Of a DNA stretch of 54,955 bases, positions 1-54,955 are shown one piece after another. The position numbers and the translations under genes were made by a program. A model generated the notes under the pieces. It saw only the letters and a program-made list of their open reading frames with translations. It made no database searches and was not told where the DNA came from. Positions within the stretch are counted from its first letter, which is position 1, and each line of letters opens with the position of its first letter. Source of the DNA: Acidobacterium sp. (GTDB taxonomy: Bacteria; Acidobacteriota; Vicinamibacteria; Vicinamibacterales; UBA2999); NCBI GenBank assembly GCA_002737365.1, contig NSIL01000016.1, forward strand, positions 1 through 54,955, in the 5' to 3' direction.

Positions 1-860
1 GACTCGGACTCGACAAAGACCGCGAGGGCACGCAAACTCTCCCCTACCAGTTCCGGGGTCTTGGCAAGATCGTAGAGCAGCGACCGGCCGCGGAACACCT
101 GGTCGAGTGATCGCAGCACCGGCTGGGAGGGTGCGGCCACGACGGGCGGCGGCGTGTCGAAGGAGATGCCCTCGTTCAGGTCCATCTTCTCGCTGGCCAG
201 AAACGGGCTGTCACCGCTGAGGCGGTCGGCGAGGATCGCGTCCGGATCGGCTTCGCCCAGCATGACCAGCGCTCGTCGGCAGCGATCGAGATTGGCGCGA
301 TTCCACGGCTCACGCACCACCAGGTCTTCACTGATGATGCGCGCCTCCAGGCCCAGGCCCACATTCAGGTGGGCATCCGTCAACTGCGCCTGCGCCTCGT
401 ACATCGTCGCTTCGAGGTCACCATCCACGCAGATTTCCACCAACCGCATCAATGCCACCAAGTGGGTGGGCACCCGGATGGTGAACTCGTGCAGCGACAC
501 GGCCGCGGCAGCGTAGTCGCCTTCCGCGAGAGCGGCCTCGCCTACCGCCTCGATGCATCGATCGCCGGCTTCGGAATTGAAGTCGGCCAGCTCGATCTTC
601 GCCAGGGTGTTCCAGAGGGCCGGATCGGTGCCGGCGAGTGTGCCTTGCCGCGCGGCGAGGTCGCCAGACTGCAACAGCGCGTACCGGTCGTCTGGCTGGT
701 TCGCGCGTAGGTAGAGGTCGCCAGGGGCGTTGGCGCTGTTCCAATCGCGGGGTTGGGCCTCGACGACCTTGACGTACTCCACGATGGCCGCATCGATGCG
801 TCCCTGACGGAGTGCTTTTTCCGCGCTCTCGAGCGCGCCTTCACGGTCGAACGGCGGCAC
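1..860 (-). CDS. TPR-repeat protein, partial (runs off left edge)
   Basis: I translated this frame directly. It opens at a GTG 12 bases after the rnhB stop and stays open to the window edge, about 286 residues. The first 40 residues form two amphipathic helices (ESAEKALRQGRIDAAI, then VKVVEAQPRDWNSAN) of the TPR type. Further TPR-like helices follow, for example EGDYAAAAVSLHEF and VALMRLVEIC. A low-complexity proline stretch (TPPPVVAAPSQP) comes near the visible end. It is last in the rnhB operon. No ATG is available near the start, and a GAGGG about 10 bases upstream is a weak ribosome site. The early part reads as if TPR units were missing (see findings). The molecular role is unknown; TPR proteins usually act as protein-protein scaffolds. 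Confidence 0.7.
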   Translation of the reverse strand, partial: MPPFDREGALESAEKALRQGRIDAAIVEYVKVVEAQPRDWNSANAPGDLYLRANQPDDRYALLQSGDLAARQGTLAGTDPALWNTLAKIELADFNSEAGDRCIEAVGEAALAEGDYAAAAVSLHEFTIRVPTHLVALMRLVEICVDGDLEATMYEAQAQLTDAHLNVGLGLEARIISEDLVVREPWNRANLDRCRRALVMLGEADPDAILADRLSGDSPFLASEKMDLNEGISFDTPPPVVAAPSQPVLRSLDQVFRGRSLLYDLAKTPELVGESLRALAVFVESE

Positions 861-872
861 TTTGTACGGCCC

Positions 873-1505
873 TCAGCCAATGGTATCAAACAGGCTGGCC
901 GGTCGGAACGATCGCCGGTGCTGCGGCGAGTAGCCAAACCGTGCAACGGCTGCCAGGTGCTCGGCGGTCGCATAGCCCTTATGTCGGTCGAAACCATATC
1001 GCGGGTCAGCACTATGGAGCTCTTGCATCATTCGATCCCGGCTCACTTTCGCGACAATCGAGGCGGCCGCGATGGCGGACGAGCGGCGGTCGCCGCCAAT
1101 CACCCCGCACTGGGCCATCGGCAATGACGGAATTCGAAAGGCATCGACCAAAACTGCATCCGGCAGGGGCACCAGGTCGAGAACGGCCCGGCGCATGGCC
1201 TGCAGGCTGGCCTGGTGGATGTTGATGCGATCGATTTCGCCGGGACCGACCGCGACGACGGTCCAGGCGATGGCCTTGCTGGTGATCTCGCTGTGCAAAC
1301 GTTCGCGTTGCGCGGCGGTCAGCGCCTTGGAATCGGCCAGGCCGTCAATGCGCCGATCGGGATCGAGGATGACCGCACCGGCCATGACCGGTCCGGCCAG
1401 GCATCCTCGCCCCACTTCATCGACCCCGGCGACACAGACAAAGCCGTATCGCCGGAGCGCATTCTCGATCGTGCGTCGTGCGGAGACCCTTGGCACTTCA
1501 GGCAC
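873..1505 (-). CDS. rnhB: Ribonuclease HII
   Basis: This 210-residue protein cuts the RNA strand of RNA-DNA hybrids and removes single ribonucleotides from DNA. The family signature DEVGRG is at residues 29-34 and gives the first two acidic ligands (D29, E30). D121 in LVDAF and D157 in VSRDRMM complete a four-carboxylate metal site. Length matches the usual 190-230 residues. The start is GTG, 18 bases after the rplS stop. The rplS-rnhB order is common in bacteria, which supports the call. No defect is visible. Confidence 0.95.
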   Translation of the reverse strand: MPEVPRVSARRTIENALRRYGFVCVAGVDEVGRGCLAGPVMAGAVILDPDRRIDGLADSKALTAAQRERLHSEITSKAIAWTVVAVGPGEIDRINIHQASLQAMRRAVLDLVPLPDAVLVDAFRIPSLPMAQCGVIGGDRRSSAIAAASIVAKVSRDRMMQELHSADPRYGFDRHKGYATAEHLAAVARFGYSPQHRRSFRPASLFDTIG

Positions 1506-1523
1506 CCGTACGCACGGTCCGTA

Positions 1524-1871
1524 CTAGGAGGTCTTCTTGACTTCCTTCATGCGGGCCGCCTTGCCCTTGAGGTCGCGCAGGAAGTACAGCTTCGCGCGGC
1601 GGACCTTGGCAGAGCGCAGCACTTCGATCTTGGAGATCGTCGGCGAGTGCAGCGGGAAAATACGCTCCACACCCTGACTGAACGACACCTTGCGCACGGT
1701 GAAGGTGGCGCGATTGCCGCCTTTGCGAATGCCGATGACGATACCCTCGAACACCTGGATACGTTCCTTGTCGCCTTCTTTCACTCGCACGTGCACGCGC
1801 ACCGTATCGCCGGCCTTCATGCGGGGCCGTTCGGTCAGTTGCGCCTTCTCAACCATCTCCATCGTCGTCAT
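1524..1871 (-). CDS. rplS: 50S ribosomal protein L19
   Basis: This 115-residue protein lies at the 30S-50S interface. Family hallmarks are [19 protein letters not shown] near residue 22, FEGIVIG, and the C-terminal [18 protein letters not shown]. The reading frame is open upstream, but the correct start is the ATG at 1871, because it has AAAGGAG six bases upstream and gives the family length. The start overlaps the trmD stop as ATGA, so translation is probably coupled. It belongs to the conserved rpsP-rimM-trmD-rplS block. Confidence 0.96.
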
Positions 1872-2599
1872 GACTTGCTCCTTTTGCTCAACCACTCGTG
1901 TTCGTCGGCGTCGAGCGCCGCGGCTGCCAGAAGTTCCGGCCGCCGTTCGGCCGTCCGTTCGAGCGCCGCGTTGCGCCGCCACCGGCGAATTTCTCCGTGA
2001 TGCCCGGACAACAACACGCCAGGCACCGCATGTCCTTCACACTCCGCGGGTCTCGTGTAGTGCGGGTAATCGAGCAGCCCGCGCGTAAACGAATCCCCTG
2101 CCACCGACTGCTCGTCCCCCACCACACCCGGGACCAGCCTGGCCACGGCATCAATCACGGCCAGCGCCGGGACTTCGCCGCCTGACAGCACGTAGTCGCC
2201 AATCGACAGTTCCTCGGTCGTCAGCACCTCTCGCACCCGCTCGTCGATGCCTTCGTAGCGGCCGCATAACAGGACGATGTGTCCCAGTGCGACCAACCGC
2301 CGCGCCCCGGCCTGGGTAAACGGCACCCCCGCCGGCGTCAACAGCACCACGGCATCGGGCGTCCCGCGGCGTTCGCGAATCGCAGCGAGCGCGGCGAAAA
2401 ACGGCTCGGGCTTCATCACCATGCCCGGCCCGCCACCGAACGGTACATCATCCACGACGTGATGCCTGTCCGTCGTGTAGTCACGAAGATTATGGACGGC
2501 GATGTCAATCAGTCCACTGGTGCGGGCTCGTCCCACCACACCCTCCGCGAGGCCGGCTTCGACCAGGCGCGGAAAGATGGTGACGACGTCGACCTTCAC
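1868..2599 (-). CDS. trmD: tRNA (guanine-37-N1)-methyltransferase
   Basis: This 243-residue SPOUT methyltransferase makes m1G37 next to the anticodon and prevents frameshifting. The trefoil-knot SAM site is visible as [12 protein letters not shown] and [11 protein letters not shown], with [14 protein letters not shown] earlier. The start is GTG at 2599 ([10 protein letters not shown]), which overlaps the rimM stop as GTGA. The open frame continues far upstream, but that part is out-of-frame rimM. The stop overlaps the rplS start. Length matches the family (about 245). Confidence 0.96.
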
Positions 2600-3132
2600 C
2601 GCCAATCTCCGTTCAATTCCAACAGTCCGTCGGGTGGCCGCACCGTAATGCGTCTCGCCGCGACATCGACGGTGCAGATCTCGTCGGCCAGCGGAATCAG
2701 CAACTCGCTGCGTTTCCCCGCGACCACCAGCCGCGACTGGGCGCTGTCGTCCAGGACGCTCGTCACGCGCCCCACCAGTTCGCCGCCCTCGGTCACCACC
2801 TCGCAGCCAATCAGGTCGCGGTGAAAATACTCGCCCTCGGGCAACAACTCGACCACGACTTCGTCCGTGCGCAACTGCTGGCCGGCCAGCAGTTCCGCGT
2901 CGTTCATCGAGCCGATGCCCGAGAACATGATCACCGGGCGGCCCTGATGCATTCGCATCGTGACCACCTCCATCACGACCGGCGGGCGTTCGCGCCGGCG
3001 GGTCCACAACTGCGCCCCGGTTCGAAATCGCTCCTCCGGGAAGTCGGTCTCGGGGTTGACGATGACCTCACCGCGATTGCCGTGCGTCCGGGCAATCACA
3101 CCCACCAGAATCGCCGTGTCCCAATCCACCAT
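2596..3132 (-). CDS. rimM: Ribosome maturation factor RimM
   Basis: This 178-residue protein helps mature the 30S head by binding S19. The N-terminal barrel begins ILVGVIARTHGNRGEV and the PRC-barrel half contains LIGCEVVTEGGELVGRV. The C-terminus LIPLADEICTVDVAARRI resembles the usual family ending. It sits between khpA and trmD in the standard ribosome-maturation order, with a 4-base overlap to trmD and a 39-base gap after khpA. Confidence 0.95.
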   Translation of the reverse strand: MVDWDTAILVGVIARTHGNRGEVIVNPETDFPEERFRTGAQLWTRRRERPPVVMEVVTMRMHQGRPVIMFSGIGSMNDAELLAGQQLRTDEVVVELLPEGEYFHRDLIGCEVVTEGGELVGRVTSVLDDSAQSRLVVAGKRSELLIPLADEICTVDVAARRITVRPPDGLLELNGDWR

Positions 3133-3171
3133 GTTGCTTCTCGCCGGCGGGTCAGAAGACCGCCGCGACGT

Positions 3172-3426
3172 TCAGCTGCGGCCGGTCTGGTCGCGAATGT
3201 CGAGGCTCACGCGCTGGTCGTCAGCCTCGGCGGCGCTCGCCAATAACGTGCGTAACGCGGCCGCGGTACGGCCCTGCCGGCCGATCACGCGGCCGAGGTC
3301 GCCCGAGGCGACCTGCAGTTCGTAGACGGTCGTGCCGCGTCGCTCTGATTCCCGTACGGTGATCACCTCTGGCTGGTCGGCCAGGGCTTTCGCGACGGTT
3401 TCGATGAGTCCTTTAAGATCCGCCAC
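3172..3426 (-). CDS. khpA: KH-domain RNA-binding protein KhpA
   Basis: This 84-residue protein is a single type II KH domain. The RNA-binding GxxG loop is IGRQG within GRVIGRQGRTAAALR, followed by the last helix and strand (VSLDIRD). Proteins of this family (YlqC/KhpA) bind RNA broadly and usually sit next to rpsP and rimM, as here. The gap to rpsP is 8 bases. Its precise RNA targets cannot be read from sequence. Confidence 0.92.
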   Translation of the reverse strand: MADLKGLIETVAKALADQPEVITVRESERRGTTVYELQVASGDLGRVIGRQGRTAAALRTLLASAAEADDQRVSLDIRDQTGRS

Positions 3427-3434
3427 GGCCGTCC

Positions 3435-3740
3435 TTAAACGGTCGGGGCCGCCGCTGGGGCGGCCGCCTGCGCCGTCACCGGCTCAACCACGACGCCACG
3501 GTCACGAGTCATGTGCTTGGCCATCAGCGTGCGCACCGAATCGGACGGGCGCGCGCCCACCTTGACCCAGTGTGCGACACGGTCCTTGTTGATCTCAAAC
3601 ACGGCCGGCTTGGTACGTGGATTGTAGAACCCGAGCACGTCGATGAACTGGCCTTCCTTCTTCGAGCGGGCTTCTGAAACCACGATCCGGAAAAACGGGC
3701 GCTTCTTCGAACCGGTACGACGCATGCGAATCGACAACAT
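3435..3740 (-). CDS. rpsP: 30S ribosomal protein S16
   Basis: This 101-residue protein is a primary 30S assembly protein. The N-terminus MLSIRMRRTGSKKRPFFRIV and the segment DVLGFYNPR are diagnostic. The C-terminal tail is Ala/Pro-rich ([12 protein letters not shown]) and longer than in many bacteria, which is common in GC-rich genomes. It is separated from ffh upstream by 81 bases that carry a palindromic repeat. Confidence 0.96.
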   Translation of the reverse strand: MLSIRMRRTGSKKRPFFRIVVSEARSKKEGQFIDVLGFYNPRTKPAVFEINKDRVAHWVKVGARPSDSVRTLMAKHMTRDRGVVVEPVTAQAAAPAAAPTV

Positions 3741-3791
3741 CTTGAACTCTCAACCTGCGGCACACCGTGGCCGCGCTTCTGGTTACCAAAT

Positions 3792-3815
3792 GGCCGCACT
3801 AAAGTGCGGCCCTAC
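3792..3815. repeat. REP-like palindrome between ffh and rpsP
   Basis: The sequence GGCCGCACT-AA-AGTGCGGCC is a perfect 9-base inverted repeat with a 2-base centre, followed by CTAC (GTAG on the other strand). It lies in the only sizeable gap of the ffh-rpsP stretch, so a transcript would carry a hairpin there. It matches other palindromes of the same design in this window. No T-run follows, so a terminator role is unlikely. Confidence 0.8.
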
Positions 3816-3821
3816 GACTGA

Positions 3822-5180
<1,359 letters not shown>

Positions 5181-5212
5181 ACCCTTATTCTACATGAACT
5201 TCAAGAGATTGG

Positions 5213-6496
5213 TCAAACCGACTTGAGATGGTGACCGAGCTTGTCCTTCTTCACTTTCAGGTACTTTCTGGTGGTGTCGGAGGCCGCTATTTCAAGTGGA
5301 AGCGTCGACGAGACTGACAGCCCGTACCCCTGTAGCCCCACGAACTTACGGGGATTGTTGGTCAACAGCCGCATGGTTCGGACACCGAGGTGGCGAAGAA
5401 TCTGTGCGCCGATGCCATAGTCGCGCTGGTCGGGCTTGAACCCGAGCTTTTCATTGGCTTCGACGGTATCGAAGCCCTGGTCCTGAAGGGCGTAAGCCCG
5501 AATCTTGTTGGCCAGGCCAATGCCCCGGCCCTCCTGGTTGAGATACAGCAACACGCCCCGGCCCTCGGCTGAGATTCGGCGCATGGCGGCGTCCAACTGG
5601 TCACCGCAGTCGCAGCGCGCCGAGTGGAAGACGTCGCCGGTCAGGCACTTCGAATGAACCCTGACCAGGACATCGCGGCCGCTCGTGATGTCGCCGGCCA
5701 CGAGCGCAATGTGGGTCATGTCGTCGAGCAGGCTCTTGTAGGCGTGAATGCGGAACGGCCCCAGTTCGGTCGGCAGGTCGGCTTCGGCCGCCTTCTCGAC
5801 CAGTCCCTCGTTCTGCATCCGGTGCCGGATCAGGTCGGCCACCGTGATCATCAGCAGCTTGTGCTTGCGCGCGAACTTCACCAGTTCCGGCACCCGCGCC
5901 ATGGTGCCGTCCTTCTTGGCTATCTCGCAGATCACGCCCGCCGGCTGGAGACCGGCCATGCGCGATAGATCCACGGCGGCCTCGGTCTGGCCGGCTCGCA
6001 CCAGCACACCGCCGTCGCGCGCGCGCAGCGGGAAGATATGGCCCGGCCGCGCCAGGTCGGCCGGCTTGGTCTTCTTGTCGATCGCTGTCAGCACCGTCCG
6101 CGCGCGGTCCTGCGCCGAGATGCCGGTCGAGGTGCCGCGCTTGGCTTCGATACCGATGCAGAAGGCAGTTTCAAACTGCGTCGAGTTCATTTGCTGCGGC
6201 ACCTGCAGCGGGATGTTCAGTTCGTCGAGCCGCGCCGCGGTCATCGGCATGCAGATCAGGCCGCGCCCATGAGTCATCATGAAATTGATCGCCTCGGGGG
6301 TGACATGCTCGGCGGCGATGGTCAGGTCGCCTTCGTTCTCGCGGTCCTCGTCGTCCACGACAATCAACATCTCACCGCGGCGGTACGCCGACACGGCTGC
6401 TTCGATCGTTGCGAAGGGCGCCTTCGGTCGCGCACCTGTGGCAATCTTCAGGGCACGGGACTTGGGCCTAGGGGCTTGGGACTTAATAGTTGTCAT
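5213..6496 (-). CDS. ribBA: Bifunctional 3,4-DHBP synthase / GTP cyclohydrolase II
   Basis: This 427-residue protein makes both riboflavin precursors. The N-terminal DHBP synthase half has the metal and substrate loop VVDDEDRENEGD near residue 46. The C-terminal GTP cyclohydrolase II half has the zinc site CLTGDVFHSARCDCGD (three Cys) and GRGIGL. I chose ATG at 6496, which overlaps the ribE stop as ATGA; the frame is open further upstream. Residues 5-17 are encoded by a 7-base tandem repeat and form a basic, Pro-rich leader that is not part of either enzyme. Confidence 0.94.
   Translation of the reverse strand: MTTIKSQAPRPKSRALKIATGARPKAPFATIEAAVSAYRRGEMLIVVDDEDRENEGDLTIAAEHVTPEAINFMMTHGRGLICMPMTAARLDELNIPLQVPQQMNSTQFETAFCIGIEAKRGTSTGISAQDRARTVLTAIDKKTKPADLARPGHIFPLRARDGGVLVRAGQTEAAVDLSRMAGLQPAGVICEIAKKDGTMARVPELVKFARKHKLLMITVADLIRHRMQNEGLVEKAAEADLPTELGPFRIHAYKSLLDDMTHIALVAGDITSGRDVLVRVHSKCLTGDVFHSARCDCGDQLDAAMRRISAEGRGVLLYLNQEGRGIGLANKIRAYALQDQGFDTVEANEKLGFKPDQRDYGIGAQILRHLGVRTMRLLTNNPRKFVGLQGYGLSVSSTLPLEIAASDTTRKYLKVKKDKLGHHLKSV
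6457..6484. repeat. Four 7-base tandem repeats inside ribBA
   Basis: On the plus strand the units are GGGACTT, GGGCCTA, GGGGCTT and GGGACTT, back to back. They lie in the coding region for the RibBA leader peptide, just after the start codon. Because 28 bases is not a multiple of 3, gain or loss of one unit would shift the reading frame. Confidence 0.75.
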
Positions 6497-7086
6497 GACT
6501 TGCGCAGTTCCATTCCACGTAGTACGTATTTCCCGACCAGGTCGCATTCGAGATTGACCTTGTCACCAGCGCGCCACAGCTTCAGCGTCGTACTGGCCCA
6601 GGTGTAGGGCACGATCTGAATATCAAACTGGCGCTCGCCGAGGCCGGCAACCGTGAGACTGACACCGTCCACGGCGACCGAACCCTTGCGAATGAAGCCG
6701 GCCGCCAGCGTCGCCGGAAAAGCGATCGTGATCCAGTGCGCCTCCCCCTCTGGCCGCACGTCCTCGACCGTGCCCACGCCATCGACGTGTCCCTGCACGA
6801 AGTGTCCGTCTACCCGGCCGTCAAACCGCAGTGGCCGCTCGAGGTTGACCGACTGGCCACGTTGCAGCACCCCCAGGGTCGTCACCCGGGATGTCTCGGG
6901 GCCAACGTCGGCGAACACGTGCTCGCCGTCGATCAGGATCACCGTGAGGCACACGCCGTTGACGGCGAGGCTGTCGCCCAACTTGAGCTGTGTGGCGAGC
7001 GGGGTGCGGATGCTCACGCGACAGCCGCCGCCGGTGCCCGTCACCTCAGCCAGCGTCCCTACCGCCTCAACGATCCCCGTGAACAT
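6493..7086 (-). CDS. ribE: Riboflavin synthase alpha chain
   Basis: This 197-residue enzyme dismutates two lumazines to riboflavin. Two homologous barrels are visible: the first begins MFTGIVEAVG and holds NGVCLTV; the second holds GHVDGVGTV and VDGVSLTV. ATG at 7086 matches the universal family N-terminus, so the open frame upstream is not used. The start lies 20 bases inside the end of ribD and the stop overlaps ribBA, consistent with coupled translation. Confidence 0.96.
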   Translation of the reverse strand: MFTGIVEAVGTLAEVTGTGGGCRVSIRTPLATQLKLGDSLAVNGVCLTVILIDGEHVFADVGPETSRVTTLGVLQRGQSVNLERPLRFDGRVDGHFVQGHVDGVGTVEDVRPEGEAHWITIAFPATLAAGFIRKGSVAVDGVSLTVAGLGERQFDIQIVPYTWASTTLKLWRAGDKVNLECDLVGKYVLRGMELRKS

Positions 7087-8152
7087 CAGCTTCCATCCAA
7101 GCATCCGGTCCGACCGTCTCAACCCGCACTGGAATCAGTTGCGACAGAGGGACCGGTATTCCACCGAAGAACTTAGCGCCCTGCTCACCCAGTACGGTGG
7201 GCGCCACAATCACGATCACACGATCGATAATGCCCGCTTGCCACGCTGCGGCATGCAACGTACCCCCACCCTCGAGCAGCAGGGTCGAAATATTCCACGG
7301 CACCAGGGAACGGATGTCCGCCGGCAACGCGCCGGTGCCTTCAATCACGTCTGCTCCCGCCGACTGCAACGCGGCAGCACGATCGGGATGCTGCCCGGCG
7401 GCCTCGACCGTGGTCAGTATTATGACCGGCCCCGCGTCGAGCGTCGAGAACACGCGGGCCGATGGCGGCGTACGCAAGCGGCGGTCAAAGATCACCCGCG
7501 CCAGTGGCCGCGCCCGATAGCTCTCGCGCGCCGTCAACCGCGGGTCATCGGCCAGGATCGTCCCCGAACCAACCCCCACGGCATCGACCGTTCCGCGCAG
7601 GCGCTGCGTGCGGCGGTTAGCCTCGGCCGACGAGATGGCGGTGCGCACCCCGGGCGCAGCGGCGATCCGCCAATCCAGGCTGGTGGCCACCTTGGCAATG
7701 ACCAGGGGACGCCCCTCGGTCTGCACCAGGGTGAAGGCGCGATTCATCCGTGCCGCGTCATCGCCAAGCAGCCCGACTTCGACCTGGATGCCGTGGTTCC
7801 GCAACTCTGCGAACCCCTGGCCGCCGACGAGTGGATTTGGGTCGGTCATCGCCGCCACAACGCGGCTAATGCCTGCTGCGATGATGCGGCGCGTACACGG
7901 ACCGGTACGGCCGTGATGGCCACACGGCTCGAGCGTCACGAACAACGTCGCGCCGCGGGCCTGCGCGCCGGCGTCCTGCAAGGCAAAGATCTCGGCGTGA
8001 GGCTCGCCGGCCCGCTGGTGCCGTCCCTGCCCCACGACTACTCCGTCCGGGCTCACGACCACGGCACCCACCAGCGGGTTAGGCGTCGTTACGCCCTCGG
8101 CCCGTCGCGCATGAAAGAGCGCGCGCCGCATGTAATCGGCGTCACTCACCAT
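7067..8152 (-). CDS. ribD: Bifunctional pyrimidine deaminase/reductase RibD
   Basis: This 361-residue protein carries out steps 2 and 3 of riboflavin synthesis. The N-terminal deaminase has the zinc motif HAE (near residue 52) and PCGHHGRTGPC. The reductase half starts near residue 145 and includes GVGSGTILADDPRLTAR and LLEGGGTLHAA. One oddity is SLDWRIA where the family usually has a glycine (SLDGRIA), next to the substrate pocket. The start overlaps ftsY by 7 bases (ATGGTGA). Confidence 0.95.
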   Translation of the reverse strand: MVSDADYMRRALFHARRAEGVTTPNPLVGAVVVSPDGVVVGQGRHQRAGEPHAEIFALQDAGAQARGATLFVTLEPCGHHGRTGPCTRRIIAAGISRVVAAMTDPNPLVGGQGFAELRNHGIQVEVGLLGDDAARMNRAFTLVQTEGRPLVIAKVATSLDWRIAAAPGVRTAISSAEANRRTQRLRGTVDAVGVGSGTILADDPRLTARESYRARPLARVIFDRRLRTPPSARVFSTLDAGPVIILTTVEAAGQHPDRAAALQSAGADVIEGTGALPADIRSLVPWNISTLLLEGGGTLHAAAWQAGIIDRVIVIVAPTVLGEQGAKFFGGIPVPLSQLIPVRVETVGPDAWMEADVHGDR

Positions 8153-9087
8153 TTCTCCTGGAAGATGGCATTGACGTAGTCGCGCGGCGAGAACGGCAAC
8201 AGGTCGTCCACGCCCTCGCCGACACCGACGTAGCGAATCGGCAACTTCAGGTCGTGCGCGATCGCCACGGCGATGCCACCCTTCGCCGTGCCATCCAGCT
8301 TGGTGAGCACGATTCCGGTGACGCCGGCCACGTTGGTGAACTCACGGGCCTGGGCCAATCCGTTCTGCCCCACCGTCGCGTCCAGCACCAGCAGCACTTC
8401 GTGCGGGGCTCCCGGCACTTCGCGGCTGGCCACTCGCCTGATCTTGTCGAGCTCGTTCATCAAGTTGACGCGGGTGTGCAGTCGCCCGGCGGTATCCACG
8501 AGCACGACATCACGCTGTCGCGCCTTGCCAGCCGTGATGGCATCGAAGACCACGGCCGCCGGGTCTGAACCCTCGCGCGCCCTGACTAAATCGACCCCGG
8601 CACGGTCGGCCCAAATCTGCAATTGATCCACCGCCGCCGCACGGAAGGTATCGGCAGCGCAAATGAGCGTGCTACGCCCCTCCAGCGTTAGCCGCTTGGC
8701 GAGCTTGCCGATGGTCGTCGTCTTGCCAACACCGTTCACGCCGACGACCAGCATGACATGCGGTTGACCCGCCGTGGCAGCCACGGAGCGCACCGCGAAG
8801 GCGGGCGTCGCGGCCTCCAGCACGCGCAGCATCTCCTGCTTTACCAGTGCTCGCAGGCTTTCGCCCCGGCGTTGACGGCGGGTGACGGCGCCAACAATCT
8901 CGCCGCTGGCGGCGACCCCCACGTCGGCCATCAACAACACTTCCTCAAGCGCTTCGGCCGTCTCGGCGTCGACCTCGCGGGTCCGCGCCTCGGCCGTGTC
9001 GGCGCGGCTGACGATGTCGTCGAATCGCTCGACCAGTTGCTGCGCGGTGCGCTGCAGCCCCTGCGTCAACTTGTCAAACAACCGCAT
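8146..9087 (-). CDS. ftsY: SRP receptor GTPase FtsY
   Basis: This 313-residue protein is the membrane-side partner of Ffh. It lacks a long acidic A domain; the N bundle starts at once (MRLFDKLTQGLQ). The G domain has GVNGVGKTTTIGKLA, the insertion-box helix DTFRAAAVDQL, DTAGRL and TKLDGTAKGG. It begins one base after the gpsA stop and overlaps ribD, so the two SRP GTPases flank the riboflavin genes in one transcription unit. Confidence 0.96.
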   Translation of the reverse strand: MRLFDKLTQGLQRTAQQLVERFDDIVSRADTAEARTREVDAETAEALEEVLLMADVGVAASGEIVGAVTRRQRRGESLRALVKQEMLRVLEAATPAFAVRSVAATAGQPHVMLVVGVNGVGKTTTIGKLAKRLTLEGRSTLICAADTFRAAAVDQLQIWADRAGVDLVRAREGSDPAAVVFDAITAGKARQRDVVLVDTAGRLHTRVNLMNELDKIRRVASREVPGAPHEVLLVLDATVGQNGLAQAREFTNVAGVTGIVLTKLDGTAKGGIAVAIAHDLKLPIRYVGVGEGVDDLLPFSPRDYVNAIFQEKW

Positions 9088-10086
9088 CTACGTGTGTTCC
9101 AATTTCTGTTTCCGCCCCATGAGATTCCGAATCGCGGCCTGCGGATCAGTACGGCCGGCCAGCACATCCGACATCCCCTGGGCGATCGGGAGTTCGATGC
9201 CGTGGCGGGCGCCGAGCGCCAGCGCCGCTTCGGTCGTGCGGACACCTTCGGCCACGGACTTGGTCCGCGCAAGAATCTGCGGCAGCGATTCGCCGCGCGC
9301 GAGCGCGATGCCCAACTGGCGATTGCGGCTCAAGCTACCGGTGCAGGTCAGCACCAGGTCGCCCAATCCAGCCAGGCCAGCCATGGTCTCCCGCTGCGCC
9401 CCCAAACCAACGGCGAGCCGTGACAGTTCCGCGAGCCCGCGCGTAATCAACGCCGCCAGCGCGTTGTGCCCGAGGCCGAGGCCTTCGACCACACCGGCGG
9501 CAATGGCAATCGTGTTCTTCAACGCGCCGCCGATCTCGACACCCACCACGTCGCCGCTGCCATACAGCCTGAGCGTGTTCGAACGGAAGTGCGCCTGGAT
9601 CGACTCGACTGCCACCGACGACTCACCGGCCGCGACCATGGCGGTGGGCAACTCACGGGCGAGTTCGATGGCAAAGCTCGGTCCCGAGAGCACGACAATG
9701 GCGGCGGCGGGACACTCGACCCGCAGTAACTCGGACATCCGCAGCATCGAGCCCTCTTCGAGGCCCTTGGCGGCGCTGATCAGCGTGCGGCCTGGCGCCA
9801 TCAGCGGACTGGCCGCGCGGGCCACGGCCCGCATGCCGTGCGACGGCACGGCCATCACCACGAACTCGGCGCCGGCCAGGGCCTGATCGAGCGCCTGGGT
9901 TAGTTGCAATGCCTTCGGCAATTCGATGCCCGGCAGGTACGCGGCATTGACGCGGGTCACCGCCATTTGTTCGGCGAGCGCCGCATCGCGCGCCCACAAC
10001 CGGACGTCATGTCCGGTACGGGCGAGATGCACGGCAAGCGCTGTCCCCCAGCTGCCCGAGCCCAACACCCCGATCGTGTGTGTCAT
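9088..10086 (-). CDS. gpsA: NAD(P)H-dependent glycerol-3-phosphate dehydrogenase
   Basis: This 332-residue cytosolic enzyme reduces dihydroxyacetone phosphate to sn-glycerol 3-phosphate, the substrate of PlsY. The Rossmann motif GVLGSGSWGTALA is at the N-terminus. The catalytic region contains AAKGLE, GPSFAIELA and GALKNTIAIAAGVVEGL. I chose ATG at 10086, which overlaps the plsY stop as ATGA and gives the family length; the frame upstream is plsY out of frame. The plsY-gpsA pairing makes metabolic sense. Confidence 0.96.
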   Translation of the reverse strand: MTHTIGVLGSGSWGTALAVHLARTGHDVRLWARDAALAEQMAVTRVNAAYLPGIELPKALQLTQALDQALAGAEFVVMAVPSHGMRAVARAASPLMAPGRTLISAAKGLEEGSMLRMSELLRVECPAAAIVVLSGPSFAIELARELPTAMVAAGESSVAVESIQAHFRSNTLRLYGSGDVVGVEIGGALKNTIAIAAGVVEGLGLGHNALAALITRGLAELSRLAVGLGAQRETMAGLAGLGDLVLTCTGSLSRNRQLGIALARGESLPQILARTKSVAEGVRTTEAALALGARHGIELPIAQGMSDVLAGRTDPQAAIRNLMGRKQKLEHT

Positions 10087-10688
10087 GTTCCGCTTGTCCG
10101 CCGTAGCGCGCGGCGTGAAGGGGGAAGCGCGCGTTCCGTTCGCGACCACAAGCGGGCGACGTTCCCGCGATGGCGGACCAGGATCAAGACCGCCACCACG
10201 GTGGCGCCGACATCCACCGTTCGCGGTCCTGGCGTCGACCACTCGAGGACCGGCAACAGCACGGCGGCGACGATTGAACCCAGTGAGACCAACCGCGTGC
10301 GCGCGACGGTGACGCCGAAGGCCGCCGCCGCGAGCAGCGTCGGCCACGGCGCCAGCACACCGAACACGCCACTCGCCGTCGCCACGCCTTTGCCGCCCCT
10401 GAACCCGAGCCACACGGGATAGATGTGACCCACCACCGCAGCCACGCCGGCCGCCACCGCCGCGGGTCCGCCACCCCAGAGCAGCACGGCGCCCACGCCC
10501 TTGGCCGCATCCGCAATCATCACGACCACGCCCATGCGCGGCCCGCCCGTTCGGTAGACATTGGTGGCGCCGACGTTGCCGCTGCCAACCCGGCGCAAAT
10601 CCACGCCACTGGCGCCCTGCGCCACGAGGTATCCAATCGGCACTGAGCCGATGGCGTAGCCGATCAAGATGGCGGGAAGCAGGTCCAC
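10083..10688 (-). CDS. plsY: Acyl-phosphate:glycerol-3-phosphate acyltransferase PlsY
   Basis: This 201-residue integral membrane enzyme acylates glycerol 3-phosphate using acyl phosphate. All three family motifs are present: GSGNVGATNVYRTGG, HIYPVWLGFRGGKGVAT, and RHRGNVARL near the C-terminus. Four to five hydrophobic segments are visible. The start is GTG at 10688 (VDLLPAILIGYAIGS), 20 bases after the remnant thpR stop. The frame happens to be open back into thpR, but the preceding part is thpR sequence, so this is not a fusion. Confidence 0.93.
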   Translation of the reverse strand: MDLLPAILIGYAIGSVPIGYLVAQGASGVDLRRVGSGNVGATNVYRTGGPRMGVVVMIADAAKGVGAVLLWGGGPAAVAAGVAAVVGHIYPVWLGFRGGKGVATASGVFGVLAPWPTLLAAAAFGVTVARTRLVSLGSIVAAVLLPVLEWSTPGPRTVDVGATVVAVLILVRHRGNVARLWSRTERALPPSRRALRRTSGT

Positions 10689-10708
10689 GGTCGTGTGTCT
10701 CTCGAGGC

Positions 10709-11207
10709 CTATTGAGTGCTTGCCACCAAAGGGGCGTTCACCAGTCCAGTATAGTGTGGGCTTCGTTGCGACAAGTGGCGGCGGTAAAGCGTGACGCGGT
10801 CGACTGGTGAACGAGCGCCACGCACGTCGTGCGCCTGCAGGATCTTCGGCCAGTCGACGCCGGCGCCGGCCATCTTCACGCGACCCACAGTCAGGTGCGG
10901 CAGCAACGGCCACGACACCAAGCCACAGGGCACGCGGCTGGCGCGCCGAGGGGAACACGCCAAGGCCACGCCATTCCACTTCGAAGGGCGCCAAGGCGAT
11001 GGGCGGTGCGAGCCTCTCGCACAATGCCGGCACGATCTCTACCACCTCGCTGATGAACCGCAACGTCAGATGCAGGGCATCAGGCTTGACCCACGCGATC
11101 TTCGGCGGCGTTTTCACCGCCTCGATCTTGCCGCTGATGGCCTGGACCACGCGGGCGGCTTCGGCACGAACCACGTCGCCCACGTCGATGGCGACAAACA
11201 CCCTCAT
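10709..11207 (-). pseudogene. thpR: RNA 2',3'-cyclic phosphodiesterase, broken
   Basis: The gene starts MRVFVAIDVGDVV and contains the first catalytic motif HLTL (in PDALHLTLRF). The frame is good through RALWLGVV. The second catalytic motif HLTV (in LPHLTVGRVK) and the correct C-terminus (VDRVTLYRRHLS, then GLVNAPL) occur in another frame ending at 10709. The switch is around 10895-10915, and about 25-30 residues that relatives have between the two parts are absent. So this looks like a deletion of a non-multiple of 3, not a single-base error. The start overlaps cinA as ATGA. If real, the enzyme is inactive. Confidence 0.8.
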
Positions 11208-12490
11208 GTCAGCAATTGGCGGCGTAACAGGTCGATGGCCCAGTTGGCCGACATGGCCTTCACCATCTCGCGCCCGCCGGGGAACCGGAACGTGCGCACC
11301 TCGGTCAGCGCGCCGGCCACGGCAATGCAGACGGTGCCCACCGGCTTGTCGTCGCTGCCGCCACCCGGACCGGCAATGCCGGTAATGCCAACACCGACGT
11401 TCACGCCGGCGCGGTCGCGGATGCCTTCGGCCATGGCCACGGCCACAGCCTCGCTCACGGCGCCGTGATCCTGGATCAGCGCCGCCGGAACGCCCAGTAA
11501 CTCCACCTTTGCCTGGTTGCTGTAGGCCACCACGCTGCGCTCGACATAATCAGAACTGCCGGGCACATCAGTCAGCCGCGAGGTTGCCAGTCCGCCGGTG
11601 CAGGATTCCGCCAAGGCAACCCACCAGCCGCGGGCGCGCAGCAAATCGCCGACGACAGCTTCGAGTCCACGGCCGTCCGTGCTGACGACATCCTGGCCAA
11701 GTGCCGCGGTCAGTTCGGCGACGGCCACGGCCAAGACCAGAGCGGCCCGCGCCGCATCGGTCGACTGCAGCACCAGGTGCAGCTCGACCTGGCCGAGCCC
11801 TGCCAGAATGGTCGTCTCAATTCGCGGGTCCTGGGCCAGCCACCGCGAATAGATAGGCTGAACAATCTCTTCCACGGCGGACTCGCCCTTGCCGGAGACA
11901 CGCACCAACCGGCGATGCAGCCGCGTATCGCCTGCGAGGGCGAGTAGACGCGAGCGCACCTCGCCCGCCATCATCGGCTTCATCTCGCGTGGCGGGCCGG
12001 GCAGCAGCGCAATCACCGCGCCATCATGCGTGAGCCATAGCCCCGGCGCCGTACCGTTCGGGTTCGCCAGCACGGTCGCGCCCTCGGGCACCTGCGCCTG
12101 GCGACGATTCACCGCCGGCATCGTCCAGCCGCGAGAAGCAAAGCGCCTCTCCATCACGGTGATGATCTCGGGGTCCTCGTGCATCGCCAGGCCGAGGTGC
12201 GCGGCCACGACCTCGCGCGTCAGGTCATCGTCTGTGGGGCCCAGCCCTCCGGTCAGGATCAGCACGCGGTGCCGTTGAAGCGCGTGCGCGACGTGGGCGG
12301 TCAACTCGGCACGATCGTCGCCGACGATGGACTTGAACGCCACGGCGATGCCGAGGTCGTTCAGTGTCTGGGTGATGAAGAGCGAGTTGGTATCGACCTT
12401 TTCGGGAGTCAGCAGTTCGCTGCCCACGGCGATGATCGCCGCGGCGAATGGGCGGGGGTCTACGCCGCCAGCCACGACGGAACCCACCAC
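11204..12490 (-). CDS. cinA: CinA-family competence/damage protein
   Basis: This 428-residue protein has two domains. The N-terminal MoaB-like domain has IIAVGSELL, LTGGLGPTDDDLT and the loop GTAPGLWL. The C-terminal domain has ESCTGGL and GITGIAGPGGG, the signature of nicotinamide-nucleotide amidase (PncC-type), which recycles pyridine nucleotides. Start choice is uncertain: ATG at 12490 overlaps pgpA by 31 bases, and a GTG lies about 15 bases further in. The stop overlaps thpR. Confidence 0.92.
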   Translation of the reverse strand: MVGSVVAGGVDPRPFAAAIIAVGSELLTPEKVDTNSLFITQTLNDLGIAVAFKSIVGDDRAELTAHVAHALQRHRVLILTGGLGPTDDDLTREVVAAHLGLAMHEDPEIITVMERRFASRGWTMPAVNRRQAQVPEGATVLANPNGTAPGLWLTHDGAVIALLPGPPREMKPMMAGEVRSRLLALAGDTRLHRRLVRVSGKGESAVEEIVQPIYSRWLAQDPRIETTILAGLGQVELHLVLQSTDAARAALVLAVAVAELTAALGQDVVSTDGRGLEAVVGDLLRARGWWVALAESCTGGLATSRLTDVPGSSDYVERSVVAYSNQAKVELLGVPAALIQDHGAVSEAVAVAMAEGIRDRAGVNVGVGITGIAGPGGGSDDKPVGTVCIAVAGALTEVRTFRFPGGREMVKAMSANWAIDLLRRQLLT

Positions 12491-12927
12491 ATGCAGAACC
12501 GGAGCACGAGGTACGAATAGACGCCGGCCATGGCGTCATCGAGCATGATGCCGTAGCCACCGGGCAACCGCTCCATGCGGCCCGCGGGGTACGGTTTCAC
12601 CACGTCGAAGAGACGGAACAACAGGAAGCCCAGCAGCACACCGGTGAGCGACACCGGCAGCCACGCCAGGGTGATCAGCATGCCGAGCACTTCATCGATG
12701 ACCACCGGGCCGGGATCCTTCCGGCCGAGCGCGCGCTCGGCGCCATCCGCTGCCCAGATGCCGACAACCAGCACGGCGACGATCATGCCGAGCTCGAATG
12801 CGGGCAGGCCGACCCAGCGCACGAACGCAAACAGCGCGAGGGCGGCCAGCGAACCCGCCGTGCCGGGCGCAATCGGGAAAAAGCCAACGTACCCGAACGA
12901 GGCGACGAAGAGGGCAAACTGGTTCAT
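12460..12927 (-). CDS. pgpA: Phosphatidylglycerophosphatase A
   Basis: This 155-residue membrane enzyme removes phosphate from phosphatidylglycerophosphate. Family motifs are GFFPIAPGTAGSL, DPGPVVIDEVLGM, RLFDVVKPYPAG and GGYGIMLDDAMAGVY; the aspartates are the metal ligands. About four hydrophobic segments are visible. It fits the phospholipid theme of plsY and gpsA downstream. The start overlaps the preceding RDD gene as ATGA. Confidence 0.93.
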   Translation of the reverse strand: MNQFALFVASFGYVGFFPIAPGTAGSLAALALFAFVRWVGLPAFELGMIVAVLVVGIWAADGAERALGRKDPGPVVIDEVLGMLITLAWLPVSLTGVLLGFLLFRLFDVVKPYPAGRMERLPGGYGIMLDDAMAGVYSYLVLRFCMWWVPSWLAA

Positions 12928-13928
12928 TCGCTAACCACGCGGGTTCCGGCCAGGCGATCGTGCACGGCACGATGATCGCTGCTGAAGAGGGCCGGCACGT
13001 ACGACAGTCCGAGTGTCGCCGGCACCAGCATGCACCCCACTGCTCGCAGGACACCGCCAGCCGCATCGAGCGGCCGGCCATCGTCACCGATGACACGCAG
13101 TTTCAACATCATTTTGCCGATCGTCTGGCCTCCCGCCACGGTGAACGCGGCGAGATAACCGAACGCGAGGACCAGGAGGAACCCCACGAATGGCACGATC
13201 GGAATCACGCGCAGATCCTCCAGCGTGGTTTGCAGACCGGCAATTCGCAGTGTCAGGAACAGCACGGCGGCATCAATGCCGGCCAGCAATACCAAGTCGA
13301 TCACGCCAGCGCCGACCCGCACGACGAGCGGCGGGGCCTGCATCAGCGACGCGACGGTTTCGAATGCCTCGGCGCCGGCCTCGCTGCTCTTCGGTGACGA
13401 GGTTGCCGGCTCGAACGCGAGCGGTGTCTCCATTCGCACCGGCCGGGTGGTCCTTGGCCGATTGCGCGCAATCTCTGGCGAGGCACGGCGGACGGCCAGC
13501 GGTGTGCGCGCCGCGCGCGGCGGCAACAGGGGCGCCTCATCAAACGGCAGCGCGGTCGGGCCTCCCTCAGCGTCGAGCACGGCGGCGGGAGCGTCAGCCG
13601 GCCGGCCGGCGTCATCGCCCTCGACCGCCAGCGCCATGAACAGCGCAGGCTCCGGCTCGATCGCGACCGGTGGCCGCGATTCGGGCTCAGCCTGCTCCGG
13701 CTCGGGACCGCCGAACAGGCGATCCAGGTCGATGGCACCGGCGCTCACGGTGTCAGTCTGTCGCTTGATCGCTGGCAGCTCGAAATCGGCGTTCCCTTCG
13801 CCCCCGAGGTCATGGCGAAGCGTGAGCTCGGGTTCACCGACAAACGGCGACAGCGAAAAATCGTACTGGCAGTTCCGGCACCGATCGGTGGTCTCAAACC
13901 CGAGATAGCCGCACTTCGGACACTTCAT
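12924..13928 (-). CDS. Zinc-ribbon and RDD-domain membrane protein
   Basis: The 334-residue protein begins with a four-cysteine zinc ribbon (C3, C6, C17, C20). Residues 40-200 form a long Pro/Glu/Ala-rich linker with no fold visible. The C-terminal 125 residues are an RDD domain with two to three membrane segments (VIDLVLLAGIDAAVLFL, FVGFLLVLAFGYLAAF), GGQTIGKMMLKLRV, and the final HDRLAGTRVV. RDD proteins are poorly characterised; some are proposed ion or solute transporters. It overlaps its neighbours on both sides by 4 bases. Confidence 0.85.
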   Translation of the reverse strand: MKCPKCGYLGFETTDRCRNCQYDFSLSPFVGEPELTLRHDLGGEGNADFELPAIKRQTDTVSAGAIDLDRLFGGPEPEQAEPESRPPVAIEPEPALFMALAVEGDDAGRPADAPAAVLDAEGGPTALPFDEAPLLPPRAARTPLAVRRASPEIARNRPRTTRPVRMETPLAFEPATSSPKSSEAGAEAFETVASLMQAPPLVVRVGAGVIDLVLLAGIDAAVLFLTLRIAGLQTTLEDLRVIPIVPFVGFLLVLAFGYLAAFTVAGGQTIGKMMLKLRVIGDDGRPLDAAGGVLRAVGCMLVPATLGLSYVPALFSSDHRAVHDRLAGTRVVSE

Positions 13929-14779
13929 TCGCGGGGCGGTGGCGATGACAAAAGTGCGGCAGGGGGCGACATCTCGGCGCTGGCGACCGCCAGCAGCTCG
14001 CGCTGAATCTCACCGCGGAGGCGGTCGGCCTCGGGCCGCAACGAGTCGCCGAGGGGGACTCGATCGAGCGCCCGCAGGGCGTCGCGCAACTTTCCGTTCG
14101 CGAACAGGGTGCGCCCCTGCGTGACGTAGGACTCGGTCGGTGACGGAACCGGCAACGGCGCCGGTGTCACGGTGGCGGAGACCGGCAGTTCGGCCGTCGC
14201 CTGCACCGGAAACCAGTCGCTCAAGCCATTTGGGGCAACGACCACGAAAGAGACGGCCGCCACGATCACCACGCCCGCCGCGGTCGCCCACCGCAACGCG
14301 AGGTTGCCGCGACGCTGGTCCTCGTTCGGCGAATCGCCGGCAACCGCCTTGGTGCGGGCGCGTTCACGACTGACCGACGGGGCCGGCGCGGCCGTTCGCT
14401 GGCCAAGGTCGAGCCGATCGATGCGGCCGATCACGCCCAACGCGACTTCATGCGAGGCGCCTTGGTCGAGTGCGTCGCTCAGCAAGGCCCTGGCGCGCAC
14501 GACCTCGCCCCGATCGAAGGCTGCCAGTCCCTCGTGAACCAGCGCCTCAGAGATTCGCTGTTGTTCGGCTTGCGCGCTACGAGCGCGGTCGAGGTAGGCG
14601 CGGGCCCGATCGTGCGTGCGATCCAGAAACAGGACCCGCGTCCAGAGATTGATGGCCGCGTCGAACTCACCGGCAAAATAGTGATCGAGGCCGGTCACGA
14701 GCAACTGCTCGATGCGGCCGTCGTCTTCCGCGGGCAGCGCCTCGGCCCGGCGCGAGCCTGACGTGTTCGGGTCGGCCAT
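13925..14779 (-). CDS. TPR-like protein with one transmembrane helix
   Basis: The protein has 284 residues. Residues 20-110 hold helical repeats of TPR type (LDHYFAGEFDAAINLWTRVL, LAAFDRGEVVRARALLSDAL). A single membrane helix lies near residues 165-185 (ATAAGVVIVAAVSFVVV). A Pro/Thr-rich spacer follows, and a further TPR-like pair (GRTLFANGKLRDALRALDRV) would then lie outside the membrane. It is the first gene of the long minus-strand unit, behind the promoter and dyad at 14781-14809. No specific function is recognised. Confidence 0.8.
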   Translation of the reverse strand: MADPNTSGSRRAEALPAEDDGRIEQLLVTGLDHYFAGEFDAAINLWTRVLFLDRTHDRARAYLDRARSAQAEQQRISEALVHEGLAAFDRGEVVRARALLSDALDQGASHEVALGVIGRIDRLDLGQRTAAPAPSVSRERARTKAVAGDSPNEDQRRGNLALRWATAAGVVIVAAVSFVVVAPNGLSDWFPVQATAELPVSATVTPAPLPVPSPTESYVTQGRTLFANGKLRDALRALDRVPLGDSLRPEADRLRGEIQRELLAVASAEMSPPAALLSSPPPRE

Positions 14780-14780
14780 A

Positions 14781-14809
14781 GGTAAGTGTCCGTGATTATA
14801 GCACTTACC
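14781..14809 (-). promoter_or_regulatory. Extended -10 promoter spanned by a perfect dyad
   Basis: On the minus strand TATAAT lies at 14800-14795, preceded by TG plus one base, giving an extended -10. No good -35 is visible. The arms GGTAAGTG (14781-14788) and CACTTACC (14802-14809) are perfect complements, centred 21 bases apart, with the -10 between them. The start codon is 9 or so bases after the expected transcript start. The layout looks like a promoter with an operator for a dimeric regulator; the regulator is unknown. Confidence 0.6.
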
Positions 14810-14826
14810 TTTTCCTGCGCCACGCC

Positions 14827-14873
14827 GTAGGGTACCCCTTCATGGGGTGCCCTACAATGGGGTGCCCTACAAT
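14827..14873. repeat. REP-like palindrome plus 15-base direct repeat
   Basis: GTAGGGTACCCC (14827-14838) pairs with GGGGTGCCCTAC (14844-14855) with one mismatch, around a TTCAT centre. The right arm is then repeated in tandem: TGGGGTGCCCTACAA at 14843-14857 and 14858-14872. It sits in the divergent gap just upstream of ftcD. Confidence 0.75.
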
Positions 14874-14884
14874 TAGGTATCCAC

Positions 14885-15778
14885 ATGCCGACCATTGAAT
14901 GTGTCCCGAACATCAGCGAAGGGCGCCGTCTCGATGTCATCCGTGACCTGGCCGAGACGCTGCGCGCCGTACCTGGCCTGAGGGTCCTCGACGTCCAGTC
15001 CGACGCCACCCACAATCGCTCGGTCTTCACGCTGGCCGGGACCGCGGCCGGCTTGACCGCCGGCATCCCCAAGCTGTTCGAGGGCGCGATCGCCGCCATC
15101 GACTTGCGGACGCACAAAGGCGAACATCCGCGGCTCGGCGCCGTGGACGTGGTGCCCTTCATCCCGATCGACGGTGTCACGATGGCCGAGTGTGTCGCGC
15201 TGGCGAAAACCATTGCCGCCGGCGTCGCGACCCGATTCGGACTCCCGGTCTACCTTTACGAGGACGCGGCGAGCGACCCGGCGCGCAAGAACCTCGAAGA
15301 CATTCGCCGCGGAGAGTTCGAGGGACTGGCGGCGAAGATGGCGCAGCCCGCGTGGGCGCCGGACTTCGGTCCCGCCGCTCCGCATGCCAGCGCTGGTGCG
15401 GCGGTGATCGGCGCGCGCCTGTCGCTCATCGCCTACAACATCAACCTGGCAACCAACCGCCTGGATGTCGCCAAGAAGATTGCCACCGCCATTCGCATGA
15501 GCAGCGGCGGCCTCCGCTTCGTCAAGGCCATGGGCATTCCGCTCGAGGACCGTGGCATTGTCCAGGTATCGATGAACCTGACCAACTACGAGAAGACGCC
15601 GATGTATCGGGTGTTCGACCTGGTGAAGCGCGAAGCCGAGCGCTACGGCGTCCAGGTGCTTGAGAGCGAGATCGTTGGGCTGGTGCCGTCGGCCGCACTG
15701 ACGCAGACGGCCGAGTACTTTCTTCGGCTTGAAGGATTCACCAGCGAACAGATCCTGGAGAAGAAACTCGCCGAGTAG
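14885..15778 (+). CDS. ftcD: Glutamate formimidoyltransferase
   Basis: This 297-residue protein matches the transferase domain only, without the cyclodeaminase half. The N-terminus ECVPNISEGRR, DVQSDATHNRSVFT, HPRLGAVDVVPFIP and GLPVYLYEDAA are typical. It moves a formimino group from formiminoglutamate (histidine breakdown) to tetrahydrofolate. No histidine-pathway genes are nearby. The stop abuts the stop of the convergent sigma54 regulator with no gap. Confidence 0.93.
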   Translation: MPTIECVPNISEGRRLDVIRDLAETLRAVPGLRVLDVQSDATHNRSVFTLAGTAAGLTAGIPKLFEGAIAAIDLRTHKGEHPRLGAVDVVPFIPIDGVTMAECVALAKTIAAGVATRFGLPVYLYEDAASDPARKNLEDIRRGEFEGLAAKMAQPAWAPDFGPAAPHASAGAAVIGARLSLIAYNINLATNRLDVAKKIATAIRMSSGGLRFVKAMGIPLEDRGIVQVSMNLTNYEKTPMYRVFDLVKREAERYGVQVLESEIVGLVPSAALTQTAEYFLRLEGFTSEQILEKKLAE

Positions 15779-17146
15779 CTACTTCTCGCTGCGGGGCGTC
15801 ACGCCGAAAGCGCGCAACTTCTTGTAGAGATTCGAGCGTTCGACGCCCAGCACTTCGGCCGTCCGCGACATATTGCCCTGATGCGCGGCCAGCGTCTGCA
15901 GGATGTAGTCTTTCTCGAACTCGTCGCGCGCGTCTGACAGCGGCCGCGTCGGACCCTGTGAGGCCGGCGCGTCGGGCACGCCGTCGCGACCAAGGAAGCC
16001 CAGATCCTGCGCCGTGATGGTCTCGCCCTGCACCATGATGATCAGCCGCTCGATCACGTTTCGCAACTCGCGCACATTGCCAGGCCACGAATACTGGCGC
16101 AGTCGCGCCGCCGCTTCCTGCGCCAACCGCTTCGGCTTGCGACCGTACTCCGTCGCCAGCAACGCCATAAAGTGATCGGCCAGTTGAGGGATGTCGTCCT
16201 GGCGAGTGCGCAACGCTGGCACGAAGATCGGGATTACATTAAGTCTGAAATAGAGGTCTTCCCGAAAGCGACCGGCAGCAATCTCGCCAACCAGATCCTT
16301 GTTCGTGGCCGCGACTACGCGGACGTCCACTTTGATTCGCTGAGTGCCGCCGACGCGCTCCATCACCTGCTCCTGAAGTACCCGCAGCACCTTGGCCTGC
16401 GTCTTCAGGCTCATATCGGCGATCTCGTCCAGGAAAATGGTTCCGTTGTTGGCTTGCTCGAACCGTCCCGGCTTATCAGCCACCGCGCCGGTGAAAGCCC
16501 CGCGCACGTGGCCGAATAGTTCAGACTCGATCAGCTCCTCGGGAATGGCGGCACAATTCACCTCGATGAACGGGCCGTTCTTGCGCCGGCTGCTCTGGTG
16601 GATAAGCCGGGCCACCAACTCCTTACCGGTGCCGTTGTCACCGAGGACCAGGACTCGACCGTTCGTCGGGGCGGCCAGGGACACTTGCTGCCGCAGGTGC
16701 GCCATGGCGGGGCTGTCCCCAACCATCGTGTAGCTCTGCTGTCGATCGACCTTGGCACGCAGGACCCGGTTCTCCGCTTCGAGGTCGCGCTGCCGCAGCG
16801 CATTGCGCACTACGAGGACGGTCTTCTCAAGCGACAGCGGTTTCTCGATGAAGTCGAACGCGCCCATCTTGATAGCCCGCACCGCCGACTCGATGTTGCC
16901 ATGTCCGGAAATGATCACGACCTGTGATTCAATCTGCCGCTCGCGCAGCCGCTGCAGCGTGGCCAGGCCATCCAGGCCGGGCAGCCAGATGTCGAGGACG
17001 ATAACATCGTAGGCGTCGCTGTTGGCCCGCTCCAGGCACTCTTCGCCCGTGCCGACGGCATCAACGTCGAATCCTTCGTCCTTGAGAACGCCGCTAATCG
17101 ATGAGCGGACGCCCGGCTCATCATCGACAACAAGAATGGACGGCAT
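15779..17146 (-). CDS. Sigma54-dependent response regulator, NtrX/NtrC type
   Basis: The 455-residue protein has a receiver domain (residues 1-120; D52 in VIVLDIWLPG is the phosphate acceptor, K in FIEKPL), a AAA+ domain with Walker A GDNGTGKE, the sigma54-contact loop GAFTGA, Walker B GTIFLDEIADM and a WPGNVRELRN sensor II region, and a C-terminal Fis-type HTH (NMSRTAEVLGVERSNLYKKL). It follows the histidine kinase with a one-base junction, so the two form a pair. The N-to-C architecture resembles NtrX. The signal is unknown. Confidence 0.93.
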   Translation of the reverse strand: MPSILVVDDEPGVRSSISGVLKDEGFDVDAVGTGEECLERANSDAYDVIVLDIWLPGLDGLATLQRLRERQIESQVVIISGHGNIESAVRAIKMGAFDFIEKPLSLEKTVLVVRNALRQRDLEAENRVLRAKVDRQQSYTMVGDSPAMAHLRQQVSLAAPTNGRVLVLGDNGTGKELVARLIHQSSRRKNGPFIEVNCAAIPEELIESELFGHVRGAFTGAVADKPGRFEQANNGTIFLDEIADMSLKTQAKVLRVLQEQVMERVGGTQRIKVDVRVVAATNKDLVGEIAAGRFREDLYFRLNVIPIFVPALRTRQDDIPQLADHFMALLATEYGRKPKRLAQEAAARLRQYSWPGNVRELRNVIERLIIMVQGETITAQDLGFLGRDGVPDAPASQGPTRPLSDARDEFEKDYILQTLAAHQGNMSRTAEVLGVERSNLYKKLRAFGVTPRSEK

Positions 17147-19392
17147 CAGGCTGGTAACTCGATGATAAACCGGGTGCCGGTCGGCTGGTTATCGAACACG
17201 TCGATGCTGCCACCGTGCTCGGCGACGATGCGACGAACGATGGCGAGGCCCAGGCCGCTGCCGCGGCCCTTGGTCGAGTAGTACGGCAGGAACAGCTTGT
17301 CGTGCTCGGCCGCCGGAATGCCCGGACCCGTGTCAGCCACGACCACGCGAATCAGGCTGTTGGGCACGTCGCGGGCCGTCTCCACGACAATCGCGCCGTT
17401 GCGCCCCATCGCTTCAATCGCGTTGTCCAGCAAGTTGATGATCACGCGCTTCATCTGCTCGGGATCGACACGGACCTGCGCCACGGACGGATCGTAATGC
17501 CGCTCGAAGGTGACCGCCGCGAACAACCCGTCATAGAGCGCCAGGGTGGTGTTGAGCAGGTCGTGCAGCTCGGTCGGCACCGCGCGGGGCGCGGGCATGC
17601 GGGCAAACTGCGAGAACTCATCCACCAGGCCCTTGAGCGACTCGACCTCGCCGATGATGGTCGAGGTGCATTCCTGCACCAAGTCCTGGAGCGGCGGTGC
17701 GATATCCGTCAGTTTCCGCCGCAGGCGCTCGGCCGAGAGCTGGATGGGCGTGAGCGGGTTCTTGATCTCATGGGCGAGGCGCCGCGCCACTTCGCGCCAT
17801 GCCGCCACCTTTTGGGCGCGGATCAGCGGCGTGACATCGTCCACGACCAGCACCGTGCCATCGAAACCGCCGTCGGTTCCCGGTACGCGGGTCGCCGCCG
17901 CGACGACATGCCGCTCACGGCCATCGCGGACCAGCGCCACTTCCTGGGCGAACGAATCCATCCGCGCGCGGGCGGCCTGGTCCAGCACGTCATTGATCAC
18001 GGCGAGATCGGGCCGCGCAAATACATCGACGGCGGGACTGCCGACCACGCTGGCGTCGACTTCGAGCAAGCGCAGCGCGGAAGGATTGATTGTGCCGATG
18101 CATCCGGATCGATCGATCGAGACGACGCCGGTGGCAATGCGCTCAAGAATCGCCTCAATGTAGCGGCGGCGGCCCTCGCCCTCGTCGTGCTTGCGCTCGA
18201 GGTCGAAGCCCGCTCGCTCGAGCCGGCGCCGGCTTGCGGCGACTTCCCCAGCCATGGCGTTGAAGGCTTCGACCATGGCGCCAAACTCGTCGGAGCCCTC
18301 GTATTCGATGCGGCGATCGTAGTGACCGGCGCCAATTGCCTTCGCCGCTTCCGACAGCATCTGGACCGGTCGAGTGATGCGCTTGGCCAGGTACAACCCC
18401 ATCCAGGTGGAGCCGACCAGGATCAGCAACGTGACCATGACGAAGAACGAGACGTAGACGCCGGCCAACGGTTGCTTCAGGACCTGCAGCTGGGTGTAGT
18501 CTTCGTAGGCCTTCGTCATGCGGCGCGAACGTTCCGCACGCTCGCCGGAGAGATACTCACTGACGACCACCACGCCGGTGACCTGTCCCCCGGCGTTCTT
18601 GACTGCTTCGCCGACGTGCAGGAGGTCACCTCCAGCCGCCAATTGCTCCAGGACGCTCGTCGTCTCCCTCCCGGTCGCGGCGCCGCCGGCCAGGCGCTCG
18701 GCTGAGCCACGCGCCCAACCCTGGGGCATCGACGGTGACGCGACATCGACCAGCGAGACGACCGCGAGGGGCTGGCCGGGCAGGCGGTCGACACGATAGA
18801 CCTGCACCACCGCCACACGCGGCCCGGTCACCTCGGGGGTCACCATGCTCTGCACGCGTGTCATGTCGGCGGTGCTGAGATCCACGCGCCCCAGTTCCCT
18901 GGCGAGGCGCGACGCCTGTTCGGTGACCAGCCGTTCGCGTTCCTGGTAGTAGTCGGCGGCAATACTGTTGGCGCCCGCCAGAATTTCTTCCATCGGCGTA
19001 TTAAACCAGCGATCCACCGCGGTGAGTACGACGCGACTGCCGACAATCAGCACCAGCACCGCCGGGATCACGGTGAGGCCCAGGAACGCGAGCACCAGCT
19101 TGGCGCGGAAGCGGCCGAGCGGCAGGCCGCTCCGGCCGTCGAACACCGACTTAATGACGTTGCGCGCCAGCACGAAGCCGAGCGCCACCAGCATGGTGAT
19201 GTTGGTGGCGTAGAGCGCGTAGAGGACCACTTCAGTGAGAAAGTCCGGAGAGAGCCTCGCGGTGCGATCGGCCAGCCAGACAATGCCGCCGAGAGCGGCG
19301 AGCAGGATCACGATGCCGGCGAGAATCCGCGGTGGGTTGTCGCGGAAGGGACGGCGCGAACGCCCCGGCGCGCGCGGCTTGGCGGGCGGCAC
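17146..19392 (-). CDS. NtrY-like sensor histidine kinase
   Basis: This is a 748-residue membrane kinase. Three hydrophobic segments occur in the first 170 residues, then an extracytoplasmic region of about 200 residues and another membrane segment (LAGVYVSFFVMVTLLILVG). HAMP (LAKRITRPVQMLSEA), a PAS-like region (GVVSIDRSGCIGTINPSALRLL), the phospho-His motif RRLAHEIKNPLTPIQ and the ATPase boxes NLLDNAIEAM, DTGPGIP and GRGSGLGLAIV follow. I placed the start at GTG 19392, five bases after nrdR, because AAGGGAA precedes it; the longer frame is nrdR out of frame. Confidence 0.92.
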   Translation of the reverse strand: MPPAKPRAPGRSRRPFRDNPPRILAGIVILLAALGGIVWLADRTARLSPDFLTEVVLYALYATNITMLVALGFVLARNVIKSVFDGRSGLPLGRFRAKLVLAFLGLTVIPAVLVLIVGSRVVLTAVDRWFNTPMEEILAGANSIAADYYQERERLVTEQASRLARELGRVDLSTADMTRVQSMVTPEVTGPRVAVVQVYRVDRLPGQPLAVVSLVDVASPSMPQGWARGSAERLAGGAATGRETTSVLEQLAAGGDLLHVGEAVKNAGGQVTGVVVVSEYLSGERAERSRRMTKAYEDYTQLQVLKQPLAGVYVSFFVMVTLLILVGSTWMGLYLAKRITRPVQMLSEAAKAIGAGHYDRRIEYEGSDEFGAMVEAFNAMAGEVAASRRRLERAGFDLERKHDEGEGRRRYIEAILERIATGVVSIDRSGCIGTINPSALRLLEVDASVVGSPAVDVFARPDLAVINDVLDQAARARMDSFAQEVALVRDGRERHVVAAATRVPGTDGGFDGTVLVVDDVTPLIRAQKVAAWREVARRLAHEIKNPLTPIQLSAERLRRKLTDIAPPLQDLVQECTSTIIGEVESLKGLVDEFSQFARMPAPRAVPTELHDLLNTTLALYDGLFAAVTFERHYDPSVAQVRVDPEQMKRVIINLLDNAIEAMGRNGAIVVETARDVPNSLIRVVVADTGPGIPAAEHDKLFLPYYSTKGRGSGLGLAIVRRIVAEHGGSIDVFDNQPTGTRFIIELPA

Positions 19393-19397
19393 TTCCC

Positions 19398-19862
19398 TTA
19401 TTCCTTGCTGCCTCGTAAGGCGCGCGCTTCCTGAACAAAGTCGTCGACGTCGCGAAAGTCGCGATAGACCGACGCGAACCGCACGTAGGCGACCTGATCG
19501 AGCCGCTTGAGTTCCTGCATGACCAGCGCGCCGAGATCCTTCCCGGGGATCTCGCGCTCGGGCTTTTCGATCAGGAGTTGCTCGGCCAGGTCGGCAATCT
19601 CCTCGATATCCGCGACCTTGACGGGCCGCTTCTCGCACGCCTTGAGCAAGCCGCCAATCAGCTTCTGGCGCTCGAACCGCTCGCGCGTGCCGTCCTTCTT
19701 CACCACCATGTACGGAATCTCGTCGATTCGTTCATAGCTCGTGAAGCGCTTCCGGCAGGTGTCGTTCAGGCACTGGCGCCGGCGGCGAATCACGTCGCCT
19801 TCGCGGCTCTCGCGCGAATCGACCACCTTGTCGCCCAGTTCACCGCAGAACGGACATTTCAC
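19398..19862 (-). CDS. nrdR: Transcriptional repressor NrdR
   Basis: This 154-residue protein represses ribonucleotide reductase genes by sensing dATP/ATP. It has an N-terminal zinc ribbon and an ATP-cone (YMVVKKDGTRERFERQKLIGGLLKACEKRPV). The start is GTG (VKCPFCG) and overlaps the upstream stop as GTGA. The first zinc knuckle is C3-x2-C6 as usual. The second is C31-x4-C36 (QCLNDTC), where relatives have two residues between the cysteines. I checked this on the DNA and it is in frame. Confidence 0.95.
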   Translation of the reverse strand: MKCPFCGELGDKVVDSRESREGDVIRRRRQCLNDTCRKRFTSYERIDEIPYMVVKKDGTRERFERQKLIGGLLKACEKRPVKVADIEEIADLAEQLLIEKPEREIPGKDLGALVMQELKRLDQVAYVRFASVYRDFRDVDDFVQEARALRGSKE

Positions 19863-20878
19863 CCGAGGTCTCCTCTCGCCAAGCCGCCGATCTTCAGTCC
19901 ATCCTGGATGATGAAGATCAGCCCCACCACCACCACCGGCACCACCGAGATGGCATGAAGCACAATCGCTGCGCCCACCGCGGTGTCGTTGTCGGCACCG
20001 AAGAACGAGGTCGCGCCCAGCCGAAAGGCTTCGTGAAACCCGCCCACGCCGCCCGGGGTCGGCACGGCCACCCCCACCACCAGCGGCGCCAGCATCAGCC
20101 AGCCGCCGGTGAACGGAATGGCGATGCCAAACGCCAGCGCCACCGTCCAGATGCCGGCCGCGATCATCAGCCACAGCACGAGCGACCAGCCGAGCGCTGC
20201 CAGCACCCTCAGGGGGCTGCGGACCACGGCGAACCCTTCCGCAAAAGTCCGGGCGAACCCGGCAATCAATCCGGCGATGCGCGCTGGCAGCACATGCTCG
20301 GCCTTGAGGACCCACCGGTGCAGGCGCTCGGGATGGCCGGCCATCAAGAACATCACCACGAGGATGCCAACCGCGACCGGTGCCATGACGAGGCCGCCGA
20401 ATCGAATGGCGGTGAACACGGCCGAGTCGCGCGCCTCGAGGCCCGGGTCAAACCACAACAGAAACACCGCCAGCAGCAGCAACACCGCGAGCAGGTCGAG
20501 AATGCGTTCGACGATAATCGTCGCGAAGGCGGCGGTGGCGCTCAAGCCCTCGCGCCGCGCCAGCAAATACGGGCGGATCACCTCGCCGGCCCGTGCCGGC
20601 AACACCGCCGAGGCCGCAAACCCGATGACCGTCGTCCGCAGCACCACCTTGAATCGCGTCGGCCCGAGCGGCGACAGCAGGTACTGCCAACGTTCGGCTC
20701 GAATCAGGAACGTGACGCAGGTCAACGTCAGCGATGCCAACAGGTAATCGATGCGCGCCGCCTTGACCGAGGTCACCACTTTGTCCAAGTCCGCATTTCG
20801 CAGAAACAGGAACAGGAGTCCGACCGCCAGGCCCAGAATGACAAGAGTTCGAAGAACGATGCGCAAACCACCGTCCAT
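19859..20878 (-). CDS. Lysylphosphatidylglycerol synthase TM-type membrane protein
   Basis: This 339-residue protein is almost all hydrophobic, with about eight segments, and matches the flippase-like TM family (UPF0104/LPG_synthase_TM). Typical signs are FLIRAERWQYLLSPLG, VLPARAGEVIRPYLL, and VAVPTPGGVGGFHEAF. The catalytic lysyl-transfer domain of MprF is absent, so it is more likely a lipid transporter or accessory protein than a synthase. It is the first gene of the block leading to nrdR and the two-component pair. Confidence 0.85.
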   Translation of the reverse strand: MDGGLRIVLRTLVILGLAVGLLFLFLRNADLDKVVTSVKAARIDYLLASLTLTCVTFLIRAERWQYLLSPLGPTRFKVVLRTTVIGFAASAVLPARAGEVIRPYLLARREGLSATAAFATIIVERILDLLAVLLLLAVFLLWFDPGLEARDSAVFTAIRFGGLVMAPVAVGILVVMFLMAGHPERLHRWVLKAEHVLPARIAGLIAGFARTFAEGFAVVRSPLRVLAALGWSLVLWLMIAAGIWTVALAFGIAIPFTGGWLMLAPLVVGVAVPTPGGVGGFHEAFRLGATSFFGADNDTAVGAAIVLHAISVVPVVVVGLIFIIQDGLKIGGLARGDLG

Positions 20879-20925
20879 ACTACATGAGGTATCGACCGCC
20901 CGACTGACCCCAGCACGTTGGCGTC

Positions 20926-20954
20926 TTGCGCACGGCGCGTCTGGCCGTTACCAT
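20926..20954 (+). promoter_or_regulatory. Candidate sigma70 promoter for purC
   Basis: TTGCGC (20926-20931) and TACCAT (20949-20954) are separated by 17 bases and lie 27 bases before the purC GTG. Both boxes are imperfect, so this is a moderate call. Confidence 0.4.
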
Positions 20955-20980
20955 GTTGGCTGCCTTTCACAAGAGCGCCC

Positions 20981-21886
20981 GTGCCGTCACAACCTCTCTT
21001 AGATACGCAGCTGGACGGTTTGTCCCTGGTCCGCCGTGGCAAGGTCCGCGACGTGTACGCCATAGACGAGGCCTTGATTCTGGTCGCAACCGACCGGATC
21101 TCGGCCTTCGACTACGTGCTGGGCTCGGGCATTCCCGACAAAGGCCGCGTGCTCAACCAGCTCTCGGCCTTCTGGTTCGCTCGCACGGGTTACCTCGTTC
21201 CGAACCACATGCTGTCGATCGACGTCTCGACCTACCCCGCGGCGGCGCAGGCCTACCGCGTCCAACTCGAGGGGCGCTCGATGCTGTCGCGACGCACCAA
21301 TCCCCTGCCAGTGGAATGCGTGGCGCGTGGCTATCTTTCGGGGTCGGGCTGGAAGGACTACCAGGCAACCGGCGAAGTGTGTGGCATCAAGCTGCCAGCC
21401 GGCATGCGCGAGTCTGACCGCCTGCCTGAGATTCTCTTCACGCCCGCCACCAAGGCTGACTCGGGCCACGACGAGAACATCAGCGAAGAGGCCGCCGCGA
21501 AGGTGGTCGGCGCCGAATTGCTGGCGCGATTGAAAAAGCTGACCCTCGAGCTATACGCCCATGGTGTGGCTCACGCTGAATCCAAGGGCATCATCCTGGC
21601 CGACACCAAGTTCGAGTTCGGCCTCACCGACGACGGAGAGCTACTGCTGATCGACGAGATGATGACGCCGGATTCATCTCGTTACTGGCCGAAAGATCTG
21701 TACGCGCCGGGCGGGCCGCAGGCCAGCTTCGACAAGCAGTACGTCCGCGACTACCTGGAGTCAATTAAGTGGAACAAGCAGCCGCCGGTGCCGTCGCTGC
21801 CGGTGGAAGTCGTCGAGGGCACGCGGAACAAGTACCTGGACGCGTATCGCCGGCTCACCGGGAAGGACCTGGCCACCGGTGAATAA
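20981..21886 (+). CDS. purC: Phosphoribosylaminoimidazole-succinocarboxamide synthase
   Basis: This 301-residue ATP-dependent ligase joins aspartate to CAIR in purine synthesis. Signature segments are RRGKVRDVY, ATDRISAFDYVL, LPVECVARGYLSGSGWKDYQ, ADTKFEFGL, LIDEMMTPDSSRYWP and DKQYVRDYLE. The length is that of the longer, eukaryote-like PurC class. The start is GTG (VPSQPLLDT); the frame is open upstream but those residues are not family-like. The stop overlaps the next gene by 8 bases. Confidence 0.95.
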   Translation: MPSQPLLDTQLDGLSLVRRGKVRDVYAIDEALILVATDRISAFDYVLGSGIPDKGRVLNQLSAFWFARTGYLVPNHMLSIDVSTYPAAAQAYRVQLEGRSMLSRRTNPLPVECVARGYLSGSGWKDYQATGEVCGIKLPAGMRESDRLPEILFTPATKADSGHDENISEEAAAKVVGAELLARLKKLTLELYAHGVAHAESKGIILADTKFEFGLTDDGELLLIDEMMTPDSSRYWPKDLYAPGGPQASFDKQYVRDYLESIKWNKQPPVPSLPVEVVEGTRNKYLDAYRRLTGKDLATGE

Positions 21887-22091
21887 GCTGCTCGATCAGT
21901 TGGTCGTCGAGATGGTCACCCGGGGCGTTCACTACACCGACGCGCAGCGCGAGTTCGACAAGCGCTTCATCAGCTGTGTCATCGAGAAACACGACGGCAA
22001 CCTGTGCAAGGCCGCCGACACCCTGGGCGTGCACCGCAACACCCTGACACGCAAGACCAAGCAGTTGCAGATTCGGGTCAGGGCGCTGTAG
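21879..22091 (+). CDS. Small Fis-type helix-turn-helix protein
   Basis: The protein has 70 residues. The C-terminal half is the Fis-type HTH seen in NtrC-family tails and in Fis (CKAADTLGVHRNTLTRKTKQL). The N-terminal helices (LLDQLVVEMVTRGVHYTDAQ) would form a dimer as in Fis. The start is a GTG overlapping the purC stop, which suggests coupling. It may be a nucleoid or local DNA-binding protein; its targets are unknown. Confidence 0.8.
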   Translation: MNKLLDQLVVEMVTRGVHYTDAQREFDKRFISCVIEKHDGNLCKAADTLGVHRNTLTRKTKQLQIRVRAL

Positions 22092-22206
22092 GCGCGACAC
22101 TGCGCGTCGGATAGGACGCCGGCTTTCGGCCGACGTGGGCCTCGCTTGCTTTGCTCGCAGCGGTGGGCGCCCGCGAAGGCAACTTGTCCGCCGTAACGGT
22201 CACGCA

Positions 22207-22409
22207 CGGTACGAACTTTCTTCACAACTGCGCCGCGCGGCGTCCTAGTTCCTGCGAACATCGTCGAGGGAACCCAACGCCAGTTTCCGAAGGAGTCATT
22301 TCGCTTCTGCAGCATCGGATCGGCCTCGCTGGCAGAGGTCGGGGATGGCCTACACGCTGCCCGCCGACTCGGGTATCTGACGGCCTGCCGCCCGGCACGG
22401 TCCGCCTAA
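22207..22409 (+). pseudogene. Decayed four-helix-bundle protein (23S IVS type)
   Basis: Two fragments in different frames match the family. The first (22207-22245) reads RYELSSQLRRAAS and meets TAG. The second (22248-22409) reads VPANIVEGTQRQFPKE, then SASLAEV, then LHAARRLGYLT. In intact members these are continuous (SQLRRAA..S.PANIAEG..., ...LGYL). The N-terminal helix and the last helix are missing. The stop lies inside a REP-like palindrome at 22400-22417. It is too degraded to be translated into a working protein. Confidence 0.75.
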
Positions 22410-22422
22410 AAGGGGACGCCAC
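22400..22422. repeat. Degenerate REP-like palindrome with GACGCCAC flank
   Basis: GTCCGCCT-AA-AAGGGGAC is an imperfect palindrome (two mismatches), followed by GCCAC so that GACGCCAC is formed as in the elements at 27433-27440 and 48587-48594. It ends the four-helix-bundle remnant. Confidence 0.6.
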
Positions 22423-22467
22423 ATCTGGGTCGAGGCCCCTGCCAGCCCGACCTTAAGCGAGAGCGGG

Positions 22468-22497
22468 TTGACGCCTTCCGGCCCCCTCCGCTATCAT
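22468..22497 (+). promoter_or_regulatory. Sigma70 promoter of groES-groEL
   Basis: TTGACG (22468-22473) and TATCAT (22492-22497) are separated by 18 bases. The transcript would start within the dyad that follows, leaving a leader of about 130 bases. Confidence 0.75.
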
Positions 22498-22523
22498 TAG
22501 CAGTCGTGCAACTCGACTGCTAG
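22497..22523 (+). promoter_or_regulatory. CIRCE-like HrcA operator (variant)
   Basis: TTAGCAGTC-N9-GACTGCTAG has the length, spacing and position of CIRCE (consensus TTAGCACTC-N9-GAGTGCTAA). The C-to-G and matching G-to-C changes preserve the dyad, which argues for a real, altered operator. It begins on the last base of the -10 box, where a repressor would block initiation. No hrcA gene is in the window. Confidence 0.8.
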
Positions 22524-22572
22524 CTGACAGAGCGGTCGACTGCCAACATTCGCGAGTGAAGCAACTAAGAAT

Positions 22573-22607
22573 GCGGCACGCAGGTGCCGCCCCGGCCGGA
22601 TGGCCGG
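22573..22607. repeat. Two palindromes in the groES leader
   Basis: GCGGCAC-GCAG-GTGCCGC (22573-22590) is a perfect 7-base stem. CCGGCC-GGAT-GGCCGG (22592-22607) is a second stem of 6. Both lie in the untranslated leader, 30-65 bases before the groES start. They may belong to the REP-like set or be RNA structures. Confidence 0.5.
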
Positions 22608-22637
22608 CCAACAACTAACAGACGGAGAGCAACACCT

Positions 22638-22940
22638 ATGGCTTTAAGACCGCTCCACGACCGCATCCTCGTGCAGCGCACTGAGGAAGAAGAACAGAAA
22701 GTTGGCGGCATCATCATCCCCGACTCGGCGAAAGAGAAGCCGCAGCAGGGCAAAGTGACGGCTGTCGGCGCTGGTAAGGCTGACAAAGACGGCAAGCGCA
22801 TTGCGCTCGACGTCAAGGAAGGCGACACCATCCTGTTCGGTAAGTACTCGGGGCAGGAAGTGCGTGTCGACGGCGAGGATTACCTCATCATGCGCGAGGA
22901 CGAAGTCCTGGCAGTGATCGAGGGCGGGAAAAAGAAGTAA
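22638..22940 (+). CDS. groS: Co-chaperonin GroES
   Basis: This 100-residue protein forms the heptameric lid of GroEL. The N-terminus [14 protein letters not shown] and the mobile loop region [18 protein letters not shown] are standard, as are [12 protein letters not shown] and the C-terminal [10 protein letters not shown] chose ATG at 22638, because GGAG lies about 10 bases upstream and the residues before it are not conserved. groEL follows after 18 bases. Confidence 0.97.
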
Positions 22941-24596
<1,656 letters not shown>

Positions 24597-24609
24597 GCAC
24601 CGCTTGCCG

Positions 24610-24645
24610 GTGCCTAAGGTGCCTCGTGTGCCTAAGGTGCCAAAG
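24610..24645. repeat. Four 9-base tandem repeats after groEL
   Basis: The units GTGCCTAAG, GTGCCTCGT, GTGCCTAAG and GTGCCAAAG lie back to back between the groEL stop and the terminator. Confidence 0.7.
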
Positions 24646-24655
24646 AGGAAACACC

Positions 24656-24693
24656 AAAGGGCCCGGGAGCGAAAGCTCCCGGGCCCTTTTTTT
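24656..24693. terminator. Rho-independent terminator of groESL, likely bidirectional
   Basis: A 15-base perfect stem (AAAGGGCCCGGGAGC pairing with its complement) closes a GAAA tetraloop and runs into seven T. It lies between groEL and the convergent prfC. The A-run on the left side would give a T-run for the opposite strand, so it can serve both genes. Confidence 0.95.
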
Positions 24694-24716
24694 GAATACG
24701 GATCCCGGATCCCGGC

Positions 24717-26315
<1,599 letters not shown>

Positions 26316-26339
26316 GCAAACTCATGGTACCTGACTTCC

Positions 26340-26361
26340 AGGCAACCCTGAAGGGTTGCCT
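26340..26361. repeat. REP-like palindrome between prfC and the TonB gene
   Basis: AGGCAACCCT-GA-AGGGTTGCCT is a perfect 10-base inverted repeat with a 2-base centre. It fills most of the 64-base gap and has no T-run. Confidence 0.8.
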
Positions 26362-26379
26362 CCACAGGGCCCGCGGCGC

Positions 26380-27270
26380 TCAGCGCAGCGTGAACGTCAG
26401 CTCGATCGTGATGATGACCGGTACCGGCTCGCCCTGTCGCAGGCCGGGACGGAAACGCCACATCTTGGCGGCCTTGACCGCTTCCTGGTCGAGGCCGAAA
26501 ATCGGGTCGAGCGAGCGCGTAACCTTGACCTCGCCGACCGAGCCGTCCGGCATCACGATGCACTCCAGCCACACCGAGCCCTGCACTTTCGCCCGCATGG
26601 CGTCGGCGGTGTAGGCCGGCTTCACTTCGCGCAAAACGACGGGCAGCGTGATACCTGCGCCCGGACGATAGGCGCCACCGCCCGTGCCGCCACCAAATCC
26701 AAGCCCGAGACCCGAACCCTGGCCGGACCCGACGCCCTGGCCGGTTCCGATACCGGCACCGCCGCCCGATCCAGAGCCCTGTGAGTCAGAGACCGCGGGC
26801 GCGCTGGGCGCGATGACGCCGGGCAACGTGATATCGGCCGAAGCCGTGGTCATCGCCGGAATGAGCGGTTCGGCCGGTGGCGGCTCTGGCTTGGGCGGCT
26901 CGGGCGTCGGCGTTGGGGTCTTCTCCACCGGGACGGTGATCTTGTCCTTGCCCGGCAGTTCCGCCTTGCGCGGCGGCTCAGGCGCCTTGTTGCCGCCGCC
27001 GCCACCACCACCGCCCGGGCCGGGCACGGCCAGCCAGACAATGTCGTTCACAGGCGCGTTGGGGATGAACTCGGCCAGGCTGGGCTGCGGCCCGAACCGA
27101 AGGGCCAGCAAGATGATGAGCGCGGCGGCAACGTGGGCTGCCACCGACGCACCCACGCCGACGCTGGATCGACGCCCTTCAAACGCAAAACTCAGCTCAA
27201 CCGGGCGGTCCGCGAGTTGCAACGGCGCCGATCGGGACTGATTTGCGGGAGCGGGTGACGACTCGGCCAT
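26380..27270 (-). CDS. TonB-type energy transducer
   Basis: The 296-residue protein has a cytoplasmic N-terminus, one membrane helix at about residues 44-60 (AAHVAAALIILLALRF), a Pro/Gly-rich periplasmic linker (TPTPTPEPPKPEPPPAEP, then long Gly stretches), and a C-terminal TonB fold (residues 215-296: LREVKPAYTADAMRAKVQG, VWLECIVMPDGSVGEVKV, then AVKAAKMWRFRPG). It couples inner-membrane energy to outer-membrane transport in known members. No exbB/exbD or receptor gene is adjacent. Confidence 0.88.
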   Translation of the reverse strand: MAESSPAPANQSRSAPLQLADRPVELSFAFEGRRSSVGVGASVAAHVAAALIILLALRFGPQPSLAEFIPNAPVNDIVWLAVPGPGGGGGGGGNKAPEPPRKAELPGKDKITVPVEKTPTPTPEPPKPEPPPAEPLIPAMTTASADITLPGVIAPSAPAVSDSQGSGSGGGAGIGTGQGVGSGQGSGLGLGFGGGTGGGAYRPGAGITLPVVLREVKPAYTADAMRAKVQGSVWLECIVMPDGSVGEVKVTRSLDPIFGLDQEAVKAAKMWRFRPGLRQGEPVPVIITIELTFTLR

Positions 27271-27387
27271 GGTGGTGCGTTTAATTGACCTACAGCCATT
27301 CTGACCGACGGGTTATGGGCTGACAAGCGCAAAGCCAGTGTCTGCCCCATTTGACGCCGATTGGGGCCAAATGGCTTCGGCTACACT

Positions 27388-27440
27388 GTAGCGTCTGCCT
27401 TCAGGCGGACTGTGCCGGTCCGGCTAAAGCCGGACGCCAC
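27388..27440. repeat. Tandem pair of REP-like palindromes
   Basis: GTCTGCCT-TC-AGGCGGAC (27393-27410, one mismatch) follows GTAGC. GTCCGGCT-AA-AGCCGGAC (27418-27435) is perfect and is followed by GCCAC. The pair shows the full design of the family: GTAG, palindrome, palindrome, GACGCCAC. It lies just upstream of the tatA promoter. Confidence 0.85.
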
Positions 27441-27448
27441 AGTTACCT

Positions 27449-27456
27449 GCTACAAT
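27449..27456 (+). promoter_or_regulatory. Candidate extended -10 for tatA
   Basis: TGCTACAAT-type box (TACAAT at 27451-27456, preceded by TG plus one base) lies 42 bases before the tatA start. The -35 is not recognisable. Confidence 0.4.
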
Positions 27457-27498
27457 CGCGGTTGCGGTCGCAGGTTGTCGTGACCCCAAGGAGCCTTC

Positions 27499-27666
27499 AT
27501 GCTTGGTTTGTTCGGCCCACTCGGAATGCCAGAAATGCTCATCATTCTGGCGATCGTGATCCTCATTTTTGGCGCCAACCGGCTGCCGGAGCTTGGCAAG
27601 GGCATCGGTCAGGGCATCAAGAACTTCAAGAGCGGAATGAAGCAAGAGAGCACGGACGAGAAGTAA
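27499..27666 (+). CDS. tatA: Twin-arginine translocase TatA/E
   Basis: This 55-residue protein has the TatA layout: a short N-terminal membrane helix ([20 protein letters not shown]), the FG hinge ([12 protein letters not shown]), and an amphipathic helix [14 protein letters not shown] with a charged tail. Known TatA proteins form the Tat pore for folded proteins. ATG at 27499 has AAGGAG six bases upstream. tatC is not in the window. The convergent selB stop lies 6 bases downstream. Confidence 0.9.
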
Positions 27667-27672
27667 TTCTCG

Positions 27673-29574
27673 CTAGATGACGAGGCGGGCATCACCGGTT
27701 CGCCTTGTCACGCGCTCCCGATCGAGGTACTCGAGCAGGGGAATCGCGAACTTTCTGGAGATTCCGTAACGGGCCTTGAACGCCGCCACGTCGACGGTCG
27801 CCTGTCCGCCCCCCTCTGATTTCATCCCCCGGACCTCATTCTTCAGCGCGTGCAAGGCGCCCGCATCGAAGACCAGCGTGTCAAGACGGACCAGCACCTT
27901 TTCGCGCAACAGGACCGCCGTGATCTTCTCGACCATCACCGCCGGCGCTCCCGCCGCCGCCTGCACCACGGCCGCGTCGGGCGGCTTGAGGCCGGCCGCC
28001 GCGTAAACTGACGCAATCGCAGCCTTGACCCTCGCGTCCTCACCGGTCGCGGCCACGGTGTGCGAAGCCAGCGCGAGCCGGTCGGCACCGACCAGCACCT
28101 TCGCCTTCTTCAGGTCATCAATGATGCGCTCGAACACGCCGGCATCGGCACGCGCCGAGACCCTCTCTCGCGCCTCCTCGCGAGGCAATCCGTCACTTAA
28201 TGGTTGGGCGCGATGAAAGGCTGTCACGAGCATCACCAGGGCATCCTTCGCGCCATCAAGATGTCGTGCCGCCACCAGCCGGTCGCCCACAGCCTCGATG
28301 CCCTGCAAGTGGATCGACGCCATCACGCCGCCCGTCGACTCGGGCGCCACTCCGGCACGCGCGACCAGCGCCTCGCGCGGCATGCCGGCCAGGCCGGCGG
28401 CGGTGACCATCGCCACCACCGCTTCGGACTCAGGACGCGACGCGCGACGGTCGACCGCCGCAAGGCATTGGAGGCCCTCGATCGAACGCACGCCGGGCCG
28501 CGTCGGCGCCGGGTCGAGCACGACGCCGCCGCCAATCGTGACCGGCGGTGAATAGGCCCGGATGATGAAGCGGTCGCCGCGCGTCAGCACCGCGGGCGAC
28601 TCGAGCCGCAGCCGAACGAACGCCCGCGTGCCCGTCGCGATCTCAGGCGCGATGCCCGCCACCGAGATGCGGGCCAGCACTTCGGCAGTGCCGTTATGCA
28701 CGCGCACGCGGGCGCCGTGCTTTAAGGACTTCGTCGTCGCCAGCAGATCGATCGCGGCATCGAACCGCCGGGTCACGCAGAGCGTTCCCAGCCCGGCCAG
28801 CGTCTCGCCGCGCCCGATCTGCCCCACCTCGATGCCGCCGAGATTGATGGCCGTCCGCTGCCCGGCCGATGCGAACGGCGCCGCCGTGCCGTGCACCTGG
28901 ATGCCGCGGATCTTGACGCGGCGGCCCGACGGCACGATCGCCAGCTCGTCGTCCAGGGCAATCCGCCCCGACACCAGGGTGCCGGTAATCACCGTACCGA
29001 ATCCCTTCATGGTGAAGGCTCGATCAATCGGCAGCCGCACCGAGCCAGTAACGGGACGACGCTCGATCCCGTTCGCCTGCGACACGATCGCAGCGCGCAA
29101 GGTGTCGAGCCCATCGCCCGTGGTGGCCGAGACCTCGATCACATCCGGCGACTCGAGAAACGAGCCCTTCACGAGCTCCGCCACATCCTGCCGGACCATG
29201 GCGCGCGTCTCGGCATCGGCCGCATCGGCCTTGGTGAGCACGACGATGCCGCGAGGAATCTGGAGCAGGCGGCAGATCTCGAAGTGCTCACGCGTCTGCG
29301 GCATCACCGACTCGTCGGCCGCGACGACCAGCAACACGCAATCGATGCCGCCAACCCCGGCCAGCATGGTGCGCACGAACCGCTCGTGTCCCGGCACGTC
29401 GACAAACGCGACCCGGTTCTCGCCGATGGCGGTGTGGGCGAACCCGAGCTCGATGGTGATGCCGCGGGCCTTCTCCTCTTTCAGCCGGTCGGGGTCGATA
29501 CCGGTCAGCGCGCGGACGAGCGTGCTCTTGCCGTGGTCAATGTGCCCGGCCGTGCCGACGACGAGGTTCGTCAT
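27673..29574 (-). CDS. selB: Selenocysteine-specific elongation factor SelB
   Basis: This 633-residue GTPase delivers Sec-tRNA to the ribosome at UGA codons with a SECIS hairpin. G1 is [14 protein letters not shown]3 is DVPGHERF, G4 is LTKAD. The C-terminal 250 residues are winged-helix repeats that bind SECIS RNA. Residues near 590-600 ([13 protein letters not shown]) form an odd polar insert between the last two winged helices. Its presence implies selenoprotein synthesis in this organism, though selA, selC, selD and a selenoprotein are not in the window. The start overlaps the rnr stop as ATGA. Confidence 0.94.
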
Positions 29575-31853
29575 CGCCGCTTCTTGGCCTTTCGCTCGTG
29601 CTTGCCGAGGCGTTGTTTCTTCGCGCGCCGCCGCTCTTCCGGCGTCCCCTTGCGCTGTTCTTTCTTCGGCCGCGCCGAACTGCGCTGCGGGCCGCGGCGG
29701 CGTTCATCCTGCCGCACCTTCGCCAGTACGTCCTCGAGACCCAGCTCAATCTGCCGGCGCTCCATGTCGACCTTGATGATCTGCACCTTGACGCGATCGC
29801 CCAGGCGATACAGCTTCTTGCTGTTCTCGCCAAACAGCGCGTGCTGCGTCTCCCGATAGCGGTAGTAATCGTCGGCCATCGTCGAGACGTGAACCAGGCC
29901 CTCGACGTAGTGCTCGACCAGCTCGACGAACATGCCGAACGGGGCGACGCCGGTGATGTAGCCGTCGAAGGTATCGCCGACCTTGTCGGCCATGAAGCGC
30001 ACCTTCTTCCATTGCAGAATCTCGCGCTCCGCTTCAGCGGCGCGGCGTTCCATCTCCGAGGTGTGCCGTCCTACTTCGGGCAGGTCCTCATCCAACTCCG
30101 CGCGGCGCTCGTCGCTGACCTTGGTGTGCCGCAGCTCGCGGAGCAGCCGGTGCACAATCAAGTCCGGGTAGCGGCGAATCGGTGAGGTGAAGTGCGTGTA
30201 GGTCTCGGCCGCCAGGCCGAAGTGGCCGACGTTGATCGGGTCGTAGCGGGCCTTCTGCATGGTCCGCAGCATCAGGAACGCAATTGGCCGCTCGGCCGGG
30301 TTGCCGCGAATCTTATCGACCAGCTTCTGAAAGTGCATCGGGGTGACGTTGCCGTCGGTCGCGCCCAGGCTGAAGCCAAACCCGCTGACGAACTCCTCGA
30401 ACTGCATCACCTTCAGCGGGTCAGGCTGTTCGTGGATGCGATAGAGCGCCGGCATGCCGTGCGACTCGAGATGACCGGCCACCGTTTCGTTGGCCAGCAG
30501 CATGAACTCCTCAATCAGCCGGTGCGCGACATTGCGTTCAGACGCGACGATGTTCGCGATGAAGCCGTCGTCGTCCAGCACCACCTGAGCTTCCGGCAGG
30601 TCGAAGTCGACCGACCCGCGCCGGTGACGCCGCCCGTTGAGAATCTCAAACAGCTGGCGCATCAGCTCGAACATCGGCACCAGCGGCTCGTGCTTCGCGA
30701 TCGTCACCGGATCGCGATCAGTGAGGATGGCGTTGACCGCGGTGTAGGTCATCCGCGCATCGCTGCGAATGATGCCATCGTGCATCTCGTGCCGCACCAC
30801 CTCGCCCTTGGTCGTGACCTCCATCAGGCACGACTGCACCAGGCGATTGACGTGCGGATTCAAGCTGCAGAGGCCAGTCGACAGCTCCGACGGAAACATG
30901 TGAATGGCGCGCTCCGGAAAATACACCGAAGTGCTGCGCTCGAAGGCTTCGGCGTCGAGCGCCGAGCCATCGTGAACGTAGTGCGAGACGTCGGCGATGT
31001 GCACACCCAGCCAGTAGTGCCCGTTCGGCAGCCGCTCAATTGAGATCGCATCGTCGAAGTCGCGCGCGGTCTCGCCGTCGATGGTCACCACGGTGCGGTC
31101 GCGGAAGTCGGTGCGGCCCGCCAGGTCTTTCTCACGCACGTTGCCGCCAATGCGGGTCGCCTCGGCCACGGCGTCAGCACCGTGTTGGTCGGGAATGCCG
31201 TGCTTGCGGAGGATGATCTCGGTGTCGACGCCGGGGTCATTGATGTCGCCCAGGATTTCGGTAATCCGCCCGGCCGGTCCACGCGTCGGGGTCGGCCAAC
31301 GGGTCACGGTGACGGTCACCATCTGCCCCGCCTCGGCCCCCATCGTCTCGTCGCGGGGAATCTGCACTTCGGTGGTGATTCGCTTGTCGAAGGGCACCAC
31401 GAAGGTGAGCCCGGTCGAGTCGAGGTCGAAGCGGCCGACGATGCTGCTGGCCGCGCGTTCGAGGACCTGGACGATCTTGCCTTCGGCCCGGCCGTCCTCG
31501 CGATGGCGCTCGATGCGGACGACGACGCGATCACCGTGCAAGGCTTCCTGCAGGTTGTGTGCGGCCACGACGATGTCGCGGGTCAGCCCTTCAACCGGAC
31601 GCTCGGGCGTGACGAAACCGACGCCCGACGAGTGGCCATCGAGCTTCCCGACCACCAGGTCCATGCGATCGGGCAGGCCGTAGAGCTTGCTCTTGACCAG
31701 GATCAGAGCGCCATCGTTGACCAGGTGCCGCAGTAGCCGCTTGAATGGCAGGCGCTCTTCGCGGCTGATCTCGAGCACGCGGTACAACTCGCGCGCAGTG
31801 GCCGGGTGCGGCACTTTGGCGCGCATGCGACGAAGCAGCTCTTCACGATTCAT
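29571..31853 (-). CDS. rnr: Ribonuclease R
   Basis: The 760-residue 3'-5' exoribonuclease has an N-terminal winged helix, two cold-shock domains, the RNB catalytic domain ([18 protein letters not shown], with the metal-binding aspartates; [17 protein letters not shown]), an S1 domain ([25 protein letters not shown]) and a very basic Lys/Arg tail ([20 protein letters not shown]). It degrades structured RNA and helps RNA quality control. It is coupled to glycerate kinase upstream and selB downstream. Confidence 0.95.
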
Positions 31854-33115
31854 GACATCACTATGACTTGTAGATCGCCGACGTTGGTCTCGGTGCGTCC
31901 AAGGCGAATCGCGTCGTCCAGCGGCGCAAAGAACGCCAACGAGTTGTTGGTGGCCAGATAATCGGCCGGACTCTGCAATCCCGCCTCTGCCGCCCTGGCT
32001 CGCGTCGTTGAGTCGACGATCGCGCCTGCTACGCCCGATGAGCCGTCGATGCCATCGGTCCCGATGCTGGCGGCCGCCACGCAGGGCCTTTCGTAGCGCC
32101 CCACTTCAGTGGGGTCGCCGGGGTCAGCAATCGCCTCCACAATCGACAACACAAACTCAAGGTTACGCCCACCGAGGCCATTCCCCGTCACGCGGACCGT
32201 GGTTTCGCCGCCCGAGATAACACACACCGGCCGGGCCATGCCCACGGATACGTGCCGGGCTCGCTCGAGCCAGGCGGGACCGGCCAGCTTCGCCTCGCCC
32301 ACGACTGGCTCCGCCATGGTGACCACGGTGTAGCCAAGCGCCTCGGCCGCCGCTTGCGCGCCGGCCATGGCATCCAGCCGGCCACCGATCACACGCGCCA
32401 TCGTCCGAGTCAAGGCCGCGTGCCCGGGCAAGGGCGTATCGGGAATCTCGCCGGCAAGACCGCGCCGAATCACGGCGCGCACGGCAGCCAGGTGTTCGGG
32501 ACCGCCAAAGCAATCCAGTGCGGCGGCCGCATCCGTCCAGGTCGTGCTGTCCGCAACACCAGGGCCCGATCCGATGGCATTCAAGTTATCGCCGACCACG
32601 TCCGACAACGCCAGCGTCATCGTGGTGCCGACGCATGCCGCGGCGAGCCGTCCCCCCTTCACCCTCGACAGGTGACGACGCACTGTGTTCAGCGCGTGGA
32701 TGTCGGCGCCCGCGTTCATCATCAGCCGGGTGGTGGATACCTTATCTGCCAGACTGATGCCCTCAACCGGCAACGCCATCAGCGCCGACGCGCCACCGGA
32801 CAGCAGAATGAGCAGCACCTCGCCCGAGTGGACGGACTCGGCGATGGCGAGGGCCGTGCGACCGGCTACCTCGCTGCGGGCGTCGGGAAACGGGTGGCCG
32901 GATTCAATCCAATCCACGCCATCGGGCAGCGCCTGGGCGGCGTGAGTCCCGATCGCCATGGCCTGTCGCACGGTGAGGCCCGGCACGGCCACTAACGCCG
33001 CCGCCATCGGCGCTGCCGCTTTGCCGACGGCCAGCACATGCAACGGCCGCGTGGTCAGGATCTCGGCCAGATCACGGTCGGCCATGGCCCGTTCGACCAC
33101 ACGGGAGGCACTCAC
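31850..33115 (-). CDS. Glycerate 2-kinase (GckA/TtuD family)
   Basis: The enzyme phosphorylates glycerate. Signs are LAVGKAAAPMA, SGGASALMALP, ALSDVVGDNLNAIGSGP, ISGGETTVRVTGNGLGGRNLE and ASIGTDGIDGSSG. The GTG at 33115 is the only ordinary start, but the conserved N-terminal helix (LKQDLFTIVRAGIDAV) lies upstream of it in the same frame. A CTG at 33181 that forms CTGA with the upstream stop is the best start (about 443 residues). See findings. Neighbours are unrelated. Confidence 0.9.
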   Translation of the reverse strand: MSASRVVERAMADRDLAEILTTRPLHVLAVGKAAAPMAAALVAVPGLTVRQAMAIGTHAAQALPDGVDWIESGHPFPDARSEVAGRTALAIAESVHSGEVLLILLSGGASALMALPVEGISLADKVSTTRLMMNAGADIHALNTVRRHLSRVKGGRLAAACVGTTMTLALSDVVGDNLNAIGSGPGVADSTTWTDAAAALDCFGGPEHLAAVRAVIRRGLAGEIPDTPLPGHAALTRTMARVIGGRLDAMAGAQAAAEALGYTVVTMAEPVVGEAKLAGPAWLERARHVSVGMARPVCVISGGETTVRVTGNGLGGRNLEFVLSIVEAIADPGDPTEVGRYERPCVAAASIGTDGIDGSSGVAGAIVDSTTRARAAEAGLQSPADYLATNNSLAFFAPLDDAIRLGRTETNVGDLQVIVMS

Positions 33116-33177
33116 CGCGTCAATTCCAGCGCGGACGATGGTGAAAAGGTCTTGTTTGAGCGTGGAGAGCGGAGGTG

Positions 33178-33483
33178 TCAGTGGACCTTACACGGATCGG
33201 ACCAGCCCGACAGGCCGGTCACGACGTCGAACTCGTAGAGTAACTGGGAAACGACTTGATCGGCATTGGCGTCTTCGGACAGCCGATCAACTTCGGCAAT
33301 GATCTTGAGGAGGGCCGCTTCGGCGCTGTTAATCGCCTGGGCACTGTAATACTCGCGCTGTTCCTGTAAGCACCGATGGTGCTTGAGAAACTCTTCGCGG
33401 TAGAACTGGGAAAGTGCCGACACGCTCGCCGGAACGGCACTGTCCATCAGAAAGCGTGGGATTCTGTTCCTCGCCCTCGACAT
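33178..33483 (-). CDS. Small helical protein of unknown function
   Basis: The protein has 101 residues, soluble, and largely alpha-helical (SVSALSQFYREEFLKHHR, then EAALLKIIAEVDRLSED). No family is recognised. It is the first gene behind a clear promoter. Its stop overlaps the predicted glycerate-kinase start, so it is probably translated and coupled to that gene. No Shine-Dalgarno sequence precedes the ATG. Confidence 0.6.
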   Translation of the reverse strand: MSRARNRIPRFLMDSAVPASVSALSQFYREEFLKHHRCLQEQREYYSAQAINSAEAALLKIIAEVDRLSEDANADQVVSQLLYEFDVVTGLSGWSDPCKVH

Positions 33484-33497
33484 ATTTGATGACTTTC

Positions 33498-33526
33498 AGT
33501 GTAGGAGTTTCGGAAGAATGTGTCAA
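33498..33526 (-). promoter_or_regulatory. Sigma70 promoter of the glycerate kinase-rnr-selB unit
   Basis: On the minus strand TTGACA (33526-33521) and TACACT (33503-33498) are 17 bases apart, a near-consensus match. The transcript would begin only about 8 bases before the ATG at 33483. Confidence 0.75.
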
Positions 33527-33630
33527 CGGGGCGACATTCGAAGACGTCCCGTTTCAATTTGACCGGTCGTTCACCGGGCGGATCGGGACGCCACGGTGAC
33601 CATCGATTTTCCCGAGGCCCTGAGTCTCGA

Positions 33631-36015
33631 TCACCGGCGGTAGTCTACTAGCTTCAGCCGGACGCGGCCGAAGCCGGCGGCGACGTCGATCGCCAGTGGC
33701 ACCCGCCGCCCATCGTCGCTCAGCCAAACGGTGGACTCAATCGGCTGGCGCCGCTGCACCCGCGCCACGAAGCGGGGTTCGATCCTCAAGGCCAGGACCT
33801 GGGTGCCGCCGACGGTGATGACCTCGCGCGCGGCGACCGTCACGTTCAGCGCCAGGTTGCGACCCGCTTCATTCAGCGGCAGGGCCAGGGTGGAGCCGGG
33901 CGTCAATGGCATGGTGCGGACGTACCACAGGGCCGTCAGCGCGTCTCGCGCACCGGCGGGCAGGGGCAACGTCAGCGCGCCCGGTTGGCGGGCCGCGGCC
34001 GGACTGTCGCCCGAGCTGACGCGGCGGCCGACGTGGTCGTAGGCGTAGACACGGTCCACGGCCCGATGGCCCTCCCGCAGCGCACGCTGGTGCAGAAGCG
34101 GCCGGATCGCCACATCTGCCGCCGTCCGGAAACGGTCGTGCGCTTCGAAGAAGCGCGACACCCACGGCGCGGTGTCCATCGCGACCTCGAACACCCATGC
34201 CGGAGGCTCACCGGTCGCACTGTGGTCGCCGGCTTCAGGCGCCACGACACTGAGCGTGATCTGCCCGGCCGTCAGGTCTAACGGCCCGTTGACCCACTCA
34301 ACGTCGTAGCGGACCTGCTCCCCAACCTTGAATGGCGGCACTCCCGGCAACGGCGGTTCCGCCACCGCCCCTTCGTCCAGCGCGGCCTCGCTCTCAGGCG
34401 TCCACACGAGTTCGTAGATCAGCTGGTGGTCTTGGCGAGTCCGCTCGACAAACGGCGATGGTGCGTCGCCCGCGCCAGCCAACGACTCGGGACTGACGAT
34501 GAAGCGGACGTTCAGTTCCTTCAGGGCGGCGCGGGCATCGACCGATGCCGGCGCCGCGAGTGCGTCAACCAACGAGGTGTAGAACGAGGGCCGTTGGCCG
34601 CTGTAGCCGTTCACGATGGGACGCCCATGCTCGAGTGATTGCACCATGAAGGGAGAGTTCTCACGGTCCAGCGTAAGCGGCAGATACAGTACCGCCCCGG
34701 GCACGGTGTTCTCTGCGAGCCATCGTCCGGTCGCGGTCGACGCTGGCGGCGCGAGCACGAACGTGAGCGGCGCGTTGGTGTACTCAAGGCACATCACGGC
34801 GGTCAGCAGCGCAACCAGGGGGGTCTTGAGTCGCGCTTGTGCCACGCCAACACCGGCCAGCACACACAGGCCAAGCATCAGCACCACCGCGAACCGGGCC
34901 GGCGCGCGGATCGCCTGGAACCCAAACAGGTGGTCGGCGGTCCACGCATAGAGCGGGCGCACGCCTTCGGGGCCGAGCGACAGGACCAGGCCGACCGCCG
35001 CCATCACCGCCGCCGACACCACGACCGGGCGGGCCGCACTTCGCCAGCCGAGCCACAGCCCGAGACCGGCCAGGCCCAGCAGCACGAGACCGGGAAACAT
35101 CTGGTGCTCGACGTGCCGGCGATCGCGCTCGCCCGCGGAGGGCGCGCGTGGCGCGAGCAAGCCGCTCCGGCCGTAGAAGAGGTTATCGGGTGGCACCTGC
35201 GTGTAGCTCTGCAGCGACGCCGCATGCGCCGCGGCCTCGTACAGGTTCCGGCCGAAGCCCTCTCGCTGCTGCGACTGCCAGTACGGCCAGGCGACCGGCG
35301 CGACCAGGACGCCACCGACCACGGCCGCCAGCACGACCCGCGACCAGAAACGGCGATGGCGCCACTGCCCGCTCGACCAGGCCACCGCCACGGCACCGGC
35401 AGCGAGCACGATCGCGGTCATCACGCCGTAGTAGACCGATGAGATCGCTTGCAGGGCTGCGACCAGGCCAAGCAAGGCCGCACCGGCTTTGCGCCGCGCG
35501 GCCGCCAGTCGATAGAGCGCCAGCAATACGAGTGGCAGAAAGTACAGCGACTGCAGTTGCAGGTGCAGCAGGTGCGCGGAGCGATACGGCCAACACGCCC
35601 AGGCCAACCCGGCGACCAACGCCGCGGGGGTCGAGGCCGTGACGCCCTTGACCAACGCATGCATGGCGAGGCCACTGAGCGCGATCGACGCGATCAATAA
35701 CAGGTTGTAGCAGAGCGCAAGATTCGCGGTGACCGCGTACAACGGAGCCATCACCAGAGACTGCAGCAGCAGATGGTCCGAGAACGTCAGCGCGCCTGGG
35801 GCAGGATGGAAAATATTGGCGTCGAAGACCCGGCCCGACAGTACCGCCCCAGGATCGGCGAGCCACGCCTTCATCCCGGTGCCGAGAATCCACAGATTGA
35901 GATACGGATCACCGGCGCCCTCCAGGGCGCCGAGGTGGCTGGTGAGTTGGGTCGCGAGTGGCCACGTCAGGGCCACCGCGGCGACGAGATACAGTCCCGC
36001 CGCGCGCATCCACAT
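33631..36015 (-). CDS. Polytopic membrane protein fused to DUF3108 domain
   Basis: The protein has 794 residues. Residues 1-430 contain about 10-12 hydrophobic segments and the layout of GT-C-type or DUF-type membrane enzymes (e.g. AGDPYLNLWILGTGMKAW, HPAPGALTFSDHLLLQSL near residues 35-90). Residues 430-560 are soluble. The last 220 residues, from PPFKVGEQVRYDVEW, match the DUF3108 periplasmic beta-sandwich (VWLSDDGRRVPLAIDVAAGF). The fusion in one frame is unusual. It follows gatB by 3 bases and pckA before that. Function is unknown. Confidence 0.75.
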   Translation of the reverse strand: MWMRAAGLYLVAAVALTWPLATQLTSHLGALEGAGDPYLNLWILGTGMKAWLADPGAVLSGRVFDANIFHPAPGALTFSDHLLLQSLVMAPLYAVTANLALCYNLLLIASIALSGLAMHALVKGVTASTPAALVAGLAWACWPYRSAHLLHLQLQSLYFLPLVLLALYRLAAARRKAGAALLGLVAALQAISSVYYGVMTAIVLAAGAVAVAWSSGQWRHRRFWSRVVLAAVVGGVLVAPVAWPYWQSQQREGFGRNLYEAAAHAASLQSYTQVPPDNLFYGRSGLLAPRAPSAGERDRRHVEHQMFPGLVLLGLAGLGLWLGWRSAARPVVVSAAVMAAVGLVLSLGPEGVRPLYAWTADHLFGFQAIRAPARFAVVLMLGLCVLAGVGVAQARLKTPLVALLTAVMCLEYTNAPLTFVLAPPASTATGRWLAENTVPGAVLYLPLTLDRENSPFMVQSLEHGRPIVNGYSGQRPSFYTSLVDALAAPASVDARAALKELNVRFIVSPESLAGAGDAPSPFVERTRQDHQLIYELVWTPESEAALDEGAVAEPPLPGVPPFKVGEQVRYDVEWVNGPLDLTAGQITLSVVAPEAGDHSATGEPPAWVFEVAMDTAPWVSRFFEAHDRFRTAADVAIRPLLHQRALREGHRAVDRVYAYDHVGRRVSSGDSPAAARQPGALTLPLPAGARDALTALWYVRTMPLTPGSTLALPLNEAGRNLALNVTVAAREVITVGGTQVLALRIEPRFVARVQRRQPIESTVWLSDDGRRVPLAIDVAAGFGRVRLKLVDYRR

Positions 36016-36018
36016 CGG

Positions 36019-37464
36019 TTAGACCCCGATGGCCGCGCGTATAAGGTCGGTGACAAGCTTGGGGTCGCCCTTCCCCTTCGTCTCCTTCATCACCTGGCCG
36101 ACGAGAAACTGGAACTTGCGATCCTTGCCGGCCTTGATCTCGGTGACCACGTCCGGATGCGCCGCGAGCACGCGCTGCACCATCGGAGCGAGGCTGGCGC
36201 TGTCAGAAATCTGCGCCAGGCCTTCAGCCGCGACGATCTCCGCGGCGAGGCGACCCGTGTCGTACATCGTCGCGAAGACGTCCTTGGCGACGGTTGAACT
36301 GATGGCGCCCTGGTCGACAATGGCGATCAATCCCGCCAGGGCCGACGGCGGGATCGGCACGGCCTCGATCGCGATGGCACGTTCCTTCATGTTCCGCAGC
36401 ACCTCACCCATCACCCAGTTGCTGGCGGCCTTGGCGTTTCCGCAGCGGCGCGCGGTCTCCTCGAAATAGTCCGCCACCCCGCGCGTCTGCGTCAGCAACG
36501 CGGCATCGTATTCTGGAAGCGCATACTCGCTGATGAAGCGCTGACGACGGGCCTCCGGTAGTTCCGGCAGCGCCGTCGCGAGGCGCGCCCGGCGGGCCTC
36601 GTCCACTATCAGCGGCGGCAGATCCGGTTCAGGGAAGTAGCGGTAGTCGTGCGCCTCTTCCTTGCTGCGCATGGCGTGCGTGGTGCCGCGGGCAGCGTCA
36701 AACAGGCGCGTCTCCTGTACCACGCGGCCACCGTGATCAAGCACGTCGATCTGGCGGCCAATTTCGTACTCAATAGCCTTCTCGAGATAGCGGAATGAAT
36801 TGACGTTCTTCACTTCCGCCTTCGTCCCCAGTCTGGACTCGCCCGGCCGGCGCACCGAGACGTTGGCGTCGCACCGCAGGCTGCCTTCGTCCATGTTGCC
36901 GTCGTTGACGCCGAGCCAGACCAGGATTTGCCGCAGCGTCTCAAAGAACAGCGCGGCTTCCTGCGCTGACCGCATGTCCGGTTCGCTCACGATCTCCACC
37001 AGTGGCACGCCACTGCGATTAAAATCGAGATAAGTCTTGCGGTCGGAATCGGCGAAGCCATCGTGCAGCGACTTGCCGGCATCCTCTTCCATGTGGATGC
37101 GGGTCAGCTTGACGAAGCGGCCGCCGACCGGCGCCGGCATCTGCACGCCGCCGCCGAGCGCCAGCGGCAGTTCGAACTGCGAGATCTGGTAGCCCTTCGG
37201 CAGGTCGGGATAGAAATAGTTCTTGCGCGCGAAGACCGAGCGTTCCTGCACCTTGCAGCCAAGAGCCAGGGCCGCAGTCACGGCGAGGTCCACCGCCTGG
37301 CGGTTCAGTACCGGCAGCGCCCCAGGCAGCCCCGCGCACACCGGACAGGTGTGCGCATTGGGCGGTGCGCCGAATGCGGTGGAACAGCCGCAAAAAATTT
37401 TCGTGGCCGTCAGTAATTGGGCGTGGATTTCCAGCCCGATGACGGCCTCGTAGGTGTCAGACAC
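36019..37464 (-). CDS. gatB: Asp-tRNA(Asn)/Glu-tRNA(Gln) amidotransferase subunit B
   Basis: This 481-residue subunit phosphorylates the misacylated tRNA and receives ammonia from GatA. It has the N-terminus EAVIGLEIHAQLLTATKIFC with a zinc-type Cys group (CGCS, CPVC), GKSLHDG, and the core EIVSEPDMRS. The C-terminal YqeY-like helical domain ends with GKGDPKLVTDLIRA. gatA and gatC are not adjacent. The stop-to-start gap to pckA is 2 bases. Confidence 0.96.
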   Translation of the reverse strand: MSDTYEAVIGLEIHAQLLTATKIFCGCSTAFGAPPNAHTCPVCAGLPGALPVLNRQAVDLAVTAALALGCKVQERSVFARKNYFYPDLPKGYQISQFELPLALGGGVQMPAPVGGRFVKLTRIHMEEDAGKSLHDGFADSDRKTYLDFNRSGVPLVEIVSEPDMRSAQEAALFFETLRQILVWLGVNDGNMDEGSLRCDANVSVRRPGESRLGTKAEVKNVNSFRYLEKAIEYEIGRQIDVLDHGGRVVQETRLFDAARGTTHAMRSKEEAHDYRYFPEPDLPPLIVDEARRARLATALPELPEARRQRFISEYALPEYDAALLTQTRGVADYFEETARRCGNAKAASNWVMGEVLRNMKERAIAIEAVPIPPSALAGLIAIVDQGAISSTVAKDVFATMYDTGRLAAEIVAAEGLAQISDSASLAPMVQRVLAAHPDVVTEIKAGKDRKFQFLVGQVMKETKGKGDPKLVTDLIRAAIGV

Positions 37465-37466
37465 CG

Positions 37467-39059
37467 TTAGATCGTCGGACCCGCGGCAGCGACCTTTGGG
37501 TCGGCATCGGCGAAGTTCGCCTTGAAATTCTCGACGAACATGCGGGCGAGCTTGGCCGCCTGTGCGTCGTAGGCGGCCTTGTCGGCCCAGGTGCCGCGCG
37601 GATCTAGTACCGCCGACGGCACGTCGGGCACCGCGCTCGGCACCTCAATATTGAAGATCGGGTGACGGGTGTAGGCGACGTGATCGAGTGCGCCCGACAG
37701 CGCGGCGCGAATCATCGCGCGCGTGTAGGCGATCTTCATGCGGCTGCCCACGCCGTGCGGACCGCCGGTCCAGCCGGTGTTCACCAGCCACACGCGCGAT
37801 TGATTCTGGCTGATCCGTTCGCCCAACTGCTTGGCGTAGACATTCGGGTTCAGCGGCAGAAAGGGCGCGCCGAAGCAGGTACTGAACGTCGCACTCGGCT
37901 CCGTGACACCTTTTTCAGTGCCCGCCACCTTCGCGGTGTATCCCGACAAGTAGTGATACATCGCGCCTTCGGCCGACAGCCGCGCAATCGGCGGCAACAC
38001 GCCGTACGCATCGGCGGTCAGCATCACGATGTTCCTGGGATGGCCGCCGATGCCGGAGGGCGCATGGTTGTCGATGAACTCGATCGGATAGGCGCCACGC
38101 GTATTTTCTGTGAGCGACGCGTCGTCAACATCCAGCGCGCGGGTGCCGGGATCCATCATCACATTCTCGAGCACGGTGCCGAAGCGGTGGGTCGTCTGGT
38201 AGATTTGCGGCTCGGCTTCGGCCGACAGCCGGATCATCTTGGCGTAGCAACCGCCTTCGAGGTTGAAGACACCGCGATCGCTCCAGCCGTGCTCGTCGTC
38301 GCCGATCAACTGCCGCTCCGAGTCGCTCGACAGCGTCGTCTTGCCGGTGCCGGACAGACCGAAGAAGAGCGCCGTATCGCCGCCGGGACCAATGTTCGCC
38401 GCGCAGTGCATGGCGAGCACATTGCGCAGCGGCAACAGGTAGTTCAGCACGGTGAAGATCGACTTCTTGTTCTCGCCGCCGTAGCTGGTGCCGCAGATCA
38501 GCACCTCGCGCGAGGCGAAGTTCACGGCGATGGCCACCTCGGAACGGGTACCGTGACGCGCGGGATCCGCCTTGAAACTGGGTGCCGTCAGCACCGTGAA
38601 CTGCGGAGCGAACGCGGCCAGGTCTGACGCCGGCGGGACGATGAACAGGTTGCGCACGAACAGGCTCTGCCAGGCTAGCTCCTGGATGAAGCGAACCGGC
38701 AGGCGATACTCGGCATCGGCGCCGGCATACAGATCCTGCACAAAGAGTTCCTGCCCCTTGAGGTGAGTAACGACGTCACGGCGCAACTGGTCGAATTGGG
38801 CGGATTCCATTGGCCGGTTGACCTTGCCCCACCAGACACTCGCTTCGCTCGACGGTTCCTTGACCACGAACTTGTCGTTGGGCGACCGGCCCGTGTGGGC
38901 GCCGGTGCGGCACACCAGCGGGCCGCCGGACGCAATGGTGCCCTCCTGCCGGAGAATGGCGTGTTCGTAGAGCGCTGGAGCCGACAAATTAAAATGAACC
39001 GGCTTCGAGGTTTGAACGCCGTGGCGCTCTAAGCCGCCCCCCACCTGTGCACTACTCAT
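37467..39059 (-). CDS. pckA: ATP-dependent phosphoenolpyruvate carboxykinase
   Basis: This 530-residue gluconeogenic enzyme converts oxaloacetate to phosphoenolpyruvate. The P-loop is GLSGTGKTTLSSD, and the metal and substrate sites lie in LPLRNVLAMHCAANIG and GDDEHGWSDRGVFNLEGGCYAK. I chose ATG at 39059; the frame is open 10 codons further but a GGAG lies about 11 bases before this ATG. A promoter with an 18-base spacer lies upstream. Confidence 0.95.
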   Translation of the reverse strand: MSSAQVGGGLERHGVQTSKPVHFNLSAPALYEHAILRQEGTIASGGPLVCRTGAHTGRSPNDKFVVKEPSSEASVWWGKVNRPMESAQFDQLRRDVVTHLKGQELFVQDLYAGADAEYRLPVRFIQELAWQSLFVRNLFIVPPASDLAAFAPQFTVLTAPSFKADPARHGTRSEVAIAVNFASREVLICGTSYGGENKKSIFTVLNYLLPLRNVLAMHCAANIGPGGDTALFFGLSGTGKTTLSSDSERQLIGDDEHGWSDRGVFNLEGGCYAKMIRLSAEAEPQIYQTTHRFGTVLENVMMDPGTRALDVDDASLTENTRGAYPIEFIDNHAPSGIGGHPRNIVMLTADAYGVLPPIARLSAEGAMYHYLSGYTAKVAGTEKGVTEPSATFSTCFGAPFLPLNPNVYAKQLGERISQNQSRVWLVNTGWTGGPHGVGSRMKIAYTRAMIRAALSGALDHVAYTRHPIFNIEVPSAVPDVPSAVLDPRGTWADKAAYDAQAAKLARMFVENFKANFADADPKVAAAGPTI

Positions 39060-39113
39060 AAAAAGTATGACTCCAAAACTCGGCCACACGCGCTGGTTGC
39101 ATTCAAACGATTG

Positions 39114-39143
39114 AGTTTACAGATGGAAAAGGCGCGAAGTCAA
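39114..39143 (-). promoter_or_regulatory. Sigma70 promoter of pckA
   Basis: On the minus strand TTGACT (39143-39138) and TAAACT (39119-39114) are 18 bases apart. The expected leader is about 48 bases and includes the GGAG before pckA. Confidence 0.65.
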
Positions 39144-39218
39144 TCGCGTGCCACGGTTTGGAATGCGGTTGCTCCTGTTAAGCTGTTGTAAATACGCCAC
39201 CAACATATCCAGTAACAA

Positions 39219-39866
39219 ATGGCAAGACAGCCCTACGTCGACGCCGCCGCCCAGTCCCGTCCCGCAGGCGGGGCCCACCCGTCCCCAGCGTCCGTGCTGG
39301 CGGCCGAGGTTAAGGCGCTCGTTGGACGTGGCGATCGCGACGCCGCCCGCGACCGGTTTGGGGCCCTTGTGGCGCTGCTTCAACGCCGGGCGGTTCGCAT
39401 CGCGTTTCACTACCTACGCGACGCAGCCGATGCCGACGAAGCGGTTCAGGATGCCTTCATCAAGGTTTTTCTGCACATTGAGCAGTATCGGAACGAGTTG
39501 CCGTTCGACGTCTGGTTTACCCGCATCCTGGTGAATGCGGCCTTGGATCGGCTAAAGGCGCGGGCAAGACAGCAACGCTGGATCAGCCACTCGGCCGCCG
39601 ACGACGAGGGGCGGCCGGTCGAGCAGGTGGCGGATGGCGAGGCGTCACACGAACGTCGGATGCTGGCCAGGGAACGGTGGGCGCAGGTCACGCAGGCGGT
39701 CGCAGGTTTGCCGGACCGCCAGCGGCTGGTGTTTACTTTGTGCCACTTGGATGAGCAATCCCCGGCGGAGATTAGTGCCGCCACCGGGATGAGCCAGGCC
39801 ACGGTGCGGGTGCATCTGTTCCGCGCGTTGCGGAAGTTACGAGGAGTGTTGGGAGGTCAAGCATGA
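39219..39866 (+). CDS. ECF-type RNA polymerase sigma factor
   Basis: The 215-residue protein has region 2 (FHYLRDAADADEAVQDAFIKVF, RNELPFDVWFTRILVNAALDRL) and region 4 HTH (LPDRQRLVFTLCHLDEQSP, then ISAATGMSQATVRVHLFRALRKLR). The first 35 residues are extra and Ala/Pro-rich. No clear Shine-Dalgarno lies before the ATG. The stop overlaps the next gene as ATGA. Its operon position before a membrane protein and an efflux pump suggests control by envelope stress or metal, which is inference. Confidence 0.9.
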   Translation: MARQPYVDAAAQSRPAGGAHPSPASVLAAEVKALVGRGDRDAARDRFGALVALLQRRAVRIAFHYLRDAADADEAVQDAFIKVFLHIEQYRNELPFDVWFTRILVNAALDRLKARARQQRWISHSAADDEGRPVEQVADGEASHERRMLARERWAQVTQAVAGLPDRQRLVFTLCHLDEQSPAEISAATGMSQATVRVHLFRALRKLRGVLGGQA

Positions 39867-40351
39867 ACCGACGCGATGACACGCAACCGGACCTGAATGA
39901 CACGATTGACGCGTACCGCGTGGCCGCTCATGCCCAAGCCGATGCGCACTTCGACGAGCGTGCCCTCGACACCCAGCGCCACAAAATTCTTGCCCGTCTC
40001 GCCCACCTCGGACAGTCGGCCAAGGTCATTCGCTTCCCGCTGGCGACCACTGTCGAAGCCCCGGCTACCACTGTCAACCGCCGCTGGATCTTGGTCGCTG
40101 CCGCCGCGGGCCTGATCATTGGCCTGGCAGGTGGCCAGGTCGTCAACCTGCTCCCCCCCCAGACCCGCCGACTCGCGCCCATGGCGTCGTCGATCGCTCC
40201 CAGTGCCGACAGCCTCAAGGGCTACGTTCCAGCGCGGCTGGCCCTGCCCCACGACGACGGCCTGCTGGGCGAGGTCGATTTCGCGATCCAACTGCGAAGT
40301 GCCCGCGAATTGCGTGCCCTCGACGAATTGACGCCGTTTCACGAGCAATAG
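39863..40351 (+). CDS. Anti-sigma-like protein with one transmembrane helix
   Basis: The protein has 162 residues: a helical cytoplasmic part (about 1-74), a membrane helix at 75-97 (WILVAAAAGLIIGLAGGQVV), and a 65-residue outer part. It overlaps the sigma gene by 4 bases. This layout and order fit an anti-sigma factor, but I see no zinc motif or named domain, so the call rests on context. It is a plausible partner of the Spy-like protein downstream. Confidence 0.65.
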   Translation: MNRRDDTQPDLNDTIDAYRVAAHAQADAHFDERALDTQRHKILARLAHLGQSAKVIRFPLATTVEAPATTVNRRWILVAAAAGLIIGLAGGQVVNLLPPQTRRLAPMASSIAPSADSLKGYVPARLALPHDDGLLGEVDFAIQLRSARELRALDELTPFHEQ

Positions 40352-40411
40352 CGCCGGCCTCGGCCATTCCGTAAACGTCCGGCCGGGGTCGGTCGTAACC
40401 TCATCAGAGCC

Positions 40412-40870
40412 ATGCCCATGCTACGTAAGTTGTTCATTTGTTTAGCTTTGTCACTAATTGTCGCCGACGCGCAACCGGCCTCTGCCCAGAGCTTCAAGTG
40501 GTGGCAGATGGAGCGCTTCCAGAAGGGTCTCACGCTGACCCAGGAGCAGATCGACCGAATTGAGGCCATCTTCCAGACCGCCGAGCCGTCGCTGCGCGCC
40601 CAGAAGTCCGCGCTCGACAAAGCCGAGCACAAACTGTCGAAGGTGATCACCGACACCAAGTCCGACGAAGCCACGGTGGTGCAGTCGGCCGAACGCGTTG
40701 AGTCGGCCCGCGCCGAGTTAAGCCGGACCCGCACCCTGCAACTGTTCCGGATGCGCCGCGTCCTAACCGATGAGCAGAACCTCAGGATGAAAGAGATGCA
40801 CGACCACGATCGGCGCGAGCGCGACAAGAGACCGAAGGGCGACCTCTCCGACGACGAGGCCTGTTCGTAG
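40412..40870 (+). CDS. Spy/CpxP-like periplasmic protein
   Basis: The protein has 152 residues with a signal peptide (LRKLFICLALSLIVADAQPASAQ) and a helical hairpin holding two LTxxQ-like motifs (LTLTQEQIDRIEAIF and VLTDEQNLRMKEMHD). The long central helix is charged and coiled-coil-like. Relatives such as Spy, CpxP, ZraP and CnrX bind metals or unfolded proteins and feed back on stress regulators. An ATG 6 bases later is an alternative start. It sits between the anti-sigma gene and tolC. Confidence 0.8.
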   Translation: MPMLRKLFICLALSLIVADAQPASAQSFKWWQMERFQKGLTLTQEQIDRIEAIFQTAEPSLRAQKSALDKAEHKLSKVITDTKSDEATVVQSAERVESARAELSRTRTLQLFRMRRVLTDEQNLRMKEMHDHDRRERDKRPKGDLSDDEACS

Positions 40871-40902
40871 TGTACGCACCACCACAAAGACCCTTGAGGC
40901 CC

Positions 40903-42594
40903 ATGAAATTCTCTACGAGTACGATTGTCGCGGCAGCCTTGTGCGCTGTCACCACCAACGCTTCGGCACAGTCGGGCCGCGCCGCCGACGCCGCGCGGCA
41001 GGACGCGGTGGTGCGTCAGGCCCTCAGTACCTACAACATCGGCCTCGCCGCACTCGATCCCGACCCAACCCCCTGGGCCGGACAGCCGGGGGTCGACACC
41101 GGCGGCATCCGCGAGCTGACCCTCGACAGTGCCGTGGCGCTGGCGCTGGAGAAGAACCTCGACATCGCGGTCTCAAGGCTCGAGCCGCAGTCGGTGGACT
41201 ACACCGTGGCCGGCATTCGCAACATCTTCCGGCCGACGCTGTCGAGCACCTTCGGGCAGCGCGATACCGTGCAGCTGCCGACCAACCAGTTGAACGGCGG
41301 CGTGCGCGTCAGCAACGGCACCTCGACCTACAACTTCGGCGTTGCCCAACCCGTGAATTTTTATGGTGGCTCCTACACCGTGAACTTCTTCAATTCGCGG
41401 TTGGACACCTCCAACACCTTCGCGAACTTCAATCCCAGCTACACCGTCACGCTGAACGCCGCGTACAGCCAGCCGCTGATTCGCGGCTTCAAGATCGACA
41501 ACAACCGCCAGCAGCTGCAGGTGGCGCTGCTCAGCCGGGACGTCTCGGAGGAGAGCTCACGCGCGACCGTGTTCCAGACGCTGGCCAACGTGCGCAACGC
41601 CTACTGGGATCTGGTCTTTGCGCAGAGCGCGGTCGACGTCGCGCGAAGGGCGACCGAACTGGCCGACAAGCTGGTCGAAGACAATCAGGCCCGCGTCGAA
41701 GTCGGCACCCTGGCGCCGCTCGATATCGTCCAGGCCCAGGCCGAAGCGGCCACTCGGCGCCAGAATCTGGCCGCCGCCGAAGCCACCGCGCAGACCGCTG
41801 AGCTCACGCTCAAGCGTTTCCTGGTGAGCGGCACCGACGACCCGCTGTGGCGCCAGGCCATTCGCCCGGTCGACTTGCCGTCGCTGGCGCCGGCGCCCAC
41901 CGATATCGAAGGCGCCATCCGCACCGCATTGGCCGCACGCACCGACGTCACCACCGCGCGCAAGAACCTGGACGCCAACGACGTCAACCTGCGGTTCTTC
42001 AAGAACCAGTCGATGCCAGCCCTCGATCTCAACGCCAACTATGGCCTGCAGGGCCTGGGCGGCACAGCGTTTCTGCGCGCCCCCGGCAACCTCGGCGGCG
42101 CTGTCATCGGCACTATTCCGGGTGGCTACTCGGACGCCCTCGACGTGCTGTCCCGTCGCAACTACCCGACCTGGAACCTGTCGGTCACGCTGAGCTATCC
42201 GCTGCTCGGCAACCAGGCCGAGGCGCAGTATGCGCGGACCCAGGTGCAACGGATGCAGGCCGTCACGCGGCTGCGGGCCCTCGAGGTGCAGATCGCGGCC
42301 GAGGTTGCCAACGCCGCCCTCACCGTGCAGAGCAACTTGAAGCGCGTCGAGGCGGCGACCGCCGCCCGCGAACTGGCCCTGAAGCGCCTGGATGCGGAAC
42401 AGAGCCGCTTCGAGGTGGGCTTGACCACCAACTTCTTCGTCGTTCAGGCGCAGCGCGACTTGCGCGACGCGGCGAACACGGAACTGAGGGCGTTGGCCGA
42501 CTACCGCAAGTCGCTCGTCAACTTCGAGCGGGCGCAGCAGTCACCGGCCGGTGGCGGTGGTGGCGGCTTGAACGCCGCGACCGGCGGCTCGTAG
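40903..42594 (+). CDS. TolC-family outer-membrane efflux channel
   Basis: The protein has about 563 residues. Signal peptide MKFSTSTIVAAALCAVTTNASAQ; I chose ATG at 40903 over GTG at 40870 because GAGG precedes it. The two OEP repeats are visible as long helices with alanine-rich heptads and the segment LSYPLLGNQAEAQYART. The C-terminus ends in a Gly-rich tail (GGGGGGLNAATGGS). It forms the outer-membrane exit duct for the pump encoded downstream. Confidence 0.88.
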   Translation: MKFSTSTIVAAALCAVTTNASAQSGRAADAARQDAVVRQALSTYNIGLAALDPDPTPWAGQPGVDTGGIRELTLDSAVALALEKNLDIAVSRLEPQSVDYTVAGIRNIFRPTLSSTFGQRDTVQLPTNQLNGGVRVSNGTSTYNFGVAQPVNFYGGSYTVNFFNSRLDTSNTFANFNPSYTVTLNAAYSQPLIRGFKIDNNRQQLQVALLSRDVSEESSRATVFQTLANVRNAYWDLVFAQSAVDVARRATELADKLVEDNQARVEVGTLAPLDIVQAQAEAATRRQNLAAAEATAQTAELTLKRFLVSGTDDPLWRQAIRPVDLPSLAPAPTDIEGAIRTALAARTDVTTARKNLDANDVNLRFFKNQSMPALDLNANYGLQGLGGTAFLRAPGNLGGAVIGTIPGGYSDALDVLSRRNYPTWNLSVTLSYPLLGNQAEAQYARTQVQRMQAVTRLRALEVQIAAEVANAALTVQSNLKRVEAATAARELALKRLDAEQSRFEVGLTTNFFVVQAQRDLRDAANTELRALADYRKSLVNFERAQQSPAGGGGGGLNAATGGS

Positions 42595-42637
42595 CGCTGA
42601 CGGCGACATTTATCGAACAGGGTTGAGACGGATTCAT

Positions 42638-44014
42638 ATGCGTAAAGTGTTGTTGATTGGTGCGATCGTGGCCGTGTCCGGTGGCGCGGCCGCCTACTTC
42701 AGCGTCTTCTCTCGTTCCGATGGCGCGGCGCTAGGAGCCGGTGGACCGCAGGCTGCGGGCCAGGGCGCGCCCGGACGTGGCGGCGCCCCAGGCGCGGCTG
42801 GTGCCGCCGGCGGACCACGGCCGCAGGGTCAGGGTGGCGTCGGTGGTCCACGCGCGCCGATGACGGTCGACATGGCGGCCGTCAAGAAGGGCGACGTCGC
42901 GGCCCACCTGACGGTGGTCGGCAACCTGATTGGACTGCAGACCGTGGACGTGGCGCCGCGCACCAACGGCCGCCTCGTGTCGGTGAACATCCAGTTGGGC
43001 GACCCGGTCCGCCGCGGCCAGGTGCTGGCCAAGGTCGAAGACCGTGAGATCGTCGAGCAGGTCAGCCAGGCCGAAGCGTCGCAGCAGGTCTCCAAAGCCA
43101 CCATCAGGCAGCGCGAGGCGGACCTCAAGGTGGCGGAGGTGAACTTCGAACGGTCGAAGAACCTGTTCCAGCGCCAGCTGTTGGCCAAACAGGCCCTCGA
43201 TGACGCCGAGTCGAAGTTCCTCGCCGCCGAAGCGCAGATTGACCTGTCGAAGGCCCAGTTGATGCAGGCCGACGCCCGGCTCCAGGAACTGCGCATCAAC
43301 CTGCAGAACACCAACGTCACCTCGCCGGTCAACGGCTTCGTCGGCAAGCGCAATGTCGACCCGGGCGCCATGGTCTCGCAGAACACCCCGATCGCCTCAG
43401 TGGTGGAGATCTCGCGGCTGAAGATGGTGGTCAACGTGGTCGAGAAGGACATCCGCCTCGTCACCGTCGGCGATAGCGGCGAGGTCGACGTCGACGCCTA
43501 TCCGGGCGAGAAGTTCCGCGGCCGCATCGCCCGCGTGGCGCCGGTGCTGGACCCGGCCACCCGCACCGCGACGATGGAGATCGAGATCGCCAACAGCGAC
43601 AACCGCCTCAAGCCCGGTATGTATGCGCGGGTCAGCCTGACGGTCGAAGAACGCAAGGACACGCTGGTCGCGCCCAAGACCGCCGTCATCGACTTCGAGA
43701 GCAAGCGCGGGGTCTGGATGGCTAACCAGGACAACCGCGCCATCTTCAAGCCAGTTGAACTCGGCCTCGAGGACGTGGACCGCGTGGAGATCAAAGCGGG
43801 TCTGAAGGAGGGCGACCGTATTGTCACGACCGGGGCTGCGGCGGTGCGCAACAACGACCTGTTGATTGAGGCCGGCGCCGCCGGTCCAGGTAGACCAGGT
43901 GGACCAGGTGGGCCGGGCGGGGCGGGCCGTGACGGCGCCGGCCGCGGTGGCCAGGGCGGCCAGCGTCCTGTGGGCGCGACCGGTCAGCCCGGTGCGCAGC
44001 GGCCGCCGCAGTAG
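42638..44014 (+). CDS. RND membrane-fusion protein
   Basis: The protein has about 458 residues. The N-terminal membrane anchor is MRKVLLIGAIVAVSGGAAAYF. Residues 30-70 are a Gly/Ala/Pro run (GAPGRGGAPGAAGAAGG). The biotinyl-lipoyl hairpin (VSVNIQLGDPVRRGQVLAKV), coiled-coil (QRQLLAKQALDDAESKFL) and barrel (VNGFVGKRNVDPGAMVS) domains follow. The C-terminal 50 residues are again collagen-like Gly-Pro (GRPGGPGGPGGAG). ATG at 42638 is a better start than the TTG 15 bases before. It bridges pump and channel. Confidence 0.88.
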   Translation: MRKVLLIGAIVAVSGGAAAYFSVFSRSDGAALGAGGPQAAGQGAPGRGGAPGAAGAAGGPRPQGQGGVGGPRAPMTVDMAAVKKGDVAAHLTVVGNLIGLQTVDVAPRTNGRLVSVNIQLGDPVRRGQVLAKVEDREIVEQVSQAEASQQVSKATIRQREADLKVAEVNFERSKNLFQRQLLAKQALDDAESKFLAAEAQIDLSKAQLMQADARLQELRINLQNTNVTSPVNGFVGKRNVDPGAMVSQNTPIASVVEISRLKMVVNVVEKDIRLVTVGDSGEVDVDAYPGEKFRGRIARVAPVLDPATRTATMEIEIANSDNRLKPGMYARVSLTVEERKDTLVAPKTAVIDFESKRGVWMANQDNRAIFKPVELGLEDVDRVEIKAGLKEGDRIVTTGAAAVRNNDLLIEAGAAGPGRPGGPGGPGGAGRDGAGRGGQGGQRPVGATGQPGAQRPPQ

Positions 44015-44021
44015 TCAGGAG

Positions 44022-44074
44022 GGCGGCACCGCGGTGCCGCCGAGTCGAGTGCCAAAAGGGCGGCACTTTAGTGC
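44022..44074. repeat. REP-like palindromes between fusion protein and pump
   Basis: GGCGGCACC-GC-GGTGCCGCC (44022-44041) is a perfect 9-base stem, and GCACT-TT-AGTGC (44063-44074) is a second palindrome of the CTTTAG-type. Together they occupy the 99-base intergenic gap. Confidence 0.75.
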
Positions 44075-44113
44075 AGACAATTCGCAAATGTCAGTCGCTC
44101 AGTCGAGACCAAT

Positions 44114-47100
44114 ATGAGTATTCCGCGCATTGCCATTGAACGGCCCGTCACGATGTTCATGATCAGCATGGTCATCATCCTGCTCGGCAGCATCTCGTTG
44201 ACCCGGCTGCCGGTGGACCTGATGCCCGATACGCAGATGCCCACCATCACGGTGCGCGTCAACTACACGGGCGTCGGGCCGCTTGAAATGGAAGAACTGG
44301 TCACCCGGCCGATCGAGCAGGCGGTGAGCGCCGTGGCCGGCCTCGAGCGGGTCGACTCGACCTCGTCGGAGGGCAGCGCCAACGTCCGGCTGAACTTCGC
44401 GTGGGGCACCGACCTCAGTGAAGCCGCCGACGAAGTCCGCACCCGTCTTGACCGTGTCCGCGGCCGCTTGCCGGAAGATGCCGACGCGCCCACGGTCTTC
44501 AAGTTCGACTCCACCTCGATGCCGATCATGGGCATTGGCGTCGAGGGCGACTTCGACCCGGTCACGCTGCGTGAACTGGCCCAGAACGACCTGTCGCCAC
44601 GTCTCGAGCGCGTCGCCGGCGTCGCCGCGGTGACCATCAATGGCGGCCTCCGCCGCCAGATTCGCGTCGACCTGTCACGCGAGAAAATCACCGCCCTCAG
44701 CCTGTCGCCCGATCGCATCATCCAGATTCTGCGAACCGAGAACCAGAACCTCCCGCTGGGCGAAATCAACGACGCCGATCGCACCCTGTTGCTGCGCAGC
44801 CCTGGGCAGTTCACCAACATCGATGAGATCCGCAACCTGGTGGTGCTGACCCGAGAGGGCGTGCCGGTCTACCTGCGCGACATCGCTGACGTGCGCGACA
44901 CCACCGAGGACCGCCGGTCGTTCATGCGCATCAACGGCATGCCTGGCATCCGCATGTCGGTGACCAAGCAGTCGGGCACCAACACGATTCAGATCGCCGA
45001 AGGGGTGCGCAAGGAAATCGAGCGCATCAACAGCGACGTCGACGGCATCAAGCTGCAGGTGCTGGACGACCAGTCGAAGTTCATCGAACGCGCCATCGGC
45101 AGCGTCACTGAGCATGCCATGCTGGGCGGCCTGCTCGTGATCGCGGTGATCTTCCTGTTTCTGCGCGACATCAAGTCGACGCTGATCATCTGCACCTCGA
45201 TTCCGGTGTCGGTGATCGGCACCTTCGCGCTGCTCTACTTCGGCGGCTACACGCTCAATACCCTGACCTTCGGCGGACTGGCACTGGGCATCGGCATGAT
45301 CGTCGACGCGGCGATCGTCGTGCTCGAGAACACCTACCGCCATCTGGAAATGGGCAAGGACCGCGTCACTGCGGCGATCGACGGCAGCGAAGAGGTGTGG
45401 TCGGCGATTCTCGCCTCGACACTGACCCACATCGCGGTGTTCGTGCCGATGCTGTTCCTGACCGGCGTCTCGAGCATCATGTTCGGCCAGCTGGCGGCCG
45501 TGGTGTCGTTCTCGCTGGCCATGTCGCTGCTGGTCGCGGTGACGATCGTCCCGGTGCTGTGCTCCTTCATGCTCGATGCCCCACACAAGGCACACGCCGG
45601 CAACGGGGTCATGGCGAGGCTGAATCGCTCGATCGACGGCGCGCTCGATGGCCTCGATGAGTTTTACGCCCGCATACTCCACAAGTCGCTGTCCCACCGC
45701 CCCACCGTCTTTGCCACCGGCTTCGCGCTGTTCGCGGTCGCGGTGATCCTGCTGCCACGCATCGGCTTCGAGTTCCAGCCGCAGACTGACGAGGGCGAGA
45801 TCACGGTCGATGCCGAACTGGCGGTTGGCTCGCGGGTCGAGAAGACCGAGGCGGTGCTGATCGGGCTTGAGGAAAAGATTCGCCGGGCGGTGCCGGAAGC
45901 GACCATGCTCATCACCCAGGCGGGTGGCGGCGGGAGCGGCGGCTGGGGCGGCGGCTCGACGCACCGCGGCAACGTCAACGTCCGGCTGGTCCCGCGCGAC
46001 GAGCGCAGCCGCAGTAATGACGTCATCGCGATGCAGTTGCGCCGCGACCTGTCGGGTATCCCCGGCGTGATCGTCCGTGCCCGGCCGTCGGGCGGCCAGA
46101 ACCAAATGATGCGCGGCATGGGCGGCGGTGGCGGCGACGGCCGGATGTCGATTGAGATTCTCGGTCACGACCTCGAGACGTCCAAGGGCATCGCCCAGGA
46201 CCTCAAGGCCATGCTCGACACGACGCCCGGCATTGCCGACTCGCGCCTGCAGCGCGAGGAAGGCCGTCCCGAACTGGCAGTGCGCGTCGACCGCGACAAG
46301 GCCGCCCTGCTCGGCCTCACGGTCACCGGCGTCGCTAATACCATCCGCACCAACGTCGCCGGCACCCAGGCCGCGATGTACCGCGACGCCGGCAACGAGT
46401 ACCCGATCATCGTCCGGCTGCGCGAAGAGGATCGCGAGGACGTCGCGGAAGTTGGCGACGTGCTGCTGAACACGCCGTCGGGCCAGGTGCTGCCGGCCAA
46501 GAACGTCATGACCATCGACCGCGACACCGGTCCCGTCTCGGTCGAGCGCAAGAACCAGGAGCGCGTGCAGCGCGTCAACGCCGAAACCGAGACCACCCTG
46601 AGCGAAGCGGTGGCGGCGGTGCAGGCGCGCATGGGTGAGATCACGGTGCCCAAGGACTTCGCCGTCGGCTTCGGCAACGAGGTCGAAGAACAGGCCAAGT
46701 CGTTCAACGAATTGCGGCTGGTGCTGATCCTCGCCATCGTCCTGGTCTACACCGTGATGGCGTCGCAGTACGAATCGTTGCGGGATCCGTTCATCATCAT
46801 CTTCTCCATCCCGCTGGCGGCGATCGGCGTGGTCGGCATGTTGCTGCTGACCAAGACGCCGTTCAGTATGCAGGCCTACATCGGCGTAATCATGCTGGCC
46901 GGCATCGTCGTCAGCAACGCCATCCTGCTGGTCGACTACACCAATACGCTGCGCCACCGTGACAAGATGGCGCTGCGCGCGGCGCTTGAGCTGGCCGGGC
47001 GCCACCGCCTGCGCCCGATTCTGATGACCTCGATCTGCACAGCCCTCGGCCTGGTGCCGATGGCACTCGGCATCGGCGAAGGTGCGGAGCTGCAGGCGCC

Positions 47101-47242
47101 ACTGGCCCGCGTCGTGATCGGCGGCCTGCTGACCTCCACCGTCATCACGCTGGTGTTCGTGCCGGCCATGTATACGTTGTTCGAAGAAGGCTGGGGCGGG
47201 ATCTTCAAGAAGGGCGTTGCGCCCGCTGCAGCAGCGCACTGA
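44114..47242 (+). CDS. RND efflux pump, inner-membrane subunit (AcrB family)
   Basis: The 1042-residue protein has the standard 12-helix layout with two large periplasmic loops. The proton-relay helix 4 reads [15 protein letters not shown]: the first aspartate is kept, the second position is Ala instead of Asp or Asn. Helix 10 reads [15 protein letters not shown]. Gly-rich inserts occur in the second loop ([12 protein letters not shown] and [11 protein letters not shown]). The substrate is unknown. Its last 38 bases overlap folK on the other strand. Confidence 0.9.
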
Positions 47243-47687
47243 CGGCTGCCCTGCTGACCGGATCGATCCAGCCGGGTTCCAGCTCCGCGAGCGGCTCGAG
47301 CACGAACAGCCGCTCGCGAAATCTGGGATGAGGCACGATCAAGCCGGGTTCGATCCGGCGCTCACTCCCATACAAAATCAAGTCGAGATCCAGCGTCCGG
47401 GAAGCCCCGGGCGCCGGCCGCTCACGGCCGCGCTCCCGTTCAATCTCCAGCAGCCGGTTCAGCAGCGCCCGCGCCGTCAGGCTCGTGTCACCGACGACGA
47501 CGCCATTCAGGTAGCGTGGCTGATCGCCGACGCCAACCGGCGCCGTGTCGAACCAGGTGGATTGACGGAGATTGGTGAGAACCGCAGCCAGGCGGCCAAT
47601 GGCAAAAGCGAGGTGAGCTTCGCGATCACCGAGGTTGCTGCCCAAGGCGATCGCGACCGCAGTCTTCGTGGTTATTGCCCGGTCCAG
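47205..47687 (-). CDS. folK: 6-hydroxymethyl-dihydropterin pyrophosphokinase
   Basis: This is the folate-pathway kinase of about 160 residues. The N-terminal strand [14 protein letters not shown], the active-site segment [11 protein letters not shown] and [19 protein letters not shown] are all present. No ATG, GTG or TTG occurs in frame before the conserved strand until residue -60. I use CTG at 47687 as the end; ATA at 47675, which forms ATAA with the upstream stop, is an alternative. The upstream gene is the ferritin-like protein. Confidence 0.85.
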
Positions 47688-48163
47688 CGGGCGCCCATGA
47701 CGACGCCGGAGTGGTCGTTGATCGCGAGCGACGTGCCGATCAGGTTTCGGTTGCCGGCCGCAGCTTGATCGAACAGCCGCTTGTGCTCGAGCATCTCGTC
47801 GAGCACCACCATCAGCATGCCCTTGTGACGGGCGTGCGTGACGGCTTCGACCTTGGGCCGCCACTTGTCCACGAACTGGGCATTGGCGCGCGCATCGTCA
47901 GCGGCCAGGCCCTTCCAGGCGTCACCCTTGCCCACCGCCACGGTCTGGCGCGAGGGGTCGGCCGGCAGCTGCGCGCTTTGGTCCAGCAGCGCGTGTTGCA
48001 GCCACGACAGGTGGGTTTCTTCGCGCGCGACGATGTACTGGTAGGCGTTATTGATGTCGTAGTCCGGCACCTGCTGCGCCACGTCCTCGTGCCGCATCAG
48101 CAAGCTGGTCCGTTCCAGCAGGAAGTCGCGAATCAGGTCAGCGAGTTGCGGTGTGGTGCTCAC
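47672..48163 (-). CDS. Ferritin-like four-helix protein
   Basis: The protein has 163 residues with four predicted helices. Acidic and His pairs repeat in the ferritin pattern: LLERTSLLMRHED, AREETHLSWLQHALLD, and LDEMLEHKRLFDQ. It may bind iron, but I see only a partial di-iron motif. GTG at 48163 overlaps the traR stop as GTGA; the frame runs open into traR, but those residues are not conserved. It could also be a plain helical stress protein. Confidence 0.65.
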   Translation of the reverse strand: MSTTPQLADLIRDFLLERTSLLMRHEDVAQQVPDYDINNAYQYIVAREETHLSWLQHALLDQSAQLPADPSRQTVAVGKGDAWKGLAADDARANAQFVDKWRPKVEAVTHARHKGMLMVVLDEMLEHKRLFDQAAAGNRNLIGTSLAINDHSGVVMGARWTGQ

Positions 48164-48498
48164 GCCTTTTGCTTTTCCTTGCAGTCGATGCACACGCGGG
48201 TCCAGGGAATCGCGTTCAGCCGGGCCCCGGCAATCGGGTCGCCGCAGTCGCGACACAAGCCGAAGACACCTTTTTCCAGGCGCATCAGGGCTTCGTCGAT
48301 CGCCTGGAGAATTTTGGCGTCGGTCTGCTTGAGTCGCAAGTGGATATGCACTTCGTTGTTGCCAGACGCCTGGTCTGCCATGTCGCCGTGGCGGCCATTG
48401 TTGTGCTCCATCGAACTTTGAAGCGTGTTGAGGCCGGCGCCTTCAACCAGCTCGGCCCGCTTTTTCAGCAGGGCATCTTTATAGAACGAGACGTCCAT
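48160..48498 (-). CDS. TraR/DksA-type zinc-finger protein
   Basis: The 112-residue protein has a coiled-coil N-terminus and a C4 zinc finger at C82, C85, C103 and C106 (CRDCGDPI, then CIDCKEK). This is the DksA/TraR fold, which modulates RNA polymerase with ppGpp. ATG at 48498 matches the family start (MDVSFYKDALLKKR). The acidic tip of DksA's coiled-coil is not obvious, so its mode of action on RNA polymerase is uncertain. Confidence 0.85.
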   Translation of the reverse strand: MDVSFYKDALLKKRAELVEGAGLNTLQSSMEHNNGRHGDMADQASGNNEVHIHLRLKQTDAKILQAIDEALMRLEKGVFGLCRDCGDPIAGARLNAIPWTRVCIDCKEKQKA

Positions 48499-48563
48499 GT
48501 AACTTCGTACTCCCAGTTGGCCCAACGAGCGGGCCGCGAATCCTTGATAATACCATGCCGGTT

Positions 48564-48594
48564 GTAGCATCCGTCTTTAGGCGGATGACGCCAC
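48564..48594. repeat. REP-like palindrome with GTAG and GACGCCAC flanks
   Basis: CATCCGTCT-TT-AGGCGGATG (48568-48587, one mismatch) is preceded by GTAG and followed by ACGCCAC, forming GACGCCAC. It lies in the 106-base gap between the ABC permease and the TraR gene. Confidence 0.8.
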
Positions 48595-48604
48595 ACGCCG
48601 GTCC

Positions 48605-51139
48605 CTATTCCGCGCGGAGGGTCAAGAGTGGCTTGCGCTGCAGGACTTCCCAACTGGAGATCACGCCAATCACCGCGACGAGGACCGCCGTCACCACGAC
48701 GCCCATGGCACTCATGCCCAGCAGTGGCTTGAACGGGATATCGAGCGCATAGCGGCTGATGGCCCATGACAGCCCGACCGCGCTGCCGGCGCCGATCCCA
48801 CCCGCCAGCAGGCCGAGCAGGCCGTACTCGATGACGAGCACGGTGGCGATCAATTGCCGCGTGGCACCCAGCGTCTTGAAGATCGCGGCTTCGTAGACGC
48901 GCCGGAACTTCGTCATGGCTACCGCGCCGGTCAGGATCAGCAGGCCACTGAACACCACCAACGACCCGACGACCGTGACCGCCAGCGTCACATTGTCGAC
49001 CACCGACTTGATGGTGGCGAGGATCTCGCGGCCGTCAATCACCGAGACATTCGGGGCCGCGTCGACCAGCGCCGATTGCAGGCGGCCCCTGGCCACGGTG
49101 TCCTGCGGCCCGCGCAAGAACCCGACGAAGCTGTGCGGGGCCTGCTCGAGTACGCCAGGCCTGAAGACAAACATGAAGCCGCCGGCCCGACTATCGGCCC
49201 ATTCCACCAGGCGGATGCTGGTGACTCGCGCCTCAATCACGCGGCCGAGCACATCAAACCGAATCGTATCGCCCAGGCTGATCTTGAATTGCTCCGCGAC
49301 CGATTGCTCCACCGACACCTCGCCGAGGTCCGAGGGCGTCGACTCCCAGAGTTTCCCGGTCACGATCGTTTCGTTCGGCTCGAGATTCTGGCGATAGGTA
49401 ATGGTGTATTCACGCCCCAGCGAGCCACGGCCGCGGACGTCCTCGTAGTTTTCGAGATTCACTTCCTTGCCCTGGACGCCGACCACCCGCGCACGCAGCA
49501 CCGGCAACAGCCGCGGCGCGGTCATGCCCGCCTCCTGATTGGCGACTATCGCCGCCCGCACGCGCGCCACCTGGTCGCTCTGGATATCCAGCAGAAACAT
49601 GTCGGGCGACTCGGGCGACACGTTCACGGCGAACTGATCCACCAGGTTCTGCTGCAACGACCGCACGCCAATGATGAAGAAGCTGCCCAGCCCGACAGCC
49701 AGCAGGACGATGCGCATCTGGCTGCCCGGCCGGCTCAGTTGCAGCACCGCGTGCCGCAGGGCAAACGACCGCGAGCGCGCTAGCGGCGCAATCAGCTTGA
49801 TCACCAGGATGCCCGCGAAGTGCAGCAGCAGCGCTGTCGCGGTGAATCCGGCCGCAACCGTGAGGCCGACGCGCCAGTTGCCGGCCTGCCACACGGTCAA
49901 CGCCACCAGAGCGGACATCACGAACATCGTGACGACGATCTGAAGTGCGTCAGGGCGCCGGCTGCGTGCCTCATCGCGCAACAGCAGCGACGGCTTGACG
50001 TGCCGCACCTCGAGCAACGGCACCAGCGAGAACAGCAGCGAGACCAACAGTCCAATGCCCACGCCCTGCACGATCGCCGGCATCGTCAACGCATAGGCGA
50101 TGTCGACGCCAGGCGTCGCACCCGCGAGCAGCCCCGGAATAGCGCGCATCGCCAGTTCCGCCAGGCCGACACCGAGCAGGCTACCGGCCAACCCGAGCAT
50201 CGCCACTTGCGCGACGTAGACCGCCAGTAACTGCGACGAGCGCCCGCCGACGCATTTGAGTACGGCGATGCTCTTCATTTTCTGCTGGACGAACACGCGC
50301 GTGACGCTCGAGACGCCGATGCCGCCGAGGATGACGATGACCAGTCCAACCAGGCTCAAGTAGTTCTCGGCGCGCGCAAACTCCTCACCGATGTCATCTT
50401 CAGTAGCCTGGTACGACCGCACCCGTGCGAACTGATTCTTGAAATCGGCGCGCAGCCCGGCCACCAGGGCGTCGAGACGCGCGTCGGGCACTCGGACCAG
50501 GCGCTGGTGTGTGGCGCGGCTGCCGAACCCCATCAAGCCCGACTGCTCCAGGTCGGCCAGGGCGACGAAGACGCGCGGCCCCATGCTGAAGGCGCCAAGC
50601 CGGCGGCCCGGCTCGCTCTCGACGACACCACGAATGGTGTAGCGCTGGGAGCCGATGGTGAGCGCGTCGCCGACCGTCACGCCCAACTGCGCCATCAACT
50701 CGGGGCGCACGACCACGCCAAACCCGCGCAACAAATCGTGATGATAGGTGACGCCGTCTGCGAGACCCATCACACCGTAATACGGAAAGCCCTCTTCGAC
50801 GGCGCGCAACTCGACCATGCGGGCGCGCCCGTCAGGCTGATCCGCCGGCCTCGCCATGGTGGCCAGTTCGACCGAGCGAAGGCTCTCGGCCTTCGCCGCG
50901 CCCAGCCGGCTGCCGATCGCCGCGGTCAGCTCCGGGGTAAACGGACGATTGCTGGTGATGATCGCGTCGGCAGTAATCAGCGTGCGTGCTTCGCTAGCGA
51001 AGGTGTTGCGAACGCTCTGGATGACTGATCGTAAAGCGACAATCGAGCCGACGCCAATGGCGATGCAGATGAAGAAGAACAGCAGACGATGCCACGACGC
51101 CCGCATCTCGCGCACCGCCATGAACAGCACGAACCTCAT
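48605..51139 (-). CDS. ABC transporter permease, YbbP/FtsX type
   Basis: This is an 844-residue protein with N-terminal membrane anchor, large extracytoplasmic loops and two FtsX-type membrane modules: one near residues 260-370 (YLSLVGLVIVILGGIGVSSV), one near 720-844 (TLAVTVVGSLVVFSGLLILTGAV). A central four-helix region separates them. Together with the YbbA-like ATPase it resembles the YbbAP lipoprotein/lipid-handling system. The stop-start overlap with the ATPase is ATGA. Confidence 0.9.
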   Translation of the reverse strand: MRFVLFMAVREMRASWHRLLFFFICIAIGVGSIVALRSVIQSVRNTFASEARTLITADAIITSNRPFTPELTAAIGSRLGAAKAESLRSVELATMARPADQPDGRARMVELRAVEEGFPYYGVMGLADGVTYHHDLLRGFGVVVRPELMAQLGVTVGDALTIGSQRYTIRGVVESEPGRRLGAFSMGPRVFVALADLEQSGLMGFGSRATHQRLVRVPDARLDALVAGLRADFKNQFARVRSYQATEDDIGEEFARAENYLSLVGLVIVILGGIGVSSVTRVFVQQKMKSIAVLKCVGGRSSQLLAVYVAQVAMLGLAGSLLGVGLAELAMRAIPGLLAGATPGVDIAYALTMPAIVQGVGIGLLVSLLFSLVPLLEVRHVKPSLLLRDEARSRRPDALQIVVTMFVMSALVALTVWQAGNWRVGLTVAAGFTATALLLHFAGILVIKLIAPLARSRSFALRHAVLQLSRPGSQMRIVLLAVGLGSFFIIGVRSLQQNLVDQFAVNVSPESPDMFLLDIQSDQVARVRAAIVANQEAGMTAPRLLPVLRARVVGVQGKEVNLENYEDVRGRGSLGREYTITYRQNLEPNETIVTGKLWESTPSDLGEVSVEQSVAEQFKISLGDTIRFDVLGRVIEARVTSIRLVEWADSRAGGFMFVFRPGVLEQAPHSFVGFLRGPQDTVARGRLQSALVDAAPNVSVIDGREILATIKSVVDNVTLAVTVVGSLVVFSGLLILTGAVAMTKFRRVYEAAIFKTLGATRQLIATVLVIEYGLLGLLAGGIGAGSAVGLSWAISRYALDIPFKPLLGMSAMGVVVTAVLVAVIGVISSWEVLQRKPLLTLRAE

Positions 51140-51819
51140 GGTTCGACTCGCCCGAGCGAACTCACCACAGGGCGCCCGTCGCGTAACACCAGCCGCGCAT
51201 CCGCGACTGCGGCAACGGCGAGATCGTGAGTCACCATGACGAGCGTCACTTTTCGCTTGTGACGCACCTGCAGCAGCAGATCGAGAATGTGGCGGCCGTT
51301 CGAACTATCGAGATTGCCCGTGGGCTCGTCGGCGAGAATCAGCGGCGGGTCATTGGCCAGCGCCCGCGCGATGGCAATGCGCTGCTGCTCACCGCCCGAC
51401 AACTGCGAGGGATAGTGGTGGCCACGGTCGTGCAGGCCCACTTCATCCAGCAACGCCTGCGCACGCGCCACGGCGTCGCGGCGGCCGGCAATTTCCATGG
51501 GTACCTGGATGTTCTCGATCGCTGTCAGTGATGGCACCAGGTGGAAGAACTGGAACACGAACCCGATCTTCTCACCGCGCAACCGCGCCAGCGCGTCTTC
51601 GTCGAGACTGGTGATCTCAGTGCCGGCAATGGCAATAGTTCCGCTCGACGCAGAATCAAGACCGGCGATCAGCCCAAGCAGCGTCGACTTGCCACTACCC
51701 GAGGGCCCGACAACCGCCAGGCACTGGCCATCGGGCACATTCAAGTCGAGCGGGTGAAGAATCGTGAGAGGCTGGCCGCCGCTCTGGACGGTCTTGCTGA
51801 CGCCGCGCAGTTCAATCAT
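51136..51819 (-). CDS. ABC transporter ATP-binding protein, YbbA type
   Basis: The 227-residue protein has Walker [13 protein letters not shown], signature [15 protein letters not shown], Walker [17 protein letters not shown] and the H-loop [10 protein letters not shown]. It lies between a GDSL esterase and the permease, each overlapped by 4 bases, an order also found for tesA-ybbA-ybbP in other bacteria. It powers the permease. Confidence 0.95.
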
Positions 51820-52490
51820 TTAATCGCATTCTTCAGTTCCGCCCAGACGAGATCAGCGACGACCTGTGCGCCCCGACCATTCGGATGAATCCCGTCGGCC
51901 TGGTTGAGCGAAGAGTTTCCGGCCACGCCCGCCAACAGGAATGGAATGAACCGCACGCGATACTGCTGCGCGAGGTCGGTGTACACGCTCCGAAACTCCC
52001 GCGTGTAGTCGGCACCGAAATTCGGGGGGGCTTCCATGCCGGCTAGAATCACGGTCATGCCCCTCGCCGTTGCGCGTTCGAGGATGGCGGCGAGGTTCTT
52101 CTTCATCTCGACCGGCGACAGCCCGCGCAGACCGTCGTTGGCGCCGAGCGCCACGACCACGACCTTGGCGTCCCCTTCAAGCGACCACTCCAGCCGCCGC
52201 AAGCCGCCGGCCGAGGTGTCCCCGGATACACCGGCGTTCACGATTTCGTAGTTATCGCCTTCGCTCGCGAGCTTCTGGCCAATCAACGCCGGGAAACTCT
52301 GCGATGCCTCCAGCCCTAGGCCCGCCGTCAAGCTATCGCCGAGAAACACGATGCGCGGTCGCGCCGCCGCGGGTTCCGGCGCGGCCACCCGGCGCGGCGT
52401 CTCGGCCACTGGCGTGGCTGGGTCGACTTCGCTGCGGCAGGCCGCGCCGAGCAAGCAGGCCGCAATCAGGAGGATGCGATGGGCGCGCAT
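51816..52490 (-). CDS. tesA: GDSL-type esterase/lysophospholipase, TesA-like
   Basis: The 224-residue protein has a signal ending in GAAC at C18, a lipobox-like site, so it may be a lipoprotein. The SGNH blocks are FLGDSLTAGLGLE, GVSGDTSAGG, LGANDGLRGL and DGIHPNGRGA, giving catalytic Ser, Gly, Asn and His. Such enzymes cleave acyl esters in the periplasm. It begins on the last base of the PP2C stop and overlaps the ATPase. Confidence 0.92.
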   Translation of the reverse strand: MRAHRILLIAACLLGAACRSEVDPATPVAETPRRVAAPEPAAARPRIVFLGDSLTAGLGLEASQSFPALIGQKLASEGDNYEIVNAGVSGDTSAGGLRRLEWSLEGDAKVVVVALGANDGLRGLSPVEMKKNLAAILERATARGMTVILAGMEAPPNFGADYTREFRSVYTDLAQQYRVRFIPFLLAGVAGNSSLNQADGIHPNGRGAQVVADLVWAELKNAIK

Positions 52491-53242
52491 CAGGAGATCG
52501 CGATCACGAGCGCGGTCGCGTTGTCGGAGCTGCCGCGCGTCAGAGCTTCATTGACCAGCCGCGTCGCCTGTTCGGGTGCTGACGATGCGGCCATCAACAC
52601 CTCGGTGATCGCTGCGCTATCCAGGCGTCCGTGCACGCCGTCGGAACACATCACGAACGTGTCGCCTGCCACCAACCGCTCTTCTCTCGCCCCCGGCTTC
52701 ACATCGTCCTTGGTCCCGACCACGCTGGTCAGGACGTGACGCAACGGGTGGGCAGGGTCCGCGTCTTCGGCTTCCTTCTCTCCCAACACCGAGGCCAGCC
52801 AGGTGTCATCCTTGGTCAGCTGCTCGAGGTTACCGCGACGCAGCCGATAGATCCGGCTGTCGCCGACGCTGGCCAGCGCCAGCTGATCACCGGAGACCAG
52901 CACCGCCACCACCGTGGTGCCCATGCCGTTCAGCTCGGCGTGCCGCGATCCCTCGGCGTAGACCTTGCGATTGGCGAGGCGCACCGCGGTCGTCAGGCGG
53001 TTGATCTCAATGGATTGGGCAACTTCGATACCGAACGGCCACGTAATGTCGCCGCCGGCCGCCGTCTCGGTAATGAACTGGTGAATGGCCTCCACGGCGA
53101 GGTGCGAAGCCACTTCGCCGGCGTTGTGGCCTCCCATGCCGTCGGCCACTACGAACAGGCCGAGTTCCGGCCACCATCCGAGGTAGTCCTGGTTCATTTT
53201 GCGCGGTCCGATGTCCGTCCGGCTACCTACAGTCAACTCCAT
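52490..53242 (-). CDS. PP2C-family serine/threonine phosphatase
   Basis: This is a 250-residue soluble phosphatase of the Stp1/PrpC group. Motifs are DIGPRKMNQD, VVADGMGGHNAGEVAS (Mg ligand), ASVGDSRIYRLR, CSDGV and SSDNATALVI. I chose ATG at 53242; the open frame upstream is not family-like. Such enzymes reverse Hanks-type kinases. It is divergent, 35 bases from the TPR gene. Confidence 0.93.
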   Translation of the reverse strand: MELTVGSRTDIGPRKMNQDYLGWWPELGLFVVADGMGGHNAGEVASHLAVEAIHQFITETAAGGDITWPFGIEVAQSIEINRLTTAVRLANRKVYAEGSRHAELNGMGTTVVAVLVSGDQLALASVGDSRIYRLRRGNLEQLTKDDTWLASVLGEKEAEDADPAHPLRHVLTSVVGTKDDVKPGAREERLVAGDTFVMCSDGVHGRLDSAAITEVLMAASSAPEQATRLVNEALTRGSSDNATALVIAIS

Positions 53243-53277
53243 ATTGCTCTGTCGATTATGCCCTTGGGATACTTGGT

Positions 53278-53655
53278 ATGCTGCGCGAAGTGGCCAACCC
53301 AGCGCTGCAGCCGGTAATCGCCCGCGCCAATACCGCCCTCGAACGCGGCCAGGCGGCATCGACGATCGATTTGCTCGCGCCGTTGCTCCGCACACCCTCG
53401 TCGTTGACCCGCGACGACGAGTTGGGCGTTCGCGTCATGCTGGCTGAATCGTACCTCTTGCGAGGGGATCTTGCACAGGCCGGAACGGTGCTCGGCCGCT
53501 CCCCCGACACGATTCGTGAATCCCTGCCCCATGTGCTGCATTCCAATCTCTGGCGGCTGCACGGCCGCGTCGCCTCTGCCCGCGGTGAGCAGTCGCGCGC
53601 CATTGCGCTGCACAACCGGGCGCTCAAGCAGGCCGAGGTCGCGCATGACTCCTGA
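53278..53655 (+). pseudogene. TPR-type protein gene, cut by an IS end
   Basis: The 125-residue reading frame consists of TPR-like helices (PVIARANTALERGQAASTIDLL, ELGVRVMLAESYLLRGDLAQAGTVLG, ALHNRALKQAEVAHD). The final helix is interrupted: its stop TGA is the first three bases of an IS-like terminus at 53653. Proteins with this start normally continue with more TPR units. It is divergent from the PP2C phosphatase, with which it may have been co-regulated. Confidence 0.65.
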
Positions 53656-53852
53656 CCTGCCCGGGCTGTTTCGGACCACCTGAAGCCTGAGAGAATGGCC
53701 CCTCGGATCACGAGGGAGCCATGAAGAAGACCCGATTTACCGAAGCGCAGATGGTCACGATCCTGAGGAAGGGCGGCTCAGGGCCAGGTCCGAATCGCGT
53801 TTCGAGCCGTAGCGACGCCCCTCGATATTCTGCGCAGGCCGCGGTGGCCTGA
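53653..53852 (+). mobile_element. IS3-family remnant with truncated orfA
   Basis: The left terminus TGACCTGCCCGGGCTG fits IS3-type ends. An orfA start follows at 53721 (MKKTRFTEAQMVTILRK) behind GAGGGAG. After about 17 residues the match ends and the frame closes at 53852. orfB and a right end are not seen. Confidence 0.7.
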
Positions 53853-53895
53853 GTCAATGCAGGCCGCCTCCGAACAACCCGGGACGCTTCAGCGG

Positions 53896-54955
53896 CTACT
53901 GTTTCCCCGCGTCCTTTGTCGCCTTCAGCCAATTCGTGATCACGTGGATCGCCGGCGGGGTCGTCTCGGCGGTCACCGCCATCAGGAAGCGCTGGCCGTC
54001 CGGGCTCGGCGCGTATTGCCACACGTTGCTTGATGGCACCGAACCTGAGCTGCCAAGCTTTAACCGGAACAGCGCCACCGGAACGCCAGCACTGATGCCG
54101 CCGCGGATATCCGCATGCATGGGGACGGCCAGCAGCGTGCCGTTGGCAAACCCCTCCCGGAAGTACAGTTCGGATCCGTCGTGCTTCCAGCGCGGCTCGA
54201 TCCCTCCGTGGCTCGACACCTTGGCGAAGCCCGGCCCCGACGGAAATTGGCGCACATACACTTCCAGTGTGCCGCTCTCGTCGGACGTATAGGCCAGCCA
54301 GCGGCCGTCCCGCGACAGTTGCGGCTGCGATTCCATCGCCGCCGTCGCCAGAAACTTCTCCGGTGTGTGCGATCCCCCCCCAAGTGTGGATACAGACCAG
54401 ATATCCGCCCCCGTCTTCGGATCGACCTCCGTAAACACGAGCGTCCCGGTTGCGGACAGGTCCGCGGGAATCTGTAGGTTGGTGGGCGACGGCAGCAGCA
54501 GCGCCTCTTTTCCACCGCCGTTGGCCGGCTTGCGGTAGATTCCCCGAACGCCGTCCAGCGTGGCATTGAATACGACGTCTCGGCCGTCCTGGGACCAGAC
54601 GCCGGGGCTTAGACGGGCGTCCGCGGCCGTGATGAACCGCTGTTCCGAGCTACGAGCCAGGTCGTAGAGAAACATGCCGTCGCCCTGTCGGGCGGTGGTG
54701 GCGAACAAGCCATCCCTGGAGAGCGCGACGCCCCGGTGATTGGTACCCAGACCCACGGTGCCAAGCGCCTGTCCTCTGCGGTCCATCCACGTGAGTGCGG
54801 TGCCAGCCGGGTTTCGATTACTGACGTAGACCAAGGTGCCGCCCCCAGCCCCCGCCGCCACCTGCGGTTGTGAGGCGGTCGTCGATCCTTGCGGTGCGAC
54901 CAGAAACGGCTCGCCCAGCGGCGTCAGCGCACGGGCGTCGAATGGCTGGGCTATG
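53896..54955 (-). CDS. PD40/WD40-like propeller protein, partial
   Basis: The frame is open to the window edge (about 353 residues visible; the GTG at 54861 is internal, since homologous sequence such as IAQPFDARALTPLGEPFLVA precedes it). Repeated TolB-type blades are visible (VWSQDGRDVVFNA, LSRDGRWLAYTSDESG, EPRWKHDGSELYFRE, YAPSPDGQRFLM). The end VITNWLKATKD matches C-termini of acidobacterial Ser/Thr kinases or DUF-type sensor proteins with such propellers. The kinase domain, if any, lies outside the window. Confidence 0.75.
   Translation of the reverse strand, partial: IAQPFDARALTPLGEPFLVAPQGSTTASQPQVAAGAGGGTLVYVSNRNPAGTALTWMDRRGQALGTVGLGTNHRGVALSRDGLFATTARQGDGMFLYDLARSSEQRFITAADARLSPGVWSQDGRDVVFNATLDGVRGIYRKPANGGGKEALLLPSPTNLQIPADLSATGTLVFTEVDPKTGADIWSVSTLGGGSHTPEKFLATAAMESQPQLSRDGRWLAYTSDESGTLEVYVRQFPSGPGFAKVSSHGGIEPRWKHDGSELYFREGFANGTLLAVPMHADIRGGISAGVPVALFRLKLGSSGSVPSSNVWQYAPSPDGQRFLMAVTAETTPPAIHVITNWLKATKDAGKQ

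Follow-up and report, generated by a model that had tools for sequence, protein, structure and literature searches.

REP systems described so far

GTAG REPs follow a structural rule (PMC6006769): their stem is fully paired over at least 7 and closed by a loop of 2-5 nt, and the tetranucleotide GTAG or GTGG precedes it on the 5' side at a distance of 0-2 nt. The biochemistry of TnpAREP indicates that GTAG acts in cleavage and that loop positions are critical in both group 3 systems (PMC8266576). From Acidobacteria TIRYT genes are recorded (PMC3733652, PMC6006769), the phylum is mentioned in connection with class 3, another class of these enzymes (PMC6006769), and RepRanger tabulates three Acidobacteriota species (PMC12306157). 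Here and below, statements on these papers refer to the parts on which we draw. Vicinamibacterales are not named in those parts of PMC3733652. The RepRanger text contains neither 'Vicinamib' nor 'Luteitalea' (PMC12306157), and in the announcement of Luteitalea TBR-22 the term 'palindromic repeat' appears once, among the references, where it refers to a CRISPR tool (PMC8852301). Among the matches listed in our literature search there was no publication on REPs in Vicinamibacterales, and GTAG REP/RAYT systems are a known kind; thus, we take the REPs reported here as new and their kind as known.

The window is the whole stretch of DNA which was analysed, 54,955 nt long. It belongs to a Vicinamibacterales assembly of 3.05 Mb in 54 contigs which is 97.08% complete. 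The palindromes in this window are real and they are REP elements. Very probably, REPs and REPIN pairs alike are non-autonomous single-stranded DNA hairpins with a 5' GTRG tag which are spread in trans by a RAYT (TnpAREP).

REP classes in the window

The first-pass annotation had listed ten palindromes, and all ten are found where it placed them. They fall into four classes, A through D. The class A consensus is GTRGYGTCCGSCTTYAGSCGGAC, class B is the 26-mer GTGGSGACAAACCTTYAGGTTTGTCS, and the class C pattern is GGAGGGCGGCAC-N4-GTGCCGCC. The sites are:

3792-3815, minus strand: class C REP GTAGGGCCGCACTTTAGTGCGGCC, matching the class C pattern; fold z -6.0
14827-14873, no strand assigned: class D REP (GTAGGGTACCCC-TTCAT-GGGGTGCCCTAC) with its right part repeated; class by eye; fold z -2.97
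22400-22422, minus strand: single class A REP, GTGG foot, 2 mismatches
22568-22591, plus strand: degenerate class C REP, 3 mismatches (22573 in the first-pass annotation)
26340-26365, minus strand: class B-like REP GTGGAGGCAACCCTTCAGGGTTGCCT, 10-bp perfect stem, CTTCAG apex; class by eye
27388-27410, plus strand: class A REP unit, left half of an inverted pair, GTAG foot, 1 mismatch to the class A consensus
27418-27440, minus strand: class A REP unit, right half of the inverted pair, GTGG foot, class A consensus matched exactly
27388-27440, no strand assigned: REPIN-type inverted pair with outward tags, two 23-nt units folding as one hairpin
44018-44041, plus strand: class C REP, GGAG foot, apex CGCG rather than CTTYAG; class C arms with 0 mismatches
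44059-44078, plus strand: probable decayed class C copy (GGCGGCACTTTAGTGCAGAC), by eye (44063 in the first-pass annotation)
48564-48594, plus strand: class A REP (unit 48564-48586, 3 mismatches) plus the foot of an inverted partner (GACGCCAC)

Classes A, B and C possess a common apex, CTTYAG, and different stems. The annotation had seen a single family with a constant frame. Instead, there are at least four classes, class C mostly carries a GGAG or GAAG foot, and the CTTYAG apex is as constant as the GTAG foot. A left GTAG and a right GACGCCAC, which had been described as shared, are both present, yet they are one feature on two strands, as reverse-complementing GTGGCGTC, with which class A begins, gives GACGCCAC. 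Units of classes A and B comply with the structural rule for GTAG REPs; class C mostly fails in the tetranucleotide. Against CTTYAG as a universal apex stand the class C copy at 44018 and class D, which has other loops. The site at 48564-48594 looks, judged by its sequence, like a collapsed REP pair. A class A variant with stem CTCCGGC and foot GTAGC (G000:C1:33776-33798) may be a sub-class; a further copy is at C1:67443, and pattern matches are on C17 and C22.

The inverted pair at 27388-27440 consists of GTAGCGTCTGCCTTCAGGCGGAC on the plus strand and GTGGCGTCCGGCTTTAGCCGGAC on the minus strand, separated by 7 nt. Folded as single-stranded DNA the left unit forms a stem-loop with z -2.45 and the right unit one with z -4.29. 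Two inverted units which make one hairpin define a REPIN, and the entire pair folds in this manner (z -3.07). By Pfam, it is flanked by divergent genes, one with a TonB_C domain (26380-27270, minus strand) and one of TatA type (27499-27666, plus strand); the next neighbours outward are RF3-type and SelB-type genes. The class B-like unit 26340-26365 sits between the RF3-type gene (24717-26315, minus strand) and the TonB_C-domain gene. Directly downstream of the pair, ahead of the TatA-type gene, is a conserved GCTACAAT box, and this proximity means that the pair might affect expression of that gene. Two boxes, TTTGACG and GCTACAAT, are conserved upstream of the TatA-type gene (window 27330-27470, loci L132-L138). 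They are separated by whichever insert occupies the gap, and their spacing varies among species.

Two further hairpins of the window are recorded here for completeness. One, at 32093, had not been listed; it falls within an ORF of 421 aa that has two Pfam domains, and may be a chance occurrence. At 24656-24689 there is a 15-bp perfect hairpin with T's behind it; this strong terminator-like site has no relation to the REPs.

Tests against chance

In a GC-rich genome palindromes may arise by chance, and some of our own counts have to be read in this light. Several raw pattern matches were random, 49 vs. 16 in the control and 178 vs. 123. Hairpins with a GTRG foot alone numbered 33 vs. 7 in one Markov set, and other feet gave 25 (GA[TC]G), 12, 15, 6, 13, 1, 9 and 6. 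The GTRG foot alone is a weak test, therefore apex tests were used.

Different pictures emerge with stricter patterns. GTAG REPs occur in many dispersed copies. In the 3.05-Mb assembly the exact class A consensus is present in 28 copies, the reversed pattern in 0; exact class B is present in 15. Allowing up to 3 mismatches, the window contains 4 class A matches, as compared with 0 in 100 shuffles, and 3 matches to the class C pattern, as compared with a mean of 0.04 in 100 shuffles. The apex scan covered 455 kb of the genome, i.e., the window plus 400 kb. With no foot required, perfect stems of 8 bp or more which end in the CTTYAG apex were found 17 times; seven control apexes yielded 0, 0, 0, 1, 1, 0 and 0. 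On reading, 6 of the 17 belong to class A, 4 to class B, 6 to class C and 1 to none of these. Their feet are GTRG in classes A and B, with one class B copy pairing into its foot, whereas of the six class C feet four are GGAG, one of these being in a shifted register, and the other two are GAAG and GTAG. When CTTYAG was combined with a GTRG foot and a stem of at least 7, 14 hairpins were obtained in the 455 kb and 0 in each of ten first-order Markov sequences; control feet gave 0, 1, 0, 7 and 0. Examination of the 7, all with GG[AT]G, identified one class A and one class B unit out of register, four class C units and one unrelated hairpin, and this is how the GGAG foot of class C was recognised. 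Chance is refuted as the origin of classes A and B; for class C the apex test refutes it as well. For the repeats as a whole its probability is close to nil. The genome-wide scan which the annotation had proposed thus shows an excess of palindromes over the controls.

Spread across the order

Exact class A copies are present in 45 of 162 genomes of Vicinamibacterales, the control match in none of the 162. The highest number is 477 (G028). Exact class B is restricted to 6 of the 162 genomes, all of the same genus as ours, with 0 for the control. By these exact counts the two classes are unevenly distributed among the relatives: class A has 181 copies in G004, 114 in G005, 3 in G001 and 1 in G002, and class B has 4, 3, 74 and 105 copies in the same genomes.

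Other hairpin populations were encountered next to Y1 transposases. In G008, a member of the genus, five GTAG|CGACGGCT-aa-AGCCGTCG hairpins adjoin such a gene (L087, G008:C10:44000-47300, positions 914-1358); they constitute another REP class with an AA loop. In G026 a regular array of GTAGGGACGGCTC-TCY-GAGCCGTCC hairpins with a period of mostly 56 bp lies by a Y1 transposase (L078, G026:C1:3998955-4002137, positions 484-1214).

RAYT genes in relatives and the single Y1 transposase of the genome

The RAYT of G028 has matches at E 0.001 in 96 of the 162 genomes, many of them distant, including the one in our assembly (L031). Hairpins were counted at 30 RAYT loci, which are a part of these matches. 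A GTRG hairpin is located within 350 bp at 22 of the 30 loci and on both sides at 16; the 8 loci without one count against the RAYT reading. In 25-bp bins there were 107 GTRG hairpins near the genes vs. 6 in the larger control zone of 700-1400 bp, and control feet near the genes numbered 8, 2, 22 and 16. Class A units are on both sides of the RAYT in G006 (L116) and in G028 (L101), i.e., in these and other relatives RAYTs are flanked by the very same repeats. All three class A RAYTs tested, which come from G006, G005 and G028, exceed the 80-bit cut-off of the NCBI RAYT model NF047646, with scores of 89.9, 84.3 and 90.5. The G006 protein matches the solved TnpArep chain 4er8_A (E 4.2e-7), and the HxH motif and one Tyr are invariant in 11 aligned proteins.

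Further RAYTs of the order are accompanied by other stems, GGCAACCCT, GCAGCCCT, CGGCGGGGCT, GGGCCGGCT and more, of which several keep a T-TY-A apex; the hairpins at L122, L124 and L125 have longer loops. On a tree rooted at its midpoint and without support values, the loci with a TCCGSCT stem, 12 of 12, are confined to one half, which also holds L105, L106 and L110 with other stems and L112 with no hairpin. For classes B and C no RAYT was found, a further point against the RAYT reading. As candidates for class B we considered three Y1 genes of G001 and G002. They were rejected because the class B copies near them are about 0.7-0.8 kb past the stop codon and not adjacent.

What is the situation in the genome itself? 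A search of the assembly with PF01797 (Y1_Tnp) at E 0.001 returned one match, L031, and the G028 RAYT as a query returned the same gene alone. The RAYT loci L113, L114 and L116 had no match in 455 kb of the genome. The L031 gene (positions 1462-2070 of G000:C21:5675-9010) has apparent inverted repeats on both sides, seen by eye, GCTTCACTTT... and ...AAAGTGAAGC. One might consider the palindromes as MITE-like derivatives of this transposase with its inverted ends, since the assembly has no other Y1_Tnp match and the protein attains 64.8 bits to the RAYT model, below the cut-off of 80. Yet its 3.3-kb locus contains no GTNG-footed hairpin scoring at least 6.5, by eye its inverted flank does not resemble the REP classes of the genome, and its protein is only 18% identical to the class A RAYT of G006. 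We consider a derivation from L031 highly improbable.

The assembly contains no RAYT with matching REPs, and the lack of a cognate RAYT in the same genome counts against the RAYT reading. The REPs therefore look orphaned; at 97.08% completeness in 54 contigs a RAYT in an assembly gap is also possible. The annotation had suggested a RAYT-type enzyme as the mover. Cognate RAYTs, flanked by class A, were found in relatives, and our assembly has just the distant L031. In this genome the elements look like passengers, with a mover which is absent or missing from the assembly. The class A population would then be the leftover of a RAYT which has since been lost, or its RAYT would reside in a gap.

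Gain and loss between species

In the species tree (FastTree, 6374 columns) our genome pairs with G006 (support 1.000), followed by G004 (1.000) and G005 (0.986). The syntenic comparison took in 12 sites, and presence and absence at orthologous sites were observed among the relatives. The 27388 pair is present in our genome, G004 and G005, and absent in G003, G007 and G008, G001 being outside the comparison; at the same gap G002 has a class D REP and G006 another palindromic insert. C12:116829 is shared by our genome, G004 and G005 (with extra copies). G006 and G008 lack it, it was unseen in G002 and G007, and in G001 a different GTAG hairpin is at this spot. On the species tree, class A pairs which are common to our genome, G004 and G005 and missing in the sister G006 imply either an old insertion that G006 has lost or a spot that was used more than once.

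The class B pair C12:118720 is present in our genome, and G002 has a partly decayed copy, recognised by eye. G004, G005, G006 and G008 lack the pair, and G007 aligns poorly. The class D hairpin at 14827 is found in our genome, G006 and G008, and in a degenerate form in G005; G001, G002 and G004 have a short gap which retains CTACAAT, and G003 and G007 align poorly. The unit at 22573 has no counterpart in G002, G003, G004, G006 and G008; G005 and G007 have long unalignable gaps. At 26348 (unit 26340-26365) the element is absent in G008, and a longer insert is present in G002, G003, G004, G006 and G007. At C1:33776 G004 carries a related unit (by eye) and G006 another palindrome; neither G005 nor G008 has such a unit. 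At C1:32843 our genome, G004 and G006 have class B-type units; G005 has a different GTAG hairpin there, and the one in G008 is degenerate. C1:25540 is without such a unit in G008, with longer or ambiguous inserts elsewhere. Alignments at C1:23023, 22400 and C12:111989 were long, poor or without anchors.

Two results count against the RAYT reading: no fresh insertion was seen in the two class A pairs compared in detail, and no clear signal of a cleavage site emerged from the dinucleotides next to 76 class A units. We also considered that the GTAG foot is a pre-existing target, as the empty sites at 14827 in G001, G002 and G004 already hold CTACAAT. This was rejected as a general explanation because the empty sites at 27388 and C12:116829 show no GTAG at the foot positions (by eye).

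The syntenic check suggested by the annotation was carried out with the result that positions vary among relatives. With numerous repeats, class A units beside RAYTs in relatives and variable positions, neither of the two outcomes which the annotation had named as contrary to its proposal, lack of excess or lack of variability, was observed. Its assignment to a REP/RAYT or MITE family was right in category as to REP/RAYT, on grounds of copy number, RAYT flanks in relatives and variable positions; several classes take the place of the one family.

A different view is that the hairpins are regulatory RNA or DNA elements, e.g., terminators, mRNA stabilisers, or sites for supercoiling or protein binding, and that their number is set by selection on the host instead of mobility. 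According to the ORF list of the window alone the REP sites fall between long ORFs, in agreement with the annotation, which had placed them outside intact coding sequence, and such intergenic hairpins would suit this view. Regulatory roles have been hypothesised for REPs elsewhere (PMC3733652), the 27388 pair immediately precedes the conserved box of the TatA-type gene, and within 22000-30000 the degenerate class C unit (22573-22590) is predicted to be terminator-like on the minus strand. However, none of the other REP units in the same interval, three of class A and one class B-like, is predicted to be terminator-like, no Rfam family matches in the window at gathering thresholds, and position and class differ among species at the same gap. 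A purely regulatory account thus appears improbable. Individual copies may have been co-opted, which is compatible with a mobile origin, and we retain the reading as RAYT-mobilised REPs.

A possible mode of recognition

RAYTs are single-strand transposases, kin to IS200/IS605, which would act on REPs in trans. By homology and in analogy to the TnpAREP biochemistry a RAYT would bind the single-stranded hairpin via foot and apex, cut at a short adjoining site and join the hairpin elsewhere. The RAYTs of the order may recognise the hairpin by the kept apex (CTTYAG, A-C) and by the foot, usually GTRG, with the stem being class-specific. A constant apex above different stems fits recognition by foot plus apex, and is no proof of it.

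Tentatively, and with considerable doubt on our part, one may go further: in Vicinamibacterales the CTTYAG apex with a loose foot (GTRG or GGAG) may be a class-independent signal, while the stems drift or are exchanged. One RAYT could then cross-mobilise several classes, or classes could outlive their RAYT, and the same promoter gaps would be refilled by different classes.

The data contribute several classes of REP from a little-studied order of Acidobacteria, together with a large natural collection of RAYTs paired with REPs. With these it should be simple to test whether a RAYT reads the foot, the apex or the stem of its hairpin. It also supplies cases of gain, loss and class replacement in one intergenic gap.

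Comparison with known systems

L031 appears to resemble the TIRYTs in being a Y1 transposase with apparent terminal inverted repeats (by eye) and no REPs (PMC3733652, PMC6006769). As far as tested, it is not the mover of the REPs in the window, and in this respect the parallel ends.

With REPINs, as described in the parts of PMC3116915 cited here, the inverted pairs share the combination of two inverted REPs into one hairpin. They differ in that many units in our genome are single and that 28 exact units make a small population.

Group 3 TnpAREP of Stenotrophomonas and Marinomonas likewise act on REPs which are perfect palindromes (PMC8266576). The Marinomonas REP has the loop TTTA, and the class A loop is TTTA or TTCA between C and G. 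In contrast to these systems, we have several stem classes with one apex, known from sequence alone.

The closest likeness is with the GTAG REP super-family (Di Nocera 2013, PMC3733652), compared here by its written description. Common to both are a 5' GTAG/GTGG tag, a short perfect stem, a very short loop which often is TY, single units next to inverted dimers, several classes per genome, and RAYT genes flanked by REPs. The GGAG foot of class C is outside the degenerations given for the super-family in the parts cited (GYAG, GYRG, GTRG and GTMG). The other difference from that description is that in this genome the classes share the CTTYAG apex across unlike stems.
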